This document shows positions 1 through 64,000 of a stretch of 64,000 nt of DNA, piece by piece. Source of the DNA: Allomuricauda sp. CAU 1633. GTDB taxonomy: Bacteria; Bacteroidota; Bacteroidia; Flavobacteriales; Flavobacteriaceae. Both the position numbers and the translations under genes were made by a program. The notes under the pieces were generated by a model. It worked only from the letters and a program-made list of their open reading frames with translations. It searched no databases and was not told the DNA's origin. Location of the stretch: the NCBI RefSeq assembly GCF_017313225.1, contig NZ_JAFLNE010000001.1, positions 496,001 through 560,000 on the forward strand, read 5' to 3'. Numbering within the stretch: position 1 is the first letter of the stretch; each line of letters begins with the position of its first letter.

Positions 1-131
1 GTAAGTTTTTTGCCCACAGAGCGTTCCGAGGCAACCAACAACAATTCGGTAATGGGGAAGTTGCGTTCTTCCAATACATTCAACATGACCTCGCCTACCA
101 TTCCGGTGGCACCAACAACTGCTACTTTCAT
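1..131 (-). CDS. asd: Aspartate-semialdehyde dehydrogenase, N-terminal fragment (runs off the window)
   Basis: Only the first 43 codons are present. The protein begins MKVAVVGATGMVGEVMLNVL, with the GATGMVG dinucleotide-binding loop at residues 7-13. This start is typical of NADP-dependent aspartate-semialdehyde dehydrogenase, which reduces aspartyl-4-phosphate in the Lys/Thr/Met/DAP pathway. The ATG is at 129-131 and the gene lies downstream of mscL on the same strand, separated by a hairpin at 232-266, so it probably has its own promoter. N-acetyl-glutamyl-phosphate reductase (ArgC) shares the fold, but the GATGMVGEV wording favours Asd. Confidence 0.85.
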   Translation of the reverse strand, partial: MKVAVVGATGMVGEVMLNVLEERNFPITELLLVASERSVGKKL

Positions 132-231
132 CGTTTTAAAATTTCTTGGGACAAAGGTACGCTAGCAAGTGAACTAAACAAGAATAATCTTCCTTCATAA
201 TCAATATTTAACAAAATGTTACAAATAAAAC

Positions 232-266
232 AACCATCAACATGTTAGCGAAACACATTGATGGTT
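232..266 (-). terminator. Stem-loop downstream of mscL
   Basis: AACCATCAA (232-240) pairs with TTGATGGTT (258-266). On the minus strand the stem is followed by a T-rich stretch (TTGTTTTATTT), so it is likely the mscL intrinsic terminator. On the plus strand it is also followed by TTTT, so it could work both ways. The rest of the 132-321 gap is AT-rich, with no further feature seen. Confidence 0.6.
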
Positions 267-321
267 TTTAAAGGATTATTAGTGGTGTAGCGGTATGCTG
301 AAATTCATTCAGCACCTACGT

Positions 322-729
322 TTATTTCTTCAACAAATCCCGAATTTCGGCCAAAAGCTCTTCCTGTGTAGGACCTTTTGGTGGTTCTGGAGCAGGTTCT
401 TCTTTTTTCTTCATGCGGTTCACGGCTTTAACAATCATGAACATCACGAAAGCCACAATTAAGAAGTCGATGACGTTGGTCAGGAATGCTCCGTAGAGTA
501 CGGCAATTTCCCCAACGGTTTCTCCTGCATCGTTCACGGTTCCTTCGGTTATTACATATTTCAAATCGTTGAAATCTGATTTGAACAACAGTCCAATCAA
601 CGGAGACACAATTCCCCCGGTAAATGAGGAAACCACTTTGTTGAAAGCGGCACCCATGACGAAACCTACGGCAATATCCACCAGGTTTCCTTTCATGGCA
701 AAGTCCTTAAATTCTTTTACAAATCCCAT
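322..729 (-). CDS. mscL: Large-conductance mechanosensitive channel MscL
   Basis: A 135-residue inner-membrane channel that opens under membrane tension to release solutes on hypo-osmotic shock. Visible features are the amphipathic N-terminus (MGFVKEFKDFAMKGN), TM1 at about residues 16-40 with the small-residue constriction VDIAVGFVMGAAF, a periplasmic loop, TM2 at about 78-102, and a charged C-terminal helix ending EELLAEIRDLLKK. Length and order match the family. The gene is apparently monocistronic, with a hairpin on its 3' side. Confidence 0.97.
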   Translation of the reverse strand: MGFVKEFKDFAMKGNLVDIAVGFVMGAAFNKVVSSFTGGIVSPLIGLLFKSDFNDLKYVITEGTVNDAGETVGEIAVLYGAFLTNVIDFLIVAFVMFMIVKAVNRMKKKEEPAPEPPKGPTQEELLAEIRDLLKK

Positions 730-805
730 GTATAGTTAAGGTTTTTGGTTAATATGGAAACAAAATACTCAAAATTGGGATTAGTTTGGAGAAAAAAGCT
801 AAAAT

Positions 806-1915
806 TCAGCCCTCTATGATCTCCCTTTTCACCCGTTGCGAGATGGCTGTTAAGATTTCATACGAAATGGTTTTGGCACCCGCTGCAAAGTTTTCTGCAG
901 ATTTATCTTGTCCAAACACCAGGGCTTCATCGCCTTCTTGGCAATCTATTCCAGATACATCCACCATGATCATATCCATACAAACATTCCCAATGATGGG
1001 TGCTTTTTTACCATGGATAAGCACACTGGCTTTTCCGTTTCCATATTGCCGTCCAATACCATCGGCATGACCCAAGGGCAGAGTTGCTGTTTTTCTTGGA
1101 CTGTCTGACGTAAAAGCTCTGTTATATCCCACTGTTTCGTTGGCATCAATATGATGGATTTGGGAAATGATTGTTTTTAGCGAAGCAACAGGTTTCAGTT
1201 GGGGATCGATAGTAGAGTCATTGCCATAACCATAGAGCCCTATGCCACTTCGAACCATTTCAAATTGCGCTTCGGGATAGTTAAGAATGCCTGATGTGTT
1301 CAGCATGTGCCGAATAGGGGCGTACCCCAATTTTTGAGAGAGAGTGGTACTATTTTTTTTGAAGGATTCAATTTGACCCAAGCTAAAAGGTTTCTCATCC
1401 AAATCTTCCGAAGCGGCCAAATGGGAAAATAGGGAAGCTACTTTTATCTCCTGATTGTCCTTCAACTGTTCCGCAACAAAATCTACATCAGCCTCATTAA
1501 AACCCAAACGGTTCAGGCCCGTATTAAACTTGATATGTATTGGATAGGCTTTCTGATTTTTTGCTTTCGCAACCTCCAAAAACTCAACGAGAATCTTCCG
1601 GGAATATAAGCTAGGCTCCAAGCATCGATCTATGATCTCATCAAAATTAGCGGGTAACGGGTGCAACACCAAAATGGGGGTTTTAATCCCTGCATCGCGA
1701 AGCAATGCCCCTTCTTTGGCATAGGCTACTGCCAAGTAATCAGCTCCCAATTTTTCCATTTTTTGGGCGATTGCCACCATATCGCTGCCGTACGCAAAAG
1801 CTTTTACCACGGCCAAGAATTTGGTTGTTGGGGCTATTTTGGAGCGCAAGTACCTGTAATTGTGTTCTAGGGCCCCCAGATCTATTTGCAAAGTGGTTTC
1901 CCCAATCTTATTCAT
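806..1915 (-). CDS. alr: Alanine racemase
   Basis: PLP-dependent racemase making D-alanine for peptidoglycan; 369 residues from the ATG at 1913-1915. The PLP-lysine motif reads VVKAFAYG (VVKANAYG in many relatives), and the second catalytic region VGYNRAF carries the tyrosine. [13 protein letters not shown] is the usual mid-protein signature. An upstream ATG would add 14 residues inside tdk. I prefer the downstream start because it begins right before the conserved [15 protein letters not shown] segment and gives the normal length. This start overlaps the tdk stop by 8 nt, indicating translational coupling. Confidence 0.95.
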
Positions 1916-2552
1916 TGGCGTTCTTCTTTTTAGCATCCACTTCTTCGGCCTCCACATCTATTTGCCTCACCTTTTCACGTAGCATGGCCTTATAGAAAGC
2001 GGCCCGGCTCAAAGGTTCATATTCTTCTGTTTCGCCCAAAAGGACAAGCTTGTCGTTACTGGATTTTCGAAAACTGTAGTTGGCCAAATTTCCGGTTCGA
2101 GTACACACAGCATGCACCTTGGTTACATATTCCGCTGTTGCCATAAGAGCGGGCATAGGACCAAAAGGGTTGCCTTTAAAATCCATGTCCAAACCAGCGA
2201 CAACCACGCGCACGCCACGATTGGCCAAGTCATTGCAAACGGTAACAATTTCATCATCAAAGAATTGGGCTTCATCAATACCGACCACATCACAGTCATC
2301 GGCCAACAAGCGAATATTTGCAGCCGCAGGCACAGGAGTGGAACGAATTTCATTGGCATCATGCGAAACCACCATGTCTTCATGATAGCGGGTATCTACA
2401 ATAGGTTTGAATATTTCCACCTTTTGCTTGGCAAATTGGGCGCGTTTCAGTCTTCGGATGAGCTCTTCGGTCTTTCCAGAAAACATGGAGCCGCAGATAA
2501 CTTCTATCCATCCGAACTGCTCTTTAGGGTTGACCGTGTTTTCGAGAAACAT
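1908..2552 (-). CDS. tdk: Thymidine kinase (type II)
   Basis: Phosphorylates thymidine for salvage; 214 residues from the ATG at 2550-2552. The P-loop [11 protein letters not shown] and the Walker-B-like DEAQFF are clear. The start before [17 protein letters not shown] is chosen because the extra upstream residues are unlike the family. Oddity: the lasso/zinc region reads [14 protein letters not shown], then [11 protein letters not shown], so only one of the four zinc-binding cysteines of classical type II kinases remains. First gene of a two-gene unit with alr. Confidence 0.95.
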
Positions 2553-2712
2553 ACCGTATTTTTGAAAGAAATTGAGTGATTTTTCGTTGTTTAGAAAACG
2601 AAACACAAAGCTACTAAAAAAATGCACCTACGGCATTTGGGTTAAAATTTAACCTTTTGTTCGCAGGGAAAAGCACAAAATCATTATATTTTTATAATAA
2701 AGAAGATTAGCT

Positions 2713-3402
2713 ATGATACGGAAGTTACGGGAAGAATTGATAAAGCTCTCCACCGAGATCATCACTGCAAGGGAAGATCAGGATTTGGCGGAGTTGTATG
2801 ATAAGGCACGCAAAATCTATGAGAAATTGGCGGTACTCAAGTTCATTGATGAAAAATTGAGTGATGTTGAGGTCGATGTTTCCAAAAATGTAATCGCTTC
2901 ACGTTTTGAGAAAGTCGCCAATGCCGTATTAAGTGGGAATATTTCCGTACCCGAAAGCAATCCACACGAAGAAGATATTATGACCCCAGGTATGGAGACC
3001 ATCAAGGACATGGTTTCTGAAATGCCCACAGAAACGGCACTGGAACAGGTTTTTGCCGAGTTTGTGGCCAAACCAGATCTTATGAAAAATGATAAGGAAA
3101 ATGTGGGAGTAGCCGAAAAAGTTGAAAAACCAGAACAGAAAAGCAAGTCAAAATCCTTAAATGATAGGTTTGTCAAAGACCTCCAGATTGGGCTCAACGA
3201 CAAACTAGCCTTTGTAAAACACTTGTTCAATGACAGTATGGAGGATTATACTCGGGTATTGTCCCAGTTGAATACTATTGAAACTGAGGAACGTTCGATT
3301 GCCTTTATCACTAACATGGTAAAACCTGAGTACGACAATTGGGAAGGCAAGGAGGATTACGAAAATCGTTTGATGGCGCTGATAGAGCGTCGATTCGCTT
3401 AA
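2713..3402 (+). CDS. Conserved hypothetical protein of Flavobacteriia
   Basis: A 229-residue soluble, highly charged protein with no enzyme motif I recognise. Residues 1-70 are predicted helical (IRKLREELIKLSTEI), followed by an acidic, Ser/Pro-containing linker at about 75-140 and a second folded part at about 145-229 (LNDRFVKDLQIGLNDKLAFVKHLF). No signal peptide or membrane segment. It sits 50 nt upstream of rsmI in the same direction. From memory, similar proteins occur in flavobacterial genomes without assigned function. Confidence 0.8.
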   Translation: MIRKLREELIKLSTEIITAREDQDLAELYDKARKIYEKLAVLKFIDEKLSDVEVDVSKNVIASRFEKVANAVLSGNISVPESNPHEEDIMTPGMETIKDMVSEMPTETALEQVFAEFVAKPDLMKNDKENVGVAEKVEKPEQKSKSKSLNDRFVKDLQIGLNDKLAFVKHLFNDSMEDYTRVLSQLNTIETEERSIAFITNMVKPEYDNWEGKEDYENRLMALIERRFA

Positions 3403-3452
3403 ATCACCAAGATTCCAATCACTTTTTAGACGGAAGACCGTAACTTAGGTCT

Positions 3453-4124
3453 ATGGGAAAACTATATTTGGTTCCGACCCCAATTGGAAACTTGGAGGAT
3501 ATTACGCTTCGAGCCATCAAGGTCTTGAAAGAAGTGGATTTGGTCTTGGCAGAAGACACCCGTACCAGTGGAAAATTGCTGAAGCATTTTGAAATCAATA
3601 CCCCGCTTCAAAGTCACCATATGCACAACGAGCACAAACAGATTGATGCCTTGGTGAACAAATTGAAGGGAGAAACAACCATCGCCCTAATATCAGATGC
3701 GGGGACTCCAGCCATTTCTGACCCTGGGTTTTTATTGACCCGTGCTTGCGTGGAAAATGGGATTGCTGTGGAATGTCTTCCCGGGGCCACCGCTTTTGTG
3801 CCTGCTTTGGTGAATAGTGGCCTCCCTAATGACCGTTTTGTGTTTGAAGGATTTCTTCCCCTAAAAAAAGGACGCCAAACCCGATTGGAACAATTGGCTG
3901 ACGAAACCAGGACTTTAGTTTTCTATGAATCTCCCCACAAACTCTTAAAAACCCTGACTCAATTTGTGGAGTATTTTGGAGCGGACAGACCAGTTTCTGT
4001 ATCGCGCGAACTTACCAAACTCTACGAGGAAACGGTTCGAGGAACCCTATCCGAAGTGTTGGAACATTTCACCAACCAATCTCCTAAAGGAGAATTCGTT
4101 ATTGTGGTGGGTGGGAAGAAATAA
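3453..4124 (+). CDS. rsmI: 16S rRNA (cytidine-1402-2'-O)-methyltransferase RsmI
   Basis: SAM-dependent 2'-O-methylation of C1402 in the 30S decoding centre. The tetrapyrrole-methylase fold is evident: GKLYLVPTPIGNLEDITLRA at the N-terminus, LAEDTRTSGKLL, then SDAGTPAISDPG and PGATAFVPALVNSGLP for SAM and substrate binding. At 223 residues it lacks the C-terminal extension of the longer E. coli protein (286 aa); a short form is usual in Bacteroidota to my knowledge. Confidence 0.95.
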   Translation: MGKLYLVPTPIGNLEDITLRAIKVLKEVDLVLAEDTRTSGKLLKHFEINTPLQSHHMHNEHKQIDALVNKLKGETTIALISDAGTPAISDPGFLLTRACVENGIAVECLPGATAFVPALVNSGLPNDRFVFEGFLPLKKGRQTRLEQLADETRTLVFYESPHKLLKTLTQFVEYFGADRPVSVSRELTKLYEETVRGTLSEVLEHFTNQSPKGEFVIVVGGKK

Positions 4125-4173
4125 GGATTATATTTATTTCCAAAATCAACTCAATGAAAGTCAAGGCACTTTC

Positions 4174-4204
4174 TTTGCAAATTTTGTTAAATTTCATTCT
4201 TTTG
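4174..4204 (+). promoter_or_regulatory. Putative Bacteroidota-type promoter of the DUF819 gene
   Basis: TTTG at 4174-4177, a 19-nt spacer and TTCTTTTG at 4197-4204 match the -33 TTTG / -7 TAnnTTTG pattern with one mismatch (TT for TA). It lies 18 nt before the start codon at 4223. Confidence 0.45.
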
Positions 4205-4222
4205 GAAAATTTGAAGTGACAA

Positions 4223-5353
4223 ATGGAATGGATGCCTTGGCTTATAACGTGTTTCACAGTGGTCTGTGTTTATTTTTTGGATCGCTGGGAACACAAATGG
4301 GTGAAATCACTCTTTGACTGGGTTCCCGCAATTTTGCTTTCCTATATTATTCCAGCAGTGATAAGTTATGTTTTTGGATTCGATTTTTCTCAATCCACTA
4401 TTCATGGGTTAAGCCGTGACTTTTTTATTCCATTGACCATTGTGGCTGTTATGGCAAGCCTTTCTCTCCACCAACTCAAATCGATTGGATACAAACCCAT
4501 AGTTGTTTTTTTGGCAGGCTCATTTTTTATTGCACTCTTTCCAGTGGTCTTTATACATCTATTTAATAAAACTGATTTGGTTTCCATCACATTGTCTGCC
4601 AATGGGTTTTGGAAAGGAGTTCCGCCCATTGTTGGTAGCTGGATTGGGGGGAGCACCAGTCAATTGGTGCTAAAAGAACTTGTCAATTGTCCGGAGAACA
4701 TCTTTCTCTCTGTTTTAATCATGGACAATATTTTGGTAAATGTTTGGACTATTCTTATGTTTCAAACCATAAAAAAGAGCAATACCCTGAACAAATACTG
4801 TAGGATTTCAGATCAAGAAATTCCAGAACGGATTGACACCCAACTTGGAAAGCTACTTTCACCTTGGTTAAGTTTGATGGTAATGCTTTTTGCAGTTTTT
4901 GTAATCGATATTGCATTGAATGCTTTTGTGGCCAAAGTGGTTGCATTGTCTTTTATTGGATTGGCTTTGGGGAATTTTATTCCCAAATGGAACTTTCGAT
5001 TCACCTTAAAATTGGGAGGCATTTTAATTCTGGTCGTCATGTCCATTTTAGGACTTAAACTTCGCTTTGATATGTTTGGATTTGATATGGCCTTTTTCGG
5101 TTTTCTGCTGATTTGGCTCAGTGGACATTTCATTTTTATGATTCTTGTCGCCAAATTGTTAAATGTGAATATGGCTTGGGTACCCATTGCCAGTATGGCA
5201 AATGTTGGAGGGATTGCTACGGCCCCAGCAGTTACTGCGGCCTATCGAGGTAGTTGGATGCCACATGCCATAATCCTGGCCATTTTAAGCATGGCCACAG
5301 GCACCTTTTGGGGCATGATCACTATTTATCTGCTACAACAATTCATGGGTTAG
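4223..5353 (+). CDS. DUF819 family integral membrane protein
   Basis: A 376-residue polytopic protein with about 10-11 hydrophobic segments. The half-way motif GFWKGVPPIVGSWIGGSTSQ followed by MDNILVNVWT, and the C-terminal ANVGGIATAPAVTAAYRG, are typical of DUF819 (YjcL-like) proteins, a putative transporter family of unknown substrate. It begins at the first ATG after a plausible promoter and is followed by a separate DNA-repair gene, so context gives no functional hint. Confidence 0.85.
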   Translation: MEWMPWLITCFTVVCVYFLDRWEHKWVKSLFDWVPAILLSYIIPAVISYVFGFDFSQSTIHGLSRDFFIPLTIVAVMASLSLHQLKSIGYKPIVVFLAGSFFIALFPVVFIHLFNKTDLVSITLSANGFWKGVPPIVGSWIGGSTSQLVLKELVNCPENIFLSVLIMDNILVNVWTILMFQTIKKSNTLNKYCRISDQEIPERIDTQLGKLLSPWLSLMVMLFAVFVIDIALNAFVAKVVALSFIGLALGNFIPKWNFRFTLKLGGILILVVMSILGLKLRFDMFGFDMAFFGFLLIWLSGHFIFMILVAKLLNVNMAWVPIASMANVGGIATAPAVTAAYRGSWMPHAIILAILSMATGTFWGMITIYLLQQFMG

Positions 5354-5415
5354 AAAGGTACTATTACACTAAAAGCTGTTAACAAAAGTGTTGTTTTTCG
5401 ACAAAAGCAGTAAGT

Positions 5416-5994
5416 ATGGAACAACTGCTTACCCAAATAAGAAACTGCACGTATTGCACCGAACATTTGCCCCTTGGCCCAAGACCTATAGTGGCGGCCC
5501 ATCGGAAATCAAAAATTGCTATCATTGGTCAGGCTCCCGGCACCAAAGTGCACCAAACGGGAACTCCTTGGGATGACCCCAGCGGAAAACAACTTCGGAA
5601 ATGGCTCAATGTCACCGAAGAACAGTTTTATAATGAAAAGATATTTGCTCTTATCCCCATGGGTTTCTGCTATCCGGGAAAGGGAAAATCTGGAGACTTG
5701 CCACCCAGAACTGAATGTGCCCCGCTATGGCATCAACAGTTGATGGACATGATGCCACAGCTAAAACTGACGATACTCATTGGTCAATATGCGCAGCAGT
5801 ATTATTTGGGTGATGCCATGAGAAAAAACCTCACGGAAACCGTGAAGAATTACAAGAACTACTTGCCAAACTATATGGTCTTGCCACACCCATCACCCAG
5901 AAATAGGTTTTGGTTGAGCAAAAATCCGTGGTTTGAGGAGCAGGTAATTCCCCAGCTTCAAAAAGCAGTTTCCAGTACCGTAAAAAATCAATAG
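5416..5994 (+). CDS. Uracil-DNA glycosylase superfamily protein, probable 4Fe-4S type
   Basis: A 192-residue base-excision-repair enzyme. Motif 1 is GQAPGT (38-43) and motif 3 is HPSPRN (158-163). Cysteines 11, 14, 85 and 101 give C-x2-C ... C-x15-C, the spacing seen in iron-sulfur uracil-DNA glycosylases (families 4/5), so a 4Fe-4S cluster is inferred. The 3' end overlaps the convergent Crp/Fnr gene by 7 nt. A diverged copy of residues 147-181 is found at 7325-7429, beyond the next two genes (see findings). Confidence 0.88.
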   Translation: MEQLLTQIRNCTYCTEHLPLGPRPIVAAHRKSKIAIIGQAPGTKVHQTGTPWDDPSGKQLRKWLNVTEEQFYNEKIFALIPMGFCYPGKGKSGDLPPRTECAPLWHQQLMDMMPQLKLTILIGQYAQQYYLGDAMRKNLTETVKNYKNYLPNYMVLPHPSPRNRFWLSKNPWFEEQVIPQLQKAVSSTVKNQ

Positions 5995-6572
5995 GAAACA
6001 GAAGCCCTTAATCGACTGAAAGTTTCGGGTTTCATGTTGAGGTAAGATGCTAAATATTTTTGTGGAATTACTTTGAGTTCATCGGGGCAACGCTGCATAA
6101 ATGCAACATATCGTTGTTCCGCCGAAAGGGTTAAAATTTCTACTTCGCGTGTAAGTCGTCCAAATAAAATCTGCTGAAAAAAATCATGACCCCAAATGTA
6201 GAAATCGGGATAAGTTTCAAAGAGCGACATATAATCACTTCGTGATATGGCCAAAAGGTTGGATGGTTTGAGTGCCTCCAAAAAAGCTTTGGAAGGTTCT
6301 TGTTGAATGAACGAATCAAACACACCAGATGGACTGCCTGTGTAGGAAAACCCAAGCACCACCTTTTCGCCTTTTTCATTAAGCACATAGATCGCCTGAA
6401 CCCCTTCCAGTACCACATAAAAAAAGCGCTCGGTACTACCTGCCTCAGTAATAAAATCGTACTGATTGAATGTTTTTAGACTCCAGAGCGATTTAAAATG
6501 CCGTTCCTGCTCCTCAGTAAAATCAATGTTCGGAAAGAAATTTTTTAAAATGAGATAGGCATCATCGTCCAT
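5988..6572 (-). CDS. Crp/Fnr family transcriptional regulator
   Basis: A 194-residue regulator: a cyclic-nucleotide-binding-type beta roll (about 20-130, with SPSGVFDSFI in the place of the phosphate-binding cassette) and a short C-terminal HTH. The recognition helix reads KPETFSRLR. The E-x-x-S-R pattern equals that of E. coli FNR, which reads TTGAT half sites, rather than CRP (RE-xxx-R). No N-terminal cysteine cluster is present, so it is not a classical oxygen-sensing FNR. A perfect TTGAT-N4-ATCAA site lies upstream of the adjacent DinB-fold gene. Same strand as that gene, 61 nt downstream of it. Confidence 0.88.
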   Translation of the reverse strand: MDDDAYLILKNFFPNIDFTEEQERHFKSLWSLKTFNQYDFITEAGSTERFFYVVLEGVQAIYVLNEKGEKVVLGFSYTGSPSGVFDSFIQQEPSKAFLEALKPSNLLAISRSDYMSLFETYPDFYIWGHDFFQQILFGRLTREVEILTLSAEQRYVAFMQRCPDELKVIPQKYLASYLNMKPETFSRLRASVSY

Positions 6573-6633
6573 TTTGTAGAATCACTTATTTCCCATAAAA
6601 ATAGGGAATATGTTGTATGGGCTGCACGGTTTG

Positions 6634-7227
6634 TTAGCTTGAAACCAAAGTTTTTTGCTGTTCCATAATCGTATCAATTTGTACCATGTGCCGCTCCATG
6701 TGGGCCAACAAGAACTCGAAGCTTTCGGGTAGATAAAATTGCACAATGGGCCCAATTGCTGATGGAATCTTGACTGTAGCAACGTCTTTGCCCCTACTTT
6801 CCAAGATAGACTCTTTAAAATGGCCATGCAGTTCAAAAAAGCGTTGAAATACCTGTTCTATTTTGGCTTTATCCAATGTTTTGGGGTCAAGCAAGGGTTC
6901 AAAACGTTTCATGGTCTTCATTTTCCACTTTCGCTGGGTTCCCTTTGGACGCTGCATCTCAATCACCAATTTTTGCCACATTCGGGCCTTAAAAGCATTG
7001 TGTTCTTTTTGCAAATTAGACAGTTGGGGAAACACTTCATTGAATTTTTTATGATAATGGCTGTAAGCAATGCTTAAGTGCTCCAAAACCTCTACAATAC
7101 ACCACGATTTTGCATTCGGCGGACTGGTCAAGCGACTTTGATCTAATTCTTGAAGGTTTTTTACTTTGTTGAGGATAAGGTTCAGTCGCTGAATTTGGTT
7201 TTCCGGTGTAAGTATTAAACTTGCCAT
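6634..7227 (-). CDS. DinB-fold (DinB_2 type) protein
   Basis: A 197-residue four-helix-bundle protein of the DinB/YfiT superfamily, often metal-binding thiol-dependent hydrolases or transferases. The likely metal histidines are in VEVLEHLSIAYSHY (about 50-65) and the C-terminal FLLAHMERHMVQID, the usual H...HxxxH layout. The start ASLILTPENQIQRL is preferred; a longer form would begin 21 residues upstream inside the regulatory region. It is transcribed towards the Crp/Fnr gene and has an FNR-type palindrome 55 nt before its ATG. Unrelated to DNA polymerase IV, also called DinB. Confidence 0.75.
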   Translation of the reverse strand: MASLILTPENQIQRLNLILNKVKNLQELDQSRLTSPPNAKSWCIVEVLEHLSIAYSHYHKKFNEVFPQLSNLQKEHNAFKARMWQKLVIEMQRPKGTQRKWKMKTMKRFEPLLDPKTLDKAKIEQVFQRFFELHGHFKESILESRGKDVATVKIPSAIGPIVQFYLPESFEFLLAHMERHMVQIDTIMEQQKTLVSS

Positions 7228-7268
7228 AACTGTTCGTTTTTTTGATCCATACAAAGTTGGGGCAAGAC

Positions 7269-7306
7269 CCATAGATAAATATTGATGCAAATCAAGAAAT
7301 CTATGG
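7269..7306. promoter_or_regulatory. Nested palindrome with a perfect FNR/Crp-type box
   Basis: The core TTGATGCAAATCAA (7282-7295) matches the FNR consensus TTGAT-N4-ATCAA at every position. It is nested in a second inverted repeat, CCATAGAT (7269-7276) and ATCTATGG (7299-7306). It lies 42-79 nt upstream of the DinB-fold start on the minus strand, a normal place for an activator or repressor site, and a Crp/Fnr gene is next in the same unit. The link to that regulator is inference. Confidence 0.65.
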
Positions 7307-7324
7307 CCATCACCGATGAGCCAT

Positions 7325-7468
7325 AAAAACTATTTGCCCAATTATTTTGTACTGTCACACCCATCACCCAGAAATCGGTTTTGGATAACCAAAAACCCGT
7401 GGTTTGGGGAAGAGGTTTTATCTAATTTAACAGAAATGATTTCAATTTTACGAATTGCCTCTAAATAG
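7325..7468 (+). pseudogene. 3' remnant of a uracil-DNA glycosylase gene
   Basis: The frame reads KNYLPNYFVLSHPSPRNRFW, then ITKNPWFGEEVLSNL and a short tail to the TAG at 7466-7468. It aligns with residues 147-181 of the intact glycosylase encoded at 5416-5994 (27 of 35 identical, including HPSPRNRFW), but all upstream catalytic sequence is missing. An in-frame ATG at 7316 would give a 50-residue peptide, but without motif 1 or the cysteines it cannot be an enzyme. Same orientation as the intact gene. Confidence 0.85.
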
Positions 7469-7618
7469 AAACCCAAAACAACCAACTATCACATATCCCA
7501 AAGTTTGTCTAAGACTATCTGAAATTTTGCCATCAAAAGCAATAAGCAATACAAGGCATAAAACCAAGAGTGAAAATGCTACGCAGTCTTTAAAATTATA
7601 ATGGAACCAATTTTCCAT
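7448..7618 (-). CDS. Possible small membrane protein (56 aa)
   Basis: ATG at 7616-7618 to TAA at 7448-7450. The peptide starts MENWFHYNFKDCVAFSLLVL and has two hydrophobic stretches (about 13-30 and 38-52) separated by DGKISDSLRQT, the layout of a small hairpin membrane or holin-like protein. The start is preceded by the A/T-rich TTTTAACT typical of flavobacterial leaders. It overlaps the 3' end of the glycosylase remnant by 21 nt. No homolog is recognised; expression is unproven. Confidence 0.45.
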   Translation of the reverse strand: MENWFHYNFKDCVAFSLLVLCLVLLIAFDGKISDSLRQTLGYVIVGCFGFLFRGNS

Positions 7619-7815
7619 AGTTAAAATCTATTATGATTATATTTCAAATATATAAAATTTATTTTATAATAGATATTATCTATGTAATTAGAAAAAACAA
7701 TATTTATACTCTATTGAATTATGATAAAACAAACCTATCAAGCTTTAAATATTTAAAAAGCAATTAAGAAGAATAATCTAACAGCGAAGCGGTCTAGCAT
7801 CTAACATCTAGGAAT
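7619..7815. other. AT-rich intergenic stretch with degenerate short repeats
   Basis: No gene is seen. Near 7790-7825 there is a run of ATCTAAC/ATCTAGG-like heptads, including TCTAGG and CCTAGA as 6-bp inverted arms. It lies at the 3' end of the AhpD-like gene and could be a weak terminator or just slipped-strand repeat sequence. Confidence 0.35.
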
Positions 7816-8418
7816 CTAATACCTAGACCCATCATGCTTCCCTTTTTCCCAGCCGTGTTTGCCCAAATACTGTTCGGCACTCTCCACGGCCCCATTTTCA
7901 ATAGAAGTGCCCATGGAATCGTTCCATCGGTTGAGGTATCCAAAAAGGGAAATCACCCCCAACATTTCAACAATTTCACCTTCATTCCAATGTTGATAGA
8001 GTCGCTCCTTGATTTCGGCATTCACCGCATTGGGTACCTGTGACGCTGCCAGAGAAAAGTCGAGTGCAGCACGTTCCGCTTCAGAAAAAGCAGGGTGGGT
8101 GCGGTATTCCCAAATGTTGTCCAACTGTTCCTGTTCGGCCCCATAACGTTCCGCAGCCCTAATGGCATGTGCTTGGCAATAGCGACATCCTGTTGCATTG
8201 CTGCTCACCCAGGCAATCATTCGCTTTAAGGCTGAGGTGACCCTTCCTTCATTGGTCATAACCGCTTTGTTGAGGTTAATAAATGCTTTGGAAATGGCAG
8301 GCCGGTGCTGCATGGTCAATACGGAATTGGGACAAAATCCAAGAGTTTCATTGAAAAACTCAGCCAACTGCTTGGTTTCGGGATCGTGATTGGGGTCAAG
8401 GGGAGATACTAAGGCCAT
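7816..8418 (-). CDS. Carboxymuconolactone decarboxylase / AhpD-like family protein
   Basis: A 200-residue protein. The family redox motif is C-R-Y-C-Q-A-H (CxxCxxH) in the segment SSNATGCRYCQAHAIRAAERYG, as in AhpD-type peroxidase partners. The N-terminus has LGFCPNSVLTM and the C-terminal half is helical (LFGYLNRWNDSMGT). The start MALVSPLDPNHDPE is chosen; a longer frame would run across the divergent OsmC promoter region. It is divergent from osmC with only 56 nt between starts, so both may share control and act in peroxide or thiol stress. Confidence 0.85.
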   Translation of the reverse strand: MALVSPLDPNHDPETKQLAEFFNETLGFCPNSVLTMQHRPAISKAFINLNKAVMTNEGRVTSALKRMIAWVSSNATGCRYCQAHAIRAAERYGAEQEQLDNIWEYRTHPAFSEAERAALDFSLAASQVPNAVNAEIKERLYQHWNEGEIVEMLGVISLFGYLNRWNDSMGTSIENGAVESAEQYLGKHGWEKGKHDGSRY

Positions 8419-8474
8419 AAGTGCGATTTTAAATCGTATTTTTGATGTTCTACAAGAAACAAAAATTTGATTGT

Positions 8475-8897
8475 ATGACAAATCACATTACCACCAAATG
8501 GTTGGGCGAAATGGCCTTTGAAAGCAATAATCCTTCTGGACATACTTTGAGAATTGATGCAGGACCCGAAAGTGGTGGCTCAGGTGCTGGATTACGACCC
8601 AAAGCCTTAATGCTTTCCGCACTGGCCGGATGTTCTGGATTGGATGTAGCTTCGTTGATAAAGAAAATGAAACTGGAGGTAGATGATTTTTCCATTGAAA
8701 CCATTGCCAACCTTACCGATGAACACCCCAAATATTATGATTCTGTAACTGTGGAATACCACTTTACCGGTTCCAATCTCAAAGAGGATAAATTGCAAAA
8801 AGCGGTGGATTTATCTGTAGAAAAATATTGTGGTGTTATGGAAATGTTCAGACAGTTTGCCAAGTTGGAAATCAAGATTCTGTATCATCGTAAATGA
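8475..8897 (+). CDS. OsmC family protein
   Basis: A 140-residue OsmC/Ohr-fold protein, a family of cysteine-based peroxide reductases. Visible are GAGLRPKALMLSALAGCSGLDVASLI with the first conserved cysteine and VEKYCGVMEMF with the second. The start MTNHITTKW is chosen over one 33 nt upstream because it begins at the fold and leaves room for a promoter. Both cysteines being present supports an active peroxidase, substrate unknown. It is immediately followed by the GIY-YIG element. Confidence 0.88.
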   Translation: MTNHITTKWLGEMAFESNNPSGHTLRIDAGPESGGSGAGLRPKALMLSALAGCSGLDVASLIKKMKLEVDDFSIETIANLTDEHPKYYDSVTVEYHFTGSNLKEDKLQKAVDLSVEKYCGVMEMFRQFAKLEIKILYHRK

Positions 8898-8899
8898 TT

Positions 8900-8946
8900 C
8901 GTCACTTCGAGTGATTCTGATGCAATCAGAATTGTATCGAGAAGCG
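8900..8946 (+). repeat. Left 47-bp structured repeat flanking a GIY-YIG gene
   Basis: The outer arms are CGTCACTTCGAGTGA (8900-8914) and TTGTATCGAGAAGCG (8932-8946). The core ATTCTGAT (8914-8921) and ATCAGAAT (8925-8932) is a perfect 8-bp hairpin with a GCA loop. The reverse complement of the right-hand repeat (9247-9293) matches the outer arms at 13/15 and 12/15 positions while the palindromic core is quite different in sequence. Confidence 0.8.
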
Positions 8947-8954
8947 CCCATTAC

Positions 8955-9245
8955 ATGAAATTATCGTATGTCTATATTCTAAAGTGTTCTGATGGAACCT
9001 ATTATACAGGGGTAACCTCCAATCTTGAGAAAAGAATCGAAGAACATACTATCGGGAAGCATTCAACCAGTTATACTTTTGAAAGAAGACCTGTAGAATT
9101 GGTTTTTTATGCTAAGTTTACACAAATTGAATTGGCCATTCAAAAGGAAAAACAGATAAAAAAGTGGTCAAAAGCCAAAAAGGAAGCCCTCATAAACGGT
9201 CAATATGATGCGTTGCCCAATCTTGCCAAAAAGAAGTTTCAATAG
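8955..9245 (+). CDS. GIY-YIG nuclease family protein (short, UPF0213/YhbQ-like)
   Basis: A 96-residue single-domain GIY-YIG protein. YVYILKCSDGTYYTGVTSNLEKR shows the paired tyrosine motif (Y-V-Y ... Y-Y-T-G) and the catalytic arginine region; the later glutamate lies in AIQKEKQIKKW. The C-terminus is basic (NLAKKKFQ), fitting nucleic-acid binding. The ORF occupies nearly all the space between two 47-bp structured repeats. Such genes are often misannotated as excinuclease subunit C; there is no UvrC domain here. Confidence 0.88.
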   Translation: MKLSYVYILKCSDGTYYTGVTSNLEKRIEEHTIGKHSTSYTFERRPVELVFYAKFTQIELAIQKEKQIKKWSKAKKEALINGQYDALPNLAKKKFQ

Positions 9246-9246
9246 T

Positions 9247-9293
9247 CGGTTCTCGATACTTTTCGAGACAAGCTCGAAACACTCGAACTGACG
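9247..9293 (-). repeat. Right 47-bp structured repeat flanking a GIY-YIG gene
   Basis: Inverted partner of 8900-8946. Arms CGGTTCTCGATACTT and ACACTCGAACTGACG surround the palindromic core TTTCGAG (9261-9267) - ACAAG - CTCGAAA (9273-9279). Total length equals that of the left copy. The cores of both copies begin TTC and end GAA, with differing pairs between. Confidence 0.8.
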
Positions 9294-9312
9294 ATACCTA
9301 AAAACCAAGATT

Positions 9313-11001
9313 ATGCGTTGGACCATAAAACCCAAACCTACACAAGAAGCTGTTGACCAACTTTCAAAGGAATTGAATGTTGATGATTTGGTGTCGCACT
9401 TACTGCTGCAGCGCGGCATTACCAATTACGAGGAGGCCAAACACTTTTTTCGCCCAGAATTGGAACATCTGCACGACCCTTTTCTAATGAAAGGTATGCA
9501 AAAGGCTGTGGAGCGGATAGAATTGGCCATCGAAAATCAGGAAAATATTTTGGTGTATGGTGATTATGATGTGGACGGAACCACCTCGGTGGCTTTGATG
9601 GCTTCGTTCTTGCAGGAAAGCTACCCCAATGTGGCGACCTATATACCGGATAGGTACGAAGAAGGCTATGGCGTCTCTTTTCAGGGGATTGATTATGCCG
9701 AGGATAACGACATCTCTTTGATCATCGCTTTGGACTGCGGAATTAAGGCCATTGATAAAGTGGCATATGCTTCAGAAAAGAGCATTGATTTTATCATTTG
9801 CGACCACCATAGACCTGGCGATAATCTTCCCGAAGCGGTGGCCATTCTCGACCCAAAACAAGAAGATTGCTCATACCCCTATAAAGAACTCTGTGGTTGC
9901 GGGGTAGGGTTTAAATTGATTCAGGCGCTGGCTTCCCGAAAGGGAAAAACGGTGGAAGACCTAATTACGTATTTGGATTTAGTTGCAACGGCCATTGCAG
10001 CGGACATCGTGCCCATTACAGGGGAGAATCGAGTGCTGGCCCATTTTGGGCTGCAAGTCATCAATGCCAGTCCTAGAATTGGAATTCAAGCTTTAATTGA
10101 TCAAGTCAAAAAAAGAACGCTCACCATCACCGATGTGGTTTTTATCATTGCCCCTCGCATCAATGCTGCAGGTCGAATGAAACACGGACAACATGCTGTG
10201 GCCTTGTTGACGGAAACAGATTGGAATACTGCAAAACAATATGCCCAAGAGATAGAGTCTTTTAACGCAGAGCGAAGAAACTTGGATCAAGAAACCACGG
10301 AGGCCGCCTTGTTGCAGATTCAAGAAAACGCGGAAGAAAATCGGTTTACCTCGGTGGTTTATAATGAAAATTGGCATAAAGGTGTCATTGGGATTGTGGC
10401 CTCTCGCCTTACCGAAACCTATTACCGACCTACTCTGGTATTTACCAAGAGTGGGGATAAATTGTCTGCTTCAGCCCGATCTGTAAAAGGGTTTGATATT
10501 TACAATGCCTTGGAAGGCTGTTCCGATTGTATTGAGCAGTTTGGTGGACACATGTATGCTGCAGGACTTACCCTTTTGGAAGAACAGTACGAAACCTTCA
10601 AACAACAATTTGAAAAAGTGGTCGCAGAAACCATTGAACCCCATTTGTTGCAACCTGAAATTTCCATTGATGCCCAGTTGGATTTGAGTCAAATTACCCC
10701 AAAATTAATGCGCATTTTAAAACAGTTTGCCCCTTTCGGACCAGGGAACATGACCCCTGTTTTTATGGCCGAAGGAGTACAGGACACCGGCTATGCCAAA
10801 GGGGTGGGCGAGGATGAAAAACATTTGAAGGCATCCGTCTCACAAAATGGCTCAATGCCCATTGGTGCCATTGGATTTAATTTGGGAAATAAATTAAATC
10901 TGGTGACTGAAAAAAAACCTTTTGATGCCGTATTTTCGTTGGATGAAAATGAATGGAACGGAACGGTGAGCCTTCAACTGAAATTAAGAGACATTCGCTA
11001 G
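9313..11001 (+). CDS. recJ: Single-stranded-DNA-specific exonuclease RecJ
   Basis: A 5'-3' ssDNA exonuclease of recombination and mismatch or base-excision repair; 562 residues, normal length. The DHH-family motifs are DYDVDGT (84-90), ALDCGIK, CDHHRPGD (about 155-162) and the DHHA1 part with SASARSVKGFDIYNAL and FGGHMYAAGLTL. The C-terminal OB-like region holds QFAPFGPGNMTPVF. It starts 19 nt after the right structured repeat and ends 6 nt before the MFS gene, so the two are co-transcribed. Confidence 0.97.
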   Translation: MRWTIKPKPTQEAVDQLSKELNVDDLVSHLLLQRGITNYEEAKHFFRPELEHLHDPFLMKGMQKAVERIELAIENQENILVYGDYDVDGTTSVALMASFLQESYPNVATYIPDRYEEGYGVSFQGIDYAEDNDISLIIALDCGIKAIDKVAYASEKSIDFIICDHHRPGDNLPEAVAILDPKQEDCSYPYKELCGCGVGFKLIQALASRKGKTVEDLITYLDLVATAIAADIVPITGENRVLAHFGLQVINASPRIGIQALIDQVKKRTLTITDVVFIIAPRINAAGRMKHGQHAVALLTETDWNTAKQYAQEIESFNAERRNLDQETTEAALLQIQENAEENRFTSVVYNENWHKGVIGIVASRLTETYYRPTLVFTKSGDKLSASARSVKGFDIYNALEGCSDCIEQFGGHMYAAGLTLLEEQYETFKQQFEKVVAETIEPHLLQPEISIDAQLDLSQITPKLMRILKQFAPFGPGNMTPVFMAEGVQDTGYAKGVGEDEKHLKASVSQNGSMPIGAIGFNLGNKLNLVTEKKPFDAVFSLDENEWNGTVSLQLKLRDIR

Positions 11002-11007
11002 ACATTT

Positions 11008-12264
11008 ATGGATCCATACGCTGCACTCCGCTATAGGGAGTTCAACATTTTTTTGCTGGTACGCTTTGCCATGGTATTTGCTTGGTCCATGCAATTTATT
11101 GTGATTGAGTGGCAGGTGTATTCCTTGACCAAGGATCCTTTATCATTAGGTATTATTGGATTGATGGAAGTGATTCCGGCAGTTGGAATGGCTTTGTTTG
11201 CAGGCCACATTGTAGACCAAAAAGAGAAAAGAAACCTGTTGGTTACCTGTATTGCTGGGTTTTCTGTAATCAGTTTGGGTCTTTTTCTTTTGAGCTGGCC
11301 TGGCCTGGAAGACACTTGGGAATCAAGAACTATACTGTATTCCATTTATGCCTTGGTTTTCTTGGGAGGAATTGTACGCTCGTTTTTAGGCCCCACTATT
11401 TTTTCACTAATAGCTTTGATTGTTCCCAAAAAGATTTATCCGAATGCGGCCACATGGAGCAGTTCTACTTGGCAATTGGCCTCGGTTTTAGGACCGGCCT
11501 TAGCAGGATTTTCCATTAGTTGGATTGGTGTCCATTGGTCCATGTGTGTCATTTTTGGCTTCTCCTTGATGGCACTGTTATTTCTATTGCAGATACCCAG
11601 AAAGCCCATTATGAATCCCAAAATTGGTGAACCGGTGATGCAGAGCTTAAAGGATGGGTTACGGTTTGTCTTTAACAACAAAGCCATTTTTGGCGCTTTG
11701 ACGTTGGATATGGTTGCGGTTCTCTTTGGAGGTGCCGTTGCACTTTTGCCAGTGTATGCCCAGGACATTTTGCATGTAGGGGCAGAAGGATTTGGAATTT
11801 TACGAGCAGCTCCGGCCGTAGGGGCATCCATTACCATGTTGGGGTCTACGCGGTTCCCATTGCATAAAAATGCAGGTAAAAAGCTGCTGATGGCGGTGTT
11901 TGCCTTTGGAATTTGTATCATCGTGTTTGGACTTTCGGAACTTTTCTGGCTGTCTGTTGCTGCCTTGTTCCTGAGTGGAGCGGTGGATGGTGTTTCCATG
12001 ATCATCAGACAGACCATTCTGCAATTAAAGACCCCGGACAACATGAGAGGTCGGGTAGCTTCTGTAAACTCTATGTTTGTGGGGTCTTCCAATGAGTTGG
12101 GGGCATTTGAGAGTGGTTTGACGGCAAAACTTATGGGAACGGTAACAGCGGTGGTTTTTGGTGGATGTATGACCTTACTCACAGCAGGTGCAACAGCCAT
12201 TGCTTCACCTACCTTTAGAAAATTGGATCTTCAAAAGGATATTGATGAGCATGAAAAAGATTAG
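11008..12264 (+). CDS. MFS transporter
   Basis: A 418-residue permease with about 12 hydrophobic segments. It resembles the EntS-like / DHA3-type subgroup: AGHIVDQKEKRNLL follows TM2 and LKTPDNMRGRVASVNSMF lies in the second half. The substrate cannot be named. It follows recJ by 6 nt and its stop overlaps the convergent lpxH stop by 4 nt (12261-12264). Confidence 0.9.
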   Translation: MDPYAALRYREFNIFLLVRFAMVFAWSMQFIVIEWQVYSLTKDPLSLGIIGLMEVIPAVGMALFAGHIVDQKEKRNLLVTCIAGFSVISLGLFLLSWPGLEDTWESRTILYSIYALVFLGGIVRSFLGPTIFSLIALIVPKKIYPNAATWSSSTWQLASVLGPALAGFSISWIGVHWSMCVIFGFSLMALLFLLQIPRKPIMNPKIGEPVMQSLKDGLRFVFNNKAIFGALTLDMVAVLFGGAVALLPVYAQDILHVGAEGFGILRAAPAVGASITMLGSTRFPLHKNAGKKLLMAVFAFGICIIVFGLSELFWLSVAALFLSGAVDGVSMIIRQTILQLKTPDNMRGRVASVNSMFVGSSNELGAFESGLTAKLMGTVTAVVFGGCMTLLTAGATAIASPTFRKLDLQKDIDEHEKD

Positions 12265-13028
12265 TCTTCCAACTTTTCCAAAGTCAATTTTTCACCATCA
12301 AAAACGGCATAGGTAAAATAACTGATCCAATCCCCTAAGTTAGTGTAGACTGATTTTTCACTGAGTTGGATTTCCATGGGAAGATGTCGGTGGCCAAAAA
12401 TGAAATGGTCGTAATGCTGTTGTTCCAGCTTTCGCTTTGCGTAGAGAATGAGCCACTCCTTATCCTCGCCCAAGAAAGTAGCATCGGCTTCACCAGAAAT
12501 AATCCGGTTGTTCACGGAAAGATGTTGTCCCAACCGAACCCCTAAATCGGGATGCAACCATTTAAAGAACCATTTCGCTACAGGATTGGTAAAGACTTTT
12601 TTCATGCGTTTAAAGCCCTTATCGTGCGGACCCAATCCATCGCCATGTCCAATAAAAAAGGAGGTGTCATTGATTAAAAACTGTTGTGGTTTGTGGTACA
12701 CTGGGATGTTGAACTCTTCTTCGAAATACCCGTTCATCCATAGATCATGGTTGCCTACAAAATAAGTGATTTGGATACCCATATCCGAAAGCTCGGCCAA
12801 TTTGCCCAACGTTCGCGTAAAACCTTTGGGGACCACGGTTTTGTATTCGAACCAAAAATCGAAAAGGTCACCCATCAAAAAAATGGCATGGGCATCGTGT
12901 TTAATGCTGTCCAGCCAGTCCACAAACTTTTTTTCTCGGGGCAGACTGTCCTTTCTGGTAGGTGCCCCTAAGTGGTTATCGCTGGCGAAATAGACTTTCT
13001 TACCTTTTGGAAGGGTAATGTTTTTCAT
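12261..13028 (-). CDS. lpxH: UDP-2,3-diacylglucosamine diphosphatase (LpxH-type metallophosphatase)
   Basis: Calcineurin-like phosphatase that hydrolyses UDP-2,3-diacylglucosamine to lipid X in lipid A synthesis, at the inner membrane surface. The full metal motif set is present: SDNHLG (D-x-H), GDLFDFWFE, GNHDLWM, IGHGDGLG and FGHRHLP. 255 residues. It is the last gene of a minus-strand unit after a crotonase gene and a 30-codon ORF whose stop directly abuts this ATG (13026-13028). Confidence 0.93.
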   Translation of the reverse strand: MKNITLPKGKKVYFASDNHLGAPTRKDSLPREKKFVDWLDSIKHDAHAIFLMGDLFDFWFEYKTVVPKGFTRTLGKLAELSDMGIQITYFVGNHDLWMNGYFEEEFNIPVYHKPQQFLINDTSFFIGHGDGLGPHDKGFKRMKKVFTNPVAKWFFKWLHPDLGVRLGQHLSVNNRIISGEADATFLGEDKEWLILYAKRKLEQQHYDHFIFGHRHLPMEIQLSEKSVYTNLGDWISYFTYAVFDGEKLTLEKLED

Positions 13029-13121
13029 TTATTTTTTAAAACGTCTGTTGCTTCTTATTCGGTTGAATACGTAAATAACAATCACAAAGAGAGCCAATAT
13101 GGGGAACAAAAAATCAGTCAT
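13029..13121 (-). CDS. Putative 30-residue membrane peptide upstream of lpxH
   Basis: ATG at 13119-13121, TAA at 13029-13031. The peptide starts MTDFLFPILALFVIVIYVFN and ends with a basic tail RIRSNRRFKK: one transmembrane helix with positive-inside charge. It starts 8 nt after the crotonase stop and ends with zero spacing to the lpxH ATG, so it would be translated in the same operon and could couple lpxH translation. It is too short to search by eye; the spacing and charge pattern are the evidence. Confidence 0.5.
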   Translation of the reverse strand: MTDFLFPILALFVIVIYVFNRIRSNRRFKK

Positions 13122-13129
13122 AATTTCTT

Positions 13130-13897
13130 TTATTTTTTAAATTTTTCCAAGGCTGCCTTGGTTTCTGCAGATAGGGCCAATTTACCTGAAGCTTCTGCGC
13201 GTTCGGCCAACAATTGGTCCCAATGGTCAGTACCTTCCCAGAGAATTCGTTTCATTTCAGCTAATGCATTGGGATTGTAGGAAGCCAAGCGCTGCGCATG
13301 AAACTCTAATTCTTTGTCCATTTCTGATATGGAATCGAACACCTTGGCAAACAATCCTTTTTCTTTGGCCCAATAGGCATTTTTCCATTCGGTTGGAGAT
13401 AAGGAGAGCTCTGCCAGAGCAGCTTTTCCCATTTTCCGTTCTACAGCTGGGGCAATGACAAAAGGGCCTATTCCGATGGAAATCTCCGATAATTTGATGG
13501 CGGCGTCCACAGTGGCATATACATAGTCACAGGCAGCGGCCAATCCAACCCCACCACCAACGGTTTTGCCCTGAACACGCCCGATAATTGGTTTGTGACA
13601 TTTACGCATGGCATTGATGACATTTGCGAATCCACTGAAAAAGGTTTTTCCTTCCTCCAAATTTGAAATGGCCACAAGCTCATCAAAAGAAGCCCCGGCA
13701 CAGAAGGCACGGTCGCCTTCGGATTTTAATACAATCAAGGAAACCGAATCATTATCCGAGAGTTTGGAAAATTCGTTGGCCAATCGCTCTAAAAGTTCAG
13801 AAACAAAAGAGTTACTGGCAGGATGACCAAATTCTACGGTGGCAACTCCGTTGTCGATTTTCGTATATAGACTTCCGTTGGGTCTGTCTGTTGACAT
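13130..13897 (-). CDS. Enoyl-CoA hydratase/isomerase family protein (crotonase fold)
   Basis: A 255-residue crotonase-superfamily protein. CAGASFDELVAI carries the oxyanion-hole segment and VQGKTVGGGVGLAAACDYVYA the second. The C-terminal LASYNPNALAEMKRILWEG is usual. Substrate and exact reaction are not fixed by sequence. The ATG at 13895-13897 is chosen over a TTG two codons upstream. First gene of the unit crotonase - 30-aa ORF - lpxH. Confidence 0.88.
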   Translation of the reverse strand: MSTDRPNGSLYTKIDNGVATVEFGHPASNSFVSELLERLANEFSKLSDNDSVSLIVLKSEGDRAFCAGASFDELVAISNLEEGKTFFSGFANVINAMRKCHKPIIGRVQGKTVGGGVGLAAACDYVYATVDAAIKLSEISIGIGPFVIAPAVERKMGKAALAELSLSPTEWKNAYWAKEKGLFAKVFDSISEMDKELEFHAQRLASYNPNALAEMKRILWEGTDHWDQLLAERAEASGKLALSAETKAALEKFKK

Positions 13898-13926
13898 TCT
13901 CAATAATCAATTTACAATTTTTCAAA

Positions 13927-13956
13927 TGTCTGACTTCTGATATCAGATGTCTGACT
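13927..13956. repeat. Palindrome framed by a 9-bp direct repeat
   Basis: TGTCTGACT (13927-13935), the perfect palindrome TCTGATATCAGA (13936-13947), then TGTCTGACT again (13948-13956), with no spacer. It lies between the MATE gene stop and the crotonase gene start, both on the minus strand. Confidence 0.6.
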
Positions 13957-13964
13957 ATGCTAAA

Positions 13965-15299
13965 TTAAGCGTTTTGAACCAAGGGCCTGAACTTTTGCCT
14001 AAATTTCCAGACCAAGGCAAAGCCACGAATCATCATCCAGACCACAAAGGCAATCCAAATAGCATAAAAGCCCCAACCTAAAAACTTACCTAAATATAAG
14101 ACAGGAATAAATCCCAAGAACGTAGCCGAAAGCAGCACATTCCGCAAATATTTCATCTCACCTAACCCTTTAAAAAGCCCATCAAAAATAAAGGCAATGG
14201 TATTCATGGGAAGTCCAATAATTACAATGTAGAAAATACCATAAAAGGTTTGGAGCACGATTTCTTCATTGGAAAAAATTTGACCGATGGGCCTATAGAA
14301 GATGAACCCGGAGAGCATCAAAACCACACTCACCACCATGCCATACTTGAAAATGGTCTTGGCCAATTTCCAAAGCCCGTCATAATCTGATGCACCCAAA
14401 AGCTTGCCCCCCATGCTGTTTCCAGCTGCCGAATAACCATCAATAAAAAAGGCAGCAAAGAGCCAAAGGTTTATGGCAATGGTATGGGCGCCTATAAAAC
14501 GATCCCCTAGAATTGTAGCTTCCCTGACCGCAAGCATTAAAGCGGCATTTAGGGCTGCGGTACGGACAAACAAATTCAAACTCATCACCACCAACCGTTT
14601 TATTTCGGTATTGAGCGGAAATGTCAGCTTCATGCTGATTTCAGTCTTTTTTAGCAGCAGTATCAGGGCCAAAACAGCCATGATACCTTGTGCTATTAAA
14701 CTGGCCCAGGCAGCACCTTCCAAATACATAGCGGGTATGTACCCATCTACTCCGTAGACCAGGATAAAATCGAGGAAAATGTTCAGCCCTGCTCCAATCA
14801 TGGCAATCAACATGGGATAAAATGTGTTCTGTAGCCCCCTGAATATGCCAAAGATGGCAAAGGTGAAGAGCGTTAAGGGAAAGCCCCAAACCCGAATGGA
14901 ATAATACGAAATGCAATACTCCAAAATTTTTCCCGAGGCCTCAAAAAGTTTAAAAATATCTTCAACAACAAAAATGGTGGAGACCAAGATGACGACACTC
15001 AACAGAATATTGAAAAAAATGGCCTGGGCAGGCAGGTTTTTTACTTCATCCAGTTTTCCTGCACCCAAATATTGTGAAATGATGGCGGAGATGGCACTTC
15101 GGGTCTGGCCCAGTACCCAAATGAGCATGGACAAAAAGGATCCCACAATACCGGCCGCCGCCAAAGATTCCAAGCCATCCTCGGGAATATTGCCCACAAT
15201 GGCTGTGTCTGTAATGGAGAGCAGGGGTTCTGCAATTCCTGAAATGGTAGCGGGAATGGCAAGACGATTGATACTTTTAAAATTTACATGTGTGCTCAA
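13965..15299 (-). CDS. MATE family efflux transporter
   Basis: A 444-residue Na+/H+-coupled multidrug exporter with 12 predicted TM segments. The N-terminal IPATISGIAEPLLSITDTAIVG and the mid motif MLIWVLGQTRSAISAIISQYLGAG are family-typical. The only start that keeps the N-terminal helix is a TTG (15297-15299); an in-frame TAA lies five codons upstream and the next internal Met is far downstream. Substrate unknown. Confidence 0.92.
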   Translation of the reverse strand: MSTHVNFKSINRLAIPATISGIAEPLLSITDTAIVGNIPEDGLESLAAAGIVGSFLSMLIWVLGQTRSAISAIISQYLGAGKLDEVKNLPAQAIFFNILLSVVILVSTIFVVEDIFKLFEASGKILEYCISYYSIRVWGFPLTLFTFAIFGIFRGLQNTFYPMLIAMIGAGLNIFLDFILVYGVDGYIPAMYLEGAAWASLIAQGIMAVLALILLLKKTEISMKLTFPLNTEIKRLVVMSLNLFVRTAALNAALMLAVREATILGDRFIGAHTIAINLWLFAAFFIDGYSAAGNSMGGKLLGASDYDGLWKLAKTIFKYGMVVSVVLMLSGFIFYRPIGQIFSNEEIVLQTFYGIFYIVIIGLPMNTIAFIFDGLFKGLGEMKYLRNVLLSATFLGFIPVLYLGKFLGWGFYAIWIAFVVWMMIRGFALVWKFRQKFRPLVQNA

Positions 15300-15311
15300 A
15301 TCGGCGGCAAG

Positions 15312-15812
15312 TTACAGCACTAATTCATAACAATGAAAAGGATGTTCGCTTTGTTTGGGAAAGAAGATGTCGCCCAGTTTTTGGTAGCCTCGTTGCTCGT
15401 AAAATCGTTGGTTTCTGTGATTTTGGGAGAAGGTATCCAACCGAACCGATACAAATCCATGTTCCTTGGAATAGTTTTCGGCAAAATCCATGAGTTGCTG
15501 AGCCATTCCTTTCCCCTGATGGGCAGGATCCACAGAAAGACGATGGATATAGGTACTATTTCCATTTGGCGTCAACCATTCAATAGGAACATATTCCTCG
15601 TCCATATAGGCTGAAATGACGATGGTCCCCAGAACAGAGCCGTTCCTTTCAATGACATACAGTTCATCCCGTTCCACATCCTGTACAAATGCAGCTTCGG
15701 AAGGATAATGTTCATTCCATTGAAAAATTCCGTTTTCCTGCATTTTTTTGGCGCAGGCCTTGGTGATATTCAGGATATCCGTTATTTCAGATATCTTTGC
15801 ATGCCTGATCAT
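15312..15812 (-). CDS. GNAT family N-acetyltransferase
   Basis: A 166-residue acetyl-CoA-dependent transferase. Motif A reads LSVDPAHQGKGMAQQLMDFAE (Q-x-G-x-G/A acetyl-CoA loop) and motif B includes NHRNQRFYEQRGYQKLG. Substrate unknown. Its stop lies 12 nt from the MATE gene start on the same strand, so they may be one transcript. Confidence 0.9.
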   Translation of the reverse strand: MIRHAKISEITDILNITKACAKKMQENGIFQWNEHYPSEAAFVQDVERDELYVIERNGSVLGTIVISAYMDEEYVPIEWLTPNGNSTYIHRLSVDPAHQGKGMAQQLMDFAENYSKEHGFVSVRLDTFSQNHRNQRFYEQRGYQKLGDIFFPKQSEHPFHCYELVL

Positions 15813-15865
15813 GGTTTCATTTCAATTAAGTTGTAAATTTAGGGTTTAATCTCAATCACCAAATA

Positions 15866-16663
15866 ATGAACAATATACTCGTACCTATTGGAACTTCACC
15901 AAATTCATCAAGCACATTGCAATACGCTATCGACTTTGCATCAAACTTTGGCGCCAAAGTTTTTGTGATGGATGTGTTTTCGGTCACCACCGCAGTGGGG
16001 AGTTTGGCCAATGTTGAGGAAAAAGTGGCCAAAAGTAGTAAGGAGCACTTGAAAGAGGTGATTGACCAAGTGGATACCAAGGGGGTTGAAATTAAAATGG
16101 CCACCTACAACGGTGATATTGTGGATGGGTTGAAAGACATCAACAAGGAATTGGGGATAGACCTGATTATTATCGCACCAAGAAGTAACGAAATCCAGGA
16201 AGAACTTTATTTGGGGAACACTTCGGGTCGAATTATTAAACAAACCAACATTCCCACCTTGATTGTTCCAAAAGGCACCAAGTTTAAACCCATAAAAAAA
16301 ATATTGACTGCGTTTGGTTCTGGAATTTTAAAGCGAAGCAGCATTCTAAATCCATTGATAGGGATTAAAAATAAGTTCAGGGCAGAAGTAAGCTTACTTT
16401 TGGTAAAACGGCCGGGATATTCAGAGGATGATTTGAAAGTGAACACGGCGCTCATGGATTTGAGCAAGCAATTGACCATCACCGAAAATGGAACTACCTA
16501 TTTGGGAGTAATGGAACATTTTCAAAATGCACAGCCGGATATGTTGTGTGTTTTTAGAAGAAAACGGGGATTCTTTAAGAAGTTATGGGAAAAAAATACC
16601 ATACCCAAGTCTGAGTTTTTTGTGCCCATTCCTGTTTTGGTGTTGAGCGTTAAAAAAGACTAA
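15866..16663 (+). CDS. Universal stress protein family protein
   Basis: A 265-residue protein with an N-terminal UspA domain (NNILVPIGTSPNSSSTLQYA at 2-21; IIIAPRSNEIQEELYLGNTSGRI with the ATP-loop-like G-x-S-G pattern). The second half is a degenerate Usp-like domain (IKKILTAFGSGILKRSSIL). Two-domain Usp proteins of this length are common in Bacteroidota. Probable stress or starvation role; exact function unknown. Confidence 0.85.
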   Translation: MNNILVPIGTSPNSSSTLQYAIDFASNFGAKVFVMDVFSVTTAVGSLANVEEKVAKSSKEHLKEVIDQVDTKGVEIKMATYNGDIVDGLKDINKELGIDLIIIAPRSNEIQEELYLGNTSGRIIKQTNIPTLIVPKGTKFKPIKKILTAFGSGILKRSSILNPLIGIKNKFRAEVSLLLVKRPGYSEDDLKVNTALMDLSKQLTITENGTTYLGVMEHFQNAQPDMLCVFRRKRGFFKKLWEKNTIPKSEFFVPIPVLVLSVKKD

Positions 16664-16677
16664 GCAGGGGCGCAATT

Positions 16678-16709
16678 TTTGATAGTTTCAGAAAAAAGTA
16701 GTTCCTTTG
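16678..16709 (+). promoter_or_regulatory. Putative promoter of tRNA-Ala
   Basis: TTTG-like box ending at G16681, 20-nt spacer, then TTCCTTTG at 16702-16709 (one mismatch to TAnnTTTG). A start about 7 nt downstream would give a 5' leader of only a few nt before the tRNA at 16721. Confidence 0.5.
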
Positions 16710-16720
16710 CGCTCTCTTAC

Positions 16721-16794
16721 GGGGGATTAGCTCAGTTGGCTAGAGCGCTTGCCTGGCAGGCAAGAGGCCACCGGTTCGAATCCGGTATTCTCCA
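16721..16794 (+). tRNA. tRNA-Ala (anticodon GGC)
   Basis: A 74-nt cloverleaf. Acceptor GGGGGAU pairs with AUUCUCC including the G3-U70 pair that identifies alanine tRNA. The D arm is GCUC/GAGC; the anticodon stem is CUUGC/GCAAG with loop CUGGCAG (anticodon GGC); the T arm is ACCGG-UUCGAAU-CCGGU; the discriminator is A73. CCA is not encoded. A partial copy of its 3' part lies at 17079-17137. Confidence 0.97.
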
Positions 16795-16804
16795 CAGAAA
16801 ACAG

Positions 16805-16830
16805 AAGCACCTCACTGGGGTGCTTTTTTT
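16805..16830 (+). terminator. Intrinsic terminator of tRNA-Ala
   Basis: AAGCACC and GGTGCTT form the stem, followed by TTTTTT up to 16830. The GIY-YIG start codon begins at the very next base. Confidence 0.85.
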
Positions 16831-17085
16831 ATGGAGTATTTTGTCTACATCATATATAGTAAATCTGCTGACCGATATTATGTGGGCCATTGTCAAGATT
16901 TGGAAGATAGGATGAGCCGGCACAACGGTGGTAGATCCAAATACACAAAATTGGCAACGGATTGGGAGGTAAAGCACACTGTGGGTTATTCAACTAGGGT
17001 TGAAGCTATGGCTAGGGAAAGGGAAATCAAAAGAAAGAAAAGTCGGAAGTACATTGAATTTCTTATTGCGGAGAGTGGTGGCTAG
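16831..17085 (+). CDS. GIY-YIG nuclease family protein
   Basis: An 84-residue single-domain protein: FVYIIYSKSADRYYVGHCQDLEDRMSRHN shows Y-V-Y-I-I ... Y-Y-V-G-H, the catalytic Arg region and the histidine; the later glutamate is in MAREREIKRKK. The ATG is the base after the tRNA terminator T-run, so there is no room for a normal leader. The stop codon (TAG, 17083-17085) lies inside the tRNA-derived repeat, as part of GGCTAG. Expression would need terminator read-through. Confidence 0.85.
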   Translation: MEYFVYIIYSKSADRYYVGHCQDLEDRMSRHNGGRSKYTKLATDWEVKHTVGYSTRVEAMAREREIKRKKSRKYIEFLIAESGG

Positions 17086-17137
17086 AGCGTTCCGAAGGCT
17101 TTCGGAAAGGCCACCGGTTCGAATCCGGTATTCTCCA
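17079..17137 (+). pseudogene. Partial tRNA-Ala copy with a replaced anticodon arm
   Basis: It lacks the acceptor 5' strand and most of the D arm. TGGCTAGAGCG (17079-17089) is followed not by the anticodon arm but by a perfect 7-bp hairpin TTCCGAA-GGCT-TTCGGAA (17090-17107), then an unchanged variable loop, T arm and 3' acceptor strand to A17137. It cannot form a cloverleaf, so it is not a functional tRNA. Confidence 0.9.
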
Positions 17138-17146
17138 CAGAAAACA

Positions 17147-17173
17147 GAAGCACCTCAGTGAGGTGCTTTTTTT
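17147..17173 (+). terminator. Copied tRNA terminator
   Basis: AAGCACCTCAGTGAGGTGCTT followed by a T-run: a slightly better palindrome than the original at 16805-16830. It abuts the stop of the convergent cupin gene at 17175 and may serve both strands. Confidence 0.75.
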
Positions 17174-17174
17174 A

Positions 17175-17519
17175 TTAATCAAGAACGTCATATCTGTCTC
17201 CACGTGTGGTTGGTTCCGAAATCACGATAAACTCCAAATTTTCTGATTGGTCATTTCGTATTCGGTGCTCTATTTTTGGAGGAATATGGATTCCGTCTCC
17301 GCTCTTAACTTCAACTATTTCAGTTCCAATTTCAAAGGTTGCCTTACCGTTTAGAATTCTAAAAAATTGCTGGGAATTGTTGTGATAATGTTTTTTCTCT
17401 TGGGTTTTTGGAGGCATTAACTCTTCTATGATACTTAAACTTTGCGATTTAACTAAATGCCATCCGCTACAATTGTTGCCCCAAGTATAATGCTCACTAT
17501 TTTCTTTGGATTTTTTCAT
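17175..17519 (-). CDS. Cupin domain protein
   Basis: A 114-residue single cupin. Motif 1 is KKHYHNNSQQFFRILNGKATF (H-x-H-like with E/Q) and motif 2 is GDGIHIPPKIEHRIRN with the C-terminal histidine. Small cupins of this type bind a metal and may be isomerases, dioxygenases or sugar-binding proteins; the function is not decided by sequence. Its 3' end abuts the copied tRNA terminator. Confidence 0.85.
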   Translation of the reverse strand: MKKSKENSEHYTWGNNCSGWHLVKSQSLSIIEELMPPKTQEKKHYHNNSQQFFRILNGKATFEIGTEIVEVKSGDGIHIPPKIEHRIRNDQSENLEFIVISEPTTRGDRYDVLD

Positions 17520-17697
17520 GGGCTATCATTTGTTCAAATAAGACATGATATAATCAAGCTCAATGTAGTATTTTCTTAAAGAAGTATCCCACAGTGTTCA
17601 CTTTTCATTTCGCCTTAAAAATTTACCATCCTTTTAGGACGGAATTTTTGTTTTTGGCCATTTCCTTTTTGAACTTTATGGGATAAAACACATCAAC

Positions 17698-18408
17698 ATG
17701 AAATTAGAAGGAAAAGTAGCATATATAACAGGAGGAACCAAAGGAATTGGATACGGTATTGCCGAAAGCTTATTGGAACAGGGAATGAAGGTTGCCATTA
17801 GCGGAAGAAACCAAGAAGGAGTGGATTGGGCCGTTAAAAACTTAGGCGATGGTAATCGGGTTCTGGGTTTGGTCTCAGATGTTACCAGACAGAAGGACGA
17901 AATAGATGCCGTAGATAAGATTCTAGCCACATGGGGGCAATTGGATATGGTTATGGCCAATGCGGGTGTAGGACATTTTGCGCCGATTGATGAAATGACC
18001 GAACATGATTGGAATAGCATGATCAACACCAATTTAAACGGAGTGTTCCACACCTTAAAAGCTTCTGTGGAGGCCTTGAAAGAGTCAGAAGGCTATTATA
18101 TGACCTTGGCCAGTTTGGCGGGGACCAACTTTTTCCCAACGGCAGCGGGGTACAATGCTACAAAGTTTGGGGTGGTTGGCTTTACGCAAGCGGCCATGTT
18201 GGATTTGAGGCCATACAATATCAAGGTAACTACCATCATGCCCGGTTCAGTAGCCAGTCATTTTAACAACCATGAGCCTTCCGACAAAGATTCGTGGAAG
18301 ATTCAGCCTGAGGATATTGGAAAATTGGTCGTTGATTTATTGACCATGCATCCACGAACGTTGCCAAGCAAGATTGAGGTGCGGCCCACACGTCCTGATT
18401 TAAAATAA
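17698..18408 (+). CDS. Short-chain dehydrogenase/reductase (SDR)
   Basis: A 236-residue classical SDR. NAD(P)-binding TGGTKGIGYG (11-20), NAGVG (about 88-92), catalytic Ser in TLASLAG and Y-N-A-T-K (Tyr/Lys) followed by FGVVGFTQA. PGSVASHF follows as usual. Substrate unknown. It ends one base before the convergent addB stop. Confidence 0.92.
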   Translation: MKLEGKVAYITGGTKGIGYGIAESLLEQGMKVAISGRNQEGVDWAVKNLGDGNRVLGLVSDVTRQKDEIDAVDKILATWGQLDMVMANAGVGHFAPIDEMTEHDWNSMINTNLNGVFHTLKASVEALKESEGYYMTLASLAGTNFFPTAAGYNATKFGVVGFTQAAMLDLRPYNIKVTTIMPGSVASHFNNHEPSDKDSWKIQPEDIGKLVVDLLTMHPRTLPSKIEVRPTRPDLK

Positions 18409-21141
18409 TCAGACGGCTTTTTCTATTAAGGGGTTATCGGGGTTGCAGATTTCTAGGATGAGTTGTTTTAAATACCCCTCAAAAGTGGATAAAACTTCGG
18501 CATCAATGAGGGTATTGTTCTTGTCCTGCGAAAAGGAAAACAACCCTTGTCCTAAATTTTTGAAGGAATAGATTCCGGCCAAAAGGGAATTGGTGTCATG
18601 TTTTTTAGAGTACAGCAGCGCGTAGCACAACAACTGAAAGGCTTTGCTTTTATCGTAATTGGTGATAAGTTCTTCCCAATCGGTGAGCTTTACATTTTTC
18701 GACTCTACCTTTCCTGTTTTGTAATCAATGATCCGTGTAATGCCGTCAAACTCATCCACACGGTCCAAAGTCCCTTTCAATTTTACAGGAAAATCCAACT
18801 CGGGAATATGGAGCTGTACATCATATTTTTCTTCCAGAGCCAATAATTTTACGGTGTGGTTCTGGAGTTCTTTTATTTCGATGTCGATGAAATTCTCCAA
18901 ATATTTACAAATGACATTATACACCAGCAGAAACTTTCCTTTGGAAATATCCACTCCAGATAAGTTCTTTTGAAAATGACCCTTTACTATGGCCGAAATT
19001 TTAGGTTTAAGGGCTGCAACATTTTCCTTTGAAAGCGTTGTTCCAAGAAGCGGTGTATACAACTCCTCCAAACTATCATGTACAATGGTACCAAAGGTAT
19101 TGGCGGCAATATTCTCCTCAACCTCATCCAAATCATTGATTTTAAGGATATTTCTGGTGTAAAAATCGATGGGGTTCCTCACATAATTGGTCAATGAGGT
19201 TGGTGAGAAACCACTATGGGCAAAGGCAATGATGTCATCTATAAGCAAAGAACCTTTGTTTATTTCCAGAGGTTGTGCTGGTGTAATATGGGCATGTGGA
19301 GCCGCAATGGTATGTGTAACGAACGGCGCTATGTTTTCATCTGTCAATAGTTGGGAAATCAATCTACTTTTTTCACCGCCTTCCAAAACATCAGGCTCTG
19401 TATTATAAATGATGTACACATTTTTTGCCCGTTGAATGAGCCTATAGAAATGGTAAACGTAGATAGCATCTTTTTCTTTGTAAGTGGGCAAGTCATAATC
19501 CCGTTTCACATCAAAAGGGATAAAGGAATTGTTCATTTTTCCGGAGGGTAGGATGCCTTCATTTACTGATGTTATGATGACCGTTTCAAAATCGAGGTTT
19601 CTGCTTTCCAACATTCCCATGATTTGAAGACCTGAGAGAGGCTCTCCAATAAAGTCCAAGGTTTCCATGGAAGTCAATTGCTTGAACAGATTTTTGATGG
19701 ATTTAAGTTCCGTAATGAAATCCACATGGGCTAAATAGTCTTTCAACTGGTTAAATAGGGTATAAAACCGATAGACCTGTTCCAGTTCCAAGGCGTTTTT
19801 CTCTTCCTGGAATATATTTTTCAATCTGTCAATGAGCAGAAGACAATTGTTGGTCCATTGTAAAACAGAAATGGGCTCTTTTGGAAACAAAGTTTCCAAA
19901 GCGCTGTTGTCTTCAGCATATTTGGTTAGGACACTAGTAGTAACGTATAACCAATTCTGTTCTTTAATGTCCTTGGCCAAAATTGGCGCAAAATCCTTTG
20001 CTCCAGAAGTAGAAAGGGTCAAACAATAGGGGTTCGAGATAAGCTCCAAAACATATTTGTAGAACCACCCCCTTTCTGAAGTATTGGCGTTGAGTTCCAA
20101 GAGTGCCATAAAAAAGGAGTACAAAACGGTTTTGTTCAAGGGCAGCCCCATGGTAATGTTTGTGGCATTGATAGACGGAGGTACTGCCTGCAACATAGGG
20201 GATAGAAGGGACTCATCAGCCAGTACAACCGCTGTTTTAGAAAAATCAATGGCAGAATTGGAATTGAGCTCATGCAACAATTGCCCTACATATTTGGTCT
20301 GTGAAATGCTTTTGGGCACGCCTGTAATTAAAATCTTTTTTGAAGACAAAAAATTGTGCTGCGGTTTTAGGGACGCCTTGTTCTTGTAATAGGGCCAATT
20401 ACGCTGATAATTTCTAATAAAAAGTCCAGCATCGTGTACGGGGTCATCCAAGAAATAAGAGTCAATGTCCCAATAGACCTGCCCGTTGCCCAGTTCCAAA
20501 AAATGTTGGACAATTTTTGACTCCGCAGTGGTCAATGCATTGAAACCAACAAAAATGATGGGTTTGGTATTATGGTTTTGAGAATAGTCCTCCAAGCGGG
20601 ATACAGCAATTTTGGCCATTAGACCTTGGTATGCTCTTTTTTGTTCTTTTAAGGTTTTGGAGAAGGCATTGTAAATAGTCTCCAATTTATTCCAAAGTTG
20701 AAGGTAGTTCTGAACTAATTCGGTTTTCTCTTTTTTTACGGACCAATGGCTGATTTCCTTAATAGCGGAGAGGTAATTGAGGAGATCGTGCGCCGGAATT
20801 AGGTAACCGTCCATTTCATTAAAATCTTGCAAAAGGGTTTGCCCCCATTTCAAAAAAGATGGAAAATCATCGGGTTCTTCAATCGGAGAATCTTTGTAGA
20901 CTTCATAAAGAACCAGCAACAAGTCCAGATTAGAGGTTTGCTCCATTCCTGAAATGTCTGCAATAAAGTCTTGAATGGATTGTATGTCAGGACTAAAGAT
21001 ATTTTTGGTGAGCGTGTTGGCTAGGTGTTTTTTTAGAAACGTACCGGAACGCTTACTGGGAAGTACAAAGGTACATTCGGAAAAATCCGTGCCCTTGTTT
21101 TGGAGGTCACTCAGAACATATTCCAGAAAGCTTTGATGCAT
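18409..21141 (-). CDS. addB: AddB-like PD-(D/E)XK nuclease / inactive helicase subunit
   Basis: A 910-residue protein: a degenerate UvrD-type helicase N-terminal part (CTFVLPSKRSGTFLKKHL in place of a Walker A) and a C-terminal PD-(D/E)XK nuclease of the RecB family ([27 protein letters not shown], then AFQLLCYALLYS). It pairs with the AddA protein encoded at 23892-27011 to resect double-strand breaks for recombination. In many flavobacteria it is annotated only as a PD-(D/E)XK nuclease. The ATG is close after the ompA terminator. Confidence 0.85.
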   Translation of the reverse strand: MHQSFLEYVLSDLQNKGTDFSECTFVLPSKRSGTFLKKHLANTLTKNIFSPDIQSIQDFIADISGMEQTSNLDLLLVLYEVYKDSPIEEPDDFPSFLKWGQTLLQDFNEMDGYLIPAHDLLNYLSAIKEISHWSVKKEKTELVQNYLQLWNKLETIYNAFSKTLKEQKRAYQGLMAKIAVSRLEDYSQNHNTKPIIFVGFNALTTAESKIVQHFLELGNGQVYWDIDSYFLDDPVHDAGLFIRNYQRNWPYYKNKASLKPQHNFLSSKKILITGVPKSISQTKYVGQLLHELNSNSAIDFSKTAVVLADESLLSPMLQAVPPSINATNITMGLPLNKTVLYSFFMALLELNANTSERGWFYKYVLELISNPYCLTLSTSGAKDFAPILAKDIKEQNWLYVTTSVLTKYAEDNSALETLFPKEPISVLQWTNNCLLLIDRLKNIFQEEKNALELEQVYRFYTLFNQLKDYLAHVDFITELKSIKNLFKQLTSMETLDFIGEPLSGLQIMGMLESRNLDFETVIITSVNEGILPSGKMNNSFIPFDVKRDYDLPTYKEKDAIYVYHFYRLIQRAKNVYIIYNTEPDVLEGGEKSRLISQLLTDENIAPFVTHTIAAPHAHITPAQPLEINKGSLLIDDIIAFAHSGFSPTSLTNYVRNPIDFYTRNILKINDLDEVEENIAANTFGTIVHDSLEELYTPLLGTTLSKENVAALKPKISAIVKGHFQKNLSGVDISKGKFLLVYNVICKYLENFIDIEIKELQNHTVKLLALEEKYDVQLHIPELDFPVKLKGTLDRVDEFDGITRIIDYKTGKVESKNVKLTDWEELITNYDKSKAFQLLCYALLYSKKHDTNSLLAGIYSFKNLGQGLFSFSQDKNNTLIDAEVLSTFEGYLKQLILEICNPDNPLIEKAV

Positions 21142-21152
21142 GTACTAAAATA

Positions 21153-21182
21153 AAAAAGGCCCCGCAGTTGCGGAGCCTTTTT
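21153..21182 (-). terminator. Intrinsic terminator of ompA
   Basis: Stem AAAAAGGCTCCGCA / TGCGGGGCCTTTTT on the minus strand, with one internal mismatch and a T-run. It ends about 11 nt before the addB ATG, so addB must rely on read-through or a promoter overlapping the hairpin. Confidence 0.8.
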
Positions 21183-21205
21183 AAAGAAAACTTTAGGGTT
21201 TTCTA

Positions 21206-22564
21206 TTATTTTATCAAGTTGATTTCAACTCGTCTGTTCTGTGCTCTACCAGCTCTTGTATTGTTAGTGGCGATAGGCTTAGCCTCACCATAACCGATAG
21301 CTGTCAATCTATCAGAAGCAATTCCTTTGTCAATCAAGAAATCTCTAACAGAGTTAGCTCTAGATTCAGAAAGTTTTTGGTTCAATGTTTCGCTACCTAC
21401 GCTATCAGTGTGACCTTCTACAGTAAACTTAGCAGTAGGATACTCGTTCAAGATTTGGATGATGTCAACCATTACAGAAGTAGACTCTGCTTTGATGGAA
21501 GATTTACCAGTATCGAACAAGATAGTTCTAGCGTAATCGTTCAATTGCTTTTGAACTTCTTCAGTTACTTCTGGACAACCGTTGTTAGCAACAGTACCGG
21601 CAACATCTGGACATTGATCATCTTTGTCAAGAACACCGTCACCATCTCTGTCTGGCCATGGGCATCCGTTGTTTTCAGCAGGACCAGCTTCGTTAGGACA
21701 GTCATCATCTTTGTCAGCAACACCGTCACCATCAGCATCAGGACAACCAGCTAGAGCGGCAAGACCTGGAGTACTTGGACAAGCGTCATCTTTATCGGCA
21801 ACACCGTCACCGTCAGAATCAGGACATCCGTTCATTTCTTTTGGACCAGCTTCGTTAGGACATTCATCCTTAGCATCTTCAATACCGTCACCGTCAGAAT
21901 CAGGACAACCATTGAAAGCTTCCAAACCAGCAACTTCTGGACAAGCATCGTCTTTGTCATAGATACCATCACCGTCAGTATCAGTACCACCAAATTTGAT
22001 GCTAAGACCAGCCAAGTGTTGGAAATGCTTAACCAAATAGTCTTCAAAAGCATGCTTATACTGGGTTTGCAATGTAAGACCGATGTTTTCAGAGAACCAG
22101 ATGTTAAGACCAACACCTCCGTTTACTGTACCTGCACCAATCTCATCAATCCAAGTATAACCACCACCAATCTCAGCAAATGGGTCGATGGTTGTGTTTT
22201 TTAGGAAGTTGTACTTAATTGTACCATCTACAGCGTAGTGAGAAAGGTCATCTACAGATACATCACCAATTTTCTCAATCCTGTTCAAGGAACCACGTGC
22301 ACCGATGGAGAATCCGTCACCAATGTACTTGGAAACGCCTACATAGGAAACAGAAGGCAAGATGTTCCAGTGGTCAGTCACATTAAAGTACTCATCGAAA
22401 AGTGTAGTACTAGAAAATGGGTTATTCTCGTCATTGGTTGGATATGCATCAATTGCATTCACCCCAAAACTAATCTGCCATGGATTATTCTCGTCTTGCG
22501 CTTGTATGCTGTTGATCCCTACAAATACAAGGGCAACAACCAATAATTTGCTAAGATGTTTCAT
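21206..22564 (-). CDS. OmpA family outer-membrane protein with thrombospondin type 3 repeats
   Basis: 452 residues: signal peptide ([21 protein letters not shown]), an N-terminal beta-barrel of about 170 residues, five calcium-binding TSP3-type repeats (D-x-D-G-D-G-x-x-D-x-x-D-x-C-P, about 195-330) and a C-terminal OmpA peptidoglycan-binding domain ([11 protein letters not shown] ... NQKLSESRA ... [14 protein letters not shown]). Probably an abundant surface/wall anchor. The ATG is at 22562-22564; a TTG two codons upstream is less likely. A canonical promoter and a strong terminator suggest an independent, highly expressed transcript. Confidence 0.93.
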
Positions 22565-22598
22565 GCTCAAAATTTTAAGTTTAAGTGTTTATCAGCAG

Positions 22599-22630
22599 CA
22601 AATGTAAGTTGTTAAGACTTATTAACAAAA
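22599..22630 (-). promoter_or_regulatory. Canonical Bacteroidota promoter of ompA
   Basis: On the minus strand TTTTG (22626-22630), a 19-nt spacer and TACATTTG (22599-22606): an exact match to TTTG-N19-TAnnTTTG. The leader to the ATG is about 30 nt. Confidence 0.85.
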
Positions 22631-22687
22631 TCAAACATTCTTTTTTTTTAACTCATTTGCCCTAACAATTGTTGCATTTCAACGATT

Positions 22688-23881
22688 TTAGACGATTTTC
22701 AACGACTTTCCTACCTTGATAAAGGCATTTATTGCATGGTCTAGATGCTGTTTTTCATGGGCAGCGGATAATTGAACTCGAATCCTAGCTTTCCCTTTTG
22801 GTACCACTGGATAGAAGAATCCAATGACATAAATACCCTCTTCCAACAACATATCTGCCATTTTTTGGGAAAGTTTCGCATCGTACAACATAACTGGTAC
22901 TATGGCTGAGTCCCCGTCAATAATGTCAAATCCGGCGTCTTTCATCCCTTTTTTAAAGTATTCTGTGTTGTTTTGGAGCTTATCACGTAGGGAAGTATCG
23001 GTATCCAGCATCTCGAAAACCTTAATGGATGCCCCTACAATGGCAGGTGCCAAGGAATTGGAGAACAAGTAAGGTCGGGACCGCTGACGCAATATTTCAA
23101 TGATTTCCTTTTTTCCAGTAGTGTAACCTCCCATGGCACCACCAAGGGCTTTGCCCAAGGTCCCGGTAATAATGTCAATTCGGTCCAAAACCCCTTTTTC
23201 TTCCAAGGTTCCCCGACCTGTTTCGCCAATAAAACCAGCAGCATGGCATTCGTCAATCATCACCATGGCATCGTATTTATCGGCCAAGTCACAAATTTTG
23301 TCCAAGGGAGCCAATAGCCCGTCCATGGAAAAGACGCCATCGGTAACAATAATTTTAAAACGGGCGCCATCCTTTTCGCTCTGTTTCAACTGTTCTTCCA
23401 AGTCGGTCATATTGCTATTTTCATAGCGATAGCGCTTTGCTTTGCAGAGACGGACCCCATCAATAATGGAAGCGTGGTTGAGCGAATCGGAGATAATGGC
23501 ATCCTCAGCGGTCAACAATGGTTCAAAAACCCCACCATTGGCATCAAAAGCGGCAGCATATAATATGGTGTCCTCAGTACCGTAGAAATCTGCGATTTTC
23601 TGTTCCAATTCTTTATGGATATCCTGCGTACCGCAAATAAACCGTACAGACGACATTCCAAAGCCATGGGTATCCATTACATCTTTTGCCGCTTGGATTA
23701 CATCGGGATGGGAGGAAAGCCCCAAATAGTTGTTCGCACAAAAGTTGATGACCTCCTCTCCTGTGGATATTTTTATAACCGCTCCTTGAGGCGATGTAAT
23801 AATGCGTTCTTTCTTAAAAAGGCCTGCTTCCTTAATGTCTTCCAGTTCTTGGGCCAAGTGTTCTTTTATTTTTCCGTACAT
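22688..23881 (-). CDS. kbl: Glycine C-acetyltransferase (2-amino-3-ketobutyrate CoA ligase)
   Basis: A PLP enzyme of the alpha-oxoamine synthase family that cleaves 2-amino-3-ketobutyrate to glycine and acetyl-CoA in threonine breakdown; 397 residues. Visible are [15 protein letters not shown], the PLP pocket [17 protein letters not shown], and Schiff-base lysine [14 protein letters not shown]. The ATG at 23879-23881 ([13 protein letters not shown]) lies 10 nt after the addA stop; a longer start would overlap addA. No threonine dehydrogenase gene is adjacent. Confidence 0.93.
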
Positions 23882-23891
23882 AGTTTTTTGT

Positions 23892-26800
23892 TTAGACGAA
23901 AACGGGTTTAATATTTTGGTCAATATAGACAATAATGACATTTTTAATGGTGAAATCCATCTCTTTTAGCACATCCGCATATTGGGTGATTTGTTCTTTG
24001 TGCGATGGCGATGGTTTTCCAGTTTTGTAGTCAATGATGTTGGCTTCTTTTCCTTTGATGGAAATCCGGTCTGGCCGAAGGGAAACCCCGTCTACCGTTA
24101 AGATTTCACGCTCATTAATGATTATGTAATCTTCTGAAAAATAAGGAATTAAATCCGGATGGGTGACTACATCCATCAGCTTTTGTTTAACTTCTTCCGA
24201 AGCGTCCTTTTCAAAATAACCATCTAATTGAAGACTTTCCACCACCTGCGGAACTTGATCAGCGAAATTAATTTTACTGAGCGCAAAATGAATCAGATTT
24301 CCAAGTTCAATGGCCTCTTTTCGTTCATCATCCCATAAGCGTCCAGAAGTGGTGGCAATGGTAAAGCCAGCATCATTTTTGGGTCGGGTAATGTAGCTGA
24401 TATTGGTGTTTTTTTCAGTAGTTTTTTCTGAATCATCCTGTACTTCAGGAAAAGAGCCAAACGTATATTTCCCTTGTTCGTTTTTTGGGACGTTCTGCTG
24501 TTGTAGATAGACTTGAAATACATCGGAATACGAAGTGGCGCTTTCCATGGAGGTTAAATCTTTACCCGTTTCGGTGATGACAAAAAGTCCTTTTACAGGT
24601 CGTGTTAAGGCCACGTAGAGTACATTCATGGCGTCCAAGACCGATTTTTGCTCTTCATCCAAATAAATCTGGGCCGTTTCATCATTGTATTCCAATAGTT
24701 CCTTGTTGGTGTTGATTAGAAACTCTCCCAATCCCAATTCTTTTTCCGCTTCGGTGGCCGGCACCCACGATTTTTTTTTCTTCCGTTTATCATCCAAAAG
24801 GGCATTGGCAAAGGGAAAAATGACAAATGGGAACTCCAATCCTTTTGCTTTATGGATGGTCATGATACGAACTGCGTTCACATTATCCGGAGCGGCAATG
24901 GAAAGGGATGATTTTTTCTGCTCCCAATACTTCAAAAAAGAAAATATACTGGGACCTTCCCTTTTTTCAACCAGCAACACTTCATCCATTAAAAAAGTAA
25001 GATATGCTGTAGAGTCTCGGGCGAGATTAAATTGCACAATGGCATTTTCCAAAATAGTAAAGACCGATTGCCCCTTCAGTTGCGCCATGTGAAATCCAAA
25101 CTGCTGGGAAAGAAAGGATTGGATTTGATTTATGTTTTTGGAAATAAAGCTATGCTTGTCTGCTTCATCTTCAGCTAAAAACAATAAAACCTGATAGGCG
25201 GCCTCACGGTCACTTCCATTTTCAAACAGCTTTAAAAGGGCAATTAAAAAAGTAATTTTGTCATTGTTATCCAGCAGCAACGCGTCCGAAGAAATAATGG
25301 GGATAGTATGTTGCGCCAGAAAATCGGCCAAGAGCATACCTTTATTATTGTCCCTTACCAGAATACAGATATCTGAATAGGGGTGTTTGTTCGAGGTGAT
25401 TTCATGGATGGTTTCCAAAACCTGCTGGCAATAGACCTCGTCCTTATCATCAACCTTGTTATCCAAAAAAGCGAGTTGGATAAACCCTCCGGGCTTGTTA
25501 TTGGTTTTTTGGTGCGAATCGTGCAAAAAGAGGCTTCGGTACGCTTCATTTTGAAGAACGGGGGCTGTGGCGGTAAAAAATGAATTGTTGAACTCCACAA
25601 TTTGGTCAAAACTCCTCCAGTTGGTGTCCAGCGAATGTACCGTAGGTTCCACCACAAAAGGATGTGAATGTCCATTGATAAGATTCAAGAATTGTTCGGC
25701 CCTACCACCCCGCCAGCGATAAATGGCCTGTTTTACATCGCCCACCAAAAAGAGAGACCCTTTTTGATGCCGCTCGTTTTCACTTTCCAAAGCATTGCCA
25801 ATGAGCGGAACTAGGTTTTCCCACTGCATTTGTGAAGTGTCCTGAAACTCGTCAATAAAATAATGGCGGTATTTTTCGCCCATCCGCTCATAAATAAAAG
25901 GTACGGGCTGGTTCTTGATTTCTTTGGACAAAATTGCATTCAGGGAAGATATGGGAACAATGTCGTTGTCCAATTCAATGTTATGGATTTCCTTGGCGAT
26001 TTCGTTCAACACCGTCAGTGGAACAATGTTACCATAAATGTTCTTTAGGTAACTGCGGCGATACAGTTTTTGTTTGATGGACAAAAAGGCTTCCAAAATA
26101 AACTGCCCCAATATTGTGGCATCTCTTTTGTCGCTGGCCTTTAGAATTTTTCCCTCTTCCAGATTTTGCTCCAATTGGTTGTTGTAGAGCGTTTTGGTAT
26201 TAAAATCTCCACCTTCAATTTTTTTAAAGTGATTGGGAAGCGTCTGCCGCGGAAAATCAGCAGCATCAAAACCTTGGTTTTGTATTTCCTGAAGTACCGA
26301 TTGCGCCAACTTCTTCACTTTTTCTTCCAGAATATTGACCTGAAACATTATTTTTTTCTGGATGCCCTTAAAATCTTGAATGGACTTGGAACGAAGCAAA
26401 TCAATATGAACGGCGTGGTTTTCCTGAAAAAGCAATTTGCCAATATCCAAAAGATCATAGGTAATGTTCCAGCTTTTGTCATCGTCGATTTTTTCAAGGG
26501 AAAAATCAATAAGCACCTCCGTGAGTTCTTTGTCCGTTCCGGCCCGTTCCAGAAGTCGCCCTACAGCTTCCTCCAAAAGCAGGTCGGTATCCAGTTCTAC
26601 TTCAAAATTTTGGGAAAGGCGGAGATCCCGTGCAAAGGTTTTGATGAGTTTATGGTTGAACTTGTCGATAGTGGAAACCTCAAAAAACGAGTAATTGTGC
26701 AAAATTCGTTTAAGAACGATTTTGGATTTTTGTCGCAACTGATCTTCGGTCAACGAAAGCTCCTGGGAAAGTTCTTGGAATAATGACTCCTGTTTTATTG

Positions 26801-27011
26801 GGACAGGATTTTTTCCAAAGGAATAGAGATTGTCCAAAATTCGAGTTTTCATTTCATCCACCGCCTTGTTGGTAAAGGTAATGGCCAAAATTTGCCTGAA
26901 AGAGATAGGGGAATCGTTGGACAGTAACAATTTTAAGTACTCTTTGGCCAAGGCATAGGTCTTGCCCGAACCGGCCGATGCGCCATATATTTTAAAGTTG
27001 GAGTCTCCCAA
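23892..27011 (-). CDS. addA: AddA-like UvrD-family helicase/nuclease
   Basis: 1039 residues. Walker [10 protein letters not shown] (10-18), [27 protein letters not shown] (motif II), [13 protein letters not shown] (motif III), [17 protein letters not shown] (motif V), [12 protein letters not shown] (motif VI), then a RecB-like PD-(D/E)XK domain ([22 protein letters not shown]). Partner of the protein encoded at 18409-21141 in recombination-linked end resection. The start is a TTG (27009-27011): the P-loop follows within 10 codons and no ATG is available upstream in frame. Confidence 0.9.
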
Positions 27012-27130
27012 GAAAACGTTTATTGCAAAATAAGAATTATCGATCTGAACTTAACACGGTTTTAGGTGAATATGTTTGTTAAAACCCGTATTTTTACATG
27101 AATCAAGTAATAACACAAAAACACAAAATT

Positions 27131-27739
27131 ATGGCTTTTGAATTACCAAAATTACCGTATGCATACGATGCATTGGAACCACATATAGATGCTAGGACCA
27201 TGGAAATCCACCATACCAAACACCACAATGGCTATACTACCAAATTGAATGATGCCATTGCTGGAACTGATTTGGATGGCAAGGACATTGAGGATATCTT
27301 GTCCAATTTGGATATGTCCAATGGTGCTGTACGAAACAACGGAGGAGGCTTTTACAACCATTCTCTTTTTTGGGAAGTAATGTCTCCCAATGGTGGAGGA
27401 GCCCCAACTGGCATTTTGGCTGCGGCCATTGATTCAGCCTTTGGCTCTTTTGAAGGTTTCAAAGAAAAATTCACTGCTGCTGCTGGAACCAGATTTGGAT
27501 CAGGATGGGCTTGGTTGTGTGTACACGAAGGTGGGAAATTGGAAATCTGCTCCACTCCCAACCAAGACAACCCAATTATGCCGGGAGTAGAGTGTGACGG
27601 ACAGCCTATTTTAGGATTGGATGTTTGGGAGCATGCCTACTATTTGAACTACCAAAATAGAAGACCCGATTATATTTCAGCATTTTTTAATGTGATCAAT
27701 TGGGCTAAGGTTGCTGAGAATTACGAGGCAAGCAAATAG
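27131..27739 (+). CDS. sodA: Superoxide dismutase (Mn/Fe family, Mn-type residues)
   Basis: A 202-residue cytosolic dismutase. Metal ligands lie in EIHHTKHH (His27), FYNHSLFW, and DVWEHAYY (Asp and His). GGGFYNHS and STPNQDNP (active-site Gln on the C-terminal side) favour a Mn-type or cambialistic enzyme over strict Fe. The ATG before [16 protein letters not shown] is the family-typical start. TATGTTTG at 27071-27078 may be its -7 element. A terminator follows at 27764. Confidence 0.95.
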
Positions 27740-27763
27740 GTAACAATAACCTAAAGATATGAG

Positions 27764-27792
27764 AGCCGGGCACTTAGTGTTCGGCTTTTTTT
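27764..27792 (+). terminator. Intrinsic terminator of sodA
   Basis: AGCCGGGCAC - TTA - GTGTTCGGCT followed by TTTTTTT. The stem has 10 pairs, including two G-T pairs. Confidence 0.85.
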
Positions 27793-27812
27793 GTGGGTGG
27801 ATTTTTAGAATA

Positions 27813-27883
27813 GAAAAGGGCGAGGAAGCCCCCGCCCTTTTCGTCCCAAATCTTACCATAAACTTAACCTACTTATGCTATGG
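27813..27883 (-). ncRNA. Putative small RNA, copy A of three
   Basis: Read on the minus strand: transcript start near 27883 with CCATAGCATAAGTAGG, then the conserved block to 27845 (a 5-bp CCATA/TATGG pairing is possible), then hairpin GAAAAGGGCG / CGCCCTTTTC (27813-27842) acting as terminator. About 71 nt. A promoter sits 5 nt upstream. The conserved block recurs in copies B and C. No ORF of note. Confidence 0.65.
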
Positions 27884-27888
27884 CGAGA

Positions 27889-27919
27889 CTAAAATACTGG
27901 TATTGTGTAAAATAACAAA
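27889..27919 (-). promoter_or_regulatory. Promoter of putative sRNA copy A
   Basis: CTTTG (27916-27920), a 19-nt spacer and TATTTTAG (27889-27896) on the minus strand; one mismatch to TAnnTTTG. Exactly 5 nt separate it from CCATAGC. Confidence 0.6.
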
Positions 27920-28006
27920 GGGTTTTAGATAAATTTTTGATTTTTCAATGAAAAAGAAAACGTGCAGTTCATCGATAAAATGGATAAATCGTTGGTAGTC
28001 AAATAT

Positions 28007-28076
28007 AAAGAAGGCGGAGTATTCTCCGCCTTCTTTCCCCAAATCTTACCATGAACTTAACCTACTTATGCTATGG
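28007..28076 (-). ncRNA. Putative small RNA, copy B of three
   Basis: Same architecture as copy A: conserved block from 28076 to 28037, then a perfect 13-bp hairpin (arms 28007-28019 and 28024-28036, loop 4 nt) whose stem AAAGAAGGCGGAG differs from those of A and C, followed by a T-rich end. About 70 nt. Confidence 0.68.
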
Positions 28077-28081
28077 TTCTC

Positions 28082-28112
28082 CAAATGTACGCCAAGGGAC
28101 CTTTTTCCCAAC
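28082..28112 (-). promoter_or_regulatory. Promoter of putative sRNA copy B
   Basis: GTTG (28109-28112), 19-nt spacer, TACATTTG (28082-28089): an exact -7 element. 5 nt before CCATAGC, as in the other copies. Confidence 0.7.
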
Positions 28113-28249
28113 AAGCTTTTAGATGAAACTCCCTTTATTTGGTTGAACTACCAAACCTACCGCTTACATGTACTATAAATGAAGAAAAGGATTACGGGAA
28201 GTGATAAAAGAGAGATAAAAGGAGATGATGTTATGGATGTGTAGAAAAT

Positions 28250-28320
28250 AAAAAAGGTGGAATAGCTTCCACCTTTTTTGCCCCAAATCTTACCATGAAC
28301 TTAACCTACTTATGCTATGG
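28250..28320 (-). ncRNA. Putative small RNA, copy C of three
   Basis: Conserved block from 28320 to 28281, then a perfect 13-bp hairpin (arms 28250-28262 and 28267-28279) with stem AAAAAAGGTGGAA and a U-rich end. It is nearest to purF; on the minus strand it lies about 100 nt after the purF stop, so it could also be made as part of the purF 3' UTR. Confidence 0.65.
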
Positions 28321-28325
28321 CAATG

Positions 28326-28360
28326 CTAAAGTAGGTTTGCTACTTGCCCATCTTACAAAA
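28326..28360 (-). promoter_or_regulatory. Weaker promoter of putative sRNA copy C
   Basis: TACTTTAG (28326-28333) with one mismatch; TTTTG (28356-28360) is 22 nt away, longer than optimal. The spacing of 5 nt to CCATAGC is kept. TTCATCGATAAA at 28379-28390 recurs at 27968-27979 upstream of copy A. Confidence 0.45.
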
Positions 28361-28423
28361 ACCCGTTCATCTACTCGTTTCATCGATAAAGTGCATGTAA
28401 ATAGGTTGTATGCAAATACAAGA

Positions 28424-30322
28424 TTAGTAGGCCCGTTGGTTTTTGCCCTCATAAAAGTTGATGAATGCCCTGTTCACAACCCTATTGCCGCCTGGGGTGG
28501 GATAATTTCCCGTGAAATACCAATCGCCCAAGTTTTTGGGGCAGGCTTCATGTAAGCTCTCAATACTTTGGTAAATGATGTCCACTTCGGCCTTTATGCC
28601 TTCTGGACTTAGAATTTCAGCTATTTTTTTGGAAATCTGCTGTGCGGTAAAAGGAGCATAAAATTCCTTAACGTAGTTTACCACATCCTTATCCTTGGTT
28701 TCTGTTTGGGTAAGACATTTTTCGTAGATTTCTTTTATCTTATCCGTTGTACCTGCTTCTTCGTGCAATGCTTTTGCTGCTTTAAAGGCCACAAAATCCT
28801 CTAGCTTGGCCATGTCAATCCCATAACAATCTGGATAGCGGATTTGCGGGGCTGAAGAAACCACAATGATTTTCTTTGGTGATAATCGGTCCAAAATTTT
28901 AAGGATACTCCTTTTAAGTGTAGTACCTCGTACAATACTATCATCTATTATAACCAAATTATCGTTTTGCTTTACGGAACCATACGAGATGTCATAAACG
29001 TGGGTCACCAAATCATCCCGACTGCTATCTTGGGTAATAAAGGTTCGCAGCTTGGCATCCTTGATGGCCACTTTTTCAATACGGGGGCGAACGTCCAATA
29101 TTTTATGGAGTTCTTCTCGGGTAATATTGGGCCCCAATTCTATGATTTGTTCTTCTTTTTTGTTGTTGAGGTAATTTTGGGCCTCTTTTACCATCCCAAA
29201 GAACGAGGTTTCAGCCGTATTGGGAATATAGGAAAAGACGGTATTTTCCAAATCGTCGTCAATGGACTTCAAGATTTGTGGGAACACCAACTTCCCCAAC
29301 ATCTTTCGCTCCTGATAAATTTCTTTATCACTCCCTCTTGAGAAATAGATACGCTCAAAAGAACAGGCTTTACGTTCTGTGGGTTCCTGGATTTCCTTTG
29401 CCGAAAAACCGCCGTCCTTTTTAATGATGACCGCATGCCCAGGATCCAATTCCTTGACATCGTCATATTTTACATTGAACACAGTCTGGATTGCAGGCCT
29501 TTCTGAAGCAACAACCGCAATTTCATCATCTTGATAATAGTAGGCAGGTCGTATTCCTGCTGGATCCCGAATGACAAAAGCATCACCATGGCCCAACAGA
29601 CCGCCAATGGTATAGCCCCCGTCCCAGTTTTTTGAAGCTTTTCTAAGGATTTTTGCCACATTCAATCGTTCCGCGATCAAAGGTGAGGCAGCCCTTTTAT
29701 TATACCCTTCCTTCTTAATTTGTTTGTAGAGTTTGGCTACGGCATCATCCAAAAAGTGCCCAATTTTTTCCATTACGGTAACGGTGTCCGCCAATTCTTT
29801 GGGATGCTGTCCCAATTCGACCAAATTGCCAAAGAGTTCATCAACATTGGTCATGTTGAAGTTTCCGGCAACGATAAGGTTACGGTGCATCCAGTTGTTC
29901 TGTCTTAGGAACGGGTGAACACTTTCAATACTGTTTTTTCCAAAAGTTCCATAGCGCACGTGCCCCATCAACAGTTCGCCGATGTAGGGAATATGGCGTT
30001 TTTGCATTTCTACATCATCTTCATATTCGGGATGCTCTGCCATTACCGAATTGATTCGGGCATTGATCTGATCAAAAATATCTTGGATGGGCTGCTGTTG
30101 TGCAGACCTTACCCGACTCATGTAGCGCTCACCAGGCTGCATGTCCAGTTTAATACTGGCAAAACCAGCTCCATCCTGTCCCCGGTTGTGCTGTTTCTCC
30201 ATCATTAGGTACATTTTGTTTACGCCGTAAAAGGCTGTACCGTACTTTTCTTTGTAATACTCCAGAGGTTTAAGCAAACGGATCAGTGATATTCCGCATT
30301 CGTGCTTAATCGCATCACTCAT
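28424..30322 (-). CDS. purF: Amidophosphoribosyltransferase (long Bacteroidota form)
   Basis: Catalyses the first step of purine synthesis, PRPP + glutamine to phosphoribosylamine. At 632 residues it is longer than the usual about 500. The N-terminal glutamine amidotransferase nucleophile is Cys9 in HECGISL, implying removal of an 8-residue leader; QHNRGQDGAGFAS and HVRYGTFG follow. The C-terminal PRPP loop is VIIDDSIVRGTTLKRS. An insertion lies around residues 60-120 (MSRVRSAQQQPIQDIFDQI). It belongs to the same-strand group purN - RNase H - PfkB kinase - purF. Confidence 0.9.
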   Translation of the reverse strand: MSDAIKHECGISLIRLLKPLEYYKEKYGTAFYGVNKMYLMMEKQHNRGQDGAGFASIKLDMQPGERYMSRVRSAQQQPIQDIFDQINARINSVMAEHPEYEDDVEMQKRHIPYIGELLMGHVRYGTFGKNSIESVHPFLRQNNWMHRNLIVAGNFNMTNVDELFGNLVELGQHPKELADTVTVMEKIGHFLDDAVAKLYKQIKKEGYNKRAASPLIAERLNVAKILRKASKNWDGGYTIGGLLGHGDAFVIRDPAGIRPAYYYQDDEIAVVASERPAIQTVFNVKYDDVKELDPGHAVIIKKDGGFSAKEIQEPTERKACSFERIYFSRGSDKEIYQERKMLGKLVFPQILKSIDDDLENTVFSYIPNTAETSFFGMVKEAQNYLNNKKEEQIIELGPNITREELHKILDVRPRIEKVAIKDAKLRTFITQDSSRDDLVTHVYDISYGSVKQNDNLVIIDDSIVRGTTLKRSILKILDRLSPKKIIVVSSAPQIRYPDCYGIDMAKLEDFVAFKAAKALHEEAGTTDKIKEIYEKCLTQTETKDKDVVNYVKEFYAPFTAQQISKKIAEILSPEGIKAEVDIIYQSIESLHEACPKNLGDWYFTGNYPTPGGNRVVNRAFINFYEGKNQRAY

Positions 30323-30366
30323 AACAAACCAATACTAAAAATGCCCCGAAAATTCAGGGCACAAAT

Positions 30367-31293
30367 TTATGTTAATTCAATATTAAACTGGGTCAAATCC
30401 CTAAACTGCATCAGGCGGGCTTCTACCTCATGTTTTTGCAATTCCAGCATTCGTTCCGTACCAAATCGTTCCACACAGAACGAGGCTAGATTGGACCCAT
30501 GTATAATGGCATTTTTCATATTCTCAAAGGATATGTTTCCCGTTTCAGCCAAATATCCGGAAAAACCACCAGCAAAGGTGTCACCTGCACCTGTGGGATC
30601 AAAAACTTCTTCCAACGGAAGGGCAGGAGCAAAGAAAATGTTCTCTTTATGGAACAACAAGGCACCGTGCTCTCCTTTTTTAATGACCACATATTTAGGT
30701 CCCATTTCCTGAATTTTAGCGGCCGCTTTCACCAACGAATATTCTTGGGTCATTTGGCGTGCCTCCTCATCATTAATGGTGATTACATCTATTTTTTTGA
30801 TGACCTCCATCAGCTCATCCCAAGTATTGTCCATCCAAAAATTCATGGTGTCCAAAACGATAAGCTTTGGTCGTTCTTCCATCTGATTAATTACACTAAT
30901 TTGGGTACTGGGATGCAGATTACCCAACATCACCACATCGGCATTTTTAAAATCATCAGGAACTACTGGGGTAAAATCTCCAAGAGTATTGAGTTCGGTG
31001 ACCAAAGTATCCCTTGAGTTGAGATCATTGTGATATTTGCCTTGCCAAAAGAAGGTTTTTCCACCTTCTACCACTTCAATTCCAGAAATATCTATGTTTC
31101 TGTCTGTCAACAAATCCAGATATGCTTGTGGAAAATCATCCCCTACAACAGAAACTATGGCGGATTTTGTCTTGAACTGCGAAGCAGCCAATCCTATGAA
31201 AGGTGCGGCACCTCCCAAAATTTTACCAGTCTTGCCAAACGGAGTTTCTATGGCATCAAAAGCCACGCTACCGACAATCAGCAATTTGCCCAT
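30367..31293 (-). CDS. PfkB family carbohydrate/nucleoside kinase
   Basis: A 308-residue ribokinase-family kinase. GGAAPFIGLAASQF is the substrate region, and FDPTGAGDTFAGGFSGYLAE is the ATP/anion-hole motif with the catalytic aspartate. Adenosine, ribose or fructose-6-phosphate type substrates are all possible. It lies 44 nt upstream of purF on the same strand between purine genes, so a nucleoside or ribose substrate is a reasonable guess, not proven. Confidence 0.88.
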   Translation of the reverse strand: MGKLLIVGSVAFDAIETPFGKTGKILGGAAPFIGLAASQFKTKSAIVSVVGDDFPQAYLDLLTDRNIDISGIEVVEGGKTFFWQGKYHNDLNSRDTLVTELNTLGDFTPVVPDDFKNADVVMLGNLHPSTQISVINQMEERPKLIVLDTMNFWMDNTWDELMEVIKKIDVITINDEEARQMTQEYSLVKAAAKIQEMGPKYVVIKKGEHGALLFHKENIFFAPALPLEEVFDPTGAGDTFAGGFSGYLAETGNISFENMKNAIIHGSNLASFCVERFGTERMLELQKHEVEARLMQFRDLTQFNIELT

Positions 31294-31447
31294 TCAATGA
31301 ATTTTGGTGCAAATATACGCTTTGATATTCCATATTGGAATCATTGGCAAAGGATTTGGAAAAAAGAAGTGATAAGTTCAAGCTCAAAATCAAGTCTAAG
31401 TGCATTGGTCTTTTGTCTAACTTCTTTTATCTCTACTCTATAAATCC

Positions 31448-32083
31448 TTATTTCCTTCCAAAATCTGCTGGGATTTCACCCCATGCTTTGGTTTCCCATT
31501 TTACAATGGGGGTGGTGTAGCGATTTTTTTTCAACCAGTCTTCTGCACGTTCAATCAGTTCAAAAAGGACTACGTTTTTGGGACTCTTCTGCAATTTGGT
31601 GCCACACTTTCCTTTACGCACCCAACCAATGGCAATTCGGGAGTCCGAATACAGAATGCGATCACTTTTGTTTTTTTTCAGAAAAGCCAAACCATGTACC
31701 AGGGCCAAAAACTCGCCAACATTGCTGGTGCCTTGTTGAAAAGGTCCTTGATGGAACAAAACTTTTTTGGTTTTGGTATCCACCCCACGATATTCCATTT
31801 TCCCTGGATTTCCACTTGAAGCCGCATCCACTGCTATGGAATTGTAATTGGGGTTTCCAATTTTAAGGAGTTCTTCTTGGGTCAGCTCTGACTTTCCCTT
31901 GGGTTTACCCTTGTATTCCAAATAGTTACTGTTGAAGGCTTTTTTGGCTTCATCAAAAGTGCCAAATGATTTGTATTGAGCGCCCTTGAACCCTTCAATC
32001 TGTGCTTTGCAGTCATCCCACGACTCAAAAATACCAGGATGCTTACCTTTCCAGACCACATAAAACTTCTGCTTTTTCGCCAT
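31448..32083 (-). CDS. Ribonuclease H family protein with viroplasmin-like N-terminus
   Basis: 211 residues. Residues 1-45 (KFYVVWKGKHPGIFESWDDC ... FKSFGTFDEAKKAF type) form the caulimovirus-viroplasmin / RNase H N-terminal domain that binds hybrids. The RNase H domain at about 75-205 shows catalytic acids in SIAVDAASSGNPG, VGEFLALVHGLAFL and ILYSDSRIAIGW. Removes RNA from RNA-DNA hybrids. Its ATG overlaps the purN stop by 1 nt (TAATG). Confidence 0.9.
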   Translation of the reverse strand: MAKKQKFYVVWKGKHPGIFESWDDCKAQIEGFKGAQYKSFGTFDEAKKAFNSNYLEYKGKPKGKSELTQEELLKIGNPNYNSIAVDAASSGNPGKMEYRGVDTKTKKVLFHQGPFQQGTSNVGEFLALVHGLAFLKKNKSDRILYSDSRIAIGWVRKGKCGTKLQKSPKNVVLFELIERAEDWLKKNRYTTPIVKWETKAWGEIPADFGRK

Positions 32084-32646
32084 TATAAAAGGAGTTTCTC
32101 AATCACTTTAGGGAAATGCTCATATTCCAACTGGTGCACTTTTTCGGCAATGGTATCGGCATCATCCGAAGGTTCCACTGCAGTTTTAGCTTGAAAAATG
32201 ATGGCGCCCTCATCATAATGCTCATTCACATAATGTATGGTGATACCGGTTTCGGTCTCTGCATTTTCCTTTACAGCCTGATGTACTTTGGCCCCGTACA
32301 TGCCCTTTCCTCCATATTTGGGAAGCAAGGCAGGGTGGATATTGATGATTTGGTTGGGGAATGCCTCTATAATATTGGAAGGAATTTTCCAAAGAAAGCC
32401 GGCCAGTACGATTAAATCAGGCTGAAGACTTTTTAGGACTCCAACAATAGTATCAGATTTAATGAAAGCAATTTTACTAAAGTAAAACGAGGGGACTTCC
32501 AACCGGTCACACCGTTCCAAAACCTTTGCTGTTTTCTTGTTGGTAAGTACAGCAGAGACCTTTACCTGCGGATTTTCTTTAAAATAGGTGATGATGTTTT
32601 CGGCATTTGACCCGCTTCCCGATGCCAAGATGACAATTTGTTTCAT
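32083..32646 (-). CDS. purN: Phosphoribosylglycinamide formyltransferase
   Basis: Transfers formyl from 10-formyl-THF to GAR in purine synthesis. ASGSGSNAENII (GAR phosphate loop), NIHPALLPKYGGKGMYG with catalytic Asn/His, and GITIHYVNEHYDEGAIIFQ with the Asp region are all present in 187 residues, normal length. First gene of the purN - RNase H unit; divergent from acpP. Confidence 0.95.
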   Translation of the reverse strand: MKQIVILASGSGSNAENIITYFKENPQVKVSAVLTNKKTAKVLERCDRLEVPSFYFSKIAFIKSDTIVGVLKSLQPDLIVLAGFLWKIPSNIIEAFPNQIINIHPALLPKYGGKGMYGAKVHQAVKENAETETGITIHYVNEHYDEGAIIFQAKTAVEPSDDADTIAEKVHQLEYEHFPKVIEKLLL

Positions 32647-32807
32647 CTGTTAGGAATTGATATGATTTTGGACTAACTTCAGGCGGCTAAAGTAAGATAC
32701 TGAATCTTAAGATGTTTAATTTGGGGTACATTTTATCGACAAATAGTGTATTTAATCCAAAGTTTTATATTTTTGCCAACAATTAAATTTTTAAAACCAC
32801 TATAATT

Positions 32808-33041
32808 ATGTCAGACATTGCATCAAGAGTAAAGGCTATCATCGTTGATAAACTAGGTGTAGATGAGAATGAAGTTGTAGCAGAAGCTAGCTTTACCAAC
32901 GACTTAGGGGCGGATTCCTTGGACACTGTTGAGCTTATCATGGAGTTTGAGAAAGAATTTGACATCCAAATCCCTGATGATCAGGCAGAAAACATTGCAA
33001 CTGTTGGCCAGGCCATTAGCTACATCGAAGAAGCGAAGTAA
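32808..33041 (+). CDS. acpP: Acyl carrier protein
   Basis: A 77-residue acidic helix bundle with the phosphopantetheine serine in [12 protein letters not shown] (DSL motif, Ser38). Carries acyl chains in fatty-acid and lipid A synthesis. TATTTTTG at 32768-32775 fits a -7 element upstream. It is separated from fabF by a strong hairpin, so it can be expressed above its neighbour, as expected for an abundant protein. Confidence 0.98.
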
Positions 33042-33069
33042 TTATATGATATATTACTAAAGATTATAA

Positions 33070-33108
33070 ATTATCCATGTGATGATCGGCACATGGATAA
33101 TTTTTTTT
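33070..33108 (+). terminator. Terminator/attenuator between acpP and fabF
   Basis: TTATCCATGTG (33071-33081) pairs with CACATGGATAA (33090-33100), followed by eight T. A perfect 11-bp stem with 8-nt loop. Partial read-through would feed fabF, whose ATG is 35 nt further on. Confidence 0.85.
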
Positions 33109-33142
33109 ATAATTTAGGTTCAAAAGGGTAAAAAATAGTTCA

Positions 33143-34393
33143 ATGCAGTTAAAGCGCGTAGTAGTTACCGGAATGGGAGCATTGACCCCCATAGGTAACA
33201 ATTTGGAAGCTTATTGGGAAGGACTACGGACCGGAAAGAGCGGTTCTGCGCCCATCACATATTTTGATACGGAGAAGTTCAAGACAAAATTTGCCTGTGA
33301 ACTTAAAGGTTACAATCCAGAGGATTTCTTCGACAGGAAAGAGGCCAGAAAGCTTGATAGGTTCGCTCAATATGCACTTGTATCTTCGGATGAAGCCATT
33401 GCTGATTCAGGAATAGACCTGAACGTTGTGGACAAATTTCGGGTAGGTGTTGTATGGGGTGCCGGTATCGGTGGTCTGGAAACTTTTCAGAATGAAGTGA
33501 TCGGATATGCCGAGGGTGATGGAACACCACGTTTCAATCCTTTCTTCATCCCAAAAATGATTGCGGATATCGCTCCAGGGAACATTTCCATCAAACATGG
33601 ATTTATGGGTCCAAACTATACAACGGTTTCTGCTTGTGCCTCCTCGGCCAACGCCATGATCGATGCGCTCAACTATATTCGTTTGGGCCATTGCGATGTA
33701 ATTGTTACCGGAGGAAGTGAAGCCGCAGTGACCATAGCCGGTATGGGCGGATTCAACGCCATGCATGCACTTTCCACACGAAACGATAGTCCAGAAACGG
33801 CTTCAAGACCCTTCGACGCAACCAGAGATGGTTTTGTACTTGGAGAAGGTGGTGGAGCGCTCATTTTGGAAGAATATGAGCACGCCAAGGCAAGAGGCGC
33901 AAAAATTTATGCGGAGGTTTTAGGTGGCGGATTGTCCAGTGATGCCTACCACATGACAGCTCCACATCCCGAAGGGATTGGTGTGGTCAAGGTAATGGAA
34001 AATTGCTTGCAAAACGCTGGATTGAAACCAGAGGATGTGGACGCTATCAATACCCACGGTACTTCAACTCCGCTGGGAGATGTGGCCGAATTGAAAGCTA
34101 TTTCCAAAGTTTTTGGCGACCATGCACCCAACATCAACATCAATTCCACAAAATCCATGACTGGGCATTTGCTGGGAGCTGCCGGAGCCATTGAGGCCAT
34201 AGCTTCCATATTGGCCATGGAGCACAACATGGTGCCTCCTACCATAAACCACACTGTAGTGGATGAGGAAATTGACCCTTCCCTCAACCTGACCTTGAAC
34301 AAGGCTCAGAAACGGGAAGTCAACGTGGCCATGAGCAATACCTTTGGGTTCGGAGGGCACAATGCCTGTGTTTTGTTCAAAAAAATAGAGTAG
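33143..34393 (+). CDS. fabF: 3-oxoacyl-[acyl-carrier-protein] synthase II
   Basis: Elongating condensing enzyme of fatty-acid synthesis; 416 residues. Catalytic Cys in TVSACASSANAM, His in NTHGTSTPLGD and His in KSMTGHLLGAAGA; the C-terminus NTFGFGGHNACVLF is typical. The order acpP-fabF-rnc is the common bacterial arrangement. Confidence 0.97.
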   Translation: MQLKRVVVTGMGALTPIGNNLEAYWEGLRTGKSGSAPITYFDTEKFKTKFACELKGYNPEDFFDRKEARKLDRFAQYALVSSDEAIADSGIDLNVVDKFRVGVVWGAGIGGLETFQNEVIGYAEGDGTPRFNPFFIPKMIADIAPGNISIKHGFMGPNYTTVSACASSANAMIDALNYIRLGHCDVIVTGGSEAAVTIAGMGGFNAMHALSTRNDSPETASRPFDATRDGFVLGEGGGALILEEYEHAKARGAKIYAEVLGGGLSSDAYHMTAPHPEGIGVVKVMENCLQNAGLKPEDVDAINTHGTSTPLGDVAELKAISKVFGDHAPNININSTKSMTGHLLGAAGAIEAIASILAMEHNMVPPTINHTVVDEEIDPSLNLTLNKAQKREVNVAMSNTFGFGGHNACVLFKKIE

Positions 34394-34403
34394 TTTTGTA
34401 CAC

Positions 34404-35141
34404 ATGAAGCTCACCTCTAAAATATTCAATTCCCATCCGAAAACGGATGGGGATTTTTTTTTAGGGATCAAAAAAATCCTTGGTTTCAAGCCCAAGGATA
34501 TTGAAATCTACAAGAAAGCTTTTCTGCATCGTTCCGTAAATAAAAAAGATGCAGAGGGGAACCCCATGAATTATGAGCGTTTGGAATTTTTGGGCGACTC
34601 CATGTTGGGAACTATAATTTCAAAGCATTTGTACAACGAAGTTCCTGAAGGGGATGAAGGCTATCTCACCAAAATGCGATCAAAAGTAGTGAGCCGAAAG
34701 CACTTGAATGAATTGGGCAAGGACCTCAATCTTTTGCGTTTTGTGGAAAGTAGGATTCCCAAAACCCATTTTGGGGAAAACATCCACGGGAATGTCTTTG
34801 AAGCTTTGGTAGGTGCCATTTATCTAGATCGCGGGTACGCGTATTGTGAAAAGTTTATCAATGAGCGGGTCATAGAGCCCTACGTGGACATTGAACAGTT
34901 GGAAGGTAAGGTCATCAGCTACAAGAGCTTGGTCATAGAATGGTGTCAAAAACAAAAGAAATCCTTCAACTACCATGTGTATGAGGACACCGGAAATGAC
35001 GAGCTAAAACATTTTGCCGTTAAGCTTACCATTGGCGATCGGGTTATGGCAAAAGCGAGGGCCACCTCCAAAAAGAAGGCAGAGGAAAAAGCTTCCAAGA
35101 GAGCGTATTTTGCACTTCAGAACAAAATTGAAAACCAGTAA
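34404..35141 (+). CDS. rnc: Ribonuclease III
   Basis: dsRNA-specific endonuclease for rRNA maturation and mRNA decay; 245 residues. RNase III signature NYERLEFLGDSMLGTIIS (about 54-71), metal-site region NVFEALVGAIYLDRGY, and a C-terminal dsRNA-binding domain (SYKSLVIEWCQKQKKSFNYH ... KKKAEEKASKRAYFAL). The start 10 nt after fabF is kept because NSHPKTDGDFF..IKKILGFKP resembles flavobacterial relatives. The first codons overlap a strong terminator-like hairpin (34428-34462). Confidence 0.95.
   Translation: MKLTSKIFNSHPKTDGDFFLGIKKILGFKPKDIEIYKKAFLHRSVNKKDAEGNPMNYERLEFLGDSMLGTIISKHLYNEVPEGDEGYLTKMRSKVVSRKHLNELGKDLNLLRFVESRIPKTHFGENIHGNVFEALVGAIYLDRGYAYCEKFINERVIEPYVDIEQLEGKVISYKSLVIEWCQKQKKSFNYHVYEDTGNDELKHFAVKLTIGDRVMAKARATSKKKAEEKASKRAYFALQNKIENQ
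34428..34462 (+). terminator. Terminator-like hairpin inside the 5' coding region of rnc
   Basis: CCCATCCG (34432-34439), loop AAAA, CGGATGGG (34444-34451), extended by a T-G pair and A-T pairs, then nine T (34454-34462). By position it could end the fabF transcript, yet it encodes rnc codons of about 9-20 (the T-run is D-F-F-L). It may act as an attenuator for rnc. Confidence 0.65.
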
Positions 35142-35252
35142 CTTTAAATAAAGGTAAATTCAAACGTTTTCGTTGCGTTTATGAATGTATTGTCTTGTTT
35201 CAACTAGGCAGTCAATAGGATTAAGAGTATATTTACAGTTCGTGTTAAGGGC

Positions 35253-35717
35253 ATGTTGACAACACATAAGATATCAGCAGATTTTTATGATGACAGTTTT
35301 AAGCTCATCGCCATACACAGTAATTTGGAGGATTATGCCATGACCTATGCCATAAATGCCAACTGCGGATTGCATTTGAAGAGGATGGCAAAAGACCTTC
35401 ACCTTGATGAAAATCTATTATTTTCTGTGTTTGATTGGGACGATGAAATGAATGACATCTACTGGACACTGATATCCAACAAATGTGTTGTTGAAGAAGT
35501 TATACCTTCGGGGGGATTATTTGAGAGCAATGTTTCCGTACGTACCAACCATTTGGTAAAAGAGCGGAAAGAGGTCGACTATTTTTTAAAAGTTGATGCT
35601 GCGGATGAATCAGCATTCGCACAAAAAGTAAAGTCGATCAATAAAATATCCAAGGTCATAACCGCATATCCCATTGACACAGAAACCTTAAAATCAAAAA
35701 GAAATTTAATCTTTTAA
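35253..35717 (+). CDS. IPExxxVDY family protein
   Basis: A 154-residue soluble protein of a family restricted to Bacteroidota, named for a C-terminal motif that here appears as KEVDYFLKVD (V-D-Y kept). Function unknown. It lies directly before pyk (2 nt gap), the position usual in flavobacteria, suggesting co-transcription and possibly a link to glycolysis. No signal or membrane segment. Confidence 0.88.
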   Translation: MLTTHKISADFYDDSFKLIAIHSNLEDYAMTYAINANCGLHLKRMAKDLHLDENLLFSVFDWDDEMNDIYWTLISNKCVVEEVIPSGGLFESNVSVRTNHLVKERKEVDYFLKVDAADESAFAQKVKSINKISKVITAYPIDTETLKSKRNLIF

Positions 35718-35719
35718 CA

Positions 35720-37162
35720 ATGCCAACTAGAAAGAAGACTAAAATTGTAGCAACGTTGGGCCCTGCCACCAGTAAAAAGGAAGTGCTCAGAGATATGATT
35801 GAGGCGGGAGTGGATGTTTTTCGAATAAACTTTTCGCATGCCTCTTATGATGATGTTACAGAGCGTATCAACATGATACGGGAGTTAAATGAGGAATTGG
35901 AGGTAAATACATCAATACTTGCAGATTTGCAGGGCCCCAAGCTTAGAGTGGGTGTTATGGGTGGCGAGGCCGTTGTGGCCCCTGGGGATGAAATCACCTT
36001 TGCCACCGGGGAACCTTTTGAGGGTACTGCGCAAAGGGTGTACATGAACTACAAGAATTTCCCCATTGATGTTAAACCGGGAGAGCGTATTTTGTTGGAT
36101 GATGGAAAGCTCATTTTTGAGGTAAAATCCACAAATGGAAAAGATGAAGTAACGGCAACCGTAATCCAAGGGGGGCCCTTGAAATCCAAAAAAGGGGTGA
36201 ATCTACCCAATACAGATATTTCTTTGCCTGCATTGACCAAGAAGGACATAAAGGATGCTATTTATGCCATTGAGCATAAGGTAGACTGGATTGCACTTTC
36301 CTTTGTACGTCATAGCCAGGATTTGATCGATCTTCAGGAATTGATCAACAAGCATACCGACCACAAGATTCCTATCGTGGCCAAGATAGAAAAGCCTGAA
36401 GCCGTAGATAATATTGATAAAATTGTGGCCTATTGTGATGGATTAATGGTAGCCCGCGGGGATTTGGGGGTTGAAGTGCCCGCACACGAAGTGCCCTTGA
36501 TTCAGAAAAAATTGGTGCTCCGCGCCAAAAAAGCCAGGATTCCCGTAATCATCGCCACGCAGATGATGGAAACCATGATTACCAGCCTTACACCAACCCG
36601 TGCCGAGGTGAACGACGTCGCCAACTCCGTGATGGACGGTGCCGATGCGGTGATGCTTTCCGGGGAAACCTCCGTTGGTAATTACCCCGTTCAGGTTATC
36701 GAAAAAATGACAAGCATTCTATCCAGTGTGGAGGGTTCCAGTTTGATTAAGGTTCCACAAAATCCTCCGCATATAAGGACTAAAAGATACATTACCAAAT
36801 CTATTTGTTACCATGCCGCGTCCATGGCGAATGATATTCAAGCAAAGGCCATTTCTACATTGACGAACAGTGGTTATACGGCCTTTCAGATATCTGCATG
36901 GAGGCCCAGCGCCCACATTTTGGTGTTTACCTCCAACAAAAGAATCTTGACGCAATTGAATTTACTTTGGGGAGTCAAGGCCTTTTACTATGACAAATTT
37001 GTGTCCACAGACCAGACCATAGAAGATGTGAACCAGATTGCCTGCAAGAAAGGTTACTTGGGGGTTGGCGATATGCTCATCAGCCTTGCGGCAATGCCCA
37101 TAAAGGATAAAGGAATGGTAAACACCCTACGGGTGACCGAGATAGAATCCTGTAATTTTTAA
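35720..37162 (+). CDS. pyk: Pyruvate kinase
   Basis: Makes ATP and pyruvate from phosphoenolpyruvate; 480 residues. KTKIVATLGPATSKKEVL at the N-terminus, FRINFSHASY, KGVNLPNTDISLPALTKKD, the active-site signature IPIVAKIEKPEAVDN and MVARGDLGVEVP, and IATQMMETMI are present. The C-terminal regulatory domain is complete. Its 3' end overlaps the convergent PAS gene by 4 nt. Confidence 0.97.
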   Translation: MPTRKKTKIVATLGPATSKKEVLRDMIEAGVDVFRINFSHASYDDVTERINMIRELNEELEVNTSILADLQGPKLRVGVMGGEAVVAPGDEITFATGEPFEGTAQRVYMNYKNFPIDVKPGERILLDDGKLIFEVKSTNGKDEVTATVIQGGPLKSKKGVNLPNTDISLPALTKKDIKDAIYAIEHKVDWIALSFVRHSQDLIDLQELINKHTDHKIPIVAKIEKPEAVDNIDKIVAYCDGLMVARGDLGVEVPAHEVPLIQKKLVLRAKKARIPVIIATQMMETMITSLTPTRAEVNDVANSVMDGADAVMLSGETSVGNYPVQVIEKMTSILSSVEGSSLIKVPQNPPHIRTKRYITKSICYHAASMANDIQAKAISTLTNSGYTAFQISAWRPSAHILVFTSNKRILTQLNLLWGVKAFYYDKFVSTDQTIEDVNQIACKKGYLGVGDMLISLAAMPIKDKGMVNTLRVTEIESCNF

Positions 37163-37677
37163 GCAACTTCTTTTTCAAAGGCGATAAAGTTGACCAACTT
37201 TCCGTCTTTATCCCAAATAGGGGCCCCTTTGATTTTACATTGATATGGGGCTCCATTTTTTTTGTAGTTCACCAACACAACTTCAAAAGGTGTTCTACTT
37301 TTGATGGCTTTTGAAATAACTTGGGTGGTTTTTGGACAGGTGTCCTTTCCTTGGAAAATTTTGGGCTTTTCACCAATGATTTCCTCTGGTTTATACCCAT
37401 TCATGAAGTACATGTTCTGAGTGGCGTACACAATATTTATATCTGCATCGGTTACTACCACCGTATGATTTTTATCCATGATTTCTTGATGGAACGGGAA
37501 AATCACTTTCCATTTTCCTTGCTTGGAAAGAGAACTTAAATTTGTAATGTCCTGCATGTTTCGAGAGATGCTGTCAAAAAAAGAAGCGTAAAAATCCAAG
37601 GAAGCAATAGGTGAACCTCCCAATTTCATTTCGCCATAAAATTGAGTTATGGCTTCTTCATAAAAAGGTGCTTTCAT
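37159..37677 (-). CDS. PAS domain protein, LOV-like but without the photoactive cysteine
   Basis: A 172-residue protein with a short helical N-terminal part and one PAS domain (about 60-170). TDADINIVYATQNMYFMNGY and IIGEKPKIFQG followed by VLVNYKKNGAPYQCKIKGAP and FIAFEKEV line up with LOV domains. The G-R-N-C-R-F-L-Q-G segment of LOV proteins appears here as G-E-K-P-K-I-F-Q-G, with Pro for the flavin-binding Cys. No output domain, so probably a sensory partner protein. The start MKAPFYEEA is preferred over a longer frame. Confidence 0.8.
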   Translation of the reverse strand: MKAPFYEEAITQFYGEMKLGGSPIASLDFYASFFDSISRNMQDITNLSSLSKQGKWKVIFPFHQEIMDKNHTVVVTDADINIVYATQNMYFMNGYKPEEIIGEKPKIFQGKDTCPKTTQVISKAIKSRTPFEVVLVNYKKNGAPYQCKIKGAPIWDKDGKLVNFIAFEKEVA

Positions 37678-37818
37678 ACCCAATACTATAAAATTGGTAA
37701 AATGTGTACAAGAGATTAACACTCTTGTTTAATATTTTATTTGATAACGAACAGCTTACACCCTGTAAGTATGAACAAAAAGGGAGGACTAAAGCACCAG
37801 TAACGGAACAATCGACCC

Positions 37819-38667
37819 ATGAAATACGAATACAAAGATTCCAGATTAGGGGCCATTTTGGGCTTTACCGAAGACATCAAAAAAGACCAAGAACGATTTT
37901 CCATTACAGCAAAAACCATTAAATTTTTGTGGAACCGGAATGATTGCCCCCTTACCATTCAGATTGATGGGATGGAACTGGAGTTGGCTCCCAATCAGAT
38001 GGTAACCGTTACATTTTTACAACACGTTTCCTATTCAGAAACACACCTACCTCTTTCCGCTATTCTTTTTAATAGAGAATTTTACTGTGTATTCGATCAT
38101 GATAGTGAGGTTTCTTGTAATGGTATTTTGTTTTTTGGCACCCAGGATATTCCCATTATCAGTATTCCAGAAGACCAGCTGAACAAGTTCAATCTATTGC
38201 ACGATATGTTCATTGAGGAGTTTTCTACCCCAGATAACATTCAAGGTGATATGCTGCAGATGCTCCTTAAAAGAATGATCATAATGAGCACGCGTTTGGC
38301 CAAGGAACAGCTCATTGTAAAAACATTGGGAAATGATCAAATAGACACCATCCGCAGATTCAATTTTTTGGTAGACCTCCATTACAAGACCAAGCGAAGG
38401 GTGAGTGATTATGCCGAAATGTTGTACAAATCACCCAAGACGCTTTCCAACCTCTTTTCCATATACAACCAAAAATCGCCACAGCAGATTATCCTGGAGC
38501 GCATAGCCCTGGAAGCGAAGCGACTTATCAATTACACTGACAAACAAAATCAGGAAATAGCGTACGATTTGGGGTTCAATGACCCGGCACATTTTAGTCG
38601 ATTCTTCAAAAAAATGACCCAAATGACCCCATCGGAGTACCGAGAAAACCTACTTGTCTTGGCCTAA
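37819..38667 (+). CDS. AraC family transcriptional regulator
   Basis: 282 residues: an N-terminal cupin-like sensor part (about 20-150) and the C-terminal double HTH (VSDYAEMLYKSPKTLSNLF ... QEIAYDLGFNDPAHFSRFFKKMTQMTPSEYRE). The second HTH signature is complete. It is followed on the same strand by a 52-codon ORF and an AhpD-like gene, which are likely targets. Confidence 0.92.
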   Translation: MKYEYKDSRLGAILGFTEDIKKDQERFSITAKTIKFLWNRNDCPLTIQIDGMELELAPNQMVTVTFLQHVSYSETHLPLSAILFNREFYCVFDHDSEVSCNGILFFGTQDIPIISIPEDQLNKFNLLHDMFIEEFSTPDNIQGDMLQMLLKRMIIMSTRLAKEQLIVKTLGNDQIDTIRRFNFLVDLHYKTKRRVSDYAEMLYKSPKTLSNLFSIYNQKSPQQIILERIALEAKRLINYTDKQNQEIAYDLGFNDPAHFSRFFKKMTQMTPSEYRENLLVLA

Positions 38668-38759
38668 GGGAAAATTCGTCAAGCCAACGGGAAATCCCTC
38701 CTAACACCTGCCTTCTTTTCCACAGCATCTTTGCCCTGTAATTTAAAAACAGACAAAAG

Positions 38760-38918
38760 ATGAAACCTTCGGAAAAATCCATTTTCAATCTCATAGAGAT
38801 TTTTAGAACGCCACAAAAAGTTGAGGCGCAACCTATAAAAGCGTCAGAGCATTGTGAACAAAAATACCATCACGATTTCTACTGTGATGCAGAGAAACCC
38901 TTTGTACAGACTTTTTAA
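38760..38918 (+). CDS. Putative 52-residue His/Cys-containing small protein
   Basis: ATG at 38760-38762, TAA at 38916-38918. It begins MKPSEKSIFNLIEIFRTPQK and ends with a segment HCEQKYHHDFYCD followed by AEKPFVQTF. Two Cys and three His within 13 residues could bind a metal, or the cysteines could be redox-active. AAAACAGACAAAAG precedes the start, a normal flavobacterial leader. It lies between an AraC regulator and an AhpD-like gene in the same direction. No homolog is recognised. Confidence 0.5.
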   Translation: MKPSEKSIFNLIEIFRTPQKVEAQPIKASEHCEQKYHHDFYCDAEKPFVQTF

Positions 38919-38950
38919 TCCATATATAATTCATTTTAAAATTTAAAATC

Positions 38951-39499
38951 ATGAGCACAATTAATGTTCTTAAAAGAGAAGAAGTAAGTCCAGCCAATCA
39001 GGCTATTTTTGACAATTTGGAAAAAGCCGTAGGCTTTGTTCCCAACCTTTATGCCACCTATGCCCACTCAGAAAACGCTTTGGGTAATTATTTAACTTTT
39101 GCCAATGCCAAGACCTCATTAAAGGCCAAAGAAAAAGAGGTGGTAAACTTAGCAGTGAGCCAAGCCAACAACTGTTTGTATTGTTTGTCTGCGCATACCG
39201 CCATTGGTAAAATGAACGGTTTTACAGACGAGCAGATTTTGGAATTGAGAGCTGGGAAAGCCTCCTTTGACCAGAAGTTGGATGCTTTGGCACGTTTGGC
39301 CAAAAACATTACCGAAAACAGAGGCGCAACAGACGCCCAAGTGTTGAACAACTTCTTTGCAGCCGGATGGACCAAGGAAAATTTAATTGATACCATTGTA
39401 TTGGTGGGAGATAAAACCATTTCCAACTATATCAATAATACTACAGAGATTCCCATCGATTTTCCTGTGGCACAGCCTTTGGAAGCGGTGGAAGCTTAA
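38951..39499 (+). CDS. Carboxymuconolactone decarboxylase / AhpD-like family protein
   Basis: 182 residues. The redox motif is C-L-Y-C-L-S-A-H (CxxCxxxH) in QANNCLYCLSAHTAIGKMNG; PNLYATYAHSENAL and ITENRGATDAQVLNNFFAAGW are family-typical. Likely a peroxidase-related thiol protein. It is 32 nt after the small His/Cys ORF and ends before a shared bidirectional terminator. This is the second AhpD-like protein in the window (the other is encoded at 7816-8418). Confidence 0.88.
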   Translation: MSTINVLKREEVSPANQAIFDNLEKAVGFVPNLYATYAHSENALGNYLTFANAKTSLKAKEKEVVNLAVSQANNCLYCLSAHTAIGKMNGFTDEQILELRAGKASFDQKLDALARLAKNITENRGATDAQVLNNFFAAGWTKENLIDTIVLVGDKTISNYINNTTEIPIDFPVAQPLEAVEA

Positions 39500-39518
39500 T
39501 TTAAATAGGATTAGAACT

Positions 39519-39552
39519 AAAAAGTCCTTTCAATTTTGGAAGGACTTTTTTT
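39519..39552. terminator. Bidirectional terminator
   Basis: AAAAAGTCCTT ... AAGGACTTTTT with T-runs on both strands, between the convergent AhpD-like and TetR genes. It overlaps the last codon of the TetR gene. Confidence 0.85.
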
Positions 39553-40129
39553 ATGCCAGTTCAGCATCTACAAAAAGAGAAGAAGCTATGTTTTTGGCGG
39601 TATAGATGGGCCAATCGTTTTTAAAAAGATGACTTTCTGTAATGGCACTTTCGTATAACAAGTAAAGTCCACCGGAAATTTTCTCTGTTTCCGCCCTGGA
39701 AATATTGGGAATGTTTTCCCCTACAACTTCTCCCAAATACAAAAGCAGGTCTTTTTTCTGTTTTTGGATGACTCCAAGTATCTTTTTCTGTTTCGGGGAA
39801 ATCTCACCCAAGGTTTTCTGTGCCCAGCAGCCTTGAAAATTTTCTTCGCGATACATATCCTGTAACAACTCAAACAAAGCCAATAGTTGGTTTTTACCGG
39901 ATTTTCGGCGGCTTACATAGCCTTTTAGAGACTCCATAAAAGCGTCATGGCGTTGTTCCAGATAGGCAACACAAATATCTTCCTTGGATTTAAAATGGCT
40001 GTAGAGCGTGGCCTTGGCAATATCACACTTTTCGATAATCTCATTGATGCCCGTGGAATTATAACCCTGCATATAAAAAAGATTGCCGGCAGTGGTTATG
40101 ATATGTAGGTGCAATTCAGGACGTTGCAT
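39551..40129 (-). CDS. TetR/AcrR family transcriptional regulator
   Basis: 192 residues from the ATG at 40127-40129 (MQRPELHLHI). N-terminal HTH: AGNLFYMQGYNSTGINEIIEKCDIAKATLYSHFKSKEDI, complete. The C-terminal ligand domain is unspecific. A longer start is possible but its residues are unlike the family. Divergent from M16; target unknown. Confidence 0.9.
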   Translation of the reverse strand: MQRPELHLHIITTAGNLFYMQGYNSTGINEIIEKCDIAKATLYSHFKSKEDICVAYLEQRHDAFMESLKGYVSRRKSGKNQLLALFELLQDMYREENFQGCWAQKTLGEISPKQKKILGVIQKQKKDLLLYLGEVVGENIPNISRAETEKISGGLYLLYESAITESHLFKNDWPIYTAKNIASSLFVDAELA

Positions 40130-40198
40130 AGTATAAATATGGCATAAAATTATAGGGGCTGCACACACAAAGTAAGCAAGAAAATAGTTTATGGCAAT

Positions 40199-40234
40199 TC
40201 AAAAATCAAATTTTAGTTGAATGAACATCGATTC
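40199..40234 (-). pseudogene. Remnant of the dinB 3' end (clamp-binding tail)
   Basis: On the minus strand the frame reads ESMFIQLKFDF and stop. The intact dinB gene (43209-44309) ends ESVSVQLKFDF and stop. The 21 nt at 40201-40221 are identical to 43211-43231, in the same orientation. The rest of the polymerase is absent. It lies in the 205-nt gap between the TetR gene and the M16 gene. Confidence 0.7.
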
Positions 40235-40311
40235 GATGAGGAAACCATTTAATATAATTACTAACGGTGTGTGTCTTTCATATAACCCATAACTGTTTAA
40301 AAGCGTGCAGA

Positions 40312-40341
40312 TTGTAAACAATTTCCTATATTGTATACTTC
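40312..40341 (+). promoter_or_regulatory. Putative promoter of the M16 peptidase gene
   Basis: TTG (40312-40314), 19-nt spacer, TATACTTC (40334-40341); near consensus, with CTTC for TTTG. 32 nt before the ATG at 40374. Confidence 0.5.
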
Positions 40342-40373
40342 AATTTATCAATCAATTAATTAAAACAGTCAAA

Positions 40374-43154
40374 ATGAAAAAATTAGTAATAGCCTTATTA
40401 ATAGGGCTTTTTTGTGCACCCATAAACTATGGGCAGGGTTTCCAGTTTAAAGCGGATGATATTGACATCCCTTACAAAAAATTCACACTAAAGAACGGAC
40501 TAACACTTTTGGTACATGAAGACCATAAGGCACCCATTGTTGCGGTGAACGTTTGGTACCATGTGGGATCTAAGAATGAAAAACCCGGGAAAAGTGGGTT
40601 TGCCCATCTTTTTGAGCATTTGATGTTCAATGGAAGTGAAAACTATAATACCGATTATTTTCAAGCTTTGGAAAGTATTGGAGGTACAGACCTTAATGGC
40701 ACAACCAACACAGATAGGACCAATTACTTTCAAAATGTTCCGGTTTCAGCCTTGGATCAAGTTTTGTTTTTGGAATCCGACCGTATGGGGCATTTACTCG
40801 GCGCTATTGACCAAGAACGATTGGACGAGCAAAGAGGGGTTGTACAAAATGAAAAAAGACAAGGGGAAAACCAGCCTTATGGAATGCAGTGGGATTATTT
40901 AACCAAGGCCATGTATCCAAAGGGACATCCATATTCATGGACTGTGATTGGGGAAATGGAAGATTTGAACGCGGCTTCTTTGGAAGACGTTCAAGAGTGG
41001 TTTAAATCGTACTACGGAGCGGCAAATGCAGTTGTTGCCATTGCTGGTGATATTGATGCGGAAGAAGTCCATCAAAAAGTAATCAAGTATTTTGGGGACA
41101 TTCCTTCAGGGCCAACTGTAGAACGACAGGAAGTTAACATTCCCAATAAGATTAATGATTCTTATCAGGTATACGAGGACCGCGTTCCAGAGACAAGGGT
41201 ACTTTTTGCATGGAACACCCCTCAAGGTGGCTCTAGGGAAGACCTTCATTTTGATTTGATTTCAGCCATTCTGAGCAGTGGAAAAAATTCAAGGTTGTTT
41301 AAGAAATTCGTCTATGAAGACCAGTCAGCAAGTGCAGCTGTTTCTTTCCAAGCCACCAGCGAAATAGCTAGCCGGTTTGTAACCTGGTTAAATGTAAAGC
41401 CAGGAAACGATGCCGAAAAACTGGAAAAGGAGCTTTGGGAAGAAATCGATAAGTTCATCAAAGAAGGCCCTACCGAAGAGGAACTCAAAAGGGTAAAAGC
41501 AAGCTATTTTGCCAATTTTATAATGGGTCTTGAACGGATAGGCGGCTTTGGGGGAGTTTCAGATATCCTAGCGTCTAATCAAACGTATCATGGGGATGCT
41601 TCGTACTACAAAACAAGATTAAAATATGTTGAAGAAGCCACGGTAGCGGATTTACAGAAAACGGCTGCTAAATGGCTTTCAAAAGGCAAGCACGTTTTGG
41701 TGTGTAAACCATTTCCAGAATATAGTGTTGAGGAATCTACTGTGGACAGAAGTAAACTGCCAGAACTTGGACCCCAAAAAAGCTCAAAATTTCCAGAATT
41801 GCAACGGACCCAATTGTCCAATGGGCTCAATGTGGTTTTGGCCCAGCGTAAAGGGGTGCCTACCATTGTGATCAATTTGGTTACTGATGCGGGTTACAAA
41901 ACCGATTATTTATCCAGTCCCGGTACTGCTCGGTTGGCCATGAACTTGATGGATGAGGGAACCAAGGACAAAACTTCACTGGAAATAAACGAGCAACTGC
42001 AGTTATTGGGAGCATCGTTGAGTACTTTTTCGAACCAAGACCAATCCAATGTATATATGTCCACCCTAAAACCAAGCTTGGATGCCAGTTTGGACCTCTT
42101 TTTGGATGTAGTGCTCAATCCAGTATTTCCAGAAAAGGAATTTGAACGCTTACAGAATGAACAGATCAATGATATTAAGCAAGAAAAGGCCCAGCCAATT
42201 ACTATGGCTTTACGGGTAATGAACAAATACCTTTATGGGGAAGGACACCCATACAGTTCCCCATATACGGGAACAGGGTATGAAGACTCCGTTTCAAATT
42301 TGACAAGGGATGATATGCTTGCGTTTTATAACAACTGGTTCAAGCCCAACAATTCCACGATTATTGTTACAGGCGATGTTGAGATGGATGAAATAAAGGC
42401 TAAACTGGAAAAGACATTAGGCAAATGGAAGCGAGGAGATGTACCACAAATTACTTTCAACAAGCCAAGCACCAATTCCAAGAACACCCTTTACCTAATG
42501 AACAGGCCTGAATCGCAACAATCGGTTATCATAGCAGGTCATTTGACCGAAAAATACGGTGATGTTTCCGAAATAGCCTTAGAGCAAATGGTAAGTATTC
42601 TTGGAGGTGATTTCACATCCCGAATCAACATGAATTTAAGGGAAGATAAACACTGGTCTTATGGCGCAGGAGGTTTTGTTATTGGTTCCAAAGAGGAGCG
42701 CCCATTTATTGTGTATGCTCCGGTACAAACTGATAAAACGGCGGAATCTGTAACGGAAATACGAAAAGAAATATCAGAGTTTACCTCCACCAGACCTGCA
42801 ACTGCCCAGGAACTTGAAAAAGTAAAGACCAATCAGGTATTGAGACTGCCTGGTCAGTGGGAAACCAATAGTTCTGTAAATGGTTCGGTCAGGAACCTTG
42901 TCAGATATGATTTGCCCGATGATTATTACCAAAAGTATGATCAAAATGTAAGGGGACTTTCGTTGGACGACATTAAAACTGTGAGCAACCAAGTAGTAAA
43001 ACCAGAAGAGGTTAACTGGTTTATGGTGGGTGATCGAGCAGAGATCATTACAAAATTGGATGAACTCGGCTTTGATGATATTATAGAAATTGATGCCGAT
43101 GGTAATCCCATTAAACCTGCGATGGACCAAATTGAATCGGACATGAGAAATTAG
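40374..43154 (+). CDS. M16 family zinc metallopeptidase, secreted two-domain form
   Basis: 926 residues from the ATG at 40374, directly at a signal peptide (MKKLVIALLIGLFCAPINYG). The inverted zinc motif HLFEH is at 78-82, with the third ligand expected in the downstream ERLDEQRGVVQNEKR glutamates. Two M16 halves are fused: the second (about 480-900) has no HxxEH and is structural, as usual for the family. Probably periplasmic peptide degradation. A longer frame upstream has no signal logic. Ends with a strong terminator; the gene and its control regions lie between two copies of the dinB 3' end. Confidence 0.93.
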   Translation: MKKLVIALLIGLFCAPINYGQGFQFKADDIDIPYKKFTLKNGLTLLVHEDHKAPIVAVNVWYHVGSKNEKPGKSGFAHLFEHLMFNGSENYNTDYFQALESIGGTDLNGTTNTDRTNYFQNVPVSALDQVLFLESDRMGHLLGAIDQERLDEQRGVVQNEKRQGENQPYGMQWDYLTKAMYPKGHPYSWTVIGEMEDLNAASLEDVQEWFKSYYGAANAVVAIAGDIDAEEVHQKVIKYFGDIPSGPTVERQEVNIPNKINDSYQVYEDRVPETRVLFAWNTPQGGSREDLHFDLISAILSSGKNSRLFKKFVYEDQSASAAVSFQATSEIASRFVTWLNVKPGNDAEKLEKELWEEIDKFIKEGPTEEELKRVKASYFANFIMGLERIGGFGGVSDILASNQTYHGDASYYKTRLKYVEEATVADLQKTAAKWLSKGKHVLVCKPFPEYSVEESTVDRSKLPELGPQKSSKFPELQRTQLSNGLNVVLAQRKGVPTIVINLVTDAGYKTDYLSSPGTARLAMNLMDEGTKDKTSLEINEQLQLLGASLSTFSNQDQSNVYMSTLKPSLDASLDLFLDVVLNPVFPEKEFERLQNEQINDIKQEKAQPITMALRVMNKYLYGEGHPYSSPYTGTGYEDSVSNLTRDDMLAFYNNWFKPNNSTIIVTGDVEMDEIKAKLEKTLGKWKRGDVPQITFNKPSTNSKNTLYLMNRPESQQSVIIAGHLTEKYGDVSEIALEQMVSILGGDFTSRINMNLREDKHWSYGAGGFVIGSKEERPFIVYAPVQTDKTAESVTEIRKEISEFTSTRPATAQELEKVKTNQVLRLPGQWETNSSVNGSVRNLVRYDLPDDYYQKYDQNVRGLSLDDIKTVSNQVVKPEEVNWFMVGDRAEIITKLDELGFDDIIEIDADGNPIKPAMDQIESDMRN

Positions 43155-43160
43155 AAAAGG

Positions 43161-43184
43161 AACCTCCCAACCGGGAGGTTTTTT
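43161..43184 (+). terminator. Intrinsic terminator of the M16 gene
   Basis: AACCTCCC - AACC - GGGAGGTT then TTTTG; perfect 8-bp stem 7 nt after the stop codon. Confidence 0.85.
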
Positions 43185-43208
43185 GTTTCTAAGGTGGACA
43201 CAGATTCC

Positions 43209-44309
43209 TTAAAAATCAAATTTTAGTTGAACGGATACTGATTCTTTCTCAGGTTCTTCCTTCTTTTTTTCGGTATTGAGGTTGGCCAAAGAGATTCCTA
43301 ACAAGCGAACGGAGTTCTGCAATTCTGATTGATACAGCAATTCTTTTGCCGTTTCCAAGATGAGTGCTTTGTTCGCGATATAGTAGGGCAATGTTTTGCT
43401 TCGGGTCTGGAGCGTGAAATCGCTGTACTTTATTTTCAGGGTGATGGTTTTCCCAGCAATCTTGGATTTTTGAAGTCTTCGTTCCAATTCGTTGGCAATG
43501 TTCTCCAGCTTTTCCAACATAAAGATTTCACTGCTCAAATTTTCAAAAAAAGTGCGCTCCGCCCCAACCGATTTTGGAATACGATGGGGTTTTACCGCAC
43601 TATGGTGGATACCCCGGACCACATGGTAATAGTATTTGCCACTTTTTCCGAAGTTTTCATCCAAAAACTCAATGGATTTTTGCTTCAGGTCTTTCCCGGT
43701 AAAAATGCCCAAGCGGTACATCTTTTCAGCGGTTACTTTACCCACACCATAGAATTTCCGAATATCCAAATCTTCCAGAAATTGAATGACCTCTTCCGGA
43801 TTTACCGTTTTCTGACCATTGGGCTTGTTGTAATCGCTGGCCACCTTAGCGATAAACTTATTGATGGATATTCCTGCAGAGGCGGTCAACCCTGTTTTTT
43901 CCAAAATTTTTTGCCGGATTTCCTTAGCGATCAATGTGGCTGATGGATTCCCTTTTTTGTTTTCCGTTACATCCAAATAGGCCTCGTCCAACGAGAGTGG
44001 CTCTACCAAATCGGTATACTCAAAAAAGATACTTCGTATTTGATAGGACACCTCCTTGTAACGGTCAAATCGGGGTTTTACAAAAATTAAATCAGGGCAA
44101 TTACGTTGGGCAATATAACCGGCCATGGCACTTTTCACCCCATACTTTCGAGCTTCGTAGCTGGCCGCGGAAACCACTCCGCGTTTGGAGCCACCGCCCA
44201 CTGCAATAGGCTTTCCCTTCAGCTCTGGGTTATCGTGCTGTTCCACGGAGGCATAAAAAGCGTCCATGTCTACATGAATGATTTTTCTTAAGGGAAAATC
44301 CAAGTCCAT
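43209..44309 (-). CDS. dinB: DNA polymerase IV (Y family)
   Basis: Translesion polymerase; 366 residues from the ATG at 44307-44309. IIHVDMDAFYASVEQ and PLSLDEAYLDVTENK hold the catalytic acids; SAGISINKFIAKVASDYNKP is the thumb HhH region and the little-finger domain follows. The C-terminus VQLKFDF is a beta-clamp binding motif. The start MDLDFPLRKIIHVDMD is preferred; the 38 extra upstream codons would overlap the divergent CYTH gene. Its last 36 nt are partly repeated at 40199-40234. Confidence 0.96.
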   Translation of the reverse strand: MDLDFPLRKIIHVDMDAFYASVEQHDNPELKGKPIAVGGGSKRGVVSAASYEARKYGVKSAMAGYIAQRNCPDLIFVKPRFDRYKEVSYQIRSIFFEYTDLVEPLSLDEAYLDVTENKKGNPSATLIAKEIRQKILEKTGLTASAGISINKFIAKVASDYNKPNGQKTVNPEEVIQFLEDLDIRKFYGVGKVTAEKMYRLGIFTGKDLKQKSIEFLDENFGKSGKYYYHVVRGIHHSAVKPHRIPKSVGAERTFFENLSSEIFMLEKLENIANELERRLQKSKIAGKTITLKIKYSDFTLQTRSKTLPYYIANKALILETAKELLYQSELQNSVRLLGISLANLNTEKKKEEPEKESVSVQLKFDF

Positions 44310-44336
44310 ACTCAAATTTAGGGTATATTTAGTTTG

Positions 44337-44810
44337 ATGGAACACTTGGAAATAGAACGAAAGTTTTTGGTGGTCTCGGACGCATATAAAAAGGAAGCCA
44401 CATCGCAGGTACGCATAGCACAAGGTTTTTTGAACACGGATCCTGAACGGACGGTACGGGTTCGAATCAAGGGAAACCAGGGATTTTTGACCGTGAAGGG
44501 TCCCAGCAATTCATCTGGAACCACTCGGTTTGAATGGGAAACTGAAATCAGCGTTACCGAAGCTACCAATCTAATTGACCTTTGTGAAGATGTTATTTTG
44601 GAAAAAGTGCGGTTTGAAGTTCCTTTGGGAAACCACTTTTTTGAGGTGGATGAGTTTTTGGGAGAAAATAAAGGTTTGGTCATTGCTGAAGTGGAACTCA
44701 AGCATGAAGATGAGGCTTTTGAAAAACCCAAATGGCTGGGGGATGAGGTAACAGGACAGCCTAAATATTACAATTCCCAACTGAGTAAAAACCCATTTTT
44801 GCAATGGTAG
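44337..44810 (+). CDS. CYTH domain protein (triphosphate tunnel metalloenzyme family)
   Basis: 157 residues beginning MEHLEIERKFLV, the E-x-E-x-K signature. Basic and acidic strand residues follow (ERTVRVRIKGNQGFLTVKG, FEWETEIS, EVDEFLGENKGLVIAEVEL), giving a full eight-strand tunnel. Members hydrolyse inorganic triphosphate or, less often, make cAMP. The TTG one codon upstream is ignored in favour of the ATG. Its 3' end overlaps the next gene by 7 nt. Confidence 0.9.
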   Translation: MEHLEIERKFLVVSDAYKKEATSQVRIAQGFLNTDPERTVRVRIKGNQGFLTVKGPSNSSGTTRFEWETEISVTEATNLIDLCEDVILEKVRFEVPLGNHFFEVDEFLGENKGLVIAEVELKHEDEAFEKPKWLGDEVTGQPKYYNSQLSKNPFLQW

Positions 44811-45493
44811 GGGAGCCCAAAAAATGGCAAAGAAGCATCAATTTGCTCAGCGCGGTTTCGGCCTGTATCGCCATTTACTTGGATTTCACAGGACATAATC
44901 TCTATCTGCTTTTTAAGCCGTTGACCACCATTCTAATCGTATCCCTATTGTTTTTCGCTCCAAAACAGGGACATCCAAAGTTCAAATTAATTATGATGGT
45001 TGCCTTTGGATTTTGTCTTTTGGGCGATATCCTTTTACTCAACCCAGCGTATTTTGTTTTTGGATTGATTGCGTTTCTACTGGCGCATATCCTCTTCATT
45101 GTGGGATTTATAAAACACAAAAATTTCCAGTTCCATTGGGGGTCATTTGTACTGCTTTTTGCGATTGGAGGGTTTATTTTCTTTTGGCTAAAACCAGATT
45201 TAGGGGATTTTATGATTCCTGTTCTTATTTATGTTCTGGTCATCACTTGTATGGCTTGGCAAGGAATAGGCTTGTTTTTAAGAGACAAGGGAAAAGCGTA
45301 TTCATGGATAGCGTTGGCCGTTATACTCTTCATGCTTTCTGATACGATGCTGGCCGTAAACAAGTTTAAAGCACCTTTCGCCTATTCCAGTGTGCTGATT
45401 TTGGGAACGTATTGGCTCAGTATCGGCCTACTTGCAAATGCTACCTTCAAAATTGTTTGGGATAGTAAAGCTAACTCTGGCAATCAAGCTTGA
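44804..45493 (+). CDS. YhhN family protein (lysoplasmalogenase-like)
   Basis: 229 residues with 7-8 hydrophobic helices; FKPLTTILIVSLLFF, FCLLGDILLLNP with the conserved Asp, and LFMLSDTMLAVNKF with the second Asp match YhhN/TMEM86. Animal relatives hydrolyse the vinyl-ether bond of lysoplasmalogens; the bacterial role is uncertain. Translationally coupled to the CYTH gene by a 7-nt overlap. Confidence 0.88.
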   Translation: MVGEPKKWQRSINLLSAVSACIAIYLDFTGHNLYLLFKPLTTILIVSLLFFAPKQGHPKFKLIMMVAFGFCLLGDILLLNPAYFVFGLIAFLLAHILFIVGFIKHKNFQFHWGSFVLLFAIGGFIFFWLKPDLGDFMIPVLIYVLVITCMAWQGIGLFLRDKGKAYSWIALAVILFMLSDTMLAVNKFKAPFAYSSVLILGTYWLSIGLLANATFKIVWDSKANSGNQA

Positions 45494-45494
45494 A

Positions 45495-46790
45495 TCAATC
45501 TAATTTTTTATCCAAAGCTAAAATTGTGCTCAGCAGGACATTGGCTCCATTGGCCATATCTTCTGCGGATGTAAATTCTTTTGGGGAATGACTTATACCG
45601 CTTTTGCTGGGAACAAATATCATTCCCGTTGGGGCAATGCGTGCCATATCCTGAGCATCATGTCCTGCTCCGCTGGGAATGTATTTATAGGTAAGCCCCA
45701 AGGCCTTGGCGGAACTTTCAATTTCATTGTAGACCAGAGGGTCTGTTAATGCTGGGTCTGCCGTGGTATCCAAGGGATGAAATTCGATACTGACATCGGA
45801 AGCTTCAGCAATTTCTTGGGCTTTGGCCTTTATCGCTTGGAAAACCTTTTCAATGACTTCTGAGGATAAATCACGGATTTCCAAGCTGGTAACCACCTTA
45901 CCTGGAATAACATTGGGTGCCCCCGGTTCGGCCTTAATTCTACCTACGGTGCCTACTTGAGGACCATCAAAACTATTGGTGACTTCATTCACTGCAACGA
46001 TGAATTTAGCTGCCGCCAAGAGTGCATCTTGCCGCGCATTCATGGGCGTAGTGCCCGCATGGTTGGCGAAACCGGTAAAGACCACATCCCACCATTTTAA
46101 TCCAACTATCCCTTCCACAACCCCTATGTTGAGGTTTTCTTTTTCCAAAATACCGCCTTGCTCAATATGGAGTTCCACAAAAGCAGCCATACTTCCCTTT
46201 TTTCGGATGGCATCGGCAATTCGGGTGGTATCCCCTCCCAAACGCATAATACCTTCGCCCATGGAGTATCCTGTTGAATTAACTACGTTAAAAGCGGCTT
46301 TGGTGAGATTCCCAGACATGGCCCTACTGCCCATAACACCACCTTCTTCGTTGGGAAAAATAATGGCTTCCAATGGATGTTTGGTCTTGATTTTATGGTC
46401 ATTCAGAGTTGCGATGACTTCCAATGCCGCCATGGAACCCACACAACCATCATAATTTCCGCCATTGGGAACACGATCAATATGGGAACCAAAGGAAATG
46501 GGTTTTTTGGAGGCATCAGTTCCTTTTCGTTTTCCGATAATGTTTCCGGCCACATCTATGGTGACTTCCATTCCAAAGTCTTTGAGGCTTTGTACCACCC
46601 AATTTCTGGCTTCAATGTCGGCATCACTAAAAGCTACGCGTTCTGTTTCGCCGTTTTCCTGCATTCCGAAATCAGCTAGATCAAAAATCCGTTTTTCCAA
46701 GCGGTCTTGGTCTACTTTAATTTCATTTTTCTGTGCAATGATGGAAGTTGTAAGCAACAAAGCAAACAACGAAGCGAGTCGATAAAGCAT
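45495..46790 (-). CDS. M20 family (hydantoinase/carbamoylase type) Zn-dependent hydrolase, exported
   Basis: 431 residues. Sec signal peptide MLYRLASLFALLLTTSIIAQ. Metal ligands: SHIDRVPNGGNYDG (His/Asp), NEEGG (Glu-Glu), ELHIEQG (His) and GAGHDAQDMA (C-terminal His). The dimer-domain motif NHAGTTPMNARQDAL is typical of N-carbamoyl-amino-acid or allantoate amidohydrolases. Periplasmic location is inferred from the signal peptide. Third gene of the unit aminotransferase - permease - hydrolase; a small inverted repeat (46827-46850) lies between it and the permease gene. Confidence 0.9.
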   Translation of the reverse strand: MLYRLASLFALLLTTSIIAQKNEIKVDQDRLEKRIFDLADFGMQENGETERVAFSDADIEARNWVVQSLKDFGMEVTIDVAGNIIGKRKGTDASKKPISFGSHIDRVPNGGNYDGCVGSMAALEVIATLNDHKIKTKHPLEAIIFPNEEGGVMGSRAMSGNLTKAAFNVVNSTGYSMGEGIMRLGGDTTRIADAIRKKGSMAAFVELHIEQGGILEKENLNIGVVEGIVGLKWWDVVFTGFANHAGTTPMNARQDALLAAAKFIVAVNEVTNSFDGPQVGTVGRIKAEPGAPNVIPGKVVTSLEIRDLSSEVIEKVFQAIKAKAQEIAEASDVSIEFHPLDTTADPALTDPLVYNEIESSAKALGLTYKYIPSGAGHDAQDMARIAPTGMIFVPSKSGISHSPKEFTSAEDMANGANVLLSTILALDKKLD

Positions 46791-46851
46791 GATTTATAGT
46801 TTAGTGTATCCTTTTGAAAGGTAATCATTTGAGGTCAAAATTCCTCAAATC

Positions 46852-47985
46852 CTAGGCATTCTCCGTGGCAGGCCTTTCCAATTTGGGACTTACAAACTTA
46901 AAATGGCCCCATTTGGCGGTCAACCCATTGAATAAAGGAAGCAACAGTCCTATGGCCAAAAGCAAACCAGCCATCAAAAGGACGGTATAGCCTGAAGCGA
47001 AGAAAGTTCCACTATTGAGTACTCCCAAGATAAGTACGGTGGAAAGTGGAAAGGAAAGTGCCAATATGGCAATGCCAAAATCATTGTTGAAGGTTTTCTT
47101 TTTGGGCTTGTTTTCCAGTTCCAAACTATCTACTGCAGCAATATGGGCATAAGGCCAAAAACTGCAGGCACTCAGTCCGAAGGCCATGGTCAATAGAATT
47201 TCATTTTGGGCTTGAATGCCGGAAATCAATATAAAAAACCCTGAAATCAATAGAACCAGACCTGCCCGTGCACACAAGAGTGAGAAAATCTGGAAAAACT
47301 GTTTTCTTTTGATTTTAACGGCCAATCCAATGAACAAAAGAACCAATGGTGTCATAATGAGGCTCAATTTTTCCAAGGTTTCACTCAAAAAGAAGGGGAG
47401 CGAATCCATGGTAAAACCAAAAACCAGCAAGAGTAAGGCCATACCAATGAAAATGTTGACCGGTTCGGAAATCATGGCTTTAAGCATAGGCTTTAGCTGT
47501 GCACTACCTGTATTCCTTCGATTGGATTGTAGAGCATAATGCCAATTCATCGCAACGAGATAAAGAAAGAAAAGCACGAAGACTTTGTTTCCTAAATCAG
47601 CCATGGCCGCCTTGGCCAAATAATCTTCACCTAAAAATTCAAGTACGAAGGGAAAACAAGACAATCCGGGCGCCAAAGAGGGAATCAAAAGTTTTGCGGT
47701 ACGATATTCCGGAGTTTTTTTACTGATACCCATAAGTGGTAAAACAAGGGGCATGGCCAAAAACAGTAGCAGGTTGAGCCCAAGAGCGAGGAAGGGCAAG
47801 ATAAGTAAATGCAATTCCACTTTTATGCCCAGCAGGGCAATAAAAATAGTGGCCGGCAGGGCAAGGTTAAGGATGATTTTCTTGATCCCGGAAATTTCTT
47901 CTTTGGACTTAAACTTTACTTTAAGCAGAACTCCAATGAAGATAAAAAATAGAAAAACAATGGTTTTTTGTAGGCTAATATCCAT
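46852..47985 (-). CDS. AEC-like permease
   Basis: 377 residues with about 10 TM helices. LNLALPATIFIALLGIK near the N-terminus (helix-break P in TM2) and the repeated half starting near LSLIMTPLVLLFIGLAVK resemble the auxin efflux carrier / malonate transporter class. Substrate unknown. It starts 3 nt after the aminotransferase stop, so the two are co-translated. Confidence 0.75.
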   Translation of the reverse strand: MDISLQKTIVFLFFIFIGVLLKVKFKSKEEISGIKKIILNLALPATIFIALLGIKVELHLLILPFLALGLNLLLFLAMPLVLPLMGISKKTPEYRTAKLLIPSLAPGLSCFPFVLEFLGEDYLAKAAMADLGNKVFVLFFLYLVAMNWHYALQSNRRNTGSAQLKPMLKAMISEPVNIFIGMALLLLVFGFTMDSLPFFLSETLEKLSLIMTPLVLLFIGLAVKIKRKQFFQIFSLLCARAGLVLLISGFFILISGIQAQNEILLTMAFGLSACSFWPYAHIAAVDSLELENKPKKKTFNNDFGIAILALSFPLSTVLILGVLNSGTFFASGYTVLLMAGLLLAIGLLLPLFNGLTAKWGHFKFVSPKLERPATENA

Positions 47986-47988
47986 TGT

Positions 47989-49182
47989 CTATACCAATAC
48001 CTTGTTGATGGCAGCCGTAAACAGTTTCATTTCGTCCATGGTTCCCATACTTACCCTGCACCAAGTCTTGTCCATAAATTCAAAAGCACGAACCCCGACT
48101 TTTAGTTGGGTCATTTTGTCCAAAAATGCATTACCATCCATTTCTATGGGGAAAATGAGAAAACTGGTATGGGAAGGCACATAGTTAAAGCCCATTTGAT
48201 CTAGACTTTGATACACATATTCCCTACATTCGGCATTTAGACTACGGGATTGATCTATAAACGCTGCATCATCCATTGCAGCCATTGCGGCATAGACAGA
48301 TGGGTATGAAATTCCCATACCGCCGCGGGTTATATTTTGAAGCTTTGCCAAGGTGGATTCCTGTGCTACGATATACCCGACCCGGAGACCGGCCATACCA
48401 TGAATTTTGGAAAAAGTGCGGGCAATGATGACATCCTTTCCTTCATTGATTAAGGATACCATACTTTTTTTGGCACCCTCATCCAAGAACCAGAGATAGG
48501 CTTCGTCCACAAATACAGGCACTTTTTCTGAAACCCTAGAACAGAAATCAACAAGCTCTTCATGGTCTGTCATGGTTCCTGTTGGGTTATTGGGATTACA
48601 GATATAAACCAGTTTAGTCTCTGAATCCACCGCTTCCTCCATGGCCTTAAGGTCGTGGGACCAATCGTCTTTTAGGGGAACGGGTTTCCAAGTAGCACCA
48701 ACGGATTCAGCAACACGAATCAAGGACATGTAAGCGGGGTCGGCTGATACTACATTGCCTCCATTCATGAAAAGTACCATCGCTGTTTTTTCCAATAAAT
48801 CTGAAGACCCAGGCCCCATCATAATGTTCTTGCTCTCTACACCTTCAAAGTCAGCTATTTTGTCCATGAGTTGGAACAATTCCTTCCAAGCATATCTGTT
48901 CCCTCCAGGAGCAGCATTCTTAAATGCTTCCAAAGCCATTGGGGAAGGCCCGTATGGATTTTCGTTGGCATTGAGTTTGGCGGCCAAATCAGGAAACAAG
49001 GAATCAGGCTTCGGCAAAAACTCCTTAAAAAATGGGCTGTACACCGCATTTCCATTTGTATCCAATTGCAATGGAGCCCTTGGTGTTTCGGCAAGACCGA
49101 TATATGGCAAGGCCATGGCCCCACCGGCTGTGAGCATACTTTTACGTAGCCAATCCCTTCTGTTGATGTTGGTTGTTCCCAT
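47989..49182 (-). CDS. Tat-signal-bearing PLP aminotransferase (histidinol-phosphate aminotransferase-like)
   Basis: 397 residues. The N-terminus NRRDWLRKSMLTAGGAMALP is a twin-arginine export signal, so the enzyme should be folded with PLP in the cytoplasm and exported. The fold-type I domain shows LNANENPYGPSP, MGPGSSDLLEK, YICNPNNPTGTM, VDEAYLWF, the PLP lysine in ARTFSKIHGMAGLRVG and C-terminal MDKTWCRVSMG. All catalytic residues are present. Substrate unknown; its unit also has a permease and an exported M20 hydrolase. Confidence 0.88.
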   Translation of the reverse strand: MGTTNINRRDWLRKSMLTAGGAMALPYIGLAETPRAPLQLDTNGNAVYSPFFKEFLPKPDSLFPDLAAKLNANENPYGPSPMALEAFKNAAPGGNRYAWKELFQLMDKIADFEGVESKNIMMGPGSSDLLEKTAMVLFMNGGNVVSADPAYMSLIRVAESVGATWKPVPLKDDWSHDLKAMEEAVDSETKLVYICNPNNPTGTMTDHEELVDFCSRVSEKVPVFVDEAYLWFLDEGAKKSMVSLINEGKDVIIARTFSKIHGMAGLRVGYIVAQESTLAKLQNITRGGMGISYPSVYAAMAAMDDAAFIDQSRSLNAECREYVYQSLDQMGFNYVPSHTSFLIFPIEMDGNAFLDKMTQLKVGVRAFEFMDKTWCRVSMGTMDEMKLFTAAINKVLV

Positions 49183-49190
49183 GATAGTTG

Positions 49191-49252
49191 ATGTTTTTTA
49201 GCAGTGTTTTAAAATTAAGGGATAACACCACTAAAAACAATGCTAAAAACAT
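49191..49252. repeat. Inverted repeat bracketing the aminotransferase promoter
   Basis: ATGTTTTTTAGCAGTGTTTT (49191-49210) and AAAACAATGCTAAAAACAT (49234-49252) are near-perfect inverted arms (one mismatch, one extra T) 23 nt apart. On the minus strand TTG, 20 nt, TAATTTTA fits a promoter with its -33 box in the upstream arm and the start near the downstream arm. The remainder up to 49343 holds no gene. Confidence 0.6.
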
Positions 49253-49343
49253 AAAAATCAACACCTTAAAATGCAAAATCCCAAAATAGGAACCTTTTAT
49301 TTTTTGAAATTACAACTGATGGGGGCAAAATGAATGAAAAAAG

Positions 49344-49949
49344 CTAATTTTTCAAGTTGCTGGTTTGTAGGTATTCCAAGGTGATTATGCCACGTAAACT
49401 GTTCACTACAATATGATCTAACAATTCCTGAATACTATAGGCTTCAAAAAGATTGGTTTTGGCGTACACCGTGTCTTCCATTCGAGATAAAAAGACCTTG
49501 CACATAAGTTCCACATTTACATGAGGCCGTATTTGCCCCATTTTTTGAGCTTTTTCCAGAAGGGGAAATACCAGATTCCAGACTATTTCGGTGCGAAAAT
49601 CAGCATAGGCCTTGGCTGCTTTTGGGTAGTACTTGTTAAGACCATAGAAAAAAGAGGGACTAATTACTTGCAGATGGCTCAGGGCCAATTTATAGATAAA
49701 GACAATGGTTTGCAAGGGATGGTCTTCATTTGGATTTTCCAGAACATAATTATCTATACTATCGCGGACGTTTTTCAACAAATACTGAAGGCTTTCGGTA
49801 ACCAATTCTTCCTTGCTGTCAAAGTATTTGTATAGGGTCTTTTTGGAAATACCAATGCTATGCGCCAATTCGTCCATGGAAAAGCGCTTGCTCCCAAACT
49901 TGGTAAAATTGGCTATGGCAAATGCCAGTAAATCTTCTTTGCTGTCCAC
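49344..49949 (-). CDS. TetR/AcrR family regulator of the RND operon
   Basis: 201 residues, start GTG at 49947-49949 (MDSKEDLLAFAIANF). HTH: FGSKRFSMDELAHSIGISKKTLYKYFDSKEELV, complete. The C-terminal domain is of the TetR_C type. It starts 12 nt after the outer-membrane-factor stop on the same strand, so it is the last gene of the efflux unit and may repress it. Confidence 0.9.
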   Translation of the reverse strand: MDSKEDLLAFAIANFTKFGSKRFSMDELAHSIGISKKTLYKYFDSKEELVTESLQYLLKNVRDSIDNYVLENPNEDHPLQTIVFIYKLALSHLQVISPSFFYGLNKYYPKAAKAYADFRTEIVWNLVFPLLEKAQKMGQIRPHVNVELMCKVFLSRMEDTVYAKTNLFEAYSIQELLDHIVVNSLRGIITLEYLQTSNLKN

Positions 49950-49961
49950 GTTAATTGCTGT

Positions 49962-51362
49962 TTATCTCCATCCACCACCAAGCGCACGATACAACTCGAC
50001 CATGGCATTCAACTGCCCGTACTGTGAATCCACATAACTCAATTCGGAATTCAGGGCATTTTGTCTAGCTGTAAGTACTTCCAAATAGTTGGCAAGACCA
50101 TTTTTCAGCAACTCTTCTGAATAATCCTCTGCTGTGGAATAAGCGTCCAATTCTTTGGAACGTGCTTCCAGTTTTTGGGTTTCCGCATCATAGGTGTACA
50201 AAGCATCAGATACTTCTCTTCCTGCAGTCAGTAAGGTTTTCTTATAGGATAAGAGCGCTTGCTCTTGTTGTGCCTTGGCCACTTCCATTTGGGTGCGCAA
50301 TCGTCTTCCATTAAAAATAGGCTGGGTTAGGGAGCCTACCAACTGGGAAAACAGTGAGCTGGCATCCAGCCAATTGTCGAACTCCAAACTTTGGAACCCA
50401 CCATTAGCCGTTAAACTTAAAGAGGGATATAGGCTACTTTGGGCCACATTGGTCAATTCAAAGGCATTGATCAAGCCATATTCGGCCTGTACCACATCTG
50501 GACGATTGGCCAAAAGCAAATAGGGAACACCGGTTTGCAACTCATTTTTTATGGATTGGTTGTCCAAGCTTCCCCTTTGTATTTCGTGGGGAGGTTCACT
50601 CAACAGGATACAAAATGCATTTTCCAACAATTTAATGTTGTTCTCCAAATCGATGAGGATAATTTCTGTGGTATGTACCTGGGCCTCGGTCTGTTTTACA
50701 GCTACTTCGGTCACTTGACCGGCATCTTTAAGGGCAACTGTGGTCTCCAAGCTGCTTTTTCTGGCTTCCAAGGTTTGCTGTGCAATTTCCTTTTGTTTGT
50801 CCAAAGCCATCAATTGATAATATGTGTTGGCTATGGCAGCCACCAAATTGGTTTTTACGGCTTGGTGTGCAGCAACACTTTGAAGGTATGATGCCCCTGC
50901 GGCCCGTTTGTTACTTCTGATTTTGCCCCAAACATCGGCCTCCCAGGAAAGAGAACCAGACAGCTCATATTGTTCCAAAGGACGGGTAAAAAAGCTACCA
51001 AATTGACTATTTTCAGAGTTCTTGGTGCGGGTGAAACTTGCCGTTCCGGAAAGGGTTGGATAATACCCTGCCTTTCCTTGCTTTACATACGCTTCGGCGG
51101 CAGTTATGCTCTGAAGCGCAATCCGGATGTCCAAGTTGTTTTCCAGGCCTTTTTCAATATAGGATTTCAGTTGTTCGTCGTTGAACAAATCCCTCCAAGA
51201 AACATCGGCCATGGAGACACTGTCTTGTGGAAGGTTATCTGTACGATACAGATTTTCTGTTTCCACCTCAGGTCGGGAATAGTTCTTGGCCACAAAACAG
51301 GATTGTAACAACAAGGGCGCTGAGAGCAGCAGAATGAATTTATGTATGGATGCTATTTTCAT
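49962..51362 (-). CDS. RND efflux outer-membrane factor (TolC/OprM type lipoprotein)
   Basis: 466 residues from the ATG at 51360-51362. Lipobox LLLQSC gives a lipid-anchored N-terminus. Two OEP repeats with the coiled-coil pattern and the repeated NLVAAIANTYYQLMAL / LLTAGREVSDALYTYD segments are visible. Channel component for the adaptor and pump encoded upstream; 31 nt after the pump gene stop. Confidence 0.92.
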   Translation of the reverse strand: MKIASIHKFILLLSAPLLLQSCFVAKNYSRPEVETENLYRTDNLPQDSVSMADVSWRDLFNDEQLKSYIEKGLENNLDIRIALQSITAAEAYVKQGKAGYYPTLSGTASFTRTKNSENSQFGSFFTRPLEQYELSGSLSWEADVWGKIRSNKRAAGASYLQSVAAHQAVKTNLVAAIANTYYQLMALDKQKEIAQQTLEARKSSLETTVALKDAGQVTEVAVKQTEAQVHTTEIILIDLENNIKLLENAFCILLSEPPHEIQRGSLDNQSIKNELQTGVPYLLLANRPDVVQAEYGLINAFELTNVAQSSLYPSLSLTANGGFQSLEFDNWLDASSLFSQLVGSLTQPIFNGRRLRTQMEVAKAQQEQALLSYKKTLLTAGREVSDALYTYDAETQKLEARSKELDAYSTAEDYSEELLKNGLANYLEVLTARQNALNSELSYVDSQYGQLNAMVELYRALGGGWR

Positions 51363-51393
51363 GGGTAATCTACTTAGTTGGGTCAATGAATGA

Positions 51394-54300
51394 TTAGGCA
51401 TTGCTTTCTTCAAGGGTTACTTCTGGTTTTCCCGAAATGCGCTCTTGAAGGGCTTGAAATACCACAAACAATACAGGTATGACAAAAACTCCAAATATGG
51501 TCCCGATGAGCATACCGCCTACAGCACTTAATCCAATGGACTGATTCCCAATGGCACCGATTCCGGAGGATAGGGCCAAGGGCATCAAACCAAAAATGAA
51601 CGCAAAAGAGGTCATCAAGATGGGACGTAACCTAGCTCGTGCACCATCCGCAGCGGCTTCAAAGAGTGATAATCCTGCCCGTCTTCTTTGGAGAGCGAAC
51701 TCCACAATCAAAATGGCATTTTTGGCCAAAAGCCCAATCAACATGATCAATGCAATTTGGAAATAGATGTTGTTCTGCAACCCTGCCACATTGATGAAAA
51801 GGATGGCACCAGCAAGTCCAATGGGCAATGAAAGCAGTACAGAAAGCGGTACAATGTAACTTTCGTACTGGGCACTGAGCAAGAAATACACGAACACAAG
51901 GCTCAAAATAAAAATGAGTACGGTCTGTGAACTGGCATTGCTTTCCTCTCGGGTAAGCCCAGAATAGTCATAGCTATAGGAATTGGGCAACACTTGTGCT
52001 GCCACTTCTTCAATGGCGTTGATGGCGTCCCCGGTACTGTACCCTGGATTGGGCACACCACTTACTTTTACCGAACTCAACAGGTTGAAGCGTTCCACCA
52101 CTTCAGGGCCATAAATCTTTTTCAGATTTACAAATTGACTAACCGCTACCGATTCATCATTGCTGTTCCGCACATAAATATGGTTGAGGGAATTTTCATT
52201 GGCGCGATCTTCGGGCTTGGCCTGGATCATAACACGGTATTGTTTTCCAAACTTGTTAAAATCCGTGGCATAAATTCCGCCATAGTATCCCTGAAGGGCA
52301 TTGAAAATATCGGTAGCGGAGAAACCTGCCATTTTTATTTTTTCTATATCGATTTCCAAATCGTATTGTGGAAATCCAGGATCAAATTGGGAAATGGCGT
52401 ATTGAATTTCGGGTCGCGCATTTAATGCGCCCAAGAATTGATTTTTTACATCGTTTATGGCCAACCAATCATCGGTTCCTTTGTTTTGTAGTTGTACTTC
52501 AAACCCAGAATTGGTCCCAAAGCCTTGGATACTGGGTGGGGTAAAGTAAATGATCTGGGCATCCTTAAATTGTCCTGAAGTTGCCCTCAACCGTTGCATG
52601 GTAGCATTCACAGAAAGTGAATCGGCATCCCTTTCACTCCAATCCTTCAATTTCATGATGGAAAAAGCATAAGAACCTGCACTTACCCGGTTCAACAAAC
52701 TAAAACCTGCTACGCTCATTCGAGCTTCCACAATGTCCATGGATTCGTAAATGGAATCAAGTTTCATGATGGTTTCTTCGGTCTTCTCAATCGTAGTTCC
52801 GGGAGGCATACTCACGTTTACAAAAATGATTCCCCGATCTTCATCAGGAACGAATCCAGCAGGAGTGGTCCTGAACAAAAAGATAGCCAATACACTAAAA
52901 CCAACCAGCATGGCAACGGTTATCCATTTGCGCTTCACCAAAGTTCCCACGGTATTGGTGTATTTGTTGGTGATGGCCATAAAACCGACATTGAAGGCTC
53001 TGAAAAAGCGTTTCAATAATCCAGATTTGTGATTTTTATTGGGGTCATGAGGTTTAAGAAATAACGCGGCCAAGGCAGGACTCAATGTCAAAGCATTTAC
53101 TGCTGAAATTAGGATGGCTACGGCCAATGTAATACCAAATTGCTGGTAGAATACGCCCGAAGACCCCTGAATAAAGGATACGGGAATAAACACGGCCGAC
53201 ATCACCAATGTTATGGAGATGATGGCTCCAGAAATCTCACTCATGGCCGTTTTTGTGGCCGTTTTGGCCGAATCCGCTCCTTGTTCCAGCTTGGCATGGA
53301 CCGCTTCCACCACCACAATGGCGTCATCCACTACAATACCAATGGCCAAAATCATAGCGAAAAGGGTCAACATATTGATGGAATACCCAAACAATTGCAG
53401 GAAGAAAAAAGTTCCAATAATGGCTACGGGTACGGCTATGGCCGGAATCAAAGTGGATCTAAAATCCTGAAGAAACAGGAACACCACAAGGAACACCAAA
53501 ATAAAGGCTTCAATCAAAGTTTGCACTACGTGATCAATGGATGCATCCAGAAAGTCTTTCGTGTTAAAGGGAATTACATAGTCCAATCCCTTTGGAAAAT
53601 CCGCCTTGCTCTCGATCAAGATACCTTCCACTTCATCAATGATTTCCTTGGCATTAGATCCCGCGGTCTGGTATACCCCAACGGCGACACCAGGATTTCC
53701 CATACCCGAGTTCTTTCGCACGTAACTAAAAGCACCCAGTTCAATTTCGGCAACATCTTTCAGTCGAAGAAAACCGCCATCGTCTGTTGTTTTTAGAATG
53801 ATGTTTTCATATTCCTCAACCTCAGAAAGTCGTCCTTTGTATTTCATTACATATTCAAAGATACCTTCGGCGTTTTCACCGATTTTTCCCGTTGCTGCTT
53901 CGCGGTTCTGCTCCCTTAAGGCAGCCTGGATATCGGCCGGTACCAGATTGTAGGCTGCCATTTTATCGGGAGTGATCCATATACGCATGGAATAATCCTT
54001 GGCGCCAAAAACGTTCACGTTTCCCACACCTTTGATCCGTTGCAAACGGGGAACCAAATTGATTTTGGCGTAGTTTTCTACAAAAGTGCCATCATAATTC
54101 TCGTTTTCAGAGAAAATAGAGAAGAATAGAAGCGCACTGTTTTGTGCTTTTTGGGTGTTTACCCCAGTCTGTATAACTTCTTGGGGCAAAAGGCTGTTGG
54201 CTCGAGCTACCCGGTTTTGTACGTTTACGGCTGCAATATCTGGGTCGACCCCTAGTTCAAAGAACACGCTGATACTGGCTGCACCATCGTTACTGGCCGA

Positions 54301-54540
54301 TGAGGTCATGTAGGTCATGCCTTCTACACCATTTATTTGCTCTTCCAAGGGAACTACCACACTTTTTAATACAGTTTCGGCATTGGCCCCCGTATAGTTG
54401 GCGGTGACCTGAACTGTGGGAGGTGCGATTTCTGGATATTGTTCTACGGGCAAAGTGGTAAGCCCCAACACACCTAGGATCACTATGATGACTGATATCA
54501 CAGTGGATAGTACGGGGCGATCTATAAACTTTTGGAACAT
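51394..54540 (-). CDS. RND family (HAE1) efflux pump permease
   Basis: 1048 residues, the full AcrB-like length. FIDRPVLSTVISVIIVILG at the N-terminus, the proton-relay helix with GIVVDDAIVVVEAVH (DD pair), FIQGSSGVFYQQFGITLAVA and, in the second half, LIGLLAKNAILIVEFA with the relay lysine. Two periplasmic porter regions. Exports hydrophobic drugs or host compounds with the adaptor and outer-membrane factor. Confidence 0.96.
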   Translation of the reverse strand: MFQKFIDRPVLSTVISVIIVILGVLGLTTLPVEQYPEIAPPTVQVTANYTGANAETVLKSVVVPLEEQINGVEGMTYMTSSASNDGAASISVFFELGVDPDIAAVNVQNRVARANSLLPQEVIQTGVNTQKAQNSALLFFSIFSENENYDGTFVENYAKINLVPRLQRIKGVGNVNVFGAKDYSMRIWITPDKMAAYNLVPADIQAALREQNREAATGKIGENAEGIFEYVMKYKGRLSEVEEYENIILKTTDDGGFLRLKDVAEIELGAFSYVRKNSGMGNPGVAVGVYQTAGSNAKEIIDEVEGILIESKADFPKGLDYVIPFNTKDFLDASIDHVVQTLIEAFILVFLVVFLFLQDFRSTLIPAIAVPVAIIGTFFFLQLFGYSINMLTLFAMILAIGIVVDDAIVVVEAVHAKLEQGADSAKTATKTAMSEISGAIISITLVMSAVFIPVSFIQGSSGVFYQQFGITLAVAILISAVNALTLSPALAALFLKPHDPNKNHKSGLLKRFFRAFNVGFMAITNKYTNTVGTLVKRKWITVAMLVGFSVLAIFLFRTTPAGFVPDEDRGIIFVNVSMPPGTTIEKTEETIMKLDSIYESMDIVEARMSVAGFSLLNRVSAGSYAFSIMKLKDWSERDADSLSVNATMQRLRATSGQFKDAQIIYFTPPSIQGFGTNSGFEVQLQNKGTDDWLAINDVKNQFLGALNARPEIQYAISQFDPGFPQYDLEIDIEKIKMAGFSATDIFNALQGYYGGIYATDFNKFGKQYRVMIQAKPEDRANENSLNHIYVRNSNDESVAVSQFVNLKKIYGPEVVERFNLLSSVKVSGVPNPGYSTGDAINAIEEVAAQVLPNSYSYDYSGLTREESNASSQTVLIFILSLVFVYFLLSAQYESYIVPLSVLLSLPIGLAGAILFINVAGLQNNIYFQIALIMLIGLLAKNAILIVEFALQRRRAGLSLFEAAADGARARLRPILMTSFAFIFGLMPLALSSGIGAIGNQSIGLSAVGGMLIGTIFGVFVIPVLFVVFQALQERISGKPEVTLEESNA

Positions 54541-54572
54541 ATAGTTTTATCTAAAATGTTGGCTGTAAATTT

Positions 54573-55646
54573 TTATTGGATGGGACTAATGGTCTGACCA
54601 TCCCTAAGTTTTGAAACTCCTTCGGAAACAATGGTGGTGCCTTGGTCAAAACCATCGGAGATGATAAAATCGGTATCTGTTTGGGCCACAATATTCAAGG
54701 GCTTAGTGGATACGGAATCTCCATCTTTCAGTACATAAACCATTTTGGTTCCCTGAAGGTCCACAGTGGCAAATTGGGGAATCACCCACACATTTTCAAA
54801 GGTGGATGGAATCTTGATTTTCCCTGTACTTCCTGAAGTCAACAGGGTATTCGGATTTTCAAAATCTGCCCGTAAGGTTACGCTTCCGGTAGTTCCGTTG
54901 ATGAGATTATTGACCATGGCAATTTTCCCTTTCTGCGGATAGGTTTCTCCGTTGATCATCACCAACTCTACCTCTGGGGCTACATCAGAAGTTACAGCGC
55001 CATTTTCAGAAACCATTTGCTTTTTCATTTCAAGAAGCTCCTTCTCGTTCATGGAAAAATAGGCACGCACTTGACTGATATCGGAAACCATCGTCAAGGG
55101 TTCTGCCATGGTAGCACTCACCAAGGCTCCTTCTTTATACGGAATCCCACCGATATATCCGTCCACAGGACTCAAGATGTTAGAATATCCAATATTGGCC
55201 GAAATACTTTGGTAATTGCTTTTGGCTTGTTGGAGCTGTGCTTTGGCTGTTTCCAATTGTATGTTGCTGATGATTCCTTTTTCAACCAAAGGGACCAGCT
55301 TGTCCACTTCAACCTGGGATACATTTACGGCTGCTTTTGCAGCTTCAGCATCTTGAGTAAGGGTCTGGGTCTCCAGTTTAAAAAGCAACTGGCCTTTTTT
55401 CACTTTTTGACCTTCTTCCACATAAATGTGCTGTACAAAGCCAGAAACTTTAGGCCAGATTTCCACATTTTGTTTTCCTTGAAGGGTAGTGGCGTAGGTA
55501 TTAAAAACGGTAATATTCTGTTTTTTAAGCTCCATCACCTTTAATGCGGGTGGAGATGGTGCACTGGCTTGCTGCTGAGTCTTGTTTCCACAAGAAAGCA
55601 GTAAGAGTGTGGTTGCTATTGCTATGGTTATTGTAAATGTTTTCAT
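54573..55646 (-). CDS. RND periplasmic adaptor (membrane fusion protein)
   Basis: 357 residues from the ATG at 55644-55646. Lipoprotein signal TLLLLSCGNK. Lipoyl half-motif VEEGQKVKKGQLLFKLE, helical hairpin (about 75-150), second lipoyl half SPVDGYIGGIPYKEGALV, then beta-barrel and membrane-proximal domains (LRADFENPNTLLTSGSTGKI). 32 nt upstream of the pump gene. Confidence 0.94.
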   Translation of the reverse strand: MKTFTITIAIATTLLLLSCGNKTQQQASAPSPPALKVMELKKQNITVFNTYATTLQGKQNVEIWPKVSGFVQHIYVEEGQKVKKGQLLFKLETQTLTQDAEAAKAAVNVSQVEVDKLVPLVEKGIISNIQLETAKAQLQQAKSNYQSISANIGYSNILSPVDGYIGGIPYKEGALVSATMAEPLTMVSDISQVRAYFSMNEKELLEMKKQMVSENGAVTSDVAPEVELVMINGETYPQKGKIAMVNNLINGTTGSVTLRADFENPNTLLTSGSTGKIKIPSTFENVWVIPQFATVDLQGTKMVYVLKDGDSVSTKPLNIVAQTDTDFIISDGFDQGTTIVSEGVSKLRDGQTISPIQ

Positions 55647-55711
55647 GTTGGTGCTGATGATATTATAGTTGCAGGATTTTTTTATTGGTTTGGCAATTAT
55701 GTTTTTGCTAA

Positions 55712-56185
55712 TCAAAGATGTTCTTGATATTTTTCTATTTGCTCTTTTAAAAGTGCTTCGTGTTTAGTGATATAATCCAGATATATGCTGGTTTTAGCCT
55801 TGCTTTCCTCATATTTTTTAGGATTGTTGGTTTTAAAGTAATTCTGAACCAAGGCGAAGATTTCCTTTTCTTTTTCAATACGCTTGAGGCTTTCCTCCAA
55901 TTTGGAAAGAAAGAAGGTTTTTCGTTCGGCAAGGGTAAAATAGCGCCGTCTATCACCAGGTTTGGTGAAATAGGTGACAATATTCATGTTCAAGAGCAGG
56001 TTTAGGGATGTAGACACAGAACTTTTACTGGCCCCTCTCTTTTCCAAGCAGTCGTCAAAGGTAAGACCATCTTCATTGGTCAAGATTAAAATGGCGTAGA
56101 TTCTAGCTGCGAGTGGAGGAAGGTTGTTCTCAACCTCAAGGTGAACCCCTAAGGTCTCTATCAACTCATCTTTGGTTTTTTCCAT
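55712..56185 (-). CDS. GbsR/MarR family transcriptional regulator
   Basis: 157 residues. Winged HTH about 20-85: AARIYAILILTNEDGLTFDDCLEKRGASKSSVSTSLNLL, with the wing in TKPGDRRRYFTL. A helical C-terminal dimerisation part follows. First gene of the RND unit, 65 nt before the adaptor ATG; likely senses a pump substrate. The promoter at 56207-56237 lies just upstream. Confidence 0.88.
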   Translation of the reverse strand: MEKTKDELIETLGVHLEVENNLPPLAARIYAILILTNEDGLTFDDCLEKRGASKSSVSTSLNLLLNMNIVTYFTKPGDRRRYFTLAERKTFFLSKLEESLKRIEKEKEIFALVQNYFKTNNPKKYEESKAKTSIYLDYITKHEALLKEQIEKYQEHL

Positions 56186-56206
56186 AGTAAACCGAATTTG
56201 AAAGCA

Positions 56207-56237
56207 CAAAAGTAGTGTTGGTTCGGAAGAAACAAAA
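56207..56237 (-). promoter_or_regulatory. Promoter of the RND efflux operon
   Basis: TTTTG (56233-56237), 18-nt spacer, TACTTTTG (56207-56214), an exact -7 element. The spacer region contains GTTCGTTTGG and CCGAACCAAC, a loose inverted repeat that may be an operator. Confidence 0.75.
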
Positions 56238-56310
56238 CCAAACGAACTTAAACTTCTGTTAAAACTTCAAAAAGGGTTATAAAACAAAAAATCAAAAGAA
56301 GGGAAAGGGC

Positions 56311-57330
56311 TTACAGTGCACTTTTGAACTGCTCCAAAAAGCGTACATCATTTTCGCTCAACAAGCGAATATCTGAGATTTGATGTAGGAGCAGGGCAAT
56401 ACGGTCTATCCCCATTCCAAAGGCAAAACCGGAGTAGACATCGGGATCAATGCCACAATTTTTCAGCACATTGGGATCCACCATACCACATCCCATGATT
56501 TCCAACCAACCGGTTCCTTTGGTCATACGGTAATCAGTTTCGGTTTCCAAGCCCCAATACACATCAACCTCAGCACTGGGCTCTGTAAATGGGAAATAGG
56601 AGGGGCGTAATCGGATTTTTGATTTCCCGAACATTTCCGATGTGAAATATTGTAAAGTCTGTTTCAAATCGGCAAATGATACGTTCTTGTCCACATATAA
56701 ACCTTCTACCTGATGGAAAAAGCAATGCGAACGAGCCGAAATGGCCTCATTTCGGTAAACTCTTCCAGGAGAGATGGTCCGAATGGGTGGTTTGTGACTT
56801 TCCATATAACGTACCTGCACGGATGAGGTATGCGTTCGAAGTAAAATATCCGGGTCTGTCTGAATAAAAAACGTATCCTGCATATCGCGGGCAGGATGAT
56901 ATTCTGGTAGGTTCAGTGCCGTAAAATTATGCCAATCGTCCTCAATTTCAGGCCCTTCAGAAACATTGAACCCAATTCTTGAGAAAATATCAATGATTTG
57001 ATTTTTAACAATGGAAATGGGATGCCTTGCTCCAAGCGCAATGGGTTCACCGGGACGGGTCAGGTCTCCATATTTGCCTTTGGCCTCCACTTGGTTTTCC
57101 AGTGCGGTTTTTAGCGCAGCAACTTTATCGGTGGCAACATTCTTTAATTGATTGATTACTTGACCAAACTCCTTCTTCTCCTCATTGGGCACATTTTTGA
57201 ACTCAGCAAAGAAGCCGTTCAAAAGTCCTTTTTTTCCCAAATATTTGATTCGGAAAGCTTCAATTTCATCTTTAGAGGTTGAGGTGAATTTCTCCACTTC
57301 AGCCAAATGTTCCTTTATGGTCTCAATCAT
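56311..57330 (-). CDS. pheS: Phenylalanyl-tRNA synthetase alpha subunit
   Basis: 339 residues. N-terminal coiled-coil tRNA-binding arm, then class II motifs: [52 protein letters not shown] (motif 2), [14 protein letters not shown] and [18 protein letters not shown] (motif 3). No pheT neighbour, which is normal in Bacteroidota. Its ATG overlaps the 3' end of the next upstream gene by 8 nt. Confidence 0.97.
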
Positions 57331-58015
57331 GTTTGATGGCTGTATTGGCGGACAAATTTAGCAAATTGTCCTTGAATATGTAGGCAATAAGAAAATGTAC
57401 TGCTACTCCGCCGAAAAAATGCCATAGCCAATGGGTACCCATGGGAAAGAAAGTCTGGGTAAGATCAATGCTCCTAAAGAAAATAGCAATCCCAAAAAAG
57501 CCAAAGGCCAAAATAACTAAACCAATATTTCTTCCTTGGGTATGTGCCAAATACCAAACCAATGGAAATAGAATGGTAGTTGCCGTAATCACATAGCCCA
57601 AAGAAATTCGCCATGGACCGGGAATGGGAAGAATGCGGAGCATAAATGATGCACCCAATAGCACAAATACCAAAAGAATTCTTTGCCACCAAGGCCGAAC
57701 CAATTTAAAGATAAAGTAGATGACCAGTGCAGCACATAATAACATTATGGGCATCCAATCCAGCCTGAGCCAGAATTCATGGCTTCGGGTAGCGTGATAG
57801 ATGGTACCTCCAACGTAACTTATGCCAATAACAGGAAGTACCCATGCCAAGAACCCATGCTGTTTTGGGTTTTGGTAAACTTTGATTCCCCAATATGCAA
57901 GCAGGACCAAAAAAATAAGGTTACTATAGGTGTTGAAGGGCTCTACCGGCAATCTACCTTGAATAGTCTCTAAATAAATGGGGCCTGAATCGTTGGGAAA
58001 TCTTAGGAAGTACAT
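57323..58015 (-). CDS. Seven-TM CREST-superfamily (ceramidase-like) membrane hydrolase
   Basis: 230 residues with 7 hydrophobic helices. Conserved polar residues fall where CREST metal-hydrolases (alkaline ceramidase, PAQR, Per1) have them: [11 protein letters not shown] (Ser), [13 protein letters not shown] (His), LDWMPIML (Asp) and [14 protein letters not shown] (H-x3-H ... H). Could act on sphingolipids or other amides; Bacteroidota make sphingolipids, but the substrate is inferred. 8-nt overlap with pheS. Confidence 0.7.
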
Positions 58016-58039
58016 GTAAAGAATGGGTTTGTTTGGCTA

Positions 58040-59890
58040 TCAGTCAGGTTTGTGATTATCACCTATCCAGTTCATACAAGATTTAAAATTTTCAAAGATA
58101 TGTTCTTCGGGAATTAGATCGGGGATAATATCGATACGCTCCATCATATACTTGGGTTGATCCAAAATATTGACCAAAAGCACGGTGATTCCTTTTCGCA
58201 AAAGGTCTTGCAATACATCCTCCATGGCGTAGAGACCAGATTGGTCCATATATTGCATTCTTCCCATTCGTATGACCACGGTGGAAGCATTATGGGGAAT
58301 TTGCGCTGCCAATTGTTGGAACTCATTGGTTGAGCCAAAAAACAAAGGGCCCTTTATATGTTTTATGAAGACTTCTTCCTTGATTTTTTGCGGAAGGTTC
58401 TTTTCATCGGACCATGCTTCTTCGCGTAGAGGTTTTACATCTGATCTTTGTGCTGTGAGATCTCCAATTTTTTTCATGAACATCAGCGAAGCTATCACCA
58501 AACCGATACCTACTGCATAAACAAGGTTCCAAATAGAGGACAAGACCAAGACCACCAACATAATGATGACTTCTGAACTGAGCTTTAATGGCCCCAATTT
58601 TATGTCCTTTGGAAGGTGGGGGATTGCTTTTAGTCCCCGGTAATCCATTACCCCAATTCCTACTGTTACCAAAATTCCAGCTAATACCGCAGCGGGAATT
58701 TGTGAGGCGATGGGTCCGAGAGCCAATAGAATAATGAGGAGAAGAACACCGGCAACCATCCCTGAAAGTCTGGTTTTACCCCCAGAGTTAATGTTGACAA
58801 CCGTTCTAATGGTGGCTCCAGCCCCTGGTATACCTCCAAAAATGGCGGCAATACTATTTCCAATGCCTTGCCCCACCAGTTCTTTATTAGGTTTGTGTTT
58901 GGTCTGGGTCATATTGTCTGCAACCACTGAAGTAAGCAAGGAATCTATCGCCCCTAACAAGGCCAAGGTAAGTGCGGTAAAAATATAAGGAGTAATGGAG
59001 TTCAGTTGAAAACCTGTAAAAATTTCTAGATTGGGGATGGGCAATCCGCTAGGAATTTGCTCAATGGGACGATACTCCAATCCAAATCCAAAGGCAGCCC
59101 CCGAAACAACAATAAGGGCCACCAAAGTACTTGGAATCGCTGTGGTAATACGCTTAAAACCATAGATGATTAAAATGGTAGCCAAAGCAAGTCCCAATTC
59201 CAGCCAATTAATGTTTTGTAGGGCTCGGGGCAGCACCCTAAAGGTACCAACCACTCCTGAAGCGTCTTTTGCGGCCAAGGTACTGGCTTCCTTTTGCATA
59301 TCTGCGGGGGTTATATCTTTTGCCCGTCTAATGGTTTCTTCAAAATTTTCCAAAACCAAAATACCTTCACCAGCTTCTTCTTTTAGGATGTTTTCCAAAA
59401 TTTCTTCCTCTGCTTCGGGCATAAATTGGCTTACATAGCCACTATCTTCCTTCGGATAATATCCTACTGCAGGCAAAATTTGTGTAACCAATATAATAAC
59501 CCCAATGGCTGTCATAAATCCAGATACAACCGGATACGGAATATATTTAATGTATTTCCCCAAGCCGATGAGTCCAAGGCCTATCTGCATAATTCCGGCT
59601 AAAAGAAAAATAGTTAGGATAGCTGGAAGGGCTTGGTTGATATCCCCATCATTTATGGCCACAATTCCAGCAATAACCACCATACTTACGGCGGTCATAG
59701 GAGCAGTAGGACCAGAAATTTGGGTGTTGGTTCCTCCAAACAGAGCTGCAAAAAAACTAATGAATATGGCACCATACAATCCGGCACTGGGACCAAGTCC
59801 AGAACTTACCCCAAAAGCAAGTGCCAGTGGTAGGGCCACGATACCTGCCGTAATGCCTCCAAATAAATCTCCTTTTAGATGTTTGAACAT
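58040..59890 (-). CDS. SulP family anion transporter (long, with STAS domain)
   Basis: 616 residues. SLC26/SulP core: LKGDLFGGITAGIVALPLALAFG at the N-terminus, GGTNTQISGPTAPMTAV, and FGGIPGAGATIRTVVNINSGGKTRLSG. A C-terminal STAS domain (GPLFFGSTNEFQQLAAQ ... MQYMDQSGLYAMEDVL) follows. An insertion of about 70 residues (PKEDSGYVSQFMPEAEEEIL ...) sits after TM5. Bicarbonate or sulfate transport; carbonic anhydrase lies upstream, separated by a strong terminator. Confidence 0.92.
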   Translation of the reverse strand: MFKHLKGDLFGGITAGIVALPLALAFGVSSGLGPSAGLYGAIFISFFAALFGGTNTQISGPTAPMTAVSMVVIAGIVAINDGDINQALPAILTIFLLAGIMQIGLGLIGLGKYIKYIPYPVVSGFMTAIGVIILVTQILPAVGYYPKEDSGYVSQFMPEAEEEILENILKEEAGEGILVLENFEETIRRAKDITPADMQKEASTLAAKDASGVVGTFRVLPRALQNINWLELGLALATILIIYGFKRITTAIPSTLVALIVVSGAAFGFGLEYRPIEQIPSGLPIPNLEIFTGFQLNSITPYIFTALTLALLGAIDSLLTSVVADNMTQTKHKPNKELVGQGIGNSIAAIFGGIPGAGATIRTVVNINSGGKTRLSGMVAGVLLLIILLALGPIASQIPAAVLAGILVTVGIGVMDYRGLKAIPHLPKDIKLGPLKLSSEVIIMLVVLVLSSIWNLVYAVGIGLVIASLMFMKKIGDLTAQRSDVKPLREEAWSDEKNLPQKIKEEVFIKHIKGPLFFGSTNEFQQLAAQIPHNASTVVIRMGRMQYMDQSGLYAMEDVLQDLLRKGITVLLVNILDQPKYMMERIDIIPDLIPEEHIFENFKSCMNWIGDNHKPD

Positions 59891-59939
59891 TGGTATGGTT
59901 ACGATTGTGTAGTTTGAAGATACTAATTTTACCCTACAA

Positions 59940-59973
59940 AAAAGGCCGATGATCTTAAGATCATCGGCCTTTT
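59940..59973. terminator. Perfect 34-bp palindromic terminator
   Basis: AAAAGGCCGATGATCTT joined to its exact reverse complement with no spacer (17 + 17 bp). T-runs on both sides; ends the carbonic anhydrase transcript. As RNA the loop would be the central 4 nt. Confidence 0.9.
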
Positions 59974-59994
59974 CAAAAATTGTTAAAAAGGAGC

Positions 59995-60621
59995 TTACAA
60001 AAATGTCACTTTACCATCTGAGATGTCGTACATGGCACCTACAATGGCAATTTCCCCATTGTCTTCCATCTCTTTTAAGACTTCACTTCTATTCCTGATA
60101 TCCTCTATGGCCATTTCAACGTTTTTAACGGCAACGGCATCCACAAAATCCAAGTTTTTGGAGTTTCTTATAGCTTCATCTTTGGGTTCTGGAACGGCTG
60201 CAACCGCAGGTTCAATTTTGTTGATGAGAGCGGTAAGGTTGCCCAAGCGTGCATGATCACAAGCGCCCTTTACGGCACCACAGCTTGTATGCCCTAGAAC
60301 AACAACGGCTCTGGTTCCCGCCAATTTACAAGCGAATTCCATGCTACCCAAAATATCTTCGTTCACAAAGTTTCCAGCTATTCTAATGCTGAAGATATCT
60401 CCTAATCCTTGGTCAAAAACAAGTTCGGCCGATACTCTGGAGTCGATACAGCTTAGAATGGTTGCAAATGGAAATTGCCCATCTTTGGTATCATTCACTT
60501 GTTCCAAAAGATTCCTGTTGGCCTTCAAGTTCTGTTGAAAACGCTCATTGCCCTCCTTTAAAAATTGGAGTGCTTTTTTGGGCGTCATGGTGGCCTGTGT
60601 TTCTTTAGTATGTGCTTTCAT
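59995..60621 (-). CDS. Beta-class carbonic anhydrase
   Basis: 208 residues. Zinc ligands: Cys in LSCIDSRV (with the D-R dyad), His and Cys in LGHTSCGAVKGAC. EDILGSMEFACKLAGTR is typical. Interconverts CO2 and bicarbonate. It lies 9 nt after a SulP gene on the same strand, a common pairing for bicarbonate uptake or supply to carboxylases. Confidence 0.95.
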   Translation of the reverse strand: MKAHTKETQATMTPKKALQFLKEGNERFQQNLKANRNLLEQVNDTKDGQFPFATILSCIDSRVSAELVFDQGLGDIFSIRIAGNFVNEDILGSMEFACKLAGTRAVVVLGHTSCGAVKGACDHARLGNLTALINKIEPAVAAVPEPKDEAIRNSKNLDFVDAVAVKNVEMAIEDIRNRSEVLKEMEDNGEIAIVGAMYDISDGKVTFL

Positions 60622-60630
60622 ATCACTATT

Positions 60631-62214
60631 TTATGCCGTTTTTTTCGGTCTCAGATTAAAAAATTCAATATAGCTTGGGGGGTTTTCAACCTCTCCTCTT
60701 TCAGATATAAGTTTTATATCGATGTTCCTACTTTTCGCCTTACCCGAAAAATCTTCCAATATCTCTATAATATCATTATCTAAATACCGTGTTTTTCGGA
60801 CATCCAATTCAAGATAGGAATTTTCTGGGATGCGATCCAACTCTTTTAAAATCGCTCCTTTGTTGATGAAGGTAACTTCCTCAGCAAGGGTCATTTTTAT
60901 TTTATGTGCTCCATTGCTCTTGTCTTCAATGTGAAGAAAGTGAGAGTTTTGGTAGCTTTTTATTAGTATCACCACAATACCAACACCCAATCCAAGTCCA
61001 ATACCTACCAAAAGATCAGTGAACACGATACCCACAACGGTCACAATGAAAGGAACAAATTGTTTCCAACCAGCATTGTACATGACCTTGAACAGGCTTG
61101 GTTTGGCCAATTTGTACCCTACAATGAACAGGATTGCTGCCAAAACCGATAATGGAATTTTGTTAAGAAGTGTTGGAATCAGAATAACCGAAGCCAGTAA
61201 GAAAAAACCATGGATAATGGCAGAGGCTTTGGTTTTACCTCCAGACTGTATGTTGGCTGAACTTCGTACAATAACCTGGGTCACAGGTAGGCCGCCAACC
61301 AAACCAGATAAAGTGTTTCCCACACCTTGAGCCAATAGCTCCCTATTGGTAGGGGTTACTCGTTTTTCCGGGTCTAATTTATCAGTAGCTTCAACACACA
61401 ATAAGGTTTCCAAACTGGCAACCAATGCAACGGTAAAGGCAGTAATCCAAATTTCGGGATTGGAAATGGCAGAGAAATTTGGAAAACTAAATAAGCCTGC
61501 AAATGATTCAAGACTATCTGGTACTGGAACACTTACCAAATGTTCTTTTGAAATTGCCCAAGAAGGATTGTCCTGGGTTACGGTAAAGTAAATGATTCCT
61601 AACACAACTGCTACCAAAGGGCCTTGGATAAGCTGAAATATTTTTGATTTTTTACTTAAGACTTTATCCCACAAAATAAGGATGGCCAGTGCAACAATAG
61701 CAATTAGAGTGGCTCCAGGACTAATAAAATTGATGGTATTTATAATTTCACTGAACGTGTTTTCACCGTCCACTTGAAAGAAGGCCCAATCGCCCTCTGG
61801 GTCGGCATCATAGCCAAAAAAGTGTGGAATTTGTTTTAGGATGATGATGATTCCAATACCGGTTAACATTCCTTTGATGACCGATGAAGGAAAATAATAG
61901 GCAATTACCCCGGCCTTGAGTAAACCAAATACAATTTGGATGATTCCACCCAAAACCACGGCCACCAAGAAGTTTTGATAACCGCCCAAGGTGCCTATTG
62001 CCGTCAATACAATAGCGGCAAGTCCTGCAGCTGGACCGCTCACCCCAATTTGGGAACCACTGAGCGAGCCTACCACAATACCTCCAATAATTCCGGCAAT
62101 AAGTCCGGAAAAAAGAGGTGCGCCACTGGCCAAGGCTATTCCCAAACAAAGGGGAAGTGCCACGAAAAAGACCACAATACTGGCTGGCAAGTCATTTTTA
62201 ATATACTTGAACAT
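60631..62214 (-). CDS. SulP family anion transporter (short STAS-like tail)
   Basis: 527 residues. NDLPASIVVFFVALPLCLGIALASGAPLFSGL, GSQIGVSGPAAGLAA, and GLVGGLPVTQVIVRSSANIQSGGKTKAS are SulP core motifs. The C-terminal 80 residues form a reduced STAS domain (NSYLELDVRKTRYLDNDIIEIL). Directly upstream of carbonic anhydrase, so bicarbonate is the likely ion. Confidence 0.92.
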   Translation of the reverse strand: MFKYIKNDLPASIVVFFVALPLCLGIALASGAPLFSGLIAGIIGGIVVGSLSGSQIGVSGPAAGLAAIVLTAIGTLGGYQNFLVAVVLGGIIQIVFGLLKAGVIAYYFPSSVIKGMLTGIGIIIILKQIPHFFGYDADPEGDWAFFQVDGENTFSEIINTINFISPGATLIAIVALAILILWDKVLSKKSKIFQLIQGPLVAVVLGIIYFTVTQDNPSWAISKEHLVSVPVPDSLESFAGLFSFPNFSAISNPEIWITAFTVALVASLETLLCVEATDKLDPEKRVTPTNRELLAQGVGNTLSGLVGGLPVTQVIVRSSANIQSGGKTKASAIIHGFFLLASVILIPTLLNKIPLSVLAAILFIVGYKLAKPSLFKVMYNAGWKQFVPFIVTVVGIVFTDLLVGIGLGLGVGIVVILIKSYQNSHFLHIEDKSNGAHKIKMTLAEEVTFINKGAILKELDRIPENSYLELDVRKTRYLDNDIIEILEDFSGKAKSRNIDIKLISERGEVENPPSYIEFFNLRPKKTA

Positions 62215-62298
62215 AATAATAAGTTAAAAATTAGTTGTGCCTTCGGCTTTTGGAATTTGCGAAGACATTTAAAAAATTGATTTGAATGTAAGTGAGTA

Positions 62299-62610
62299 TT
62301 AAATCAATCTTCTGGGGGGAGGGTCAAGTATCTCAACAGTATACTCCAAAACAGGGAAGATGTACCCCATTGAGGTTAGGTTTGTTTCTTGTTGAAGGGA
62401 TGCATCTACGGGGAAAAAATTCCGGAGTAAAAAATATTTGCTTTCAAAATTTTTGGTGGGAGCTGTTTCATTGCTGTTGTTTTCTTCCTCAGAAGAGCCT
62501 ATAATCAATGCGGTACAGTACTCCCTGCCCAATAGGGGCACAAAGGGAGAGGCCATCAAAATTGTGACCAACATCACCGAAATAAAAGGAATAGCCAATA
62601 GCCGAAGCAT
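62299..62610 (-). CDS. Small secreted or membrane-anchored hypothetical protein
   Basis: 103 residues. N-terminal hydrophobic segment (LRLLAIPFISVMLVTILMAS) could be a signal peptide. An acidic, Ser/Asn-rich middle (GSSEEENNSNETA) and a C-terminus ending LDPPPRRLI follow. Similar short proteins with Pro-rich ends are known to me from Bacteroidota near transporters, without function. Own transcript likely; 84 nt before the SulP ATG. Confidence 0.6.
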   Translation of the reverse strand: MLRLLAIPFISVMLVTILMASPFVPLLGREYCTALIIGSSEEENNSNETAPTKNFESKYFLLRNFFPVDASLQQETNLTSMGYIFPVLEYTVEILDPPPRRLI

Positions 62611-62665
62611 AGCACCGTTTTGCGCAAAAATAAGTCGTGGGACGTAAAAAATTGTTAAATAACTT

Positions 62666-63430
62666 TTAAAAGTCCTTCAACAACTTAATATCACCGGTCA
62701 ATAACCACCCTGTTTGACCATCTGCAATCCGTATTTTGCTCCAATCATCCAGATGGTCCATAACGTTCACTTTGGTACCTTCATGCAGTGTAAAAACATT
62801 TTCACTGTTGTTATTGGGCTCGGAGGAAACCTGAACTTCCTTGCTAAATACTATCGCAGGATTGTTCTTTTTAAATCCTTGGTATTGAAGATAGGCCATT
62901 AATACACAAACAACGGCCAGACCAAGTGAAAAGACACTGGTTATAAAGGCCATCCGTTTTTGATTGGCATATCTGAGAAAGAAATATGCCAAATAGGCCA
63001 GCACGAACAAAAAAATGAGCGCCACCGCCAAATAGGCCCATTGATCAAAGGAAAAAAGGTTTACAATGGTGTTATAGATTTGGGAGATTTCGGTTTTTGG
63101 CATCTCTTCAATGGCATCCAACCGCATGTTTTGGGCATACCCCAAATTATTGATGATTTCACTGTCTGTAGGATCCAACAACAAAGCTTTTTCGTAATAG
63201 TAAATGCTGGGACCTATGGCATTTTGTTTGTAATAACAGTTCCCGAGATTAAAGTAAAGCTGTGCGGAGTGTTCCCCATTTTCCAGGATTTCCTTGTAAT
63301 TTTCTATGGCTTTGGTATATTCACCTTTATTGTAATGCTCGGTAGCTTGGTCAAATAGGCTGTTGTTTTGAGAAAACCCAAAGGAAAATGAAAACAGACC
63401 CAATACAACAATCAACTTTTTTAGATTCAT
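62666..63430 (-). CDS. batE: BatE-like TPR and SH3 domain protein
   Basis: 254 residues: signal peptide (about 1-20), TPR repeats (FDQATEHYNKGEYTKAIENY and AQLYFNLGNCYYKQNAIGPSIYYYEKALLLDP, about 25-105), two TM helices (about 132-185) and a C-terminal bacterial SH3 domain (VFTLHEGTKVNVMDHLDDWSKIRIADGQTGWL). BatE belongs to the Bacteroides aerotolerance (bat) cluster with MoxR and VWA proteins. 4-nt ATGA overlap with batD. Confidence 0.88.
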   Translation of the reverse strand: MNLKKLIVVLGLFSFSFGFSQNNSLFDQATEHYNKGEYTKAIENYKEILENGEHSAQLYFNLGNCYYKQNAIGPSIYYYEKALLLDPTDSEIINNLGYAQNMRLDAIEEMPKTEISQIYNTIVNLFSFDQWAYLAVALIFLFVLAYLAYFFLRYANQKRMAFITSVFSLGLAVVCVLMAYLQYQGFKKNNPAIVFSKEVQVSSEPNNNSENVFTLHEGTKVNVMDHLDDWSKIRIADGQTGWLLTGDIKLLKDF

Positions 63431-64000
63431 AATTGCTTATCCAAATTAGAGATTACCTCGCTGGCCTTGTCATAATCCTGTTGCATTTGCACCTCTGAAA
63501 ATGGGCTGTAACGTGCCATTTCACAACTTTTTAGCAATGCAATAAAGCCTTCCACATCTGCATCATCCACTTTTTTATCCAGTAAAATGGATGTGATTTT
63601 CTCCTTACTGAATTCTGATGTCTCAATCTTTAGTTTGGCCTTCAAATAATTATGAAGCCCTTTCTCCAATGCTACATAAAAAGCCTCTTTGTTGCCCAGT
63701 TCCTTTTTGGCGGTGGACAGGTACTTTTTGGCCAATTTATTGGCTTGCTTTATTTTGTTTCCTTCCACATCGCGGGCAATGGCCTCTCTTTTCTTAAAAG
63801 AAAAAATGGCGATGGGAATCAACAACAAAGGAGCAAACATGAGCATGTAAAACGTGTTTGATCCAAAAAAGTAGTTGACGCCAATGGGGTTTAGGTTGGG
63901 ACTCAGCTTTATAAAGTGAAACTGTTTTCCAGTAGGTACCACCTGTTGTTGATTTGTAGTCGTTCCTGCAATAGGATTGGATGAGGTACTAGTTGGCCCT
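63427..64000 (-). CDS. batD: BatD-like protein, C-terminal part (runs off the window)
   Basis: About 190 C-terminal residues: a TM helix (YMLMFAPLLLIPIAIFSF), then a helical cytoplasmic tail (KKYLSTAKKELGNKEAFYVALEKGLHNYLKAKL ... LLKSCEMARYSPFSEVQMQQDY), the usual BatD end. The frame is open to the window edge; a GTG at 63942 is internal and not a start. Followed by batE with an ATGA overlap. Confidence 0.85.
   Translation of the reverse strand, partial: GPTSTSSNPIAGTTTNQQQVVPTGKQFHFIKLSPNLNPIGVNYFFGSNTFYMLMFAPLLLIPIAIFSFKKREAIARDVEGNKIKQANKLAKKYLSTAKKELGNKEAFYVALEKGLHNYLKAKLKIETSEFSKEKITSILLDKKVDDADVEGFIALLKSCEMARYSPFSEVQMQQDYDKASEVISNLDKQL

Follow-up and report, generated by a model that had tools for sequence, protein, structure and literature searches.

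A multicopy small RNA family of the Flavobacteriaceae with predicted pairing to the translation start regions of secreted and envelope protein mRNAs

In a 64-kb window of the Allomuricauda sp. CAU 1633 genome (the window being the whole stretch of DNA that was analyzed), three short units lie in tandem between sodA and purF, and we consider it highly probable that they are genes for one trans-acting antisense small RNA (sRNA) that pairs at translation starts and belongs to a new family. The case is built on gene anatomy, distribution across the family, synteny, and conserved complementarity, all of which can be read at the level of sequence. In the mechanism that we propose, each RNA of about 70 nt would have a Bacteroidota-type promoter of its own, with transcription stopping at an intrinsic terminator. 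Its 40-nt block would contain two pairing modules, at about positions 11 to 20 (AGUAGGUUAA) and about positions 27 to 40 (GGUAAGAUUUGGGG), which, aided by the 5' end, would pair with the short 5' untranslated region (UTR) and the start codon of messages that encode secreted or probable outer membrane proteins. By analogy with the FopS RNAs of Bacteroides, pairing would most likely block the initiation of translation, a direction of effect that we infer, and the tandem copies may provide dose as well as separate promoter control of the same RNA.

Posttranscriptional control in Flavobacteriaceae is little known. What is gained here is a predicted sRNA that extends across the family, lies mostly at one fixed place in the genome, and has a block that hardly varies and no match in Rfam 15, together with three predicted targets supported by evolution, all among secreted and probable outer membrane proteins. 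The sRNA family and its targets appear to be new, while the kind of regulator, a multicopy antisense sRNA acting on envelope mRNAs, is already known.

RESULTS

Anatomy of the three units

Direct reading and repeat finding both confirmed the three minus-strand units with a near-identical 40-nt block that had been reported from the sequence, the latter as three 83-nt copies with start spacings of 193 and 244 nt (Table 1). The 23-mer heading the block, CCATAGCATAAGTAGGTTAAGTT, occurs three times in the window and in 0 of 100 dinucleotide shuffles of it. The end of a -7 box lies exactly 5 nt before the block in all three copies, as had been described, and the hairpins that follow have 13-nt arms (100, 100, and 92% complementary) and 4-nt loops. 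In the genus loci read (n = 30), the TTG-type -33 box is kept in copy A and not in copies B and C, copy B having GTTTCATCTAAAAGCTT conserved from about -53 in its place. The view of the invariant 5' part as single stranded needs a similar correction, since a weak 5' hairpin closed by CCAU/AUGG is predicted in all three copies, and this part would not be wholly single stranded; the CCAU/AUGG positions are nearly invariant, and covariation is mute for or against this hairpin. In the own genome (4.26 Mb, 20 contigs), the three window copies are the only good matches, and the next match (E = 9.4e-4) is the antisense of copy B.

Table 1. Features of the sRNA array and its neighbors, in window coordinates
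Feature	Position	Strand	Remarks
sRNA copy A	27813..27883	-	block 27844-27883, terminator stem-loop 27842-27813
sRNA copy B	28007..28076	-	block 28037-28076, terminator stem-loop 28036-28007
sRNA copy C	28250..28320	-	block 28281-28320, terminator stem-loop 28279-28250
-7 box, copy A, TATTTTAG	27889..27896	-	TTG at 27916-27918, kept in the genus loci read
-7 box, copy B, TACATTTG	28082..28089	-	TTG at 28109-28111, unconserved in the genus loci read
-7 box, copy C, TACTTTAG	28326..28333	-	TTG at 28356-28358, unconserved in the genus loci read
Operator-like TTCATCGATAAA, upstream of copy A	27968..27979	+	
Operator-like TTCATCGATAAA, upstream of copy C	28379..28390	+	also precedes the subtilase target gene
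purF-like amidophosphoribosyltransferase, upstream neighbor	28424..30322	-	same strand as the sRNAs; TIGR01134 128.5 bits, below the cut-off of 350
sodA (Fe/Mn superoxide dismutase), convergent neighbor	27098..27739	+	

The hairpins covary well beyond the three copies in which covariation was first noticed. Among 21 sequences of the genus (types A and C), all hairpin cells pair and 8 of the 13 pairs are changed on both sides; none of 500 shuffles reaches the paired percentage or the covariation score, one has as many two-sided changes, and further pair types number 11, below the shuffle mean of 14.2. A larger set was drawn from 69 of the 80 named loci listed, with 11 loci of the same genus or with cut ends left out, and its 148 matches were aligned by fitting to the model's own structure. 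Among the 142 distinct sequences of this set, 99.5% of 1,815 terminator cells pair, and the covariation score is 0.628 versus 0.196 when shuffled (0/500), with a maximum of 0.141 when slid; the 11 of 13 pairs changed on both sides are equaled in 46 of 500 shuffles, so this count is not special alone. Covariation with pairing kept supports the proposal that the hairpin is a terminator free to drift in sequence. Together with a -7 box for each copy, it also favors the original prediction of separate sRNA genes of about 70 nt, and we regard the three units as supported candidates for such genes, each with a putative promoter and an intrinsic terminator.

Range of the family and conservation of the block

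Within the genus (Flagellimonas/Allomuricauda), all 71 genomes give a BLASTN match at E ≤ 1, with a value of 1e-26 or lower for 68 as read off the result table, and the weaker matches are those of G048 (4.8e-4), G056 (0.16), and G061 (3.9e-26). The first 39 block positions are identical in 34 aligned copies save position 24, which is C in types B and C and T in type A. A covariance model trained on 21 type A and type C copies found 215 of 249 sampled Flavobacteriaceae genomes at E ≤ 0.01 and 202 at E ≤ 1e-6; the 13 genomes between 1e-6 and 1e-2 were left uncounted because plain terminators also score there, and among the 202 is one doubtful genome, G298 (1.7e-7), whose match (L106) is unlike the block. 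A sample of 395 genomes from the phylum gave E ≤ 1e-6 in 34 of 41 family genomes and in 0 of the 354 sampled genomes outside Flavobacteriaceae, these counts being read off the table with unlisted genomes split by its kinship order. Ten genomes outside the family, at E values of 3e-6 to 6e-5, are not considered members, as plain terminators score alike. With 202 of 249 genomes inside and none of 354 outside at E ≤ 1e-6, the sRNA family would be Flavobacteriaceae-wide and is undetected outside with the present model.

The block itself changes very little over this range. Over 148 copies drawn from 56 loci, 28 of the first 30 positions have a commonest base that accounts for at least 97%, the exceptions being position 6 (G in 74%, the printed remainder A) and position 24 (C in 71%, mostly T otherwise), and the block continues with ATGGTAAG in 104 copies and with ATGGTAG in 42. 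These copies, defined by a block with at most five substitutions, come from loci fetched by the covariance model, the 30 best-scoring (L036 to L065) and 27 lower-scoring ones (L077 to L103), which make 57 with one lacking a copy; L104 to L106 were excluded. The core of the block is the same in distant genera, and L103 and L105 form a divergent fringe. A -7 box of the form TAnnTTnG is found upstream of the block at a distance of 5 nt in 125 of the 148 copies and of 6 to 7 nt in 14 more. Counted over 5 to 7 nt, the box is present in 139 of the 148 covariance-fetched copies and in 142 of 168 named-locus copies, and no box of this pattern was found in 8 and 25 copies, respectively. A block kept without its promoter, or at variable distance from it, which would have spoken against promoter-plus-terminator units, was thus largely not encountered. 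Many copies of other genera have a YATCTAAAA / TAACTAAAA box about 49 nt before the block, which by eye is sometimes repeated about 21 nt on. In one genome (G285, L057:2050-2422), three other tandem sRNA-like units, each composed of CCGATGCATCTCTCAGCTCCATGATACCATTTGGGG and a terminator, lie within the same array.

An ATG stands inside the block in the three window copies and in almost every copy read, so that a small peptide starting at the internal ATGGTA might be considered. We find this scarcely credible, as a one-base deletion in 42 of 148 and 52 of 168 copies shifts the frame after MV (MVRFG versus MVDLGQ), the open lengths scatter, with 216 of 316 copies having no stop within 20 codons, and the region past the block varies as paired hairpin bases do.

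Synteny was read in the named loci listed (80 of at least 118 stretches): purF is present in 68, sodA in 64, both in 56, and neither in 4. These loci were found by an exact 21-mer, which makes their block conservation partly a matter of selection. Among the 78 loci analyzed, 35 have one copy, 15 have two, 13 have three, 12 have four, 2 have five, and 1 has six, all being lower bounds owing to contig and stretch ends; more than one copy is found in 43 of the 78, with a median spacing of 208 nt. The copy nearest purF is most often 115 to 160 nt away from it in the named loci listed, a proximity that would suit premature-termination or attenuation elements of the purF transcript. Such a role is nonetheless very improbable, given that the copies come with a -7 box of their own at a nearly fixed distance, that sodA is convergent, that copy number runs from 1 to 6, and that conserved complements are found in distant genes.

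The original prediction had left room for a family already in Rfam. When the units were checked against Rfam 15 at curated thresholds, no family matched them, the window yielding tRNA only, and on five further family loci, only the separate Flavo-1 RNA reached threshold. At loose thresholds, the best score is that of STnc40 (RF02057), 33.7 bits against a gathering score of 45 and mostly from the terminator, and the best Bacteroidota family is FopS (RF04319), for which the gathering score is 56 bits and two copies score 20.6 and 17.6; membership fails for both families. The Flavo-1 match (RF01705, 83.4 bits) lies at L331:5116-5193, near the sRNA array in Flavobacterium swingsii. Viral contigs contain no exact match to the 23-mer, and literature searches, with most subscription journals outside their scope, found no paper describing this RNA.

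Predicted targets of the block

SusC mRNAs were considered as main targets, an idea that came from FopS, and were rejected, since 23 SusC-family starts pair no better than 269 background genes (P = 0.38). By eye, a TTAACTAAAC-like motif recurs roughly 20 nt ahead of the start codon in many SusC-family genes (L107 to L129). In the SusC comparison, one of the background genes emerged as an outlier; it encodes a 731-amino-acid (aa) subtilase, an S8 protease with a type IX sorting tail (own genome, G000:C1:245412-247604), and its 5' UTR reads GTCCAAATCTTACCTAAACTTACT-ATG. Its duplex with the block, at -33.2 kcal/mol, is below all 60 shuffle minima, with 2 of 60 shuffles having a more extreme z; this single-genome prediction alone is not decisive.

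A subtilase match is present in 59 of 60 genus genomes, and in only 13 of another 38 genomes that were searched and that belong almost entirely to other genera. Of 30 genus loci (own included), which keep the site after a TATATTCG-type box and before the start codon, 25 have CCAAATCTTACC exactly and 28 a close variant. The subtilase leaders of six other genera pair with the block at -23.0 to -32.1 kcal/mol, a mean that 0 of 200 shuffles reach; CCAAATC is found in five of the six (absent in L261), and pairing runs partly through different stretches of the block (L258: CCAAATCTTACTTAACCTAC). The site is absent from seven loci of six more distant genomes (40 to 44% identity), four of which have the one-base-shorter block, so that a compensating change at the missing base was not observed.

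Scans for complements in one genome alone were likewise not decisive. Own-genome complements of the seed with at most three mismatches number 48 + 51, sRNA genes included, versus 36 + 36 for the reversed pattern, and a gapped complement scan of 1.26 Mb found nothing beyond 20 shuffles save the sRNA genes, the subtilase site ranking about 43rd. Three of the top sites of the gapped scan are copies of a repeated element with TAAGATTTGGGG or a variant of it and were set aside as probable mobile-element ends. This element, TTGCCTCGCTCAGTAG...GGGGCTTGCAGCACT..CACTTCGTT, is found at L172:1994, L167:9256, and L219:17072 and has TAAGATTTGGGG in common with the sRNA block, in one copy as TAAGTTTTGGGG; beyond it, at two places, the DNA by eye resembles the start of a recombinase.

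A second screen, in which 957 start sites were compared with one relative (G035) and ranked by summed energy, placed a TraO-family gene fourth and a gene for a 913-aa protein fifth. The three genes ranked above them were set aside, as their leaders, 87 to 100% identical between the two genomes, consist in part of coding or hairpin sequence. The TraO-family gene encodes a 183-aa protein (Pfam PF10626) of a kind that we take to be outer membrane barrels. It keeps TCCAAATCTTAACC before the ATG in G035, where the preceding 25 nt are only 28% identical, and among its orthologues CCAAATC is found in 26 of 29 and CCAAATCTT in 24 of 29 (30 loci, one dropped as having no reading frame of the expected size; 44 of 70 genomes match). 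The 913-aa protein has a CarboxypepD regulatory-like domain, just under Pfam cut-offs, and is probably located at the outer membrane, and TAACCTAC precedes its ATG in 20 of 21 genomes, these being the own genome and 20 spread over the identity range of the 60 of 70 genomes with matches.

As the targets were first picked for low energy in G000 and G035, only divergent orthologues are independent. For orthologues below 80% identity of the subtilase (n = 26), the TraO-family gene (n = 25), and the 913-aa gene (n = 18), the mean duplex energies are -30.3, -33.5, and -29.9 kcal/mol, compared with dinucleotide-shuffle means of -18.2, -17.8, and -19.1. In none of the three sets does any of 200 shuffles come up to the real value, so that complementarity to three unlinked mRNAs is conserved. 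On the other side, 60 random starts likewise pair slightly better with the real block than with shuffled ones (z of -1.55, with 6 of 150 shuffles as low). Complements of 9 nt conserved between G000 and G035 were found at 63 genes versus 29.9 when shuffled (standard deviation 9.6, maximum 50; n = 40) and, when restricted to diverged flanks, at 11 genes versus 3.3 (maximum 9); both excesses are inflated by the ATG complement within the block. A PorP/SprF type IX secretion gene (L187:8263-9210) has TTAACCTAC in its 5' UTR, shifted but kept in G035, and is possibly a fourth, weaker target candidate. A conserved 5' UTR could also serve another purpose at the targets. The conserved start-region complements at three genes, and in six other genera for the subtilase, nevertheless favor the view, already taken in the original prediction, that the invariant part would be a target-pairing region.

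It might be argued instead that the block is a protein-binding or sponge RNA (CsrA-like, or for an RRM or Hfq-like protein) and that the mRNA sites are the motif of that protein or coincidence, given that the near-total invariance of the block exceeds the need of a 7- to 12-nt seed and that Bacteroides FopS RNAs are reported to be bound by RbpB (PMC11697453). We consider this quite unlikely, as the mRNA sites are reverse complements of the block and not copies of it, the modules differ by target (CCAAATCTTAC versus TTAACCTAC), and no shuffle equals the real pairing. Antisense pairing remains the reading that we prefer.

An operator-like motif shared with one target

The motif TTCATCGATAAA, which the original prediction proposed as a possible operator, is supported in that role for copies A and C when set against background. 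When at most one mismatch is allowed, the 150 nt upstream contain it in 22 of 24 genus copies of type C, 17 of 30 of type A, and 0 of 31 of type B. At a distance of up to 120 nt from the target site, it occurs at 22 of 29 subtilase loci (one of 30 was not found by pattern) and 0 of 25 TraO-family loci, and the background is 4 of 982 upstream regions of 120 nt. At the subtilase gene, it often lies within GTGCATTTCATCGA, and ATCGA recurs about 21 nt further along, a spacing that presumably resembles LytTR-type direct repeats. This enrichment at copies A and C and at the subtilase suggests that a common transcription factor probably acts on some of the sRNA copies and on one target. GTGCATTTCATCGA..ATCGA or parts of it were seen at copies A and C, at the subtilase, and at a few other places (L179:7674; L194:18010).

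DISCUSSION

Our results lead us to speculate further that the array is the core sRNA of a Flavobacteriaceae envelope and secretome regulon, in which the block would be invariant because different start regions use different parts of it, the operator would be shared with the sRNA's own target (a type IX secreted protease), and the RNA would descend from a common Bacteroidota ancestor with FopS. We put this forward tentatively, as it is, taken whole, unlikely.

Several known sRNAs share parts of this arrangement. OmrA and OmrB of enterobacteria are adjacent sRNAs with a shared conserved region and a diverging remainder, and they act at the start region on mRNAs of outer membrane proteins and a surface protease. 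The present RNA is like them in its adjacent copies, shared block, diverging rest, and predicted envelope targets at the start region; it differs in having more copies in some genomes and in belonging to another phylum, and no sequence relation is claimed. LhrC of Listeria consists of tandem sRNA copies that act on cell envelope mRNAs, as is predicted here, and it pairs by CU-rich loops with Shine-Dalgarno sites. No such arrangement of CU-rich loops and Shine-Dalgarno sites is seen in the present RNA, whose phylum, to our knowledge, does not rely on Shine-Dalgarno-based initiation. The Flavo-1 RNA (RF01705) is also a small RNA of Flavobacteriaceae, but it does not match the window units.

Closer to the present genus, deletion of the sRNA Rfp18 in Flavobacterium psychrophilum is reported to lower two metalloprotease mRNAs (PMC9723704). 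Both are conserved flavobacterial sRNAs connected with protease mRNAs, a connection that is predicted in our case; Rfp18 is described as pairing through a third stem-loop (PMC9723704), whereas the present RNA has two predicted hairpins.

The nearest parallel is the FopS/GibS family of Bacteroides (RF04319). FopS is reported to have 12 to 15 copies per genome in the species named, in mixed genomic context, to target SusC mRNAs, and to block translation in vitro by pairing at the susC start (PMC11697453). Both RNAs are about 65 to 70 nt long, with a conserved 5' part, a terminator, several copies, Bacteroidota promoters, and pairing at the start codon region, which is predicted for ours; in contrast to FopS, the present RNA forms one array at purF-sodA, has other predicted targets, and falls far below the Rfam threshold. 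The block and the 5' part of the FopS consensus (the R1' seed) have TTCATGGTA--AGATTT in common, a likeness that 63 of 20,000 shuffles reach with firm gap costs and 577 of 20,000 with soft ones and that, having arisen from a scan of 4,227 families, is suggestive only. That the RNA is a Flavobacteriaceae branch of FopS/GibS with the same seed would agree with this likeness and with the shared design. We judge it unlikely all the same, in view of the two scores far below 56 bits, the count with softer gap costs, the lack of SusC enrichment, and the lack of any match at E ≤ 1e-6 in the 354 genomes outside Flavobacteriaceae. Our best reading is that this RNA would work like OmrA and OmrB or like FopS; identity with FopS fails by Rfam score, and the parallel with FopS raises the question of a shared origin for the start-codon sRNAs of Bacteroides and Flavobacteriaceae.
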